Positions 1-36,861 of a stretch of 36,861 nt of DNA are shown piece by piece. Position numbers and translations under genes: made by a program. The stretch's first letter is position 1, and every line of letters starts with the position of its first letter. The DNA is from Sulfuricurvum sp. Lineage in GTDB: Bacteria; Campylobacterota; Campylobacteria; Campylobacterales; Sulfurimonadaceae. The stretch lies in NCBI GenBank assembly GCA_030694265.1, contig JAUXYP010000020.1:1-36861 (forward strand), given 5' to 3'. The notes under the pieces were generated by a model that saw nothing but the letters and a program-made list of their open reading frames with translations, was not told where the DNA came from and ran no database searches.

Positions 1-751
1 TTAAATGCAGTGTCGCTTTGAGCGGGCATCCATCAGCATCTACTTTAAAACCTTTAGGAGTATTAGGACATTTATCTTGAGGATCAAATACACCATCCTG
101 ATCGCTGTCAACGTTAACTGGACAAACTTTTGCTTCAGGAATGGCAATCACTGGTGTTGCTTTTGGTTCAGCTACTATAGCTACAACAATAGGGGCAGCA
201 ACGGCTGCGGCAACAGGTGCTACTGGCTGTGCTTTTGCACCGAAGGCATAATTGAGCCCACCCAGAACTACTAAAGTATTATCCCAGTTCGAGTGATCGT
301 ATTTTTGCATTTCAATCGCTTCAACTTTAAGGGCAAGCTGCTGTGTAAGAGGGACTTTTAGACCTAAACCGGCATCCACAAACAATCCGTTGTGATTTCC
401 GTACATATGGTCGCTCATGGTTTCTAATCCAACTCCTGCTTTGACAAACGGCGTTACAGGACCAAATTTTGAAAATTCATAAACGCCATTGATAGCGCTT
501 CTAAAAATATCAACATCACCAGCCGCTTCATCATTACGATCAGTATCGCTATACATGAGTGAAAGCTCAGGTTTGATAGTAGAATCAAAAAGATTGTTAA
601 ATTGCATTTCACCCGCAAAAACCGTATGATCTCTGAGTTCCTGGATATTGTTTGAGTAAGCATATCCGATCATTGGACTGAATTCGTAGTTATAATCACT
701 TGCACTTAGTATTACACTTGCAAGTAATGTAGATAGGAAGATTTTATTCAT
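1..751 (-). CDS. OmpA-family outer membrane protein, 3' part beyond window
   Basis: The gene enters from the left edge and starts at the ATG at 751; another in-frame ATG lies two codons upstream at 757. An AAAGGG ribosome site sits about 6 bases before the 751 ATG, which favours that start. The 250 visible codons encode a signal peptide (MNKIFLSTLLASVILS), then a region of alternating hydrophobic residues typical of an OmpA-type eight-stranded barrel. An Ala/Pro/Val-rich linker follows, then calcium-binding thrombospondin type-3 repeats (DSDQDGVFDPQDKCPNTP and DADGCP). The last codons (ATLHL) are where the peptidoglycan-binding OmpA domain normally begins, so that domain should lie outside the window. 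The likely role is tethering the outer membrane to the cell wall. No stop codon is visible. Confidence 0.85.
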   Translation of the reverse strand, partial: MNKIFLSTLLASVILSASDYNYEFSPMIGYAYSNNIQELRDHTVFAGEMQFNNLFDSTIKPELSLMYSDTDRNDEAAGDVDIFRSAINGVYEFSKFGPVTPFVKAGVGLETMSDHMYGNHNGLFVDAGLGLKVPLTQQLALKVEAIEMQKYDHSNWDNTLVVLGGLNYAFGAKAQPVAPVAAAVAAPIVVAIVAEPKATPVIAIPEAKVCPVNVDSDQDGVFDPQDKCPNTPKGFKVDADGCPLKATLHL

Positions 752-810
752 ATTCATCCCTTTTATATTGTATGTAGAATGATTTTAACGCATTAAGCGA
801 GAAAGTAATC

Positions 811-1191
811 TTAATTTGAGAGGTTAGTCGGAGAAGAGGATTGTATTATCTCAAATTCTTTTTGCAGGGCTTCATTAAATTGGATGATATCAAGATTTAG
901 TTTTTCTTGTGCAGCATTAATTTTTTCTAGATGATGCTCTTTTATGGCCTCTAACCGTTCCATCGTGGTACGAAACAGTTCTTTATCGGCAGTCAATAGA
1001 ATAATATCTTCTTTGGGTGACCATTTACGCTTTATAACACCGTCATGATTAATTTCAATAATAATATTTTGCGTATTTTTAGCAGAAATATACTTGGTTA
1101 TAGCATACGCAAAGTAACGCTTCTGATGATCATTATGATGACGTTGAATAACATAGTACATATAAGAATCATAACATAATTTTAACTTCAT
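811..1191 (-). CDS. Hypothetical protein, 126 aa, charged C-terminal helix
   Basis: I do not recognise a family. The first half is rich in Tyr, His and Lys with beta-prone stretches (NIIIEINHDG). The second half, from about residue 70, is a Glu/Lys/Leu-rich segment that looks like a long helix or short coiled coil, and the last residues are Ser/Asn-rich. No signal peptide or membrane segment is apparent. The first ATG (1191) has no clear ribosome site. The ATG ten codons further in (MYYVIQRHH) is an alternative, with a TATGAT box just before it. The gene is divergent from the FqrB-like gene. Function unknown. Confidence 0.6.
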   Translation of the reverse strand: MKLKLCYDSYMYYVIQRHHNDHQKRYFAYAITKYISAKNTQNIIIEINHDGVIKRKWSPKEDIILLTADKELFRTTMERLEAIKEHHLEKINAAQEKLNLDIIQFNEALQKEFEIIQSSSPTNLSN

Positions 1192-1229
1192 GTATGCTAA
1201 AGTTAATAATATATCAAACAGGAGATACC

Positions 1230-2183
1230 ATGCGAAAGGCGTATGAATTAGCGATTATCGGAGCAGGTCCTGCAGGCATTGGAACAGCAATAGAGAGCTA
1301 TACGCTGGGGATGCGTAATATTATTATGTTAGAGAAAGAGGAAAATCATAATTCAACTATTCGTAAATTTTACAAAGACAACAAACGCGTAGACAAAGAT
1401 TGGAAAGGGCAGAAGGTTGATTTGGACGGAACAATTTACTTTGTGGACGGAACAAAAGAAAGTACATTGGATTATTTTGATACCTTATTGGATAATGAAT
1501 CGCTTGAGTTAAAAACGCATTGTGAAGTGCAAAAGATAGTAAAGCATGAAGAAGGATTTGAGATTTTTATCAGTGGTGGGAGTATCTTGGCACGTAATGT
1601 CGTGGTTACCATCGGGCGTATGGGAAAACCAAATAAGCCGGATTATAAATTTCCCCCTTCGATCAAAAATCTAGTTCATTTCACGCTCGATTCGTGTGGA
1701 GTAGGTGAAAAAATTATGGTTATTGGCGGAGGAGATTCAGCAATTGAGTATGCGGTTGAACTTTGTGATAGGAACGATGTAACGATTTGTTATCGACGTG
1801 ACAATTTTTCACGCGCGAATCCTACGAACCAAGAGGATATTGCCAAAGCAATCGGCAAAGGAGATATTATAGCAATGCTTAATAGCGAAATAAAAGAGCT
1901 TGAAGCCGATAGCGGACGGGTAAAAGTCATCTTTTCGGATGGATATTGGGAACTGTATGATCGGTTGATTTATGCCATTGGCGGAACGACTCCCAGTGGC
2001 TTTTTGTTAGGCAGTGGAATACAAGAAGAGAACGGTATCCCGGTACATGATAAAAATTATGAGACCAATGTCCCTGGATTATTTGTTGCGGGTGATATTA
2101 CGCAGGAGTCAGGCGGATCTATTGCACTGGGACTCAATCACGGCTTTGCGATTGCTTCGTATATTATGGCTCTTTCAAAATAG
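1230..2183 (+). CDS. fqrB: FqrB-like NAD(P)H:flavodoxin/quinone oxidoreductase
   Basis: A 317-residue flavoprotein of the thioredoxin-reductase fold. An FAD-binding GxGxxG lies near residues 11-16 (IIGAGPAG), a second dinucleotide-binding GGGDSA in the middle, and a C-terminal FAD motif (VAGDI). The redox CxxC of true thioredoxin reductase is absent. The stretch KFYKDNKRVDKDW and the overall length fit the Helicobacter pylori HP1164 / Campylobacter Cj0559 type, known as flavodoxin:quinone reductase FqrB. That enzyme exchanges electrons between NADPH and flavodoxin reduced by pyruvate:acceptor oxidoreductase. The ATG at 1230 is chosen because AGGAG lies 6 bases upstream; a reading from 1194 lacks such a site. 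Its 3' end overlaps the convergent AMMECR1-like gene by 20 bases. The family assignment is from memory of motifs, not a search. Confidence 0.75.
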   Translation: MRKAYELAIIGAGPAGIGTAIESYTLGMRNIIMLEKEENHNSTIRKFYKDNKRVDKDWKGQKVDLDGTIYFVDGTKESTLDYFDTLLDNESLELKTHCEVQKIVKHEEGFEIFISGGSILARNVVVTIGRMGKPNKPDYKFPPSIKNLVHFTLDSCGVGEKIMVIGGGDSAIEYAVELCDRNDVTICYRRDNFSRANPTNQEDIAKAIGKGDIIAMLNSEIKELEADSGRVKVIFSDGYWELYDRLIYAIGGTTPSGFLLGSGIQEENGIPVHDKNYETNVPGLFVAGDITQESGGSIALGLNHGFAIASYIMALSK

Positions 2184-2520
2184 GATCATCTCTGTGGCTG
2201 ATGGGGCCATCGGCAGTAAAAAGAATCAGTTCAACCGAAGTGTGAAGATACTCAGACGTTGAAATAGGAATAAAATCGGAGTCTTGAAAAGCGGCACGTT
2301 TAGCATTGAGGATAATGTCTTCGAGTAGGGAATGCTCAGACGTCTGAGAGCGTGAGGTTCCTCGCGTTTTACCGTTGAGATACAGTGTCACTTCAGTAGC
2401 TACGACCTCACTTAGGATTGGATAATTTTCGAGAAGTTCACCGCGATTTATACTTTCCTCGGCTTGTAATACTTCTTGTATGGACGCTCGGGCGATGTTA
2501 AGCAGAACGGATTGGGACAT
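2164..2520 (-). CDS. AMMECR1-like protein, C-terminally short and motif-degenerate
   Basis: The 118 residues follow the N-terminal half of the AMMECR1 domain: LLNIARASIQEVL at the start, a Val-Thr-Leu strand, then LLEDIILNAKRAAFQDSDF and a PIS..EY segment before a final strand. AMMECR1 domains are usually about 170 residues with a conserved LRGCIG motif. Here that position reads TRGTSRS, with no cysteine, and the C-terminal half is missing because the frame stops inside the end of the convergent fqrB-like gene. The ribosome site AAAGGAGGTG is very strong. The gene follows bioB by about 50 bases on the same strand and probably belongs to the topA-bioB unit. The family's biochemical role is unsettled. 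It could be a functional short variant or a decaying gene. Confidence 0.65.
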   Translation of the reverse strand: MSQSVLLNIARASIQEVLQAEESINRGELLENYPILSEVVATEVTLYLNGKTRGTSRSQTSEHSLLEDIILNAKRAAFQDSDFIPISTSEYLHTSVELILFTADGPISHRDDPILKEP

Positions 2521-2570
2521 TCAACACCTCCTTTTGTACCTTTTCGAACATTATAACACAAGATTAGAAA

Positions 2571-3422
2571 CTATTTGTCTTCCGGTGTAAGTGCGATTTT
2601 AAGACCAAGTTTTTGGAGCATCTCCAAATCAGTATGCGCTTCACGTCCAGAAGTTGTGAGATAATTTCCCAATACGATGCTGTTTGCTCCCGCTTCAAAA
2701 ATTTCATGCTGACGCTCTTTGAAGGTAATTTCACGCCCGCCTGCTATCATGATACGATCAGCATTAGGTAAAAGTGTGCGTGAGAGTCTGATGAGATCAA
2801 GGGACTCGTCTACGCTCAAGGGGCTAGGGTTAAGCGGCAGGGCAGGATTGTGATGATAAAAGTTCAGCGGAACCGAAACGGGATTCAGTTCTTTGAGCGA
2901 GTGAAGCATACTAAGGCGATCTTCCTGCGTTTCCCCCATCCCAAAAATTCCGCCACTGATAAGTTTTAGTCCTACGCTGTTGACGTTTTCACAGGTCTCG
3001 TATCGTTCATCCCATGGATGGGTGGTACAGACTTCGGGATAAAAAGCACGGCTGGTTTCGAGGTTATGATTGTACGCGGCAACGCCTGCATTTTTGAGTT
3101 CTATGAGCTGCTCAACGGATGCGGTACCATTACAGGCGATGAGACGCAGGCGAGGTACTTCACGTTTGAGGGTGCTGGCGACATTACAGACAAATTCGAG
3201 GGTTTTATCATCGAGCCCTTTTTGTGCCGTTACGAGACAAAAGCCCAATGCCCCGAGTGATTCGAGCTTACGCGCTTCTTGGAGGATTTTATCCATAGGT
3301 TTTTGTTTGTACCGCTCAATGTCGGCTTTGTATTTGACACTTTGAGAGCAAAATTTGCAATCTTCATTGCAAGTACCGCTATTAATATTACAGATGGAGC
3401 ATAAAAAAATCTTTTGTGTCAT
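2571..3422 (-). CDS. bioB: Biotin synthase
   Basis: A radical S-adenosylmethionine enzyme inserting sulfur into dethiobiotin, the last step of biotin synthesis. The radical-SAM cluster motif C18-x3-C22-x2-C25 (CNEDCKFC) is intact. The YNHNLET segment, GGIFGMGE and the late IMIAGGRE carry conserved BioB residues, including the arginine that ligates the [2Fe-2S] cluster. At 283 residues it is shorter than the E. coli enzyme, and it starts directly with IFLCSICN, as in other Campylobacterota. The start ATG overlaps the stop of the phosphoesterase gene as ATGA, implying translational coupling. Confidence 0.95.
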   Translation of the reverse strand: MTQKIFLCSICNINSGTCNEDCKFCSQSVKYKADIERYKQKPMDKILQEARKLESLGALGFCLVTAQKGLDDKTLEFVCNVASTLKREVPRLRLIACNGTASVEQLIELKNAGVAAYNHNLETSRAFYPEVCTTHPWDERYETCENVNSVGLKLISGGIFGMGETQEDRLSMLHSLKELNPVSVPLNFYHHNPALPLNPSPLSVDESLDLIRLSRTLLPNADRIMIAGGREITFKERQHEIFEAGANSIVLGNYLTTSGREAHTDLEMLQKLGLKIALTPEDK

Positions 3423-3940
3423 TTTTTGGATCTTTCAAAGGTGTAGTGTTGTTCTTCAAATTCTTCAGCCCCTATGGCTCTTGAATATTGAGTTACGATA
3501 AAAGTGCTTTTGGTGATCTCCAGCATCGCGCAGGTTGAAAAAGGTTTATCACGCGCACAGGTTTCGCCGGGATTAAGAAAAAGAGTTTTGTTTTTAAAAT
3601 CACATTCGAAAATATGGGTATGTCCGAAAAGAACGACTTCCGCATCCGCATTCATGTAAAAGGGTAAATGCATCAGTTTACACTCGGTATCGGCGAGTTT
3701 AAAATAGTGAGGCTCTTGGACGAGGTTGTATTTATTGTGATATTCATGCAAATGGGCATCATTGTTACCGTAAACTGCCATATACCGCAGTCCGCTGGTT
3801 TTGAGCTGCTCTAGCATTTCAGGTTTTACGATGTCCCCTGCATGTATCAGAAATTCGGCACCATTTGCTTTAAGATGGTCGATGGCTCGTTGTGATCGCC
3901 CTTTTTTAGTATGGGTATCCGATAACAACCCAATTTTCAT
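3419..3940 (-). CDS. Metallophosphoesterase, YfcE/MJ0936-type
   Basis: A small calcineurin-like phosphoesterase of 173 residues with the full dimetal site: D8-x-H10 (SDTH), D36 (HAGD), GNND near 58-61, His91 and the terminal GHTH at 106-109. Family members hydrolyse phosphodiesters or phosphomonoesters in vitro; the natural substrate is usually unknown. It has no signal peptide, so it should be cytoplasmic. It is sandwiched between topA and bioB with four-base ATGA overlaps on both sides, a very tight arrangement that suggests one transcript, although no functional link to biotin or topology is evident. Confidence 0.88.
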   Translation of the reverse strand: MKIGLLSDTHTKKGRSQRAIDHLKANGAEFLIHAGDIVKPEMLEQLKTSGLRYMAVYGNNDAHLHEYHNKYNLVQEPHYFKLADTECKLMHLPFYMNADAEVVLFGHTHIFECDFKNKTLFLNPGETCARDKPFSTCAMLEITKSTFIVTQYSRAIGAEEFEEQHYTFERSKK

Positions 3941-6168
3941 TCACCACTCACCGTTGCTGATTCATTGGGTGTTCGATTTTTACATTTGGTGCACTCATAC
4001 ACCTCTTTATTACGATACGTACGCGGTGCTAATGCTCCACCGCACCCCTCTACTTCACATTTGTGCTCACTTGGCTCGAATTTGGAGATAAACTTACATT
4101 TTGGATACTCTTCACAGCCCCAGAACGCACCGCGACGGGATTGTCTCCACAGCAGTTTTCCGCCACAATCAGGACACGGAACGGTTGAAAATTTTGTCTC
4201 TTGATTGAGCGTTTTGGTGTTTTTGCACTCCGGATAAGCGCTACACGCGAGGAATTGACCGTTACGGCCGCTTTTGACCACCATGGCGCTGCCGCATTTG
4301 TCACACACCTCTTCGCTGCTCTCATCGGGATTTTCAGAATCTTCTTTTTTATTGCTTTCGGTTTGCTCGGTGTACTTACACTTTGGAAAACCGCTGCACG
4401 CGATAAATTCTCCAAAACGTCCTGAACGCAGGAGCAGTTCACTTCCGCATTGCGGACACTCTCGGCCAAGTGGTGTTGCGATTTTTAGACTGACGATATC
4501 TGCTTTACCGGCATTGATTTTTTCAATAAATGGATGGTAGAAATCGAGCAGTATTTTGTGCCAAGAGGTTCCTTTATCGCTGATTTCATCGAGAGTCTCT
4601 TCCATATTTGCGGTAAACGAGGCATCTACGATCTCTTCAAAATGTTTTTCTAACAATTCGGTCACGGTAAACGCTATCTCTGTCGGGATGATCTGACGTT
4701 TTTCGATTTCGATGTAATTGCGTGCTTGGAGCGTAGAGATGGTCGGTGCATAGGTAGATGGGCGACCGATCCCCTCCGCTTCGAGCTGTTTGATCAAACT
4801 CGCTTCGGAAAAGTGCGATGGCGGCTCAGTGAAGTGTTGTTCGGGAGTGATGGTTTGGATATCGATAGCATCGCCGGTGTTCAATACAGGGAGCAATTTG
4901 TCTTTGTCATCGCTTCCTGTAACACGGTAAAATCCGTCAAACAAGAGCTTACGCCCCGTTGCACGATATTCTGCCTTTGGGCTTTGGAAGGTGATGCTTT
5001 GCTGTTCAAAACGCGCATCGTTCATCTGACACGCTAAAAAGCGGTTATAGATGAGTTTGTAGAGTTTGATTTCGTCAGGCTTGAGATAAGTAGCGGCGAT
5101 TTCTGGCGTAAATTCAAGCATCGTAGGGCGGATCGCTTCGTGCGCCTCTTGTGCCCCTTTGGATTTTTTCAAGTAGGTTTTTGGCTCTTCGGGAAGATAC
5201 GCTTTGCCGTAACGTGTCAAAATAGCTTCACGCGCTGCCTCGACGGCTTCGGCTGCAAGATTGAGGGAGTCGGTACGCATATAAGTAATAACCCCCGATG
5301 TGCCCTCAGGAGTCTTGACCCCTTCATAGAGTGCTTGAGCAACCATCATCGTCTTTTTCGGAGAGAATCCTAGCTGCGATGATGCTGTTTGCTGAATCGT
5401 AGAAGTCATAAACGGCGGGGGCGTAGAGGACTTGCGCTCTTTGGTCTCGATTTTGCCTACAGTGAACGACTCGCCTTTGATGAGGGCTACGATACGTGCC
5501 GCTTCCTTAGCAGTCGTGATCGTCATTTTATCGATCTTTTGCCCCTCTAACATATTGAGAGACGCCTCGATCTCTGGTTTGAACAGGGTATCGATGGTCC
5601 AATACTCTTCGGGGACAAAGGCACGAATTTCGCGTTCACGGTCGATGATGATTTTCAGCGTAGAAGATTGAACACGTCCTGCAGAGAGTCCCTTTTGGAT
5701 CTTGGAGGCAAGAAGCGGTGAGAGTTTGTATCCCACGATACGGTCGAGCAAACGGCGTGCTTGCTGTGCATTGACACGGTCCATATCAATGGCTCTAGGG
5801 CTCTCTAGGGCATGGATGATCGCATTTTTAGTGATCTCATGAAACACAATACGCGGCAGTGATTCGGGATCTTTTTTTATCGCATGGGCGATGTGCCAAC
5901 CGATTGCTTCTCCCTCGCGGTCTTCGTCGGTCGCGATAAAGATGGTATCAGCTTTTTTGGCTAATTCCTGTATCTGTTTGACCGTTGCGGTACTGTCCTC
6001 GCTGATGCGATACTCAGGGATAATGGTCTCATTATCGATTTTGATCCCGAAACGGTTTTTAGGAAGGTCTCGAATATGCCCTTTGGACGCGATGACTTCG
6101 TACTCTTTGGAGAGAAAGTTTTTTATCGTCTTGGCTTTAGCCGGAGACTCTACAATAATCAATTTCAA
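3937..6168 (-). CDS. topA: DNA topoisomerase I (TTG start)
   Basis: A type IA topoisomerase that relaxes negative supercoils through a covalent 5'-phosphotyrosine. The 743 residues show the TOPRIM domain (E7 in VESPAKAKT and the acidic DEDREGE at 81-87), the QARRLLDRIVGY and LSAGRVQS motifs, and the catalytic tyrosine at about 296 (TYMRTDS). Four C-terminal zinc-finger modules follow (CPQCG, CDKCG, CPDCG and a last CEVEGCGG). The start codon is TTG: an AGGA site lies about 8 bases upstream, an in-frame stop lies a few codons further up, and no in-frame ATG lies between. It heads the minus-strand unit topA-phosphoesterase-bioB and diverges from flaA across a 238-base gap. Confidence 0.96.
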   Translation of the reverse strand: MKLIIVESPAKAKTIKNFLSKEYEVIASKGHIRDLPKNRFGIKIDNETIIPEYRISEDSTATVKQIQELAKKADTIFIATDEDREGEAIGWHIAHAIKKDPESLPRIVFHEITKNAIIHALESPRAIDMDRVNAQQARRLLDRIVGYKLSPLLASKIQKGLSAGRVQSSTLKIIIDREREIRAFVPEEYWTIDTLFKPEIEASLNMLEGQKIDKMTITTAKEAARIVALIKGESFTVGKIETKERKSSTPPPFMTSTIQQTASSQLGFSPKKTMMVAQALYEGVKTPEGTSGVITYMRTDSLNLAAEAVEAAREAILTRYGKAYLPEEPKTYLKKSKGAQEAHEAIRPTMLEFTPEIAATYLKPDEIKLYKLIYNRFLACQMNDARFEQQSITFQSPKAEYRATGRKLLFDGFYRVTGSDDKDKLLPVLNTGDAIDIQTITPEQHFTEPPSHFSEASLIKQLEAEGIGRPSTYAPTISTLQARNYIEIEKRQIIPTEIAFTVTELLEKHFEEIVDASFTANMEETLDEISDKGTSWHKILLDFYHPFIEKINAGKADIVSLKIATPLGRECPQCGSELLLRSGRFGEFIACSGFPKCKYTEQTESNKKEDSENPDESSEEVCDKCGSAMVVKSGRNGQFLACSAYPECKNTKTLNQETKFSTVPCPDCGGKLLWRQSRRGAFWGCEEYPKCKFISKFEPSEHKCEVEGCGGALAPRTYRNKEVYECTKCKNRTPNESATVSGE

Positions 6169-6314
6169 TGATTGAATCCTATTACATTATTTAAACGCAA
6201 TTGGAATGCATCCCAATTGGCTACGTTAACACTGGGTTTTCTTTGGCAGAAGGCCCAAATCCATTTATTAATGGATGAATATCGAAAGTGTAACAAAAAA
6301 AATTGCAAAACCGC

Positions 6315-6341
6315 TAAACATTTTTTTTTATATCCCGATAT
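6315..6341 (+). promoter_or_regulatory. Sigma-28 (FliA) promoter of flaA
   Basis: TAAACATT at 6315-6322, an 11-base spacer and CCCGATAT at 6334-6341 match the flagellar sigma-28 consensus TAAAGTTT-N11-GCCGATAA with exact spacing. Transcription should start near 6348, giving a leader of about 60 bases before the flaA start. Confidence 0.85.
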
Positions 6342-6406
6342 AGTCTGTAACAGCAAGGATGCTGAAAAAACTTCAGAGCGAAAGCTCGACCATAAAAGGA
6401 TTTATC

Positions 6407-7879
6407 ATGGGTTTCAGAATTAACACAAACATTGGTGCTATGAATGCACACAATTACGCAACTATGAATAACAAAGAGCTTGACACTTCTCTTACTCGTT
6501 TGAGTTCAGGTCTTCGTATTAACAAAGCGGCAGATGATGCATCTGGGATGGTTATCGCGGATAATCTTCGTGCACAGGCAAAAGGCCTTGGTCAAGCGAT
6601 CAATAATGCAAATGATGGTATCGGTGTTGCGCAAACTGCAGACGGTGCTCTTGACGAGTATATCAACATCATTAACACAGTTCGTACCAAATCGATCCAA
6701 TCAGCGTCTGATGGACAAAACACTGATTCACGTATGGCGATTCAGCGTGATATTAACCGTCTTTTAGAAGAAGCGAATAATATTGCTAAAACGACATCAT
6801 TTAATGGTATTAATCTACTTGATGGTAGTTTTGTCAACAAAAACTTCCAAATCGGTGCGTATGCAAATCAGACAGTTAACATGTCTATTGACAGTGCACA
6901 AACAACAACACTCGGAATGTTTGCTCTCAAAACAGGGACAGAGACGACAGCAGTAGCTTTTGGTGCAGCTGACTTTACAGTTAATGGTATTGCAACAACA
7001 GCATCGGTTGCCGGAAGCGTAGCGGATAATATTGATGCACTTGCTCAAACAGCTGCTTCAGCAGTTCAAAAAGCGGCAATCATTAATACCATTACGAGTT
7101 CTACTGGCGTGACTGCGACCGCGAGTACCAATGTTACCGGAGGCCTTGCAGTAGCAGGGGGTGTAATTGCTGCGGGAACCGTATTTATTAACGGACAAGA
7201 TCTTGGGGATGTTACCTTTAGTGCAAACGATTCGACGGGAACATTAGCGGCAGCATTTAACCGTTTGACGGATAAGAGCGGTATTACTGCTAAAATCGTA
7301 TCGGGTGGAAAACTGGAACTAAGTTCGTCAGACGGATATAACGTTTCTCTTACCACAACTGCGGCGGGCGGAACGGTGGCTCTTGCTGCTAATACGGCAA
7401 AAATATTCGGAGCAGGTAGTACTGTATCGGTTGCGGGTGCTGCAGCTGCTGCTTTGACTGCGGTTGAACAGGGGACCCTTACGTTGGAATCCGATAATGC
7501 AATCACTATTGCCGGTGCTGCTGTAGCAACAGCTGGTTTGGCCGCGACAACGTATTCGGTTGCAAATTCGATTTCAACAGTAGACGTTACAACGTACACT
7601 GCGGCACAAACATCGATCAAAAAAGCGGACCATGCGCTCGCACAGCTTGACCGTACCCGTGCAGACATCGGGTCGGTTCAAAACCAGCTTGAGTCAACGA
7701 TTCGTAATATCTCTGTTACACAGATCAACGTTGCGGCTGCGGAATCTCAAATTCGTGATGTTGACTTTGCAGCAGAATCTGCAAACTTCAGCAAGCGCAA
7801 TATCTTGGCACAATCAGGCTCTTATGCTATGAGTCAGGCAAATGCGGTTCAACAAAACGTTCTTCGTTTACTACAATAG
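6407..7879 (+). CDS. flaA: Flagellin, sigma-28-type (FlaA-like)
   Basis: Flagellar filament subunit of 490 residues. The conserved N-terminal D0/D1 region (MGFRINTNIGAM, LSSGLRINKAADDASGM) and C-terminal helix (QSGSYAMSQANAVQQNVLRLLQ) bracket a variable Ala/Thr/Val/Gly-rich centre. The centre contains a flagellin_IN-type motif (VFINGQDLGDVTFSANDS). The ATG at 6407 has AAAAGGA about 7 bases upstream and gives the canonical flagellin N-terminus; a longer frame from 6359 only reads through the leader. It is monocistronic, with a sigma-28 promoter before it and a terminator at 7892-7910. The Ser/Thr-rich surface domain is a plausible glycosylation target, as in relatives (inference). Confidence 0.95.
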   Translation: MGFRINTNIGAMNAHNYATMNNKELDTSLTRLSSGLRINKAADDASGMVIADNLRAQAKGLGQAINNANDGIGVAQTADGALDEYINIINTVRTKSIQSASDGQNTDSRMAIQRDINRLLEEANNIAKTTSFNGINLLDGSFVNKNFQIGAYANQTVNMSIDSAQTTTLGMFALKTGTETTAVAFGAADFTVNGIATTASVAGSVADNIDALAQTAASAVQKAAIINTITSSTGVTATASTNVTGGLAVAGGVIAAGTVFINGQDLGDVTFSANDSTGTLAAAFNRLTDKSGITAKIVSGGKLELSSSDGYNVSLTTTAAGGTVALAANTAKIFGAGSTVSVAGAAAAALTAVEQGTLTLESDNAITIAGAAVATAGLAATTYSVANSISTVDVTTYTAAQTSIKKADHALAQLDRTRADIGSVQNQLESTIRNISVTQINVAAAESQIRDVDFAAESANFSKRNILAQSGSYAMSQANAVQQNVLRLLQ

Positions 7880-7891
7880 TTTCTAACACTT

Positions 7892-7916
7892 GATCGGGCT
7901 TTGCCCGGTCTTTCTT
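7892..7916 (+). terminator. Rho-independent terminator after flaA
   Basis: GATCGGGC (7892-7899), loop TTT, GCCCGGTC (7903-7910) forms an 8-bp stem with one G-T pair, followed by TTTCTTCT. It separates flaA from flaB transcription. Confidence 0.85.
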
Positions 7917-7983
7917 CTCTCCATTCCTCATTTAATAAACTCCAATCTTTATTTATAGACAAAATTCTTTAAAAACATTATTT

Positions 7984-8000
7984 TTGGAATATCTTTTGCT
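7984..8000 (+). promoter_or_regulatory. Sigma-54 (RpoN) promoter of flaB
   Basis: TTGGAATATCTTTTGCT has the invariant GG (7986-7987) and GC (7998-7999) exactly ten bases apart, fitting TGGCACG-N4-TTGC. Transcription should start near 8011, about 40 bases before the flaB ATG. No sigma-28-like CGATAT box is present here. Confidence 0.8.
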
Positions 8001-8050
8001 TTATGTTGTTAAATACGCGTATAAACGCAAAACCAAAAATAGGATTTATC

Positions 8051-9529
8051 ATGGGTTTTCGTATTAACACAAACATTGGGGCTATGACAGCACACAATTA
8101 TGCAGGTATGAACAACAAAGAGTTGGATACTTCATTGACTCGTTTGAGTTCAGGTCTTCGCATTACAAAAGCTGCTGATGATGCATCAGGGATGGTTATC
8201 GCGGATAATCTTCGTGCACAGGCAAAAGGTCTCGGTCAAGCGATCATGAATGCAAACGATGGGATCGGTGTTGCGCAAACTGCGGATGGAGCGCTTGATG
8301 AGTACATCAACATCATCAACACGGTTCGTACCAAATCTATCCAATCAGCGTCTGATGGACAAAGTGGAGATTCACGTTTGGCGATTCAGCGCGATATCAC
8401 CCGCCTTTTGCAAGAAGCGGATAATATAGCAAAAACAACATCATTCAATGGTATTAATTTGCTCGATGGTGGTTATGTCAATAAAAACTTCCAAATCGGT
8501 GCGTATGCAAATCAAACGGTTAATATTTCGATTGACAGTGCTCGGACAACTACCCTTGGTATGTTTGCGCTGACATCAGGAACCGTAGCAACATCCAATC
8601 TTGGAATTGTTGCAGGTGGAGTGCTTATCAATGGCGCAAGTATCGCACCTTCTGTTGCAGGAAGTGTGACAGATACTATTAATGCGTTAGCGCAGGATAT
8701 AACATCAGCAGTACAAAAAGTTGAAGCGATTAATGCCAGCACTAGCTCAACTGGGGTTACCGCAACGGGTAATACCAATTTAACGGGTACAAGTGCAGCC
8801 GCGGGTGGTGCCCTTGCTGCGGGATCAGTCTTTATTAACGGGGTAGATCTGGGTGCCGTAACATTTAGTACAAACGATTCAACGGGAACTTTGGCTGCAG
8901 CATTTAACCGTATCACCGATCAAACAGGTGTTACGGCTAAAATCGTTTCTGGCGGAAAGTTAGAATTGAGTTCAGCAGATGGTTACAATGTCACACTTTC
9001 AAGTAATAATCTCGGAACAGTTGCGTTAGCTGCAGCGAGCCAGACAGCATTATTTGGTTCAGCAACAGGTCTTTCATCACTAAATGGAGGTGCAAGTGCT
9101 GCTCTTGCAATCGTTTCACGTGGGCAAGTTACTCTTGAATCAGATAATGCTATTGTCATCGCCGGTACAGCTCCTGCTGCAATTGGTTTTGTCGCTGGTA
9201 CCTATTCGGTTGCAAACTCTATATCTACAGCAGACGTTACGACGTATACCGCCGCACAGATGACAATTAAAAAAGCAGACCACGCATTAGCACAGCTTGA
9301 CCGTACCCGTGCGGATATCGGTTCGGTTCAAAACCAGCTTGAGTCAACGATCCGTAACATCTCTGTAACTCAAATCAACGTTTCAGCAGCAGAATCTCAA
9401 ATTCGTGATGTTGACTTTGCGGCAGAATCTGCAAACTTCAGCAAGCGCAATATCTTGGCACAATCAGGCTCTTATGCTATGAGTCAGGCAAATACGGTTC
9501 AGCAGAACGTACTGAAATTACTACAGTAA
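8051..9529 (+). CDS. flaB: Flagellin, sigma-54-type (FlaB-like)
   Basis: Second filament subunit, 492 residues, closely related to the upstream flagellin. The N- and C-terminal polymerisation domains are nearly identical to FlaA, while the central domain has diverged (for example FINGVDLGAVTFSTNDS is kept but surrounding strands differ). The ATG at 8051 follows an AGGA site and gives MGFRINTNIGAM; an upstream frame from 8003 is leader sequence. Its promoter is of sigma-54 type, unlike flaA, matching the division of labour known for Campylobacter jejuni flaA and flaB. A minor subunit made earlier, at the hook stage, is the likely role (inference). Confidence 0.94.
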   Translation: MGFRINTNIGAMTAHNYAGMNNKELDTSLTRLSSGLRITKAADDASGMVIADNLRAQAKGLGQAIMNANDGIGVAQTADGALDEYINIINTVRTKSIQSASDGQSGDSRLAIQRDITRLLQEADNIAKTTSFNGINLLDGGYVNKNFQIGAYANQTVNISIDSARTTTLGMFALTSGTVATSNLGIVAGGVLINGASIAPSVAGSVTDTINALAQDITSAVQKVEAINASTSSTGVTATGNTNLTGTSAAAGGALAAGSVFINGVDLGAVTFSTNDSTGTLAAAFNRITDQTGVTAKIVSGGKLELSSADGYNVTLSSNNLGTVALAAASQTALFGSATGLSSLNGGASAALAIVSRGQVTLESDNAIVIAGTAPAAIGFVAGTYSVANSISTADVTTYTAAQMTIKKADHALAQLDRTRADIGSVQNQLESTIRNISVTQINVSAAESQIRDVDFAAESANFSKRNILAQSGSYAMSQANTVQQNVLKLLQ

Positions 9530-9544
9530 TACTCTTCTTTATGC

Positions 9545-9570
9545 TGCAAAGAAGTTTTCACTTCTTTGCA
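9545..9570. terminator. Hairpin between flaB and fliD
   Basis: TGCAAAGAAG (9545-9554), loop TTTTCA, CTTCTTTGCA (9561-9570): a perfect 10-bp stem between convergent genes. The flanks are A/T-rich but lack a clean T tract on either strand, so termination strength is uncertain. Confidence 0.65.
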
Positions 9571-9596
9571 AATAATCTACAAAACTTTTGATTTTT

Positions 9597-10976
9597 TTAT
9601 TTATTCGCCGCAGCCTGAGCATCAATCATCTGCTTAAGTGATGAAAACTGACTGTTAATCTTGCTAATAATGGCATCGTAAGCGCTGAATTGTTTGGTCA
9701 TGATTTCATAACGCGTATCAAGTTTTGCTGTCATTGTTGCACGATCTTTATTCAGCTTATCAAGTGTTTTATTGAGATTGGCTTGATAGGTATCAAGACT
9801 TTTATTACTACTGGTATAACTTTTCATCTTATCATAGAGAGTGTCAAATATACCGGGCGTATCCACGCCATTAGCATAACTGCCACTGAAAAATTTTTGC
9901 AGCGATGTCGGATCTTGTGTCATTTTGGCATCAAATGTAGCACTGTCGAAGCTCATAACTCCATTTCTATCAATATCAATCCCATAATCAACAAGTGACT
10001 TTCCGCTGGAATCAACAGAAGTCATAACCCTATTGAGCTCGCGGGTAATGGATTTAATGTAATTGTCTCCATTAAAAACTCCGACTTTTCCGGCTGCTTT
10101 ATCGTACACGGTCATATCACCGATGTTACTAACAAGGGTATTGTAGCTTTGAACCATGAGAGACATTTCGGTACTGATTTCGGTTTTATTTTGAGTGATT
10201 GAAATATTGCTGCTCGTAGTTTGATCTTGCTTTAGAGAAACAGTGACTCCATTGACGAGATCTGTGATTTCATTTGTTGGACGTGTTATAGCAATACCAT
10301 TATAATCAAATGATGCATCCCCAGCAGGTTGCATTTTTGCTGCTATAGTATCCATGCCTAGAGTGGTTAAAAGAGTTCCTGAATCACCGAAGGTAATATT
10401 TTGGTTTGCACCAACACCGTCAGACTTGACGACAAGTTCATAGCTGGATGCCCCTGTTTGTAAAATGGAGGCAGTGACTTGCGTTCCAGCCGTATTATTG
10501 ATCGCTGCTGCTAACTCCTCTAACGTTGTTGTGTTAGAATAGTCGATGAGAATGGGCGTATTTGTGCCGATTCCGATACTGAGTTGATTAGCGCCGACAG
10601 GAGCCGGAACAAGTGCAGTTGTTTTTGAAGTGGCAGCAATGGGCGAGTGCCAAATATCTCCCTTCGCTGTTACGACGTTTGAGAGTGAAAAAGACTGGAC
10701 ATCGGCACCAGCCGATGCACTGACGGTGACTGCATCATTGCTACCGGAAACGGATCGACCTAAAAAAACAGTATCGCTTGAAAGCTTGGAAACGCTTTTT
10801 TGAAAAGTATCCATAAGGGTATTGAGAAAGTCAAATGATTTTAGTTTTAGGGAAGCAGTTTCGATTTTAGTATCTAAAGGTTTGATAACCTGTGCTTCAT
10901 TGCCTGCACGCAACTTATCGATGACATCGCTCGTAAGCACTCCTGAGCCGACACCTAATGAGCTAATTCCTGCCAT
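9597..10976 (-). CDS. fliD: Flagellar filament cap protein FliD (HAP2)
   Basis: The 459-residue cap protein that sits at the filament tip and guides flagellin folding. The N-terminus (GISSLGVGSGVLTSDVIDKLR) is the classic FliD_N signature. The centre is Ser/Thr/Asn-rich, and the C-terminal portion contains the FliD_C helices (LNKTLDKLNKDRATMTAKLD...YEIMTKQFSAYD) ending in a coiled-coil-like stretch. The ATG at 10976 has AAAGGA about 8 bases upstream. Convergent with flaB, it completes a filament-assembly island. A CGATAT box lies upstream near 11016-11021 on this strand but without a matching -35 element, so its sigma factor is unresolved. Confidence 0.95.
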   Translation of the reverse strand: MAGISSLGVGSGVLTSDVIDKLRAGNEAQVIKPLDTKIETASLKLKSFDFLNTLMDTFQKSVSKLSSDTVFLGRSVSGSNDAVTVSASAGADVQSFSLSNVVTAKGDIWHSPIAATSKTTALVPAPVGANQLSIGIGTNTPILIDYSNTTTLEELAAAINNTAGTQVTASILQTGASSYELVVKSDGVGANQNITFGDSGTLLTTLGMDTIAAKMQPAGDASFDYNGIAITRPTNEITDLVNGVTVSLKQDQTTSSNISITQNKTEISTEMSLMVQSYNTLVSNIGDMTVYDKAAGKVGVFNGDNYIKSITRELNRVMTSVDSSGKSLVDYGIDIDRNGVMSFDSATFDAKMTQDPTSLQKFFSGSYANGVDTPGIFDTLYDKMKSYTSSNKSLDTYQANLNKTLDKLNKDRATMTAKLDTRYEIMTKQFSAYDAIISKINSQFSSLKQMIDAQAAANK

Positions 10977-11087
10977 GACAAATCCTTTTGTTCTAAAATC
11001 TATATAATGTATAGTATATCGACCATAATGCAGTTAATATGTAATAGTCGTTAAGAAATAAGCAAAAAAGATACCACGACACTGTTC

Positions 11088-11116
11088 TTGCATTTATACT
11101 CAGGGTAGGATATAAT
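11088..11116 (+). promoter_or_regulatory. Sigma-70 promoter of the SRP RNA
   Basis: TTGCAT at 11088-11093, a 17-base spacer and TATAAT at 11111-11116. The predicted start near 11122 coincides with the first paired base of the RNA. Confidence 0.8.
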
Positions 11117-11121
11117 TCCAC

Positions 11122-11226
11122 CTCTCTTCGTTAGACCTGTGCAAGGGTGCGTACTGACAACGTGTCAGGGTAGGAATACAGCAGCACATCGGTGCGTGTT
11201 TTGTGCCGCAGGTATCTGGCGGGGAG
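11122..11226 (+). ncRNA. ffs: Signal recognition particle RNA, small bacterial (4.5S-like)
   Basis: The conserved domain IV core is present: TGTCAGG, GGAA and CAGCAGC around 11163-11185, forming the Ffh-binding internal loops. Outer arms pair over a long imperfect helix: CTCTCT near 11124 with GGGGAG at 11221-11226, and AGACCTG near 11134 with CAGGTATCT near 11210. The size of about 105 bases and a promoter at the right distance fit the small SRP RNA. With Ffh and FtsY it targets membrane proteins co-translationally to SecYEG. The ends are estimated from pairing. Confidence 0.9.
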
Positions 11227-11246
11227 TCTCTACTTCCCTTTATTAA
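11221..11246 (+). terminator. Terminator of the SRP RNA
   Basis: GGGGAG (11221-11226) can re-pair with CTTCCC (about 11233-11238) and is followed by TTTATT. It competes with the 3' arm of the RNA, as is common at small RNA ends. Confidence 0.55.
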
Positions 11247-11271
11247 GCAAATTACATTTCAATAATTTTTT

Positions 11272-11502
11272 TTATTTATCTTCTCGATATTGTCCAGCTT
11301 TACACCCAGTTGTACTTGTAGGCGGGTTATCACGCAAGTAACACAAATCTTCATAGGCTTGTTTGAGCACTTTGCTTTCACGTAAAAGCGGAAGCATCTT
11401 CTCATCTTTTTCGTTTAATGACATTGATTGATTGTACAGAAGTGCTTTGACTTCGGCATCAACCGCTTCCAGTGCCGCTTCTAAATGGGTAAGAGAAATC
11501 AT
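11272..11502 (-). CDS. Small hypothetical protein, 76 aa, helical
   Basis: No family recognised. The first two-thirds look like two helices (THLEAALEAVDAEVKALL and LRESKVLKQAYEDLCYLRD), possibly a helical hairpin. A short tail with one Cys and many polar residues (GCKAGQYREDK) follows. AAAAGGA lies about 6 bases before the ATG, so translation is credible. It lies 37 bases downstream of rnhB on the same strand and is convergent with the SRP RNA, so it is probably co-transcribed with rnhB. Cytoplasmic by composition. Confidence 0.7.
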   Translation of the reverse strand: MISLTHLEAALEAVDAEVKALLYNQSMSLNEKDEKMLPLLRESKVLKQAYEDLCYLRDNPPTSTTGCKAGQYREDK

Positions 11503-11539
11503 AATAATCCTTTTAAAAAATGATTATAGCAAGCGCTAT

Positions 11540-12088
11540 TTAAAACAATGACGGCTGTAATGCTTTTAATTTAAAACTTTTACGATGAATGTCACAATAG
11601 CCATATTCTTTAATGGCTTGAACATGAGCGCACGTGCCATACCCTTTATGCAGTGCAAATCCGTAATTTGGATAAAGAGGATCCATCTCGATCATCTCAC
11701 GGTCACGGGTCACTTTGGCGAGGATGGAGGCTGCACTTACTTCGGGGATAAGGGCATCTGCTTTGACGAGAGTGCGTAAACCGCTGACTCCAAATTTTGA
11801 GTTCCCATCAAATAAATAATCATCGGCATGAAGAAAGCTCATAATCTCTTCAAGACCTTTTTTAAGACATGCAGATAGACCAAGGGTATCGATATGTTCT
11901 GCGGAAAAATGAACAATTTTATACTCAGCGTTTGTGAGAATAAGTTCAAAAAGTGTTTCGCGCATTTTTTCACTGAGTTTTTTGGAATCATTTAATCCAG
12001 AAATGGGTTTTTTGAGAATAACGCCTGCCATCACCAAGGGGCCTGCCAGCGGTCCCCGTCCTGCTTCGTCCATTCCGCATAGTTTCAT
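11540..12088 (-). CDS. rnhB: Ribonuclease HII
   Basis: Removes RNA from RNA-DNA hybrids, including single misinserted ribonucleotides. The 182-residue reading begins MKLCGMDEAGRGPLAGPLV with the catalytic D7-E8 pair. It continues with LNDSKKLSEKMRE, a third acidic residue in DYLFDGN and the fourth in SAASILAKVTRD, followed by YPNYGFALHKGYGT. I choose the ATG at 12088 because AAGG lies about 8 bases upstream and DEAGRG then falls at the normal position. A longer frame up to 12193 would overlap the neighbouring outer-membrane gene's start and adds no recognisable sequence. Confidence 0.93.
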   Translation of the reverse strand: MKLCGMDEAGRGPLAGPLVMAGVILKKPISGLNDSKKLSEKMRETLFELILTNAEYKIVHFSAEHIDTLGLSACLKKGLEEIMSFLHADDYLFDGNSKFGVSGLRTLVKADALIPEVSAASILAKVTRDREMIEMDPLYPNYGFALHKGYGTCAHVQAIKEYGYCDIHRKSFKLKALQPSLF

Positions 12089-12156
12089 GTCAAATGCCTT
12101 GTTGTCGTAAAATTTCATTCTAAAATTCGGTATCATACTGAAAAAAGGATCAAGAG

Positions 12157-12825
12157 ATGAAAAAATCAGTTTTAACAGCTTTATGTTTGGCATCCGTTAA
12201 TACTTCAGCAGCGATGATTTTAGGATTTGGCGTTGAAGCTGATTCCTACAATCCTACGGCAAGCGGTGATTTTGATTACAAAACAACGACTACCCATTTT
12301 AATAATGAGCGTCATTCGGGTTATCAACTTGGCCTTTATTTGGAACATCCTGTTCCATTAGTGCCAAATATTCGTCTTGATTTGACGCCAGAATCTTCTT
12401 TTACGGGTTCAGATGGTGCATCAGGGATTAATAAAGTCACTTTTGATCAAACGGATATTACACCTTATTATGAAATACTTGATAACGTTGTTGATTTAGA
12501 TATTGGTGTTACTTTCAAAGTGGTGGATGCCAAAATAGAAGGCAATGTTAATCAAGAGTTTAGTGAAGTTATTCCAATGGGATACTTGAGTGCAGGCATA
12601 AATTTTGTGGGAACAGGTCTACGAATAGCCGGTGATGTAAAATACATTGAATACAAAGGTGACGCATTGGGCGACTCGCGTATTAAAGCGGTTTGGAATA
12701 TCAATAAACTTTTTCAGGCACAAGCAGGTTATCGATATGAGACGTTAAAGATTAATAATCATTTCGATGTCAACTCAAATGTTACTATAGAGGGACCTTT
12801 TATCGGACTAGGTGCCACATTTTAA
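12157..12825 (+). CDS. Outer membrane beta-barrel protein, TIGR04219-type
   Basis: A 222-residue secreted protein. The signal peptide (MKKSVLTALCLASVNTSAA) is followed by GFGVEADSYNPTASGDFDY and repeated amphipathic strands, ending in IGLGATF with the C-terminal aromatic residue typical of barrels inserted by the BAM complex. Pattern and length resemble the TIGR04219 family of uncharacterised outer-membrane barrels found in gamma- and epsilonproteobacteria. AAAGGA precedes the ATG. It diverges from rnhB and ends 5 bases before the convergent ATPase gene. Function unknown. Confidence 0.8.
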   Translation: MKKSVLTALCLASVNTSAAMILGFGVEADSYNPTASGDFDYKTTTTHFNNERHSGYQLGLYLEHPVPLVPNIRLDLTPESSFTGSDGASGINKVTFDQTDITPYYEILDNVVDLDIGVTFKVVDAKIEGNVNQEFSEVIPMGYLSAGINFVGTGLRIAGDVKYIEYKGDALGDSRIKAVWNINKLFQAQAGYRYETLKINNHFDVNSNVTIEGPFIGLGATF

Positions 12826-12830
12826 ATCCT

Positions 12831-13895
12831 CTATTCTTCTCCTAGTGCCCATTGGGCAAAGGGGAGCATTTCAATTTTGGCAATCGGATGTGAAAGAGTG
12901 CTTTCCAAATTCATGGTGATAATAATAACTTCCTTAACTTCATGCGTAATGATAAACGCTTCAAGCGCTTCGACTTTTTTAAATAAAGAGTGTTCATTCT
13001 CAAAAGGTACTGCTAAAATAATTTGAGCACGTGTTGGCAAATAAAAATCGATTCCTTCTTCATAATAACACTCTATCTCATGTTTAAGCAATTCCAAATA
13101 GATAAGGTTCTCAAAAACACGCCCAAAATGCTTTTGAAGGGTTAGGGCATGTTTAATAGCGATGTCGCAGAGATAAAGCTTTTTAACCGCGCTGGGGTGA
13201 TTAAATTTTTCTAGCCCATATAAATAGCGGCGGTCAAAGAGGGATTGCAGGTGGACATAAAGTTTGTCTTTCGAGATTTTACGCTCCACTTTGAGACGTT
13301 CATAGAGATTGTGGGCGGAAACTTTTTGTGTGGTCATCTTGGTGGCTTGAATGAGTATGGCGAGCTCTGTTTCATCCAGGGCATTTGAAAAAGTTTTTTG
13401 AAGATACAAGGAGCGTTCTTCACTGGGGGTTTTGTGCATCGCCGGGAATCCGCCCAATTGAAAGAAGTGACCCAGTGCTGTAGAGTCGTATTTTTGCTCA
13501 AACGCCAAAAACTCTTCATAGTCCAACAAGTTAAGATGCAATGTTGAAAAAGGCAGTTCAAGCGGAATCTCACTGGAAAGGATTGTTTGTTCAATCTCAA
13601 AGAGAGTAATTGCACTCTTATAGTTATCCAAAGCCAGAATGGAAATCTTATTTTCTTTACAAAACTGTTCAAGGATAGCGTTTAGTTCATGGATGTCCAA
13701 ACGTATGTCACGACAATCCAGATAAAGGTAGGTTGATTTTTTATGAGAGAGTAAATAGTGCTTGATAAGAGAGGTTTTTCCTGACTGCGTGATCCCATAA
13801 ATTGCAATACTGTCTTCGGGGAGGGATTTCTTACGTTCTATGTATCCGGCATTGTGTAAATCGTAACGATAATATTCATCTAATAAGGTTTTCAT
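12831..13895 (-). CDS. ATPase of the AAA_14/DUF4143 type
   Basis: The 354 residues open with a P-loop (GITQSGKTS at 34-42) and a candidate Walker B (ILALDN). The middle carries the LLDYEEFLAF...GGFPA segment typical of AAA_14/DUF4143 proteins. The C-terminal part contains KLYLCDIAIKHAL, FENLIYLELLKHE and GIDFYLP, the E/D-rich nuclease-like fold of DUF4143. The biological role of these proteins is poorly defined; toxin or defence links have been proposed but are unproven. The ATG at 13895 has AGGAG about 8 bases upstream; a longer frame to 14048 would run through the palindrome and the ribosomal promoter. Convergent with the TIGR04219-type gene. Confidence 0.8.
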   Translation of the reverse strand: MKTLLDEYYRYDLHNAGYIERKKSLPEDSIAIYGITQSGKTSLIKHYLLSHKKSTYLYLDCRDIRLDIHELNAILEQFCKENKISILALDNYKSAITLFEIEQTILSSEIPLELPFSTLHLNLLDYEEFLAFEQKYDSTALGHFFQLGGFPAMHKTPSEERSLYLQKTFSNALDETELAILIQATKMTTQKVSAHNLYERLKVERKISKDKLYVHLQSLFDRRYLYGLEKFNHPSAVKKLYLCDIAIKHALTLQKHFGRVFENLIYLELLKHEIECYYEEGIDFYLPTRAQIILAVPFENEHSLFKKVEALEAFIITHEVKEVIIITMNLESTLSHPIAKIEMLPFAQWALGEE

Positions 13896-13933
13896 TGCAT
13901 GACTCCTGAGGAAAAATGATAGCGTAAAAAGTA

Positions 13934-13956
13934 TGTTTCCTTTATAAAAGGAAACA
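13934..13956. repeat. Perfect 10-bp inverted repeat upstream of the ATPase gene
   Basis: TGTTTCCTTT at 13934-13943 and its exact complement AAAGGAAACA at 13947-13956, separated by ATA. It lies about 40-60 bases upstream of the ATPase start and about 40 bases from the -35 box of the divergent ribosomal promoter. The spacing suits a repressor operator or a hairpin in the ATPase leader. Confidence 0.75.
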
Positions 13957-13993
13957 AATTTTATGTAGTATGCGTTTTTAACCCCTAAAATCC

Positions 13994-14022
13994 TTGACCC
14001 AGGAGAGGTATGTCGATATAAT
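13994..14022 (+). promoter_or_regulatory. Sigma-70 promoter of the S10-spc ribosomal operon
   Basis: TTGACC at 13994-13999, a 17-base spacer and TATAAT at 14017-14022, close to ideal. Transcription should begin near 14029, leaving a leader of about 50 bases before rpsJ. Confidence 0.85.
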
Positions 14023-14040
14023 TTCAGCTGCCTTACATTA

Positions 14041-14056
14041 GTCAGCATCGACTGAC
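14041..14056 (+). other. Small leader hairpin upstream of rpsJ
   Basis: GTCAG (14041-14045) and CTGAC (14052-14056) can pair around a six-base loop in the operon leader. It is too short to equate with the E. coli L4-binding S10 leader. A regulatory role is only a possibility. Confidence 0.35.
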
Positions 14057-14080
14057 GAGTTCTTTATAGAGGAAAACATT

Positions 14081-14392
14081 ATGGAAAAGATTCGTTTGAA
14101 ACTTAGAGCATATGATCATCGTGTGCTTGATCGTTCAGTAGCTTCTATTGTAGAAGCCGTAAAGCGTACAGGTGCGGAAATCCGTGGCCCGATACCTTTG
14201 CCAACAAAGATTCGTAAATATACGGTTCTTAAATCACCTCACGTTAACAAGAAGTCTCGTGAGCAATTTGAGATTCGTATGCACGCACGTTTGATCGACA
14301 TCGTGTCAGCTACGCCTGATACTGTTGATTCATTGATGAAACTTGACTTGGCTCCAGAGGTAGACGTAGAAGTACGTTCTATGGACAAGTAA
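14081..14392 (+). CDS. rpsJ: 30S ribosomal protein S10
   Basis: First gene of the ribosomal operon. The 103 residues begin [16 protein letters not shown], the conserved S10 start, and carry [29 protein letters not shown] in the loop region. S10 sits in the head of the 30S subunit and, as NusE, also takes part in transcription antitermination with NusB. AGAGGA lies upstream. Nine bases separate it from rplC, whose ribosome site overlaps the rpsJ stop. Confidence 0.97.
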
Positions 14393-14401
14393 GGAGTGGG
14401 T

Positions 14402-14977
14402 ATGGAATATATTGTAGAAAAAATCGGTATGAGCCGAACAGTCGGCGTTCCGAGCAAAGTAGTAACTCTTTTAAAAGTAAAAGAAGTGAAAGTTTGCGAT
14501 GTGAACAATGGTACTGCTCTAGTAGCATATAGTCAAGGTAAGGCAAAAAACAAGCCTATCGAAGGTCAGCAAAAGAAGTATAACCTTTCTGCTGAATTCA
14601 ATAAATTCGCTACTCTAGCGGTTGCTAACACTGAAGCAGGCGACTTGGATATGTCACCTTTGAGCGATGCAAAAAAGCTCAAAAGTACATTTAACACCAA
14701 GGGACGCGGTTTCACAGGTGTTATGAAGCGTTGGAACTTTAGTGGAGGCCCAGGCGCACACGGTCACCGTTTTCACCGTACAGGTGGATCTATCGGTAAC
14801 CGCGAGTGGCCAGGTAAAGTCCAAAAAGGACGCAAAATGTCTGGTCAATACGGTAACGAGCAAGTTACAGTAAAAAATGACGTTTTGTCATATGATGCAC
14901 AAAACGGTGTATTGGTTGTCGTGGGTTCAATCCCAGGTGCAAACGGTGCTCTAGGTCGAGTAAAGGTTGTTAAATAA
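14402..14977 (+). CDS. rplC: 50S ribosomal protein L3
   Basis: Early-assembly 23S rRNA-binding protein near the peptidyl transferase centre, 191 residues. The GGPGAHGH...HRTGGSIG loop and [15 protein letters not shown] are characteristic. The ATG at 14402 is preferred over a GTG two codons earlier because AAGGAG at 14391-14396 is correctly spaced for the ATG and the GTG lies inside that site. Confidence 0.97.
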
Positions 14978-15588
14978 TGAGTGCAATTGTACTGAATGAA
15001 AAATTCGAAAAAGCCTCTGAACTGGCATTGCCTGAGAGCTTTAAAGGTATTAATACGCATAACTTGTACTTGTACGTTAAATCGTACCAGGCAGGAATGC
15101 GTGCAGATACTGCAAGCGCTAAAACACGTTCAGAAATGCGCGGTGGTGGTAAAAAGCCATGGGCACAAAAAGGCAAGGGCGGCGCTCGTGCCGGTTCACG
15201 TCGTTCGCCAATATTTGTTGGTGGTGCGGTAGCTCACGGTCCAAACACGGGTCGTAACTACACACAGAAGATCAACAAAAAGCAAAAGAAATTAGCACTT
15301 AAATGTGCATTGGATGCTTTGGCAACAGCTGGGAAACTTTTCATCGTTGATTCGATTGAAGTACCAAGCGGTAAAACAAAAGATGCAAAAGTATTGTTCG
15401 ATACGTTGAACATGCGTGATGTATTACTTGTTAAACAAATTCTTGATGAGAACACTTATCTTGCATTCCGTAACATTGCTGCTACTTACGTGGTAGAAGC
15501 TAATGAACTCAACGCCTTTTTGGCTGCGACATATCGCTCGGTAGTAATCGAAAAAGCGGTATGGGAAAATCTGATTAAAGAGAGCTGA
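14977..15588 (+). CDS. rplD: 50S ribosomal protein L4
   Basis: The 203 residues include the long tunnel-lining loop [16 protein letters not shown] and [21 protein letters not shown]. In E. coli L4 also represses its own operon. The S10 leader structure needed for that is not evident here, so this mode of control is doubtful. Its ATG shares one base with the rplC stop (TAATG), suggesting coupled translation. Confidence 0.97.
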
Positions 15589-15589
15589 G

Positions 15590-15871
15590 ATGGCAGATAT
15601 TACTGATATCAAATCAATTTTGCATACAGAGAAGACCCTTGGTCTTCAAGAAGCGGGCGTAATCGTAGTTCAGACGTCTACACGTATGACTAAAAACGCT
15701 CTTAAAGAGGTGTTCAGAGAGTACTTTGGAATTGTTCCTTCTCGTGTGAACTCTTTGAACCAAAAGGGAAAAGTAAAACGTTTCCGCGGGCTAGCTGGTA
15801 AACAGAATGACTTTAAAAAGTTTTATGTTAAATTGCCAGATGGCGCACAAATTGATAGTTTGGCGGTGTAA
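15590..15871 (+). CDS. rplW: 50S ribosomal protein L23
   Basis: The 93 residues start with the typical [14 protein letters not shown] segment and include the [13 protein letters not shown] helix and [17 protein letters not shown] loop. L23 lies at the polypeptide exit and docks trigger factor and the signal recognition particle. One base separates its ATG from the rplD stop. Confidence 0.95.
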
Positions 15872-15873
15872 TT

Positions 15874-16713
15874 ATGGCAATCAAAACCTATAAACCAACT
15901 ACTCCTAGCCGACGTTTCATGACAAACGTTGACAATTCTGACATCACTGCAAAAGCAAGTGTCCGTTCATTGTTGACAAAATTGACTGCTCACGCAGGAC
16001 GTAATAATAATGGCCGTATCACTTCTCGTCATAAAGAAGCCGGCGCTAAAAAACTTTACCGTATTATTGACTTCAAGCGTAATAAGTTTGGTGTTGCTGG
16101 TACAGTAGCTGCGATCGAATACGATCCATACCGTAACTGTCGTATTGCTCTTGTTAACTATGCAGATGGTGACAAGCGTTATATTCTTCAGCCTAAGGGT
16201 ATGGTTGTCGGTGATTCTGTCGCTGCAGCTGAGAGCGGTTTGGACATCAAATCTGGTAATGCCATGAAATTGATGAACATCCCTGTGGGTACTACGATTC
16301 ATAATCTCGAGCTTAAACCTGGTAAAGGCGGACAAATTGTTCGTTCAGCTGGAACTTCTGCTCAGATTATGGGACGTGAAGGTAAGTATGTATCTGTACG
16401 TCTTCCATCAAGCGAAATGCGTTACGTTCTTGGTGAATGTATGGCGACAATCGGTATCGTTGGTAATGAAGAATACATTAACATTGTTATCGGAAAAGCT
16501 GGACGTACTCGTCATATGGGTATCCGTCCTCAAACACGTGGTTCTGCTATGAATCCTATCGATCACCCGCACGGTGGTGGTGAAGGTAAGACAAACTCAG
16601 GACGTCACCCGGTTACTCCATGGGGTAAACCGACTAAAGGTGCTAAAACACGTAAGAAGAAAGCAAGTGATAGACTTATTATTACTCGCCGTAAATCAAA
16701 TCCGAAGAGGTAG
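15874..16713 (+). CDS. rplB: 50S ribosomal protein L2
   Basis: Large 23S rRNA-binding protein needed for subunit association and peptidyl transferase activity, 279 residues. It starts with [14 protein letters not shown] and contains [17 protein letters not shown]. It ends with [13 protein letters not shown] and [14 protein letters not shown], including the conserved histidine loop. The tail is strongly basic ([16 protein letters not shown]). Two bases separate its ATG from the rplW stop. Confidence 0.98.
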
Positions 16714-16716
16714 GGT

Positions 16717-16998
16717 ATGGCTAGATCAGTAAAAAAAGGGCCGTTTGTTGACGGACACCTTATGAAAAAAGTGATTGCTGCCAAAGAGACTAAGAGCAAC
16801 AAGCCTATCAAGACATGGTCACGCCGTAGCGTTATCTTGCCTGATATGATCGGCTTGACGTTTACCGTCCACAATGGCCGTCAGTTTGTACCGGTTTTCG
16901 TTTCTGAAAACCATGTTGGTTACAAGCTCGGTGAATTTTCACCAACACGTACGTTTAAGGGCCATAAAGGTTCTGTACAAAAGAAAATCGGGAAATAA
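16717..16998 (+). CDS. rpsS: 30S ribosomal protein S19
   Basis: The 93-residue protein of the 30S head, recognised by [31 protein letters not shown] and [15 protein letters not shown]. It contacts S13 and the A-site finger region of the ribosome. Three bases follow the rplB stop. The ribosome site (GGTAGGGT) lies at the end of rplB. Confidence 0.97.
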
Positions 16999-17007
16999 GG
17001 AAGAGAT

Positions 17008-17325
17008 ATGGCAAGAGCATTATTAAAATTCGTTCGCGTATCTCCGACTAAATCTCGTTTGATCGCTCGCGAAGTTCAAGGTATGAATGCAGAACAAGCA
17101 TTAGCTGCATTGGAATTTACTCCAAATAAAGCGGCAAAAATCATTGCGAAAGTAATTGCATCTGCAGTTGCTAACAGCGGAATCGAAGCGGATGGTTGTG
17201 TTGTTAAATCATGTCGTGTAGATAATGGACCAGTGTTAAAGCGTATTATGCAACGTGCACGTGGAACAGCATCTGGAATTCGTAAACCGACTGCGCACAT
17301 TTTGGTAGAAGTAGAGGGTAAATAA
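17008..17325 (+). CDS. rplV: 50S ribosomal protein L22
   Basis: The 105 residues contain [17 protein letters not shown] and the tunnel beta-hairpin [20 protein letters not shown], whose tip lines the exit tunnel near the macrolide site. Length and motifs are normal. AAGGAAGAG lies upstream of the ATG. Confidence 0.97.
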
Positions 17326-17327
17326 TT

Positions 17328-18035
17328 ATGGGTCATAAAGTTAATCCTATCGGACTTCGTCTTGGTATTAACCGCAACTGGGAATCTCGTTGGTTTCCTA
17401 ACTTTAAAACAGCTGCGGTATATCTCGGTGAAGACCATAAAATCCGTACTTTTTTGAAAAAAGAACTTTACTATGCAGGTGTTAGTAACATCGTAATCGA
17501 GCGTACGGCTAAGCGTCTGCGTGTAACGATTATCGCTGCTCGTCCTGGTATCATCATTGGTAAGAAAGGTTCTGATATTGAGAAAATCAAAGATTCTCTT
17601 AATAAATTAATCGGCAAGCCGGTTGCAATTAACATTAAAGAAGAGAAAAAAGCACAAGCTTCAGCACAATTGGTTGCTGAAAACGTTGCTACTCAACTTG
17701 AAAAACGTGTTGCATTCCGTCGCGCAATGAAAAAAGTGATGCAAAATGCTCAGCGTGCTGGTGCAAAAGGTATTAAAATTTCGGTTGCCGGTCGTCTTAA
17801 CGGTGCTGAGATTGCTCGTACTGAATGGTATTTGGAGGGACGTGTTCCTTTGCATACTCTTCGTGCGAAAATCGATTACGGTTTTGCAGAAGCGCACACC
17901 ACTTATGGTGTAATCGGAATCAAGGTTCATATTTTCAAAGGTGAGGTACTCACTAAAGGAATTCAACCGGAAACTCTAGAACAAAAAGAAGAGCGTGGCG
18001 ATGACCAACAACGTCGTCCTCGCAGAAAGGCTTAA
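17328..18035 (+). CDS. rpsC: 30S ribosomal protein S3
   Basis: The 235 residues begin [17 protein letters not shown]. The KH domain motif [17 protein letters not shown] is in the first half, and [27 protein letters not shown] in the C-terminal domain. S3 guards the mRNA entry channel and has helicase activity with S4. The tail is basic (QQRRPRRKA). It is spaced two bases from rplV. Confidence 0.98.
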
Positions 18036-18040
18036 TAATC

Positions 18041-18466
18041 ATGTTGATGCCTAAACGAACGAAATATCGTAAAATGATGAAGGGGCGTAACCGTGGTTAC
18101 GCAACTTCAGGAAATAAGTTAGAATTCGGTTCAATCGGATTCAAAGCAACGGAAGCGGGACGTATTAACTCTCGTCAAATCGAAGCGGCTCGTATCTCAG
18201 CTACTCGTCACATTAAACGTACGGGTAAAATCTGGATTCGTGTTTTCCCTGCTAAACCGTTAACTGCCAAGCCACTTGAAGTGCGTATGGGTAAAGGTAA
18301 AGGTGCTGTGGATCAATGGGTTATGAACATTAAGCCAGGCCGTATTATTTTTGAAATGGGTGGTGTTGAAGAGACACTTGCTCGCGGTGCATTAGCACTT
18401 GCTATGGCAAAGCTTCCATTCAAAACAAAAATCGTTACTTTGGAGATGAGCAATGAATTATTCTGA
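18041..18466 (+). CDS. rplP: 50S ribosomal protein L16
   Basis: The 141-residue protein near the A-site tRNA, recognised by [32 protein letters not shown] and [13 protein letters not shown]. The first ATG at 18041 gives MLMPKRTK, matching the MLQPKRTK start of E. coli. A second ATG two codons later is possible. The last 14 bases overlap rpmC. Confidence 0.97.
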
Positions 18467-18638
18467 TTTAAACGGAAAAACAGCTGCTGAACTACAAGGT
18501 ATGCTCAAAGAGAAAAAAATTGAGATTTTTACTTTGAAAATTAAGCAAAAAATGATGCAATTGACTAACACAGGCGAACTTCGTACTGCGAAAAAAGACA
18601 TTGCACGTATCAGCACCGCACTTAGTGCAGTGAAGTAA
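18453..18638 (+). CDS. rpmC: 50S ribosomal protein L29
   Basis: Short two-helix protein of 61 residues at the peptide exit. Recognisable by [22 protein letters not shown] and the second helix [19 protein letters not shown]. It starts within the end of rplP (14-base overlap), so its translation is probably coupled. Confidence 0.94.
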
Positions 18639-18648
18639 GGGCACAGCT

Positions 18649-18900
18649 ATGACACATAAACGTGAAATTCAAGGTATCGTAGTATCTATCGCAGGAAGCA
18701 AAACAGCAACAATGGTTGTTGAGCGCCGCGTTATGCACCCACGTTACCATAAAACCGTAAAACGTTTTAAAAAATACATGATTCATGACGAAACTAGCCA
18801 GCTTAAAGTTGGTGATGAAGTCATCGCAATTGAGTGCCGTCCGATTTCTAAAAGCAAATCGTTCCGTCTTAAAACTCTTGTAAAAGGGGCAATAGCATGA
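18649..18900 (+). CDS. rpsQ: 30S ribosomal protein S17
   Basis: The 83-residue OB-fold primary 16S rRNA binder. It shows [41 protein letters not shown] and [14 protein letters not shown], all typical of S17. The stop overlaps the rplN ATG by four bases (ATGA). Confidence 0.96.
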
Positions 18901-19265
18901 TACAAAGTTTTACTCGTCTTGCTGTAGCAGATAACACTGGCGCAAAAGAGATCATGTGTATTAAAGTTCTTGGCGGTTCAAAGCGTCGTTATGCAACAGT
19001 AGGCGATGTTATTATCGCTTCTGTTAAAAAAGCGACGCCAACCGGTAAAGTTAAAAAAGGTCAAGTAGTAACAGCAGTTGTTGTTCGTACGAAAAAAGAG
19101 ATTCATCGTGAAAACGGTTCTTTGATTCGTTTCGATGAAAATGCAGCAGTTATTCTTGATAAAAAACGTGAGCCAGTTGGAACACGTATTTTCGGACCAA
19201 TCGGACGTGAAGTTCGTTATTCTGGTTTCATGAAAATCGTATCCCTTGCTCCAGAGGTTGTATGA
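18897..19265 (+). CDS. rplN: 50S ribosomal protein L14
   Basis: The 122 residues begin [30 protein letters not shown]-like sequence and contain [22 protein letters not shown]14 forms an intersubunit bridge and is the RsfS silencing-factor target. ATGA overlaps join it to both rpsQ and rplX. Confidence 0.97.
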
Positions 19266-19495
19266 TGGCAAAATTTAATTTCAAAAAAGGCGACATTGTT
19301 GAAGTGATCGCCGGTGACGATAAAGGGACTAAAGCAGAATTGCTTCAAGTTATGCCTAAGAAGAATAAAGTAATCGTTAAAGGTGTTCGTGTTGCGAAAA
19401 AAGCAATCAAACCTAGCGAGCAAAATCCACAAGGCGGATTCTTGAACAAAGAGATGCCGGTTCATGCATCAAATGTCCGTAAAGTGGAGGCGTAA
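19262..19495 (+). CDS. rplX: 50S ribosomal protein L24
   Basis: A 77-residue KOW-domain assembly-initiator protein: [19 protein letters not shown], then [16 protein letters not shown]. Two adjacent ATG codons (19262 and 19265) make the start ambiguous by one residue. The first overlaps the rplN stop. Confidence 0.95.
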
Positions 19496-19497
19496 TC

Positions 19498-20043
19498 ATG
19501 GCACGTTTAAAAGATAAATATCTTGCAATTAAGCCAGAGCTTCAAACCGCTCTTGGTATTGCAAATGTTATGCAGCTTCCAAAACTTGAAAAAGTGATTA
19601 TCTCAGTGGGTTGTGGTTTCGCAATGAAAGACAACAAATTGATCCAAAATATCCAAGACACGATTAGCAGTATTGCTGGTCAACGTGCATCCGTTGTTGT
19701 TGCACGTAAATCTGTTGCGGGTTTTAAAGTACGTGAGGGTATGCCTGTTGGTGTTAAAGTCACACTACGTGGTTCTCAAATGTACGATTTCATGGACAAA
19801 CTAATCAGTGTTTCACTTCCTCGTATGAAAGACTTCCGTGGTATTCCACGTAACGGTTTTGACGGTCGCGGAAACTACAACTTCGGTCTAACCGAGCAGT
19901 TGATTTTCCCTGAAGTTGATTACGATTCAATTATGCAAATCCACGGGATGAATATCACTGTGGTAACATCTGCAACCGCTGACAAAGATGCTTTCAAGAT
20001 GCTTGAAATGCTTGGCATGCCGTTTGCAAAAGGAAGAGAATAA
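19498..20043 (+). CDS. rplE: 50S ribosomal protein L5
   Basis: The 181-residue 5S rRNA-binding protein in the central protuberance. It contains [49 protein letters not shown] and [15 protein letters not shown]. Its stop shares a base with the rpsN ATG (TAATG). Confidence 0.97.
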
Positions 20044-20228
20044 TGGCTAAGAAGTCAATGATCGCTAAGCAACAACGTACACCGAAGTTTGCTGTTCGCG
20101 CGTATACTCGATGTCAGATCTGTGGTCGTCCACACTCTGTTATCAGTGATTTTGGTATTTGTCGCATATGCTTTCGTAAGATGGCAAATGAAGGGTTACT
20201 CCCAGGCGTTAGAAAGTCAAGCTGGTAA
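20043..20228 (+). CDS. rpsN: 30S ribosomal protein S14, zinc-binding short form
   Basis: The 61-residue zinc-ribbon (type Z) form of S14, not the longer zinc-free type. Cysteines C24, C27, C40 and C43 form the zinc site within [11 protein letters not shown] and GICRICFR. It belongs to the 30S head. A 40-base gap before rpsH, the longest within the operon, follows it. Confidence 0.97.
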
Positions 20229-20268
20229 TTCCAGCTCGATACTCCTAATAGTTAGATAAGGAAAATAA

Positions 20269-20661
20269 ATGATTAATGATCTAATCTCGGATTCGTTGAC
20301 TCGTATCCGAAACGCGGCTATGCGCCGTTTGGATTCAACAACTTTGATGCATTCAAAAGTTGTTGAAGCAGTTGTTGGCATTTTGGCTGACAAAGGTTAC
20401 ATTGAGAGCTATAACGTTGTTGAAAACGGCGTTAAAAAGAGCATCAATGTTGTATTAAAATACGACAATGGTCGTACAGTTATTAACGAAGTAAAGCGTG
20501 TTTCTAAACCGGGACGTCGTGTTTACAAAGGTAAAGATGAACTGAAGCGTTTCAAAAACGGTTACGGTACTATTATTGTTAGTAGCTCAAGAGGGGTTCT
20601 TCCTAACGACAAAGCTTTCGAGCTTGGCGTTGGTGGCGAAGTCCTTTGTACGATTTGGTAA
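20269..20661 (+). CDS. rpsH: 30S ribosomal protein S8
   Basis: The 130-residue primary 16S rRNA binder. It shows [30 protein letters not shown] and the C-terminal [17 protein letters not shown]...GGEVLCTIW. In E. coli S8 represses the spc operon through the rplE region. No equivalent RNA site was recognised here. AAGGA precedes the ATG. Confidence 0.97.
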
Positions 20662-20670
20662 GGGGATAAG

Positions 20671-21207
20671 ATGTCACGTATTGGAAAACTTCCTATTTCT
20701 ATCCCGGCTGATGTTAAAGTATCTATTGATGGTGCTGTTATTAGCTTTGCAAAAGGTTCACTAACGCATACTCTTGATACAAAAGAGAACTGTAACTTCA
20801 CATTTGAAGATAACGTTTTGACGTTTGCTACTAAATCTGATGCTCGTGCTGATCGCGCATTTTGGGGTACATACCGTGCTCTTGCTGCAAATATCATCAC
20901 TGGTTTAACTACTGGTTACGAGAAAAAACTCGAAATCAATGGTGTTGGTTACCGTGCTGCTGTTGAAGGCGCTATTTTGAAACTTCAATTGGGATTCAGC
21001 CATGATATCAACTTTGATATTCCAGCTGGTATTGCGATTGCAGTAGAGAAAAACGTTATTAGTATCAAAGGTGCTGATAAGCAACAAGTTGGGCAAATCG
21101 CAGCTGTGATTCGTTCATTCCGTCCTCCTGAGCCGTATAAAGGCAAAGGTGTTAAATATTCTGATGAGACTATCCTGCGTAAAGCCGGTAAGACATCTAA
21201 GAAATAA
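20671..21207 (+). CDS. rplF: 50S ribosomal protein L6
   Basis: The 178-residue protein near the sarcin-ricin loop and the GTPase centre. It starts [16 protein letters not shown] and has the duplicated L6 fold with [14 protein letters not shown] and the C-terminal [17 protein letters not shown]. It is nine bases downstream of rpsH. Confidence 0.97.
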
Positions 21208-21218
21208 GGGGCGATGAA

Positions 21219-21575
21219 ATGACAGCTAAAACACTCAAAAATAAATCGGCTAAGCGTCTCCAACGCAAACGTCGTATTCGCTCTAAAATCTCAGGATGCG
21301 CGACTTTGCCACGTATCTCAGTATTTCGCTCAAATCGCTACATCAGCGCTCAAGCGATTAATGACGAAGCAGGGGTAACTCTTGCTGCGGTACACTCAAA
21401 AACTTTGGGGCTCAAAGCTAATATTGAAGACGCTGCAAAAGTTGGCGCAGTATTTGCTAAAACCCTAAAAGATGCCGGAATCAATGAAGTAACGTTTGAC
21501 CGTAACGGATTTGTATATCACGGTGTTGTAAAATCATTTGCCGAAGCACTTCGCGCCAATGAAATCAAGTTTTAG
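21219..21575 (+). CDS. rplR: 50S ribosomal protein L18
   Basis: The 118-residue 5S rRNA-binding protein of the central protuberance. The basic N-terminus is followed by LPRISVFRSNRYISAQAI and later FDRNGFVYHGVVKSFAEALR, the usual C-terminal motif (E. coli: FDRSGFQYHGRV). Confidence 0.96.
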   Translation: MTAKTLKNKSAKRLQRKRRIRSKISGCATLPRISVFRSNRYISAQAINDEAGVTLAAVHSKTLGLKANIEDAAKVGAVFAKTLKDAGINEVTFDRNGFVYHGVVKSFAEALRANEIKF

Positions 21576-21585
21576 GGGCTGGTGA

Positions 21586-22029
21586 ATGAATCCGATTAAT
21601 AGAGAAGAATTTTCAGAAGCGATCGTTAATATTGGTCGTGTAACAAAAGTTGTAAAAGGTGGACGTCGTTTCCGTTTTACTGCTCTTGTAGTCGTAGGTA
21701 ACAAAAAAGGTACTGTCGGTTATGGAGTAGGTAAAGCGAAAGAAGTTCCCGATGCTATTCGTAAAGCGGTTGATGAAGCGTTCAAAAATCTTACAGAAGT
21801 TAAGATCAAAGGCACTACTATCGCTCACGATATCGAAGTAAAATACAACGCAAGTCGTATTTTGCTTAAACCAGCATCTGAAGGTACAGGGGTTATCGCC
21901 GGTGGCGCTACTCGTCCTGTTCTTGAGCTTGCTGGAATCCAAGATATTCTTACGAAATCTTTGGGTTCAAACAATCCAAACACCGTGGTTCGCGCAACAA
22001 TCGATGCGCTTTCACGCATCAAAGGATAA
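21586..22029 (+). CDS. rpsE: 30S ribosomal protein S5
   Basis: The 147-residue protein of the mRNA entry site, important for decoding accuracy. It shows [51 protein letters not shown] and a final [13 protein letters not shown]. The next gene is rplO with only three bases between; rpmD (L30), which lies here in many bacteria, is absent. Confidence 0.97.
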
Positions 22030-22032
22030 GCA

Positions 22033-22431
22033 ATGTCACTCGAAAATCTTACACCTGCTGAGGGTTCTACCCACAGCAAAAAACGTCTTGGTCGTGGTGC
22101 TGGTAGCGGTACGGGTAAAACTTCTGGTAAAGGTCACAAGGGTCAAAAAGCTCGTGGAGGTTACAATGAAAAGCGTAACTTCGAGGGTGGACAACAACCT
22201 CTTGCTCGCCGTTTGCCAAAAATTGGGTTTACATCACGTGTGATTAAACCAACCGTTATCAATGTTGAAAAAGCGAAAGAAGTAGCAGCGCTTACTGAAA
22301 TCACAATGGAAACAATCCGTAGCGTACACCGTTTGAAAAAATCGGTTGTAAAAGTTAAACTCGTTGGCGCAAGTGCAATAGGTTTAGCTAGCAAAATCAA
22401 AGACGAAAACGTTACAACAACTGGTAACTAA
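22033..22431 (+). CDS. rplO: 50S ribosomal protein L15
   Basis: The 132 residues begin with a basic glycine-rich extension ([21 protein letters not shown]) followed by [17 protein letters not shown], the L15 signature. It binds 23S rRNA late in assembly. It ends flush against the secY start codon. Confidence 0.97.
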
Positions 22432-23694
22432 GTGAACCAACAGCTTGTAAACAAGATCTTAATAACGATCGGTTTTCTCTTTGTTTTCCGTCTATTGGCA
22501 TACGTGCCAGTACCGGGTGTTGACACTGCCGTTATTGCTGCTTTTTTTGATACACACAAAGCAGATGCGTTAGGTCTATTTAATATGTTCAGCGGTAAAG
22601 CCGTAGAGCGTTTCTCCATTATCTCCCTTGGCATTATGCCTTACATTACCGCATCAATTATTATGGAACTTTTAGCAGCTACTTTTCCGACTTTAGGTCA
22701 AATGAAAAAAGAACGTGACGGTATGGTTAAATACATGCAGATCATTCGCTATGCAACGATTGTGATCACTGTTGTTCAGGCAATTGGTGTGAGTGTTGGT
22801 TTAGAACATATGACCGGTAAAGATGGCAGCAGTGCAATTTTGGTTGATCATACAACGTTTATGATATTGGCTACAGTATCCATGCTGGCGGGTACCATGT
22901 TGATTATGTGGATCGGTGAGCAAATCACTCAAAGCGGTATCGGTAACGGTGTTTCTTTGATTATCTTCGCTGGTATTGTTTCGGCGATTCCTAGTGCCAT
23001 TTCACAAGCCATTACTATGGTTAATACCGGTTCAATGAGTTTTATTTCGATAATAGCGATACTTGCGTTGATAGCTGTGACGATATTGGTGATTATTTAT
23101 GTGGAATTGGGTGAACGTCGTATCCCAGTTACCTATGCTAAAAAAACCATGTTACAAAACCAAAACAAGCGTGTTATGAACTACATTCCGGTAAAAGTAA
23201 ATCTTTCTGGAGTTATTCCTGTTATTTTTGCATCGGCTATTTTGATGTTTCCGGTTACGGTTTTATCAAGTAGTACGAATCCGGCGGTTCAGGCTATTGC
23301 AGATTTCTTGAATCCGAGTCATTATTTCTTTAACTTTTTACAATTTTTGTTTGTGGTCTTTTTCGCTTATTTTTATGCATCAATTGTTTTTAATGCAAAA
23401 GATATTGCGGATAACCTAAAACGTCAAGGAGGATTTATCCCAGGCGTACGTCCGGGTGAATCTACGAAAGAGTTTTTGAACGAAACGGCTAGCCGATTGA
23501 CATTCAGCGGTGCCATTTATTTGGGTCTTATAGCAACATTGCCATGGGTAATCGTAAAAGCGATGGGTGTTCCATTCTTCTTCGGAGGTACGGCAGTACT
23601 TATCGTGGTACAAGTTGCGTTGGACACAATGCGACGTATTGAAGCGCAAGTGTACATGAGTAAATATCAAACTCTTAGTGCGGTCGGTCTCTAA
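22432..23694 (+). CDS. secY: Protein translocase channel SecY (GTG start)
   Basis: Central pore of the SecYEG translocon, 420 residues with about ten membrane helices. Motifs include VPVPGVD near the N-terminus, MFSGKAVERFSIISLGIMPYI in the plug/TM2 region, ERRIPVTYAKK in a cytoplasmic loop and GGFIPGVRPG before TM9. The start is GTG, directly abutting the rplO stop, so translation probably depends on rplO termination. Just one base separates its stop from map. Confidence 0.97.
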   Translation: MNQQLVNKILITIGFLFVFRLLAYVPVPGVDTAVIAAFFDTHKADALGLFNMFSGKAVERFSIISLGIMPYITASIIMELLAATFPTLGQMKKERDGMVKYMQIIRYATIVITVVQAIGVSVGLEHMTGKDGSSAILVDHTTFMILATVSMLAGTMLIMWIGEQITQSGIGNGVSLIIFAGIVSAIPSAISQAITMVNTGSMSFISIIAILALIAVTILVIIYVELGERRIPVTYAKKTMLQNQNKRVMNYIPVKVNLSGVIPVIFASAILMFPVTVLSSSTNPAVQAIADFLNPSHYFFNFLQFLFVVFFAYFYASIVFNAKDIADNLKRQGGFIPGVRPGESTKEFLNETASRLTFSGAIYLGLIATLPWVIVKAMGVPFFFGGTAVLIVVQVALDTMRRIEAQVYMSKYQTLSAVGL

Positions 23695-23695
23695 A

Positions 23696-24454
23696 ATGGC
23701 GATTGCGCTTCGCAAAAGTGATGAAATAGCAAAATTGCGGGCTGCCAATAAAATTGTTGGCGCTACCCTTGAGTTGTTAGCATCGCATGCAAAAGCTGGA
23801 ATCTCTCTAAAAGAGTTGGATGCAATAGGTGAGGATTATATCCGATCCCAAGGCGCGCGACCTTCTTTTAAAGGGCTCTACGGCTTTCCAAATGCCGTGT
23901 GCACTTCTCTCAATGAAGTTATCATACATGGGATACCATCTGATTATGTACTTCAAGAGGGGGATGTAATCGGCTTTGATGTCGGGACTGAAAAAGAGGG
24001 TTATTTTGGTGATGCAGCGATATCGGTAGGAATTGGACAAATTTCTGCTGCAGATGAAGCACTTATCGCATGTGCAAAGGATACCCTTTATCATGCAATA
24101 GACATCATCCGTGATGGAATGCATTTTAAAGAACTTTCACATGCAATGGAAAAATTTATCCTTTCTCGCGGATTTGTACCGCTGAGAAATTTTTGTGGTC
24201 ATGGCATTGGAAAAAAGCCACATGAAGAGCCTGAAATTCCTAACTATTTGGATGCACCCAATGCTAAAGCGGGTCCAAAAATTAAGAATGGAATGGTTTT
24301 TTGTTTAGAGCCGATGATATGTCAAAAAGAAGGCGCTTCCAAGATTCTGGTCAATGGCTGGGATGTGGTAAGTACAGATGGGCTTAGAGGTTCTCATTAC
24401 GAGCATACGGTTGCAATAATCAACGGTAGAGCTGAAATTTTATCCATTTCATAA
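23696..24454 (+). CDS. map: Methionine aminopeptidase, type I
   Basis: Removes the initiator methionine from nascent proteins. The 252 residues carry the dimetal ligands: Asp in GFDVGTE, Asp in YFGDAAIS, His in [14 protein letters not shown], Glu in CLEPM and Glu in HYEHTV. The ATG at 23696 gives [11 protein letters not shown], one base after the secY stop. A start six codons earlier would overlap secY. It lies next to infA at the end of the operon. Confidence 0.96.
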
Positions 24455-24465
24455 AGGAAATTTTT

Positions 24466-24684
24466 ATGGCAAAAGATGATGTCATCGAAGTAGACGGAAA
24501 GATTGTTGAGGCTCTACCAAATGCAACTTTTCGTGTTGAGTTGCCAAATGGACACGTTATTTTGTGTCACATAGCTGGAAAAATGCGTATGCATTACATC
24601 AAGATTTTACCGGGGGATACAGTGAAAATTGAATTAACCCCATACAGTCTTGATAAAGGGCGAATTACGTATCGCTATAAGTAA
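24466..24684 (+). CDS. infA: Translation initiation factor IF-1
   Basis: The 72-residue OB-fold factor that blocks the A site of the 30S subunit during initiation. It has [28 protein letters not shown] and the C-terminal [22 protein letters not shown] lies upstream of the ATG. It is the last gene of the operon here and is followed by a terminator, so rpmJ, rpsM and the alpha-operon genes must lie elsewhere. Confidence 0.97.
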
Positions 24685-24686
24685 AT

Positions 24687-24712
24687 AATTCCTGCTATTG
24701 CAGGGATTTCTC
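24687..24712 (+). terminator. Terminator of the ribosomal operon
   Basis: AATTCCTGC, loop TATT, GCAGGGATT pair over nine positions (one G-T), centred near 24697 and followed by TCTCATTT. It lies three bases after the infA stop. Confidence 0.7.
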
Positions 24713-24723
24713 ATTTAATCTAC

Positions 24724-24729
24724 TATAAT
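24724..24729 (+). promoter_or_regulatory. Probable -10 box for upp
   Basis: TATAAT directly after the operon terminator and 25 bases before the upp ATG. No convincing -35 box is seen at 16-18 bases, which is usual for Campylobacterota sigma-70 promoters. Confidence 0.6.
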
Positions 24730-24754
24730 TGTGCATCTAATCTAAAGAGAACAC

Positions 24755-25375
24755 ATGCATAGAGAACTCCACCACCCTCTCATTCAATCTCTTGTTAATA
24801 CCCTTCGTGATACTACTATTGATGCTTTTGTATTTCGACATACGATTAAAGAGCTTACAAAACTGCTCTTATATGAAGCTCTGTGCAAAGAAATACTCAT
24901 TGGTAAAAATGTATTAACGTGGGATGGCGAAAAGCAATATTCTTATATTAATGAAGAGGAAATTGTTGTTGTTTCTGTTTTGCGTGCTGCTTTGCCAATG
25001 CACGAAGCAGTGATAGATACGCTTCGCAGGGCTGTTTCTGGTTTTTTGGGAATAAAGAGAGATGAATTCACACATAAGAGTGTTTTGCATTATGATCGTG
25101 TAGGAGATTGTAGAGGAAAAAAGGTGATACTAGTTGATCCGATGGTGGCCACGGGAGGATCACTATGTGATGCGATAAAGGTATTAAAAGCAAAACACGC
25201 GCAATCCATCTGTACACTTAATATTATTGCTTCACCAGAGGGGATTAGTGCGGTTATGCAGGCGCACCCTGATGTTGAAATGGTTGTTGCTAAGATTGAT
25301 AAAAAACTCAATGAAAATAAATTTATTATACCTGGACTAGGAGATGCTGGTGATAGAGCATACAATACTTTATAA
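24755..25375 (+). CDS. upp: Uracil phosphoribosyltransferase
   Basis: Salvages uracil to UMP using PRPP. The 206 residues include the PRPP-binding loop DPMVATGGS at about 128-136 within VILVDPMVATGGSLCDAI, and a C-terminal IPGLGDAGDRAYNT that forms the uracil site. AAAGAGA precedes the ATG. It appears to have its own promoter. The gene takes the position where rpmJ would follow infA in many genomes, but no functional link with translation is implied. Confidence 0.95.
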   Translation: MHRELHHPLIQSLVNTLRDTTIDAFVFRHTIKELTKLLLYEALCKEILIGKNVLTWDGEKQYSYINEEEIVVVSVLRAALPMHEAVIDTLRRAVSGFLGIKRDEFTHKSVLHYDRVGDCRGKKVILVDPMVATGGSLCDAIKVLKAKHAQSICTLNIIASPEGISAVMQAHPDVEMVVAKIDKKLNENKFIIPGLGDAGDRAYNTL

Positions 25376-25387
25376 GATGGAAGAATA

Positions 25388-26053
25388 ATGATAATAAGAG
25401 GGATACTAATACTGCTCATCGGGTTTATGAGCTTAATCGTGAATGCTGATGAGAGCAACAATGAACGCAATGCAATCACACATTCTGAGGCATTTTGGAA
25501 CATATATACAGATGCGTTACGCGGAGAAAAAAAAGCTCAATTTGAAGTCGGAGTGATGTTTGAACGGGGTATTGGTGTTGATTTGAATCAGACTCAAGCT
25601 GCTAAATGGTATGAAAAAGCAGCTATACAGGGGCATAAAGATGCGCAATACAATATCGGTATTATGTATGCCGGAGGGCGCGGGGTTGAACAGAATGAGC
25701 AATTCGCAATGATGTGGCTTGCCTCTGCTGCAAAACAAGGGGATAAAGAATCACGAGCTCTCTTATTAGCACTTGTTGATGGCAAAGCAAATAGTGACAA
25801 TCAATCAAGTAATACGGAAAAAAGCGTAATAACATTCATTAAAGCAATTCGTTTTGAAACAAAAGAGGGTACTTTGATATGCAGTTCATTAAGGGATATA
25901 AGCCAGTGTAGCAGATTAAAAGAAAAACAAACATTTACAAGTAAATCAAAGCAGGGGAACTATTATAAAATCAGTGGTATTGCAACGGGGCATGGATGGG
26001 AAGGATATAAAGATGAGGGCTGGATAGAAGCATCAATGGTTGATATAAAATAA
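25388..26053 (+). CDS. Secreted Sel1-repeat protein with unusual C-terminal domain
   Basis: A 221-residue protein with an N-terminal signal peptide or anchor (IIRGILILLIGFMSLIVNA). Two clear Sel1-type tetratricopeptide-like repeats follow at about residues 48-120 (AQFEVGVMFERGIGV...AAKWYEKAA and AQYNIGIMYAGGRGV...AMMWLASAA). A polar linker leads to a C-terminal beta-rich segment of about 65 residues (FETKEGTLICSSLRDISQC) ending GWIEASMVDIK. This could be a small SH3-like domain with two or three cysteines. Such proteins usually act as periplasmic scaffolds; the partner is unknown. GGAAG precedes the ATG, 12 bases after upp, so the two are likely co-transcribed. Confidence 0.8.
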   Translation: MIIRGILILLIGFMSLIVNADESNNERNAITHSEAFWNIYTDALRGEKKAQFEVGVMFERGIGVDLNQTQAAKWYEKAAIQGHKDAQYNIGIMYAGGRGVEQNEQFAMMWLASAAKQGDKESRALLLALVDGKANSDNQSSNTEKSVITFIKAIRFETKEGTLICSSLRDISQCSRLKEKQTFTSKSKQGNYYKISGIATGHGWEGYKDEGWIEASMVDIK

Positions 26054-26054
26054 A

Positions 26055-26090
26055 TGGGAGGAAAACTCCCAAAAGAGTTTTATTTTATAT
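26055..26090. terminator. Bidirectional terminator between Sel1 gene and ppnP
   Basis: Two overlapping hairpins: TGGGAG/CTCCCA (26055-26071), and AAAACTC (26062-26068) with GAGTTTT (26075-26081) followed by ATTTTAT. On the minus strand the first stem is followed by ATTTATTTTAT. This serves the convergent genes on both sides. Confidence 0.7.
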
Positions 26091-26394
26091 AGCTGCAGCA
26101 ATAATCAGTGATGGTTTTTACTTTTAGATTAAATGAACTGTTTGCAGGCACTTCAAAACTTTGAGGCCCAGTGATCGTAATCCATGCGTCTGATCCTGGA
26201 AGCTGCACTTCCATTTCACCGCTCATTATTTCCATGATTTCTTTATCGGCAGTGCCAAAAGTATAGTCACCCGGTAACATAATCCCCAGTGTTTTGTGAC
26301 TGCCATCTTCAAATCGAACCGTTCGACTGGTTACTTTACCCTCAAAATAAACACTTGCTTTCTTATCTACGGTAACATTCGTAAATTGTGACAT
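26080..26394 (-). CDS. ppnP: Pyrimidine/purine nucleoside phosphorylase (DUF1255)
   Basis: The 104-residue cupin-fold protein matches E. coli PpnP (YaiE): [40 protein letters not shown] and [10 protein letters not shown] are in the expected order. PpnP phosphorolyses several nucleosides to free base and ribose 1-phosphate. It is the last gene of a minus-strand run after the cvfB-like and 72-aa genes. Nucleobases released here could feed Upp encoded nearby (inference). A GGAGAT ribosome site precedes the ATG. Confidence 0.9.
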
Positions 26395-26421
26395 GAATAT
26401 AATCTCCTGATTTTTGGTGTG

Positions 26422-26640
26422 TTATTGTAACGGATTAAGCTGTTGCTTGACTTTTTTAGGCAAATGAGCAAAAGGGAAGGCAGTATCCGTTGTGACAACA
26501 CCATTCTCGGTGATGGTGACTTCAAGCGCATTGGTATCACGATTAAAACTGACAAGGTTGATGAGTTTATCACCCTCTATGTAGCTGATGCGTCGTGCAA
26601 CGAGGTGGGTAAATGCTGTATGTTTAGGTCTAAATCCCAT
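26422..26640 (-). CDS. Hypothetical protein, 72 aa
   Basis: Not recognised. The sequence has a basic N-terminus (GFRPKHTAFTHLVARRI), alternating beta-strand-like segments (LINLVSFN, ALEVTITENGVVTTDTAFPF) and a Lys/Gln/Leu tail, suggesting a small beta-sandwich or roll. No signal peptide. AAGGAG lies about 9 bases before its ATG, and it overlaps the end of the cvfB-like gene by 11 bases, so it is almost certainly translated from that transcript. Confidence 0.7.
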   Translation of the reverse strand: MGFRPKHTAFTHLVARRISYIEGDKLINLVSFNRDTNALEVTITENGVVTTDTAFPFAHLPKKVKQQLNPLQ

Positions 26641-27469
26641 AAATTCCGTTCTCCTTGATGGTTATTTTATTACTGTCTACTAACTCAGTGAGAGCGCTTT
26701 TGAAGTTCTTTTTGCTCAGACCAAATGCTTTTTGGATAAGCGCAGCATCACTTTTATAGTTATAGGGGAGCATGCCTCCGTTTTGCTGGAGCATGTCGTA
26801 AATTTTTGTAGCGGCATTACCGGCTTTTGCTTTACCGATCATTTGCAATGAGAGATCGAGCTTGCCATCTTCGCGTCGTTGTTTTACAAAGCCATTTTTT
26901 ACATCACCCACGCGAAGGGTCTCAAAGATTTCATTACTGTAGAGCATCCCCTCGTAGCTATGATCAACAATCGCTTTGTACCCAAGCGGTGTTTTCGCGA
27001 TGATCATAAACGCTACGGGAGTATTGGGATAAAAAGTTTTCGGTGCAGCGATAAGCGCACTGCTGACTTTTTCAGTTCCAACAAGACGATTGGTGCGCTC
27101 ATCCAAGACGATACGGATGATACGCTTTTCACCTACGCTAAAGGGACGCTTTTGCAGTGCTTTTGGGATAAAAAGATCTTTAGGCAATCCCCAATCCACA
27201 AAAGCGCCGATTGCGCTGGTATCGACCACTTCGACAAATGCGATTTCTCCCAGCATGGCTTTTGGTTTAGCCGTCGTTGCAACGGGACGATCTTCAGAAT
27301 CGGTGTAGACAAAGACGTCGATGGTGTCGCCTATATGCATTGACTCGGTCACGTATTGATTAGGCAAAAGGACATCGCTGTCATCCATGGTTTTTAAAAA
27401 AAGTCCAGGAGTCGTATCACGATCGATAACGAGGAGGTTGATCTCCCCAATTTTTAGTGTTTCATTCAT
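26630..27469 (-). CDS. S1-domain RNA-binding protein, CvfB/YitL family
   Basis: The 279 residues fit the CvfB layout. S1-like OB domains come first, with AFVDWGLPKDLFIPKALQ in the second and GMLYSNEIFETLRVGDV in the third. A C-terminal winged helix (LIQKAFGLSKKNFKSALTELV...ITIKENGIYGI) ends the protein. CvfB of Staphylococcus binds RNA and affects virulence gene expression; the role in Campylobacterota is unclear. The ATG lies only about 7 bases from a TATAAT box on this strand and no ribosome site is visible, so the mRNA may be leaderless. Confidence 0.88.
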   Translation of the reverse strand: MNETLKIGEINLLVIDRDTTPGLFLKTMDDSDVLLPNQYVTESMHIGDTIDVFVYTDSEDRPVATTAKPKAMLGEIAFVEVVDTSAIGAFVDWGLPKDLFIPKALQKRPFSVGEKRIIRIVLDERTNRLVGTEKVSSALIAAPKTFYPNTPVAFMIIAKTPLGYKAIVDHSYEGMLYSNEIFETLRVGDVKNGFVKQRREDGKLDLSLQMIGKAKAGNAATKIYDMLQQNGGMLPYNYKSDAALIQKAFGLSKKNFKSALTELVDSNKITIKENGIYGI

Positions 27470-27472
27470 GGG

Positions 27473-27482
27473 TATAATTATA
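27473..27482. promoter_or_regulatory. Palindromic divergent -10 element
   Basis: TATAATTATA is its own reverse complement and offers TATAAT on both strands, pointing to the SDR gene on one side and the cvfB-like gene on the other. No clear -35 boxes. Confidence 0.5.
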
Positions 27483-27508
27483 GCTAAGATTCACTTATTG
27501 GAGGGGAA

Positions 27509-28258
27509 ATGCGCATCGTTATAACGGGAGCTAGCAGCGGTTTGGGAAAACATTTGGCACTTGGGTATGCGTCAAGTGGCAATGAGTTAGTTCTCTTGGC
27601 TCGCCGTGAGGAGAAGCTGGAAGAAGTAGCCGTGCAATGCAGATTGCAAGGGGCGAAGCTAGAGACGATTGTTTCGGATGTGAATGATTTTGATGCGATG
27701 TACGCTATTGGAACGCAATTAGCCCAAAAACCCATTGACCGTATAATTTTAAATGCGGGTATTTCTGTAGGACATTCAGGCGGAGTAACGCCGTTTGTTG
27801 ATTTTCACCGTCTTTTTAAAACCAATTTTTTAAGCGTACATGCTTTATTAGAACCTATTATTCCAAAATTGCTAGAGCAAAAGTCAGGAGAGATTGTCTT
27901 TATCTCTTCTCTCGCATCGCTGATGTCCATGCCGACTTCCGTAGCCTACAGCAGTTCCAAGCGCGCACTGAATGCGTATGCCGAGGGATTGAGATATCAA
28001 TTGCATCCTCATGGCATTGATGTGATAACGATATTACCGGGATTTATTGATTCTGAGATGACACAAAAAAACCGCTTTAAGATGCCGTTCTTACTTACAA
28101 CCGATGCAGGGGTTAAACGAATTATGCACGCTATTACGAAAAAAAAGCCTTTCTACCCATTTCCGTTAAGATTTTATTGGATGATTCGATTTGTAGCGTT
28201 GATGCCAAGGTTTTTAAGAGATAGGATCGTGGCTCTCGTAAATTTTAAAAAGCTTTAA
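27509..28258 (+). CDS. Short-chain dehydrogenase/reductase
   Basis: Classical SDR of 249 residues: N-terminal cofactor motif TGASSGLG (6-13), LNAG at about 81-84, active-site serine in FISSLAS (about 131-137) and Y147-x3-K151 (YSSSK). The Arg pair after the second strand (ARREEK) suggests preference for NADP(H). The C-terminal 40 residues (FYPFPLRFYWMIRFVALMPRFLRD) are hydrophobic and basic and may associate with the membrane. The substrate cannot be read from the sequence. GAGGGG precedes the ATG. A diverged copy of its last 30 codons survives as a relic near 31650. Confidence 0.9.
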   Translation: MRIVITGASSGLGKHLALGYASSGNELVLLARREEKLEEVAVQCRLQGAKLETIVSDVNDFDAMYAIGTQLAQKPIDRIILNAGISVGHSGGVTPFVDFHRLFKTNFLSVHALLEPIIPKLLEQKSGEIVFISSLASLMSMPTSVAYSSSKRALNAYAEGLRYQLHPHGIDVITILPGFIDSEMTQKNRFKMPFLLTTDAGVKRIMHAITKKKPFYPFPLRFYWMIRFVALMPRFLRDRIVALVNFKKL

Positions 28259-28263
28259 GAAGT

Positions 28264-28285
28264 ACATTGGGCAGTTGCCCAATGT
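28264..28285. terminator. Hairpin between SDR gene and outer-membrane barrel gene
   Basis: ACATTGGGC (28264-28272), loop AGTT, GCCCAATGT (28277-28285): a perfect 9-bp stem between two convergent genes. No T-rich tail on either side, so it may be a processing or Rho-assisted end. Confidence 0.6.
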
Positions 28286-28353
28286 CTAGTCATGAATTGA
28301 AGTTAAGTATTATTACACAATAGCAACTATCCGTTAAGATTAATGTCTATTGT

Positions 28354-29799
28354 TTAGTAGGCAGGGGTTGTCGGCTTTGCTCGGGTTCCAAAATCGGTTC
28401 CCAGTGTTATATAAACGATATTGTTATTATAGTCGGCTGTATCGGTCGTAGAATTACGTTGACGGTATTGGTAATCCGCTGCGGTATAGACGGCATTGGT
28501 AAGGTAATACTTTACTCCTGCGGCTCCTCCCACATAGGTGTCTTTACGGTCGTAACTGTTGTAGTGGCTCCATTGCTGCGTAAGCGAGGCATGGAGGGAA
28601 AGATCATGTGAAACAGCATGTGTGATATTACCGGTTAATGCGGTATTGAGATAACCGGATGAATCCGTTAATGTTGTCTCTTCGAGTGAGCGGTCAAGAT
28701 CCATTGAGAGAGTTGTATCAGGGGTCATTTTGTACTTCACGTTCAAACCGTAGTCGATGGCGTTGACGTCGCTAAAGGCACTGTTTTCGTAGCTTTGGTG
28801 GATACGCCCTACATACATTTCAGCACTGAGAGAATAAGTTGCTAAAATCGCCATCCCTATTGCCGCATTGTATCCGTTCGAATTATGATCGAAAGTAGGA
28901 TCATCGTATTGACGATGATCATTCATTGCTTGAACAAAGAGATCGATACCTTGTGCAGCTGCGTAGGTGATACGTCCACCGCTGAGCGTCTCTGTACGAT
29001 CACGATAATCATTTGAATAGGTATCGCCACTTACTAGAGGGGTATTTTCATAGTTTAGTTTGGTGGTGGATGCCCCAAGACGTACCTTGATATCCTCTGT
29101 CAGCTGATGAAAGATTCCAATATCGCTACTGAAGTCGGTATAGCGAGTAGGGCTCGCGAATGCATCAGTTAGTCCAAGAGAGTTGGTATCTGGTGATGTT
29201 CGGTCTTCGTGATCACGTAAGAGGCTTACACCTGCGTAAACGTTCGTATCGTCAGTGAGATCGATACGCCCCTTTAGATAGCCCCATGTATCAGTGGTAT
29301 TTTCAGCCTTATGGTCTTGATAGCGGTTCAAATGGGTACCGACACCAAGCTCCAATGAGTCACGGGTAAAATTAGGTTTTATCCGAACTTCGGGTGAAAT
29401 GATGAGGATTTTGTCAGAGAGTTCATTCTCACGAGCGGCATAGATATTATCATCGTACATCAGTACAGCGGAGATTTCCGGATAAACAAGGAAATCTCCT
29501 AGAGGTATCCCTCCTTTTGCTTCAGCAGCGAGGCTATCGGAAACCTCGTGAATAGGGTCCAGAGGCTTTGGAGGAGTAGAGGGAAGTGGGGAAATAATGC
29601 CATTTTGGTTGGCATTTCCGAGCTGATTAGCAGATTGCGACATGCTTTGCGTCACACTCCCTGCTTGAGCCTTGCTTTGCGTCACACTGCCTGCTTTGCT
29701 TTGCGTTTGTTCATTGGGAGCTCCGAACACCTGAGGGGCCAAACAAAGCACCGCGGCAAATGAAAAGGTATAACTAACGTTTAGAATCGAATGTCTCAT
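28354..29799 (-). CDS. Outer membrane beta-barrel protein, BBP2-like porin
   Basis: A 481-residue predicted outer-membrane protein. The signal peptide (MRHSILNVSYTFSFAAVLCLAPQVFG) is followed by a low-complexity stretch rich in Gln/Ser/Ala/Asn with an imperfect repeat (QSKAGSVTQSKAQAGSVTQS). A barrel of many alternating strands then begins at about residue 95 (VYPEISAVLMYDDNIYA), resembling the putative beta-barrel porin 2 family. The C-terminus is YITLGTDFG plus a short Pro/Thr tail, not a terminal Phe. The ATG at 29799 has AAAAGGA upstream. It follows the cytochrome-barrel fusion gene by 31 bases on the same strand, so the two are likely one transcript and may function together. Confidence 0.78.
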   Translation of the reverse strand: MRHSILNVSYTFSFAAVLCLAPQVFGAPNEQTQSKAGSVTQSKAQAGSVTQSMSQSANQLGNANQNGIISPLPSTPPKPLDPIHEVSDSLAAEAKGGIPLGDFLVYPEISAVLMYDDNIYAARENELSDKILIISPEVRIKPNFTRDSLELGVGTHLNRYQDHKAENTTDTWGYLKGRIDLTDDTNVYAGVSLLRDHEDRTSPDTNSLGLTDAFASPTRYTDFSSDIGIFHQLTEDIKVRLGASTTKLNYENTPLVSGDTYSNDYRDRTETLSGGRITYAAAQGIDLFVQAMNDHRQYDDPTFDHNSNGYNAAIGMAILATYSLSAEMYVGRIHQSYENSAFSDVNAIDYGLNVKYKMTPDTTLSMDLDRSLEETTLTDSSGYLNTALTGNITHAVSHDLSLHASLTQQWSHYNSYDRKDTYVGGAAGVKYYLTNAVYTAADYQYRQRNSTTDTADYNNNIVYITLGTDFGTRAKPTTPAY

Positions 29800-29830
29800 A
29801 TAAAATCCTTTTAATAGTATCAATTTAGAA

Positions 29831-31144
29831 TTAGAATAGAATGTTCAAACTAACGAGAAAGTCTCGATAATCTTTGACACGTTCAAGACTCGGTTTTGCC
29901 CATGAATGTTCTATGGCCAGTTTCATCGGCAAATAGAGTTCAAACGAGTAATCCGCCCCTACCGTGTAGGCGTGATCAATATCTCTAACATCTCTATGAT
30001 TGCGTGCATAACCACTATCACCATTAATGGTTTGCGTATAATCGGAAAGATCATCAAACGTCAAGTAGGCCGCTTTCAGACCAAAATCTTGAAAAATATT
30101 AATCTCCCCTTCTACTGAGAAAGCTTTGCTATTGAGATTGGTATTTTCCTCTGGATTAAGCAAGTTTGCTCCAACACCTGTGTAGGTAACTTTGTTTTGC
30201 AACACTTTACTCATTACCAATGAGACACTTTTCCCTAGGAGAAGACCTTCAAGCTGAAAATCAATCCCGTAGCTGTCTTGTTGAACACTGAGCGGATCAG
30301 TTGCAGAAACTTGTGATCCACCGTTGATTCCAAAACCGCCTATGATAAAGTTAAAATCACCAATAGGGTATTCATACGCTCCACGTGCAAATCGTAAAAT
30401 GTTATCACTCATCTGCATATTGGCGTTATCCTGTGTCGGAGTAAACATACCTACCGTCGCGAACAGATGACCTTTTCCTCGGAACACATTGTCTCTGTCA
30501 AAATAAAGTTGAATCCCTGTTCCTGAGCTAGAACCAATCTCACATGCTTGAAAAGCATTGCTGAGTTTTCGGATATCAAAAGTCCGAAGCGGTTTATAAA
30601 GTCCTGTGTTATAGGTTTCCATTCCTGAAAAGGGACCAAAACCAGCCGTTGAGTACGCAGCTGCTCCCATGTAGCCGTCTTTGATCTCTTTGGCATATAC
30701 GATTTTTCCTTGGATGGAATTGTCCTCAAGATCTTTGTAGGAGAGATCGATGAGTGCACCGATATGGTCACTTACTCTGCCGCCTACAAACAAGCTAGCC
30801 GTTCTAGGCACAGACCAGTCTCCCCCTGCTGTCGGTGAAGTTTCTTGAATCAATCCATCTGCGCTTGGTTTGTCCCATGTCTCTTCATACAGAGCTTTAA
30901 ACATAACAGAAGCATGCAGATCCATTTTACTGTTGTTGGCATCTAAACTTTTATTACTTTGCGTCATCCCCGAAACAGCGAACTGCCGCCCTACCGCGGT
31001 AAGCTTTGGCATATGCTGCATGTGACATGCCTTACAATCCAAGCCCGTTTGCTTACCGAACATCGGATATGCCTGAGCCTCATTGCTTAATCCAGCCAGA
31101 ACCAGTAAACTTAGTGTTAAAACACTCCAATTTTTCTTTTTCAT
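29831..31144 (-). CDS. Cyc2-like cytochrome-porin fusion
   Basis: The 437 residues combine three parts. The signal peptide is probably cleaved after AQA at about residue 25. A very short cytochrome has one heme motif, C37-K-A-C40-H41, directly followed by LTAVGRQF (48-55). About 360 residues of alternating strands end in FLVSLNILF, with the terminal Phe of BAM substrates. A single N-terminal heme plus an LNxxGRxF-type motif plus a porin barrel is the architecture of Cyc2, the outer-membrane iron oxidase of acidophilic and neutrophilic Fe(II) oxidisers. Here the motif has LT instead of LN. The architecture is visible in the sequence; electron uptake from Fe(II) or another extracellular donor is inference. 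It diverges from a periplasmic cytochrome c gene. Confidence 0.75.
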   Translation of the reverse strand: MKKKNWSVLTLSLLVLAGLSNEAQAYPMFGKQTGLDCKACHMQHMPKLTAVGRQFAVSGMTQSNKSLDANNSKMDLHASVMFKALYEETWDKPSADGLIQETSPTAGGDWSVPRTASLFVGGRVSDHIGALIDLSYKDLEDNSIQGKIVYAKEIKDGYMGAAAYSTAGFGPFSGMETYNTGLYKPLRTFDIRKLSNAFQACEIGSSSGTGIQLYFDRDNVFRGKGHLFATVGMFTPTQDNANMQMSDNILRFARGAYEYPIGDFNFIIGGFGINGGSQVSATDPLSVQQDSYGIDFQLEGLLLGKSVSLVMSKVLQNKVTYTGVGANLLNPEENTNLNSKAFSVEGEINIFQDFGLKAAYLTFDDLSDYTQTINGDSGYARNHRDVRDIDHAYTVGADYSFELYLPMKLAIEHSWAKPSLERVKDYRDFLVSLNILF

Positions 31145-31334
31145 TCCTACTCCCTCTCCATTTGTATTAATACTGCTGATATTAGATTATTTTAGCGATA
31201 ATAAATGAGATTTTTATAATATTTTATTTACATTTCCGGCGTAATAAAAAAATCGTGTTAATCCTCGTTTATAAAAAATAAGTTAAACTTTTAAAAGTCA
31301 AAGAATTAACGTATAAACAGCTAAAAGGACAAAA

Positions 31335-31640
31335 ATGAAGTGTTATCAAATGGTTTTCCTTACCGTTTTCCTTAGTAGTTCTTGTTTTGCAACAGGTGAT
31401 TCGCTTTACAAAAGCAGCTGCGCTTCATGTCATGGGGTAAAAGGTGAAACAAAAGCAATGGGAAAAGCTCAACCGATCCAAGGAATGAAGTCTGCCAGAG
31501 TCGTTAAAGCGCTCAATGAATACGGATCAGGAATTCGACAATCAATGTTACCGGTAACGAAAGCAATCAAATCTAGATTTATAACTACGCACTCTGAAAA
31601 AGAAATTCAAGAAGTCGCAGATTATATCAGTAAGCTTTAA
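31335..31640 (+). CDS. Small periplasmic cytochrome c
   Basis: A 101-residue class I cytochrome c with signal peptide (MKCYQMVFLTVFLSSSCFA), heme motif C29-A-S-C32-H33 and GVKGETKAMGKAQPIQGM after it. M71 (RQSMLPV) is a candidate axial ligand, and the C-terminal helix EKEIQEVADYISKL is typical. It resembles the c-553-type electron carriers of Campylobacterota. Divergent from the cytochrome-porin fusion, it is a plausible electron acceptor for it, as Cyc1-type carriers serve Cyc2 (inference). AAAAGGA precedes the ATG. Confidence 0.88.
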   Translation: MKCYQMVFLTVFLSSSCFATGDSLYKSSCASCHGVKGETKAMGKAQPIQGMKSARVVKALNEYGSGIRQSMLPVTKAIKSRFITTHSEKEIQEVADYISKL

Positions 31641-31646
31641 TGGGTA

Positions 31647-31748
31647 CTTCTCTTGAGATTTTACTTAATGATTAGAACGACATTACTACTTCCGCAGTTC
31701 TTAAGAGATTGGATAGTAAACTTCACTAATTTTAAAAAGGGCATATAG
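31647..31748 (+). pseudogene. Relic of a second SDR gene (C-terminal end only)
   Basis: Translation in the frame of the ATG at 31668 gives a stretch reading LLRFYLMIRTTLLLPQFLRD and ending NFKKGI before TAG. Against residues 220-248 of the SDR encoded at 27509-28258, 19 of 29 positions are identical: the RFY, MIR, FLRD, IV and NFKK blocks line up without gaps. The rest of the SDR is missing; the relic begins just after the cytochrome c stop. No ribosome site fits a start here. The nucleotide sequence has diverged, so it derives from a paralogue or an old duplication, not a recent copy. Confidence 0.75.
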
Positions 31749-31771
31749 CCTGAATTTCGGGGAAATATCAG

Positions 31772-33847
31772 ATGGTTATTGACAGTGTTTGTACCTATTG
31801 TGGCGTAGGGTGTGATATTTCTGCGGAAGTTGAAGATAATAAGATCATAAAAGTTTTTGCAAAAGAGGAAGGAGTCGTTTCGCAAGGACGTCTTTGTATC
31901 AAGGGAAAGCAGGGCTGGGATTTTGTCACTAATGCACGACGCCTTCGCAATGCACGAGTGCGTAAATCATTTTTAAATGCAAATGCGGCACTTTTCGCGG
32001 ATTTGGATATGGACTATCTCGAGCCTGTTGACCATGATTTTTATGAGATCAGTTATGAAAGCGCCTATGAAATTGCGGCACGTAAGCTCAAAGAGATTAC
32101 CGATAAACACGGTTCCCATTCGTTTGCTTCCATCGGAGGAGCACGAACGAGTTGTGAAAGTTCATTTCTTTTTCAGCATTTTACCCGTAATGTCGTAGGT
32201 TCTCCGCACGTGGATAACTGTGCGCGCGTCTGCCATTCACCTTCACTAAAGGGAATGCGTACAACGATCGGTGAAGGTGCTGCAACCAATCCGTTTGATG
32301 ATATTTATGAAACCGAATTTATGGTAGTTATGGGATCCAATACGACCGAGGGTCATCCGATCGTTGCTAACCGCATGTTAGATGTTATCAAAGATAAAGG
32401 AGTTGAACTCGCGGTTTTAGATGTACGCCGCCTTCAGCTATCAAAATCTGCATTACATCATTTGAGCATTCCGTATGAAGCCAATTTGATGATGCTGAAC
32501 ATGATGGCCTATGTCATTATTTCCGAAGATTTAGTAAACGCTGACTTTATAGCAACGCGTACAAAAGGGTATGAAGAATACAAGCAATCGATCTTGAATG
32601 ATCCGTATGCCAATCCTGAGTTCCTTCTGCAAATTCCTGGATACGAATCTTTGGTCGAAGAGATTCGTACCGTTTCACGTAAATACGCGACACGAAAAAC
32701 CCTCTTTTTCTGGGGTCTTGGGATCACAGAGCATTTAGATGGATCGTATGCGGTTATGGCGATTACCCATCTCGCACTGATTACGGGAAATATTGGAAAA
32801 CGCGGTGCGGGGCTGATGCCTCTTCGTGGTCAAAATAATGTGCAAGGAACGTGTGACGTTGGGATGTTGCCGTATTATGCCCCGGATTATCAACCGCCTA
32901 AAGAAATCGGCATGATGACTCCTGATTTGATTAATGCGATGATCGAGGGTGGTATCAAAGCGGTATTTAACATTGGTGAAGACATTGCGCATATTCACCC
33001 CAATCAAAACAAGATTCATGCTGCACTCAAAAATCTTGACCTGCTAATCGTGAATGAGCTGTTTGACAATGAGATAACGAAGTTCGCCGACATCATATTT
33101 GGAGTCAAAAGTGCGTATGAAAAAACGGGTGTTTATGTTAATGCAGAACGCAGATTGCATCTCTCTCAACCGCTTATTAATGTAACGATGCCTGATGACT
33201 GGGAGGTTATCGCAGAGATTTCAAAACGCTATGGTACAGATTTTGGCTATAAAAATTCCAAAGATGTATGGAATGATGTACGCATTGCAGCACCGGTACG
33301 TTTTGGGGGAGCAACCTATGAAAAGCTTGAGACCAATCGTTTACGCGGAATGCAATGGCCGGTACAAGAGGAAGATACTCCTGTCTTGCACCTGCATGAT
33401 TTCCGTACCAAAGACGGGATCGGTTCATTTCGTTACAAACAGTATGAGCCTCGCGGTCAAGTAGCAGAACTTTTACGTGCTCCTACACATGAGGGATATT
33501 ATCTCACAACAGGACGGGTCTTGGTCCATTATAACAATGCCGCTCAGACCAATGCATGTGAAAAACTGAGCCGAAGTCACAGTGAAGATACTCTGCTGGT
33601 CAGTGTTGATGATGAAGATTTTTTTGAATACAAAGATTACGTGGTATTGAAAAGCGAATACGGGCAAAGTGCCCCTTTGCGTGTCAAAGTAAGTTCAACA
33701 GTGAAAAAAGGGACCTTGTTTACAACGTTCCACCATGCCAAGAGCAAAATCAACTTTTTATTCGGGGACGAGCATGACGAGCTGATTAAAACAGCACGCT
33801 TTAAATCGATCAAAGTAGACATCGTCAAACCCGATTATTTGGATTAA
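31772..33847 (+). CDS. Formate dehydrogenase-like molybdopterin oxidoreductase, Cys form
   Basis: The 691 residues follow the E. coli FdhF (FDH-H) layout. A [4Fe-4S] site C7-x2-C10-x3-C14...C42 is followed by the metal-binding CARVCHSPS, with C154 in the place of selenocysteine and the adjacent H155 conserved. RGAGLMPLRGQNNVQGTCDVG and the C-terminal pterin-binding domain (TTGRVLVHYNN) follow. It lacks the N-terminal ferredoxin domains of NAD-linked FdhA and a Tat signal, so it should be cytoplasmic. No electron-transfer or membrane subunit lies in the window. Formate oxidation is the best guess; another oxo-transfer substrate is possible. GGGGAA lies upstream of the ATG. Confidence 0.85.
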   Translation: MVIDSVCTYCGVGCDISAEVEDNKIIKVFAKEEGVVSQGRLCIKGKQGWDFVTNARRLRNARVRKSFLNANAALFADLDMDYLEPVDHDFYEISYESAYEIAARKLKEITDKHGSHSFASIGGARTSCESSFLFQHFTRNVVGSPHVDNCARVCHSPSLKGMRTTIGEGAATNPFDDIYETEFMVVMGSNTTEGHPIVANRMLDVIKDKGVELAVLDVRRLQLSKSALHHLSIPYEANLMMLNMMAYVIISEDLVNADFIATRTKGYEEYKQSILNDPYANPEFLLQIPGYESLVEEIRTVSRKYATRKTLFFWGLGITEHLDGSYAVMAITHLALITGNIGKRGAGLMPLRGQNNVQGTCDVGMLPYYAPDYQPPKEIGMMTPDLINAMIEGGIKAVFNIGEDIAHIHPNQNKIHAALKNLDLLIVNELFDNEITKFADIIFGVKSAYEKTGVYVNAERRLHLSQPLINVTMPDDWEVIAEISKRYGTDFGYKNSKDVWNDVRIAAPVRFGGATYEKLETNRLRGMQWPVQEEDTPVLHLHDFRTKDGIGSFRYKQYEPRGQVAELLRAPTHEGYYLTTGRVLVHYNNAAQTNACEKLSRSHSEDTLLVSVDDEDFFEYKDYVVLKSEYGQSAPLRVKVSSTVKKGTLFTTFHHAKSKINFLFGDEHDELIKTARFKSIKVDIVKPDYLD

Positions 33848-33849
33848 AG

Positions 33850-34182
33850 GTGCATACCAAGGCAAAAGGAAACATTGCCGAGGAGAAAGCGTGTGAATAT
33901 CTCAGATCACACGGATGCAGAATCATCGATCGAAATGTATACAATCGTTTTGGCGAAATTGATATTATTGTATTCAAAGATAATGTCCTCCATTTCGTTG
34001 AGGTCAAAAGCGGTGTGACGTATGAGTCCGCTGTCCATAATATCACCCGATCCAAACTCCAAAAACTCAACCGTACCATTCAAACCTACCTTCAGCAAAA
34101 AAAGCTCAACAGTGATTATTGCATCGATGCTTTGATTGTTTCGGATGAGGGAATTGAGTGGATAGAAAATATCACTTTATAG
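33850..34182 (+). CDS. YraN/UPF0102 family nuclease-fold protein (GTG start)
   Basis: A 110-residue protein with the PD-(D/E)XK-like core FGEIDIIVFKDNVLHFVEVKS, preceded by KAKGNIAEEKACEYLRSHGCRII, the family hallmark. Proposed roles in DNA processing remain unproven. The only workable start is GTG at 33850: no in-frame ATG exists between it and the upstream stop at 33817-33819. It sits two bases after the formate dehydrogenase-like gene, so translation is probably coupled. Confidence 0.88.
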   Translation: MHTKAKGNIAEEKACEYLRSHGCRIIDRNVYNRFGEIDIIVFKDNVLHFVEVKSGVTYESAVHNITRSKLQKLNRTIQTYLQQKKLNSDYCIDALIVSDEGIEWIENITL

Positions 34183-34241
34183 CAATAAGTTGAAAAAATT
34201 GATGAGGTTTTAGTAATAAGTAGTTTTAAAGAAAGGGGCGT

Positions 34242-34247
34242 TATAAT
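34242..34247 (+). promoter_or_regulatory. Probable -10 box for trxA
   Basis: TATAAT 32 bases before the trxA ATG, with a T-rich stretch upstream but no consensus -35. Confidence 0.6.
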
Positions 34248-34279
34248 AGCCCAATATAAACCGAAATCAAGGAACTACA

Positions 34280-34597
34280 ATGGGCAAATACGTTGAATTA
34301 ACAGCATCAAATTTCGAAGAGATTACAAAAGAGGGCGTTGCTCTTGTTGACTTTTGGGCACCATGGTGTGGACCTTGTCGTATGATCGCTCCGGTTATTG
34401 AAGAATTGGCAAACGATTTTGACGGAATCGCAAAAATCTGTAAAGTAAACACAGATGAAGAGCAAGATATCGCTGTTAAATACGGTATCCGTTCTATCCC
34501 TACTATTCTTTTCTTTAAAAACGGTGAAATGGTAGATCAAATGGTTGGTGCTGCTTCCAAGCAAGCATTCGCTGACAAAATCAATTCCCTTTTATAA
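34280..34597 (+). CDS. trxA: Thioredoxin
   Basis: The 105-residue disulfide reductase with active site W29-C30-G-P-C33, the preceding VDFWAP strand, the conserved cis-proline region RSIPTILFF and the following KNGEMVDQMVGA. It is reduced by TrxB and supplies electrons to ribonucleotide reductase, peroxiredoxins and methionine sulfoxide reductases. AAGGA precedes the ATG. It has its own probable promoter and a strong terminator, so it is transcribed independently of trxB. Confidence 0.97.
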   Translation: MGKYVELTASNFEEITKEGVALVDFWAPWCGPCRMIAPVIEELANDFDGIAKICKVNTDEEQDIAVKYGIRSIPTILFFKNGEMVDQMVGAASKQAFADKINSLL

Positions 34598-34600
34598 TAT

Positions 34601-34631
34601 GTTGACCCTTTTGGGTCAACTTCCTTTTATT
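34601..34631 (+). terminator. Rho-independent terminator after trxA
   Basis: GTTGACCC (34601-34608), loop TTTT, GGGTCAAC (34613-34620) and TTCCTTTTATT: perfect 8-bp stem with a T-rich tail. Confidence 0.88.
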
Positions 34632-34771
34632 CTTCCATATTCTTAATACGTCTTCTCTCTTAGTCTAAAAGTTTTCTAAAACGATTTTCTGTCCATTGCA
34701 TTTGTGGTATTGCTTAACTCCAAAAGTGTATGATACGTGTAATTAGATTAACAAAAAGCAGAGGGTTTTAT

Positions 34772-35719
34772 ATGTTGGATTGTGCAATCATTGGGGGAGG
34801 ACCTGCAGGTCTTACGGCAGGTTTATATGCGACACGTGGCGGATTGGATAATGTCATCATGTATGAAAAAGGGATGCCTGGCGGTCAAATCACGATGAGT
34901 TCTGAAATCGAAAACTATCCGGGGGCAACAGCGCATAACTTGAGCGGTATGGATTTGATGATTCCATGGCCTGAGCAGTGTCAGCGTTTTGGTTTGAAGC
35001 ATGAAATGTCGGAAGTGACACGTGTTTCTCGCAACGAGGACGGTACTTTTGCTATTCATAAATCAGACGGGAAGAGCGAAAATGCAAAAAGTGTTATCGT
35101 TTGTACCGGTTCTACCCCTAAGCGAGCGGGATTTTTGGCGGAAGATACCTATTTTGGTCGTGGTGTGAGCACATGTGCGACGTGTGACGGTTTTTTCTAT
35201 AAAGGAAAAGAAGTTGCTGTCATCGGTGGAGGAGATACTGCCTTGGAAGAAGCGCTCTATTTGGCTAAAATATGTTCTAAGGTTTATCTCATTCACCGTC
35301 GTGATACGTTTCGTTCAGCGCCTAACACAATTGCGCGTGTAAAAGCGACCGCAAATATTGAGCTTGTACTCAATGCAGTTCCTGAAGAAGTATTAGGAAA
35401 TGCGATGGGTGTGAGTGGTTTACGTGTTGCTCTCAAAGACGGAACAACACGGCAAATCGATGCACCAGGTGTTTTTGTTTTCGTTGGTAACAACGTTAAC
35501 AATCAAGTATTGATGCAAGAAGATGGTAGTTTTTTATGCGATATGTCACCATCTGGCGAAGTAATCGTCAATATTAGCATGAAAACATCGGTTGCAGGAT
35601 TATTTGCAGCAGGTGATATGCGTATCGAAGCACCTAAGCAAGTCGTATGTGCTGCGGGTGATGGTGCGGTTGCGGCATTGCAAGCGATCGGATATGTGGA
35701 TGAGCACTTTCATAACTAA
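34772..35719 (+). CDS. trxB: Thioredoxin reductase
   Basis: The 315-residue NADPH-dependent flavoenzyme reducing TrxA. It has the FAD motif GGGPAG (8-13), the redox pair C135-A-T-C138 (STCATCDG), the NADPH-binding GGGDTA just after it, the HRRD motif for NADPH phosphate and the late FAAGDMR. The ATG at 34772 gives [10 protein letters not shown] and has GAGGG about 7 bases upstream; a reading from 34730 only adds leader sequence. The intact CxxC distinguishes it from the FqrB-like paralogue at 1230-2183. Confidence 0.97.
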
Positions 35720-35730
35720 ATAAAGGTTTT

Positions 35731-36504
35731 ATGATGATCAGAGTAGGTGTATTTGGAGCGGGCGGACGTGTCGGAAAATTAATTATTGATGATTTGCATC
35801 ATGAAAGTGAAATTTCTTTGGGTGCAGTTTATGTACGTGATGAGCTTAATTTTTCGATTGATCCGGCTGTTTTGGTCACAAACGATATGGCTACTTTACT
35901 CAAAGGGTGCGATATTGTTATCGACTTTTCCCTACCAGAAGCAACACAGCTCTTGCTGGAGTGTGCAATGGATCATCCAACACCGATCGTTATTGGTACG
36001 ACAGGCTTGGACGCACATCAGATGAATTTGTTGAAAATGGCGAGTGAGTCTATGCCGATTTTATACGCGACAAATATGTCGTTGGGTGTAGCACTTCTCA
36101 ATAAGCTTGTTCATATGGCCGCAAAAACCTTAGAAGGCTTTGATATAGAAATCGTCGAACAGCATCATCGTCATAAAAAAGATGCTCCAAGCGGGACAGC
36201 ATTGACACTGGCTCATTCTGCAGCAGCGGGGCGCAATTTGGATTTAGATGCGGTTCGTGTCAGCGGTCGTGATGGGAATATCGGTGAGCGAAGTAGCGAT
36301 GAGATCGCAGTAATGGCACTGCGCGGTGGGGATATTGTTGGGCGTCATACGGTCGGATTTTATAATGACGGCGAATTTGTGGAACTGCATCATACGGCAA
36401 CAAGCCGAAATACCTTTTCAAAAGGGGCAATTCGTGCAGCGAAATGGTTGGTTGGCAAAGGGAATGGATTGTATAATATCGCAGATTGTTTGGAATTGGC
36501 CTAA
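35731..36504 (+). CDS. dapB: 4-Hydroxy-tetrahydrodipicolinate reductase
   Basis: Second committed step of lysine and meso-diaminopimelate synthesis. The 257 residues show the nucleotide-binding GVFGAGGRVGKLI at the N-terminus, VIGTTGL, ATNMSLGVALL and the catalytic EQHHRHKKDAPSGTAL, followed by a HTVGFYNDGE strand. Two adjacent ATG codons (35731 and 35734) are possible starts; AAAGG at 35722-35726 is better spaced for the second. It lies 11 bases after trxB and probably in one transcript with it and purF. Confidence 0.96.
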   Translation: MMIRVGVFGAGGRVGKLIIDDLHHESEISLGAVYVRDELNFSIDPAVLVTNDMATLLKGCDIVIDFSLPEATQLLLECAMDHPTPIVIGTTGLDAHQMNLLKMASESMPILYATNMSLGVALLNKLVHMAAKTLEGFDIEIVEQHHRHKKDAPSGTALTLAHSAAAGRNLDLDAVRVSGRDGNIGERSSDEIAVMALRGGDIVGRHTVGFYNDGEFVELHHTATSRNTFSKGAIRAAKWLVGKGNGLYNIADCLELA

Positions 36505-36513
36505 GGAGCATGG

Positions 36514-36861
36514 ATGCGTAGTTTAAATGAAAAGTGTGCGGTTATCGGGATCTTTGATCATGCAGAGGCATCAAAATTAGCCTATTTCTCGCTTCATGCA
36601 ATGCAGCATCGTGGACAAGAAGCAGCGGGAATTAGTACGAGTGACGGTGAAAAGCTCTATACGATCAAAGATCGCGGATTGGTAACGCAAGTATTTGATA
36701 CCAATAAACTGAACACGCTTAAGGGGAATATGGCAATAGGTCATACCCGTTACTCAACTGCGGGCGATGATTCTATTTTGGATGCGCAACCGGTGTTTGC
36801 CCGCTATGATTTAGGTGAAATGGCAATTGTTCACAATGGAAATTTGACCAATGCCAAAGAA
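36514..36861 (+). CDS. purF: Amidophosphoribosyltransferase, 5' part
   Basis: The first committed enzyme of purine synthesis, running off the right edge after 116 codons. The glutaminase domain is visible: C8 (NEKCAVIGIF) would become the N-terminal nucleophile after removal of a seven-residue propeptide. MQHRGQEAAGIST, GHTRYSTAGDDS, AQPV and IVHNGNLTNAKE follow. AAGGAG at 36503-36508 includes the dapB stop region. An ATG four bases upstream (36510) reads into an immediate stop, so 36514 is the start. Confidence 0.96.
   Translation, partial: MRSLNEKCAVIGIFDHAEASKLAYFSLHAMQHRGQEAAGISTSDGEKLYTIKDRGLVTQVFDTNKLNTLKGNMAIGHTRYSTAGDDSILDAQPVFARYDLGEMAIVHNGNLTNAKE

Follow-up and report, generated by a model that had tools for sequence, protein, structure and literature searches.

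The stretch analysed here, which we call the window, is the whole contig JAUXYP010000020.1 (36,861 nt) of Sulfuricurvum sp., assembly GCA_030694265.1. A cyc2-like gene on its minus strand encodes a predicted cytochrome-porin fusion, the product of 29831–31144, referred to below as the window protein. Loci and genomes compared with the window carry L-numbers (e.g. L020) and G-numbers (e.g. G224), respectively. The features of the locus are the following:

28354..29799, minus strand: BBP2_2 outer-membrane barrel, 481 aa, 31 bases downstream of the cyc2-like gene (PF10082, E 1e-75)
29831..31144, minus strand: cyc2-like gene, predicted outer-membrane cytochrome-porin fusion, 437 aa (open reading frame, motif, homologues, 16 strands in the AF2 model)
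29834..30922, minus strand: predicted 16-strand beta-barrel, residues 75–437, Phe at the end (AF2 strands from 75–93 to 423–436; OprP/OprO)
31001..31009, minus strand: PKL, corresponding to the PXL motif, residues 46–48 (sequence, homologues)
31022..31036, minus strand: heme c motif C37-K-A-C40-H41 (invariant in 19 of 19 homologues)
31046..31072, minus strand: A-Y-P-M-F-G-K-Q-T, residues 25–33, near-match to the Cyc2 consensus (A to G, R to K)
31070..31144, minus strand: predicted signal peptide, residues 1–25, ending in NEAQA with Y at the cut (KKK n-region, hydrophobic core, AQA cleavage motif)
31145..31334, no strand: divergent intergenic region, 190 bp, AT-rich, 25% GC (0.247 by GC count)
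31335..31640, plus strand: divergent periplasmic mono-heme cytochrome c, 101 aa, with CASCH at 31419–31433 (PF13442/PF00034)

A strong Shine-Dalgarno sequence stands ahead of the ATG that opens the cyc2-like reading frame. The intergenic region is the probable promoter region of both the cyc2-like and the cytochrome c genes; promoter and terminator scans of the locus gave no match above the chance level of shuffled sequences. The cytochrome c gene is adjoined by a gene for a formate dehydrogenase alpha-like protein (31772–33847), which scores 518 bits against an Fdh-alpha cut-off of 666.

Sequence and predicted fold of the window protein

The window protein has three cysteines (37, 40 and 201) and hence a single CXXCH, followed by PKL, LTAVGRQF and a C-terminal Phe. 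The initial annotation had described a single heme motif directly after the signal peptide, LTAVGRQF and a barrel ending in Phe, and both the sequence and the AF2 model agree with this description. Since C37, C40 and H41 are invariant among the homologues, the CXXCH is no chance match. The published Cyc2 consensus has AXPXFAR[Q/K][T/Y] upstream of CXXCH and PXL after it (PMC8406198). The segment AYPMFGKQT matches five of the seven specified positions exactly, and four residues separate H41 from P46 of the PKL. The closest relatives have FAKQT, FGKQT, FSTQT or FTAQT in this segment. As the sister clades keep FARQ or FSRQ forms (ATPAFARQ, AIPAFSRQTG or ALPGFSRQTG), the drift of FAR is local to the window clade.

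Pfam and NCBIfam searches matched the window protein to no family, and a PDB search with the single sequence yielded no credible relative. A profile of 19 rows found the DcaP porin in PDB (E 4.5e-4), aligned in the barrel part only. The AF2 model, built with 19 homologues, has pLDDT 77 and pTM 0.81 (below 50 pLDDT in the signal-peptide region) and contains exactly 16 strands, with the heme motif in a short helical N-terminal segment ahead of the barrel; a barrel of about this size with an N-terminal heme had been expected. The matches listed by Foldseek are outer-membrane barrels. The top solved structures in VIA-align, rather than soluble cytochromes, are OprP (Z 22.5) and then OprO (Z 22.3), which are also the structural matches of Cyc2-PV1 according to Keffer et al. 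(PMC8406198). Taken together, motifs and model show a predicted exported protein, a 16-strand outer-membrane barrel with one putative c-type heme site after the signal peptide. The features of the Cyc2 family are present: a signal peptide, one N-terminal CXXCH, PXL, a length of at least 365 aa (here 437) and a 16-strand OprO/OprP-like barrel.

Family placement and distribution

Close relatives were found by a profile search of genome contigs with a seven-row alignment. Those with names come from Sulfuricurvum (68, 61 and 55% identity) and Sulfurovum (53%), while full-length homologues extend to Sulfurimonas and the Pseudomonadota. Homologues are present in 16 of 397 Campylobacterota genomes. 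Among 41 Sulfuricurvum genomes, the window type occurs in four, with a fifth copy cut by a contig end, and canonical Cyc2 in five others. The cyc2-like hit in G423 was considered as a pseudogene and rejected, its truncation being the contig end.

The maximum-likelihood tree of 60 sequences splits into two superclades (100/100). The first is formed by the window clade, the tandem pairs of Sulfurimonas, Sulfurimonas singles and a few Pseudomonadota; the second comprises canonical Cyc2s of the Burkholderiales and Acetobacteraceae, the A. ferrooxidans plasmid copy and canonical Campylobacterota copies. The window clade itself consists of six Campylobacterota sequences with 100/100 support and a stem of 0.94. 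When 24 sequences from the class of a Gammaproteobacteria MAG (L038) were added, the split was kept and the CHFQHFP type joined the superclade of the window protein. Cyc2 cluster 3 has been reported from sulfur-oxidising Gammaproteobacteria (PMC12383625), and it is plausible that this superclade corresponds to it, although the tree, having no named Mariprofundus, Gallionella or Leptospirillum, does not anchor the published clusters directly. Hence the window protein belongs to the Cyc2 cytochrome-porin family in the broad sense, in a divergent clade that a long branch sets apart from canonical Cyc2s. Some copies are broken: in a Thiobacillus MAG (L039/L092) the cyc2-like gene has an in-frame TGA in L092, and the L037 copy is split into two frames, due to either sequencing error or decay.

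The initial annotation treated the protein as the Cyc2 iron oxidase. The single-heme cytochrome-porin architecture stands, with a near-match to the Cyc2-type motif, but an iron-oxidase role for this branch is unsupported, because the protein lies outside the canonical superclade and because the Cyc2 authors consider function in divergent clusters uncertain (PMC8406198). It is possible, though rather doubtful, that the protein serves as a neutrophilic Fe(II) oxidase in the same way as Cyc2-PV1 and that these Sulfuricurvum gain energy from Fe(II). The architecture and the porin templates shared with Cyc2-PV1 speak for this, as does a DUF2202 gene, which we take to encode a ferritin-like family, near the tandem-pair sister clade. 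On the other hand, the window protein sits on a deep branch away from the canonical sequences, no iron genes were found beside its gene among the neighbouring ORFs (Pfam search), and canonical Cyc2 sits in other Sulfuricurvum genomes instead.

The annotation also held that a role of this kind is little described for the Campylobacterota. Campylobacterota Cyc2, nested among the Zetaproteobacteria, has already been published (PMC12442345), and Cyc2 was absent from the Sulfurimonas MAGs of one study (PMC10066037); the literature searched, however, contained neither the window clade nor its module of neighbouring genes.

Neighbours of the cyc2-like gene

The divergent gene 31335–31640 encodes a mono-heme cytochrome c with a signal peptide, as had been noted initially. 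A mono-heme cytochrome c gene lies near the cyc2-like gene in all window-clade contigs that reach far enough (the window, L020, L063 and L082), and the best matches of the window cytochrome in 41 genomes are copies beside cyc2-like genes. In the tandem-pair loci L024–L028 a divergent mono-heme cytochrome c is directly upstream in five cases out of five, though of a subfamily different from that of the window cytochrome. A c-type cytochrome gene also follows plasmid-borne Cyc2 in A. ferrooxidans, Ideonella and Caballeronia. Gene order marks the divergently transcribed mono-heme cytochrome c as a partner conserved with the cyc2-like gene. At the position of a Met in the L020 cytochrome that is a possible sixth heme ligand, the window cytochrome has Ile, and its relatives mostly have no Met there; the Ile at this candidate position leaves the redox competence of the window cytochrome unproven. 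Two further arrangements were observed. At L020:3841–3968 a decayed C-terminus of a second cyc2-like gene lies next to the cytochrome c gene and divergent to it. On the A. ferrooxidans YQ-N3 plasmid (L097, CP084173.1) a divergent transposase gene is followed by the Cyc2-family gene and then a c-type cytochrome gene.

Response regulators adjoin the cyc2-like gene in relatives. This would fit a porin whose heme senses redox state or gas, or merely plugs the pore, with no respiratory role; we consider such a function very improbable, as the periplasmic cytochrome c partner is conserved across two sister clades.

The gene downstream is co-directional and its start is best read as ATG 29799 (the alternative listed start is TTG 29823), which leaves 31 bases after the stop codon of the cyc2-like gene. 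Its product scores 255.4 bits against PF10082 (gathering cut-off 23.7), so that the outer-membrane barrel predicted here is confirmed. EpsL (TIGR03014) was rejected at 54 bits, below the equivalog cut-off of 275 bits. As a conserved partner, however, the BBP2_2 barrel was rejected: among the loci compared it adjoins a cyc2-like gene in the window genome only and in no relative. Thus the initial proposal of an electron-import locus keeps its cytochrome c, a conserved neighbour in relatives, and loses the barrel. The sole BBP2_2 homologue in 41 Sulfuricurvum genomes (60%, L080:178–2973, minus strand) is a frame of 932 aa in which the barrel is fused to further OMP_b-brl (PF13505) sequence, while the window copy has only a short tail behind the first barrel. 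The L080 gene lies beside response regulators of the same family that adjoins the cyc2-like gene in relatives, and hence the presence of the BBP2_2 barrel is not random. It is a partner slot specific to the window genome rather than a conserved part.

In relatives, the neighbouring gene encodes a different kind of protein. In L020, L022 and L063 it is a lipoprotein. The copy in L020 matches choice-of-anchor O (NF040591) at 585 bits and BNR only weakly. Its AF2 model had pLDDT 28 and was not used as evidence. In L021 and L023 the adjacent gene codes for choice-of-anchor F with a C-terminal sorting-like tail (143 bits to NF033657 for the L023 protein), and an exosortase gene follows. The arrangement of choice-of-anchor F, sorting-like tail and own exosortase directly downstream is seen at L021:2669–4647, L023:1894–3937 and L160:2–1268, the three exosortases scoring below the cut-offs of all named exosortase subfamilies.

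Choice-of-anchor O occurs in exactly four of 397 Campylobacterota genomes (G224, G238, G331, G356), all of them belonging to the five genomes that carry the window clade or the tandem-pair sister clade; in three of the four, its gene and the cytochrome-porin gene are on different contigs. The hypergeometric probability of this co-occurrence is 4.9e-9 with genomes treated as independent and uncorrected for kinship, and they are not independent, as three of the carriers belong to one genus; L020 (Sulfuricurvum) and L022 (Sulfurovum) show the link as well. Choice-of-anchor F is present in three of 41 Sulfuricurvum genomes, all of them carriers (p 9e-4). Thus, by gene content, carriers of this branch appear almost always to hold a surface-anchored protein, a link not described before: no report tying choice-of-anchor O or F to cytochrome-porins was found in the literature searched. 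Searches of the window genome for choice-of-anchor O, choice-of-anchor F and exosortase were each negative, and with both choice-of-anchor partners absent the module is incomplete or altered there.

The large surface proteins of relatives, with the weak BNR matches in the lipoprotein and the exosortase anchoring, suggest handling at the surface, and the host genera are sulfur-oxidising. Both points speak for a putative donor other than Fe(II), such as elemental sulfur or polysulfide, Mn(II), a mineral, an electrode or a partner cell. We regard this as unlikely, since a lone heme placed at the periplasmic mouth would suit a small, soluble donor better (the argument of PMC8406198).

Proposed role and comparison with known systems

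The divergent Cyc2-type cytochrome-porin probably takes electrons from an extracellular donor, for which Fe(II) is the first candidate, and passes them to the periplasmic mono-heme cytochrome c. The heme would sit at the periplasmic mouth of the barrel, where a small extracellular reductant entering the pore could reduce it, and the electron would then move to the divergently transcribed cytochrome and on to the respiratory chain. By analogy with relatives, the system may be under two-component control, and a large surface-anchored partner (choice-of-anchor O or F, linked by co-occurrence) may cap the pore or handle the substrate or product. In the window genome, with no surface partner, the BBP2_2 barrel occupies its operon position. 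The Cyc2 authors suggest that a chaperone or a ligand might be required for Fe(II) at the pore (PMC8406198), and the choice-of-anchor proteins are candidates for that role. We tentatively extend the uptake reading to a three-part outer-membrane system, which is quite possible: the cytochrome-porin, a dedicated periplasmic mono-heme cytochrome and a swappable surface partner acting as the pore chaperone, namely choice-of-anchor O, choice-of-anchor F with its own exosortase, or the BBP2_2 barrel.

Uptake is the most likely direction of electron flow, which cannot be read from the sequence. Export to an acceptor outside the cell, for instance Fe(III) or Mn(IV), has precedents in the MtrA/MtoA conduits, reported to work in both directions (PMC10734462), and in Sulfurimonas passing electrons to MnO2 (cited in PMC11748539). 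It is nevertheless quite improbable here, because the characterised Cyc2s are oxidases and one heme cannot bridge the membrane to a solid.

Cyc2 is a marker gene for neutrophilic iron oxidation, and to our knowledge the entry of Fe(II) into its pore and the exit of Fe(III) are an unsolved question. A specific surface-anchored protein would be a candidate for the missing part in this pore traffic, and the association gives a first hint of function for the NCBI families choice-of-anchor O and F, whose role has so far been unknown. It also suggests that sulfur-oxidising Campylobacterota may tap an additional extracellular electron source. 

Mariprofundus ferrooxydans PV-1 Cyc2 and clusters 1–3 (Keffer 2021, McAllister 2020) share with the window protein the signal peptide, the single CXXCH, PXL, the OprO/OprP-like 16-strand barrel and a length of at least 365 aa. 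Compared with PV-1 Cyc2, the window protein has a drifted form of the AXPXFAR-type motif (FGKQT) and forms part of its own deep clade with no validated member.

The canonical Campylobacterota Cyc2s (PMC12442345; L011–L016, L074–L077) share phylum, genus and architecture with it. However, they belong to the other superclade (100/100), have the exact AxPSFARQTG and, unlike the window gene, are surrounded by a TonB receptor/FecCD cluster or HK-RR genes; their alignment with the window protein is confined to the first third. Canonical cyc2 inside a TonB receptor/FecCD ABC transporter cluster was also seen in other genera of the same family (L064:5592–11928, L066, L067).

The tandem Cyc2-like pairs of Sulfurimonas and relatives (L024–L028, at about 6000–8700, with a DUF2202 gene nearby) form a sister clade, about 30–39% identical over the full length, and likewise have a mono-heme cytochrome c gene in divergent orientation; choice-of-anchor O is present in three of three genomes tested. 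They differ in having two genes and the other cytochrome c subfamily, and in that the first copy has no PXL, which suggests divided roles. Finally, MtrAB, MtoAB and PioAB resemble the window system in combining a barrel and a cytochrome into a conduit across the outer membrane, but they have a 26-strand barrel with a decaheme insert, whereas the window protein is predicted to have one fused heme and 16 strands.
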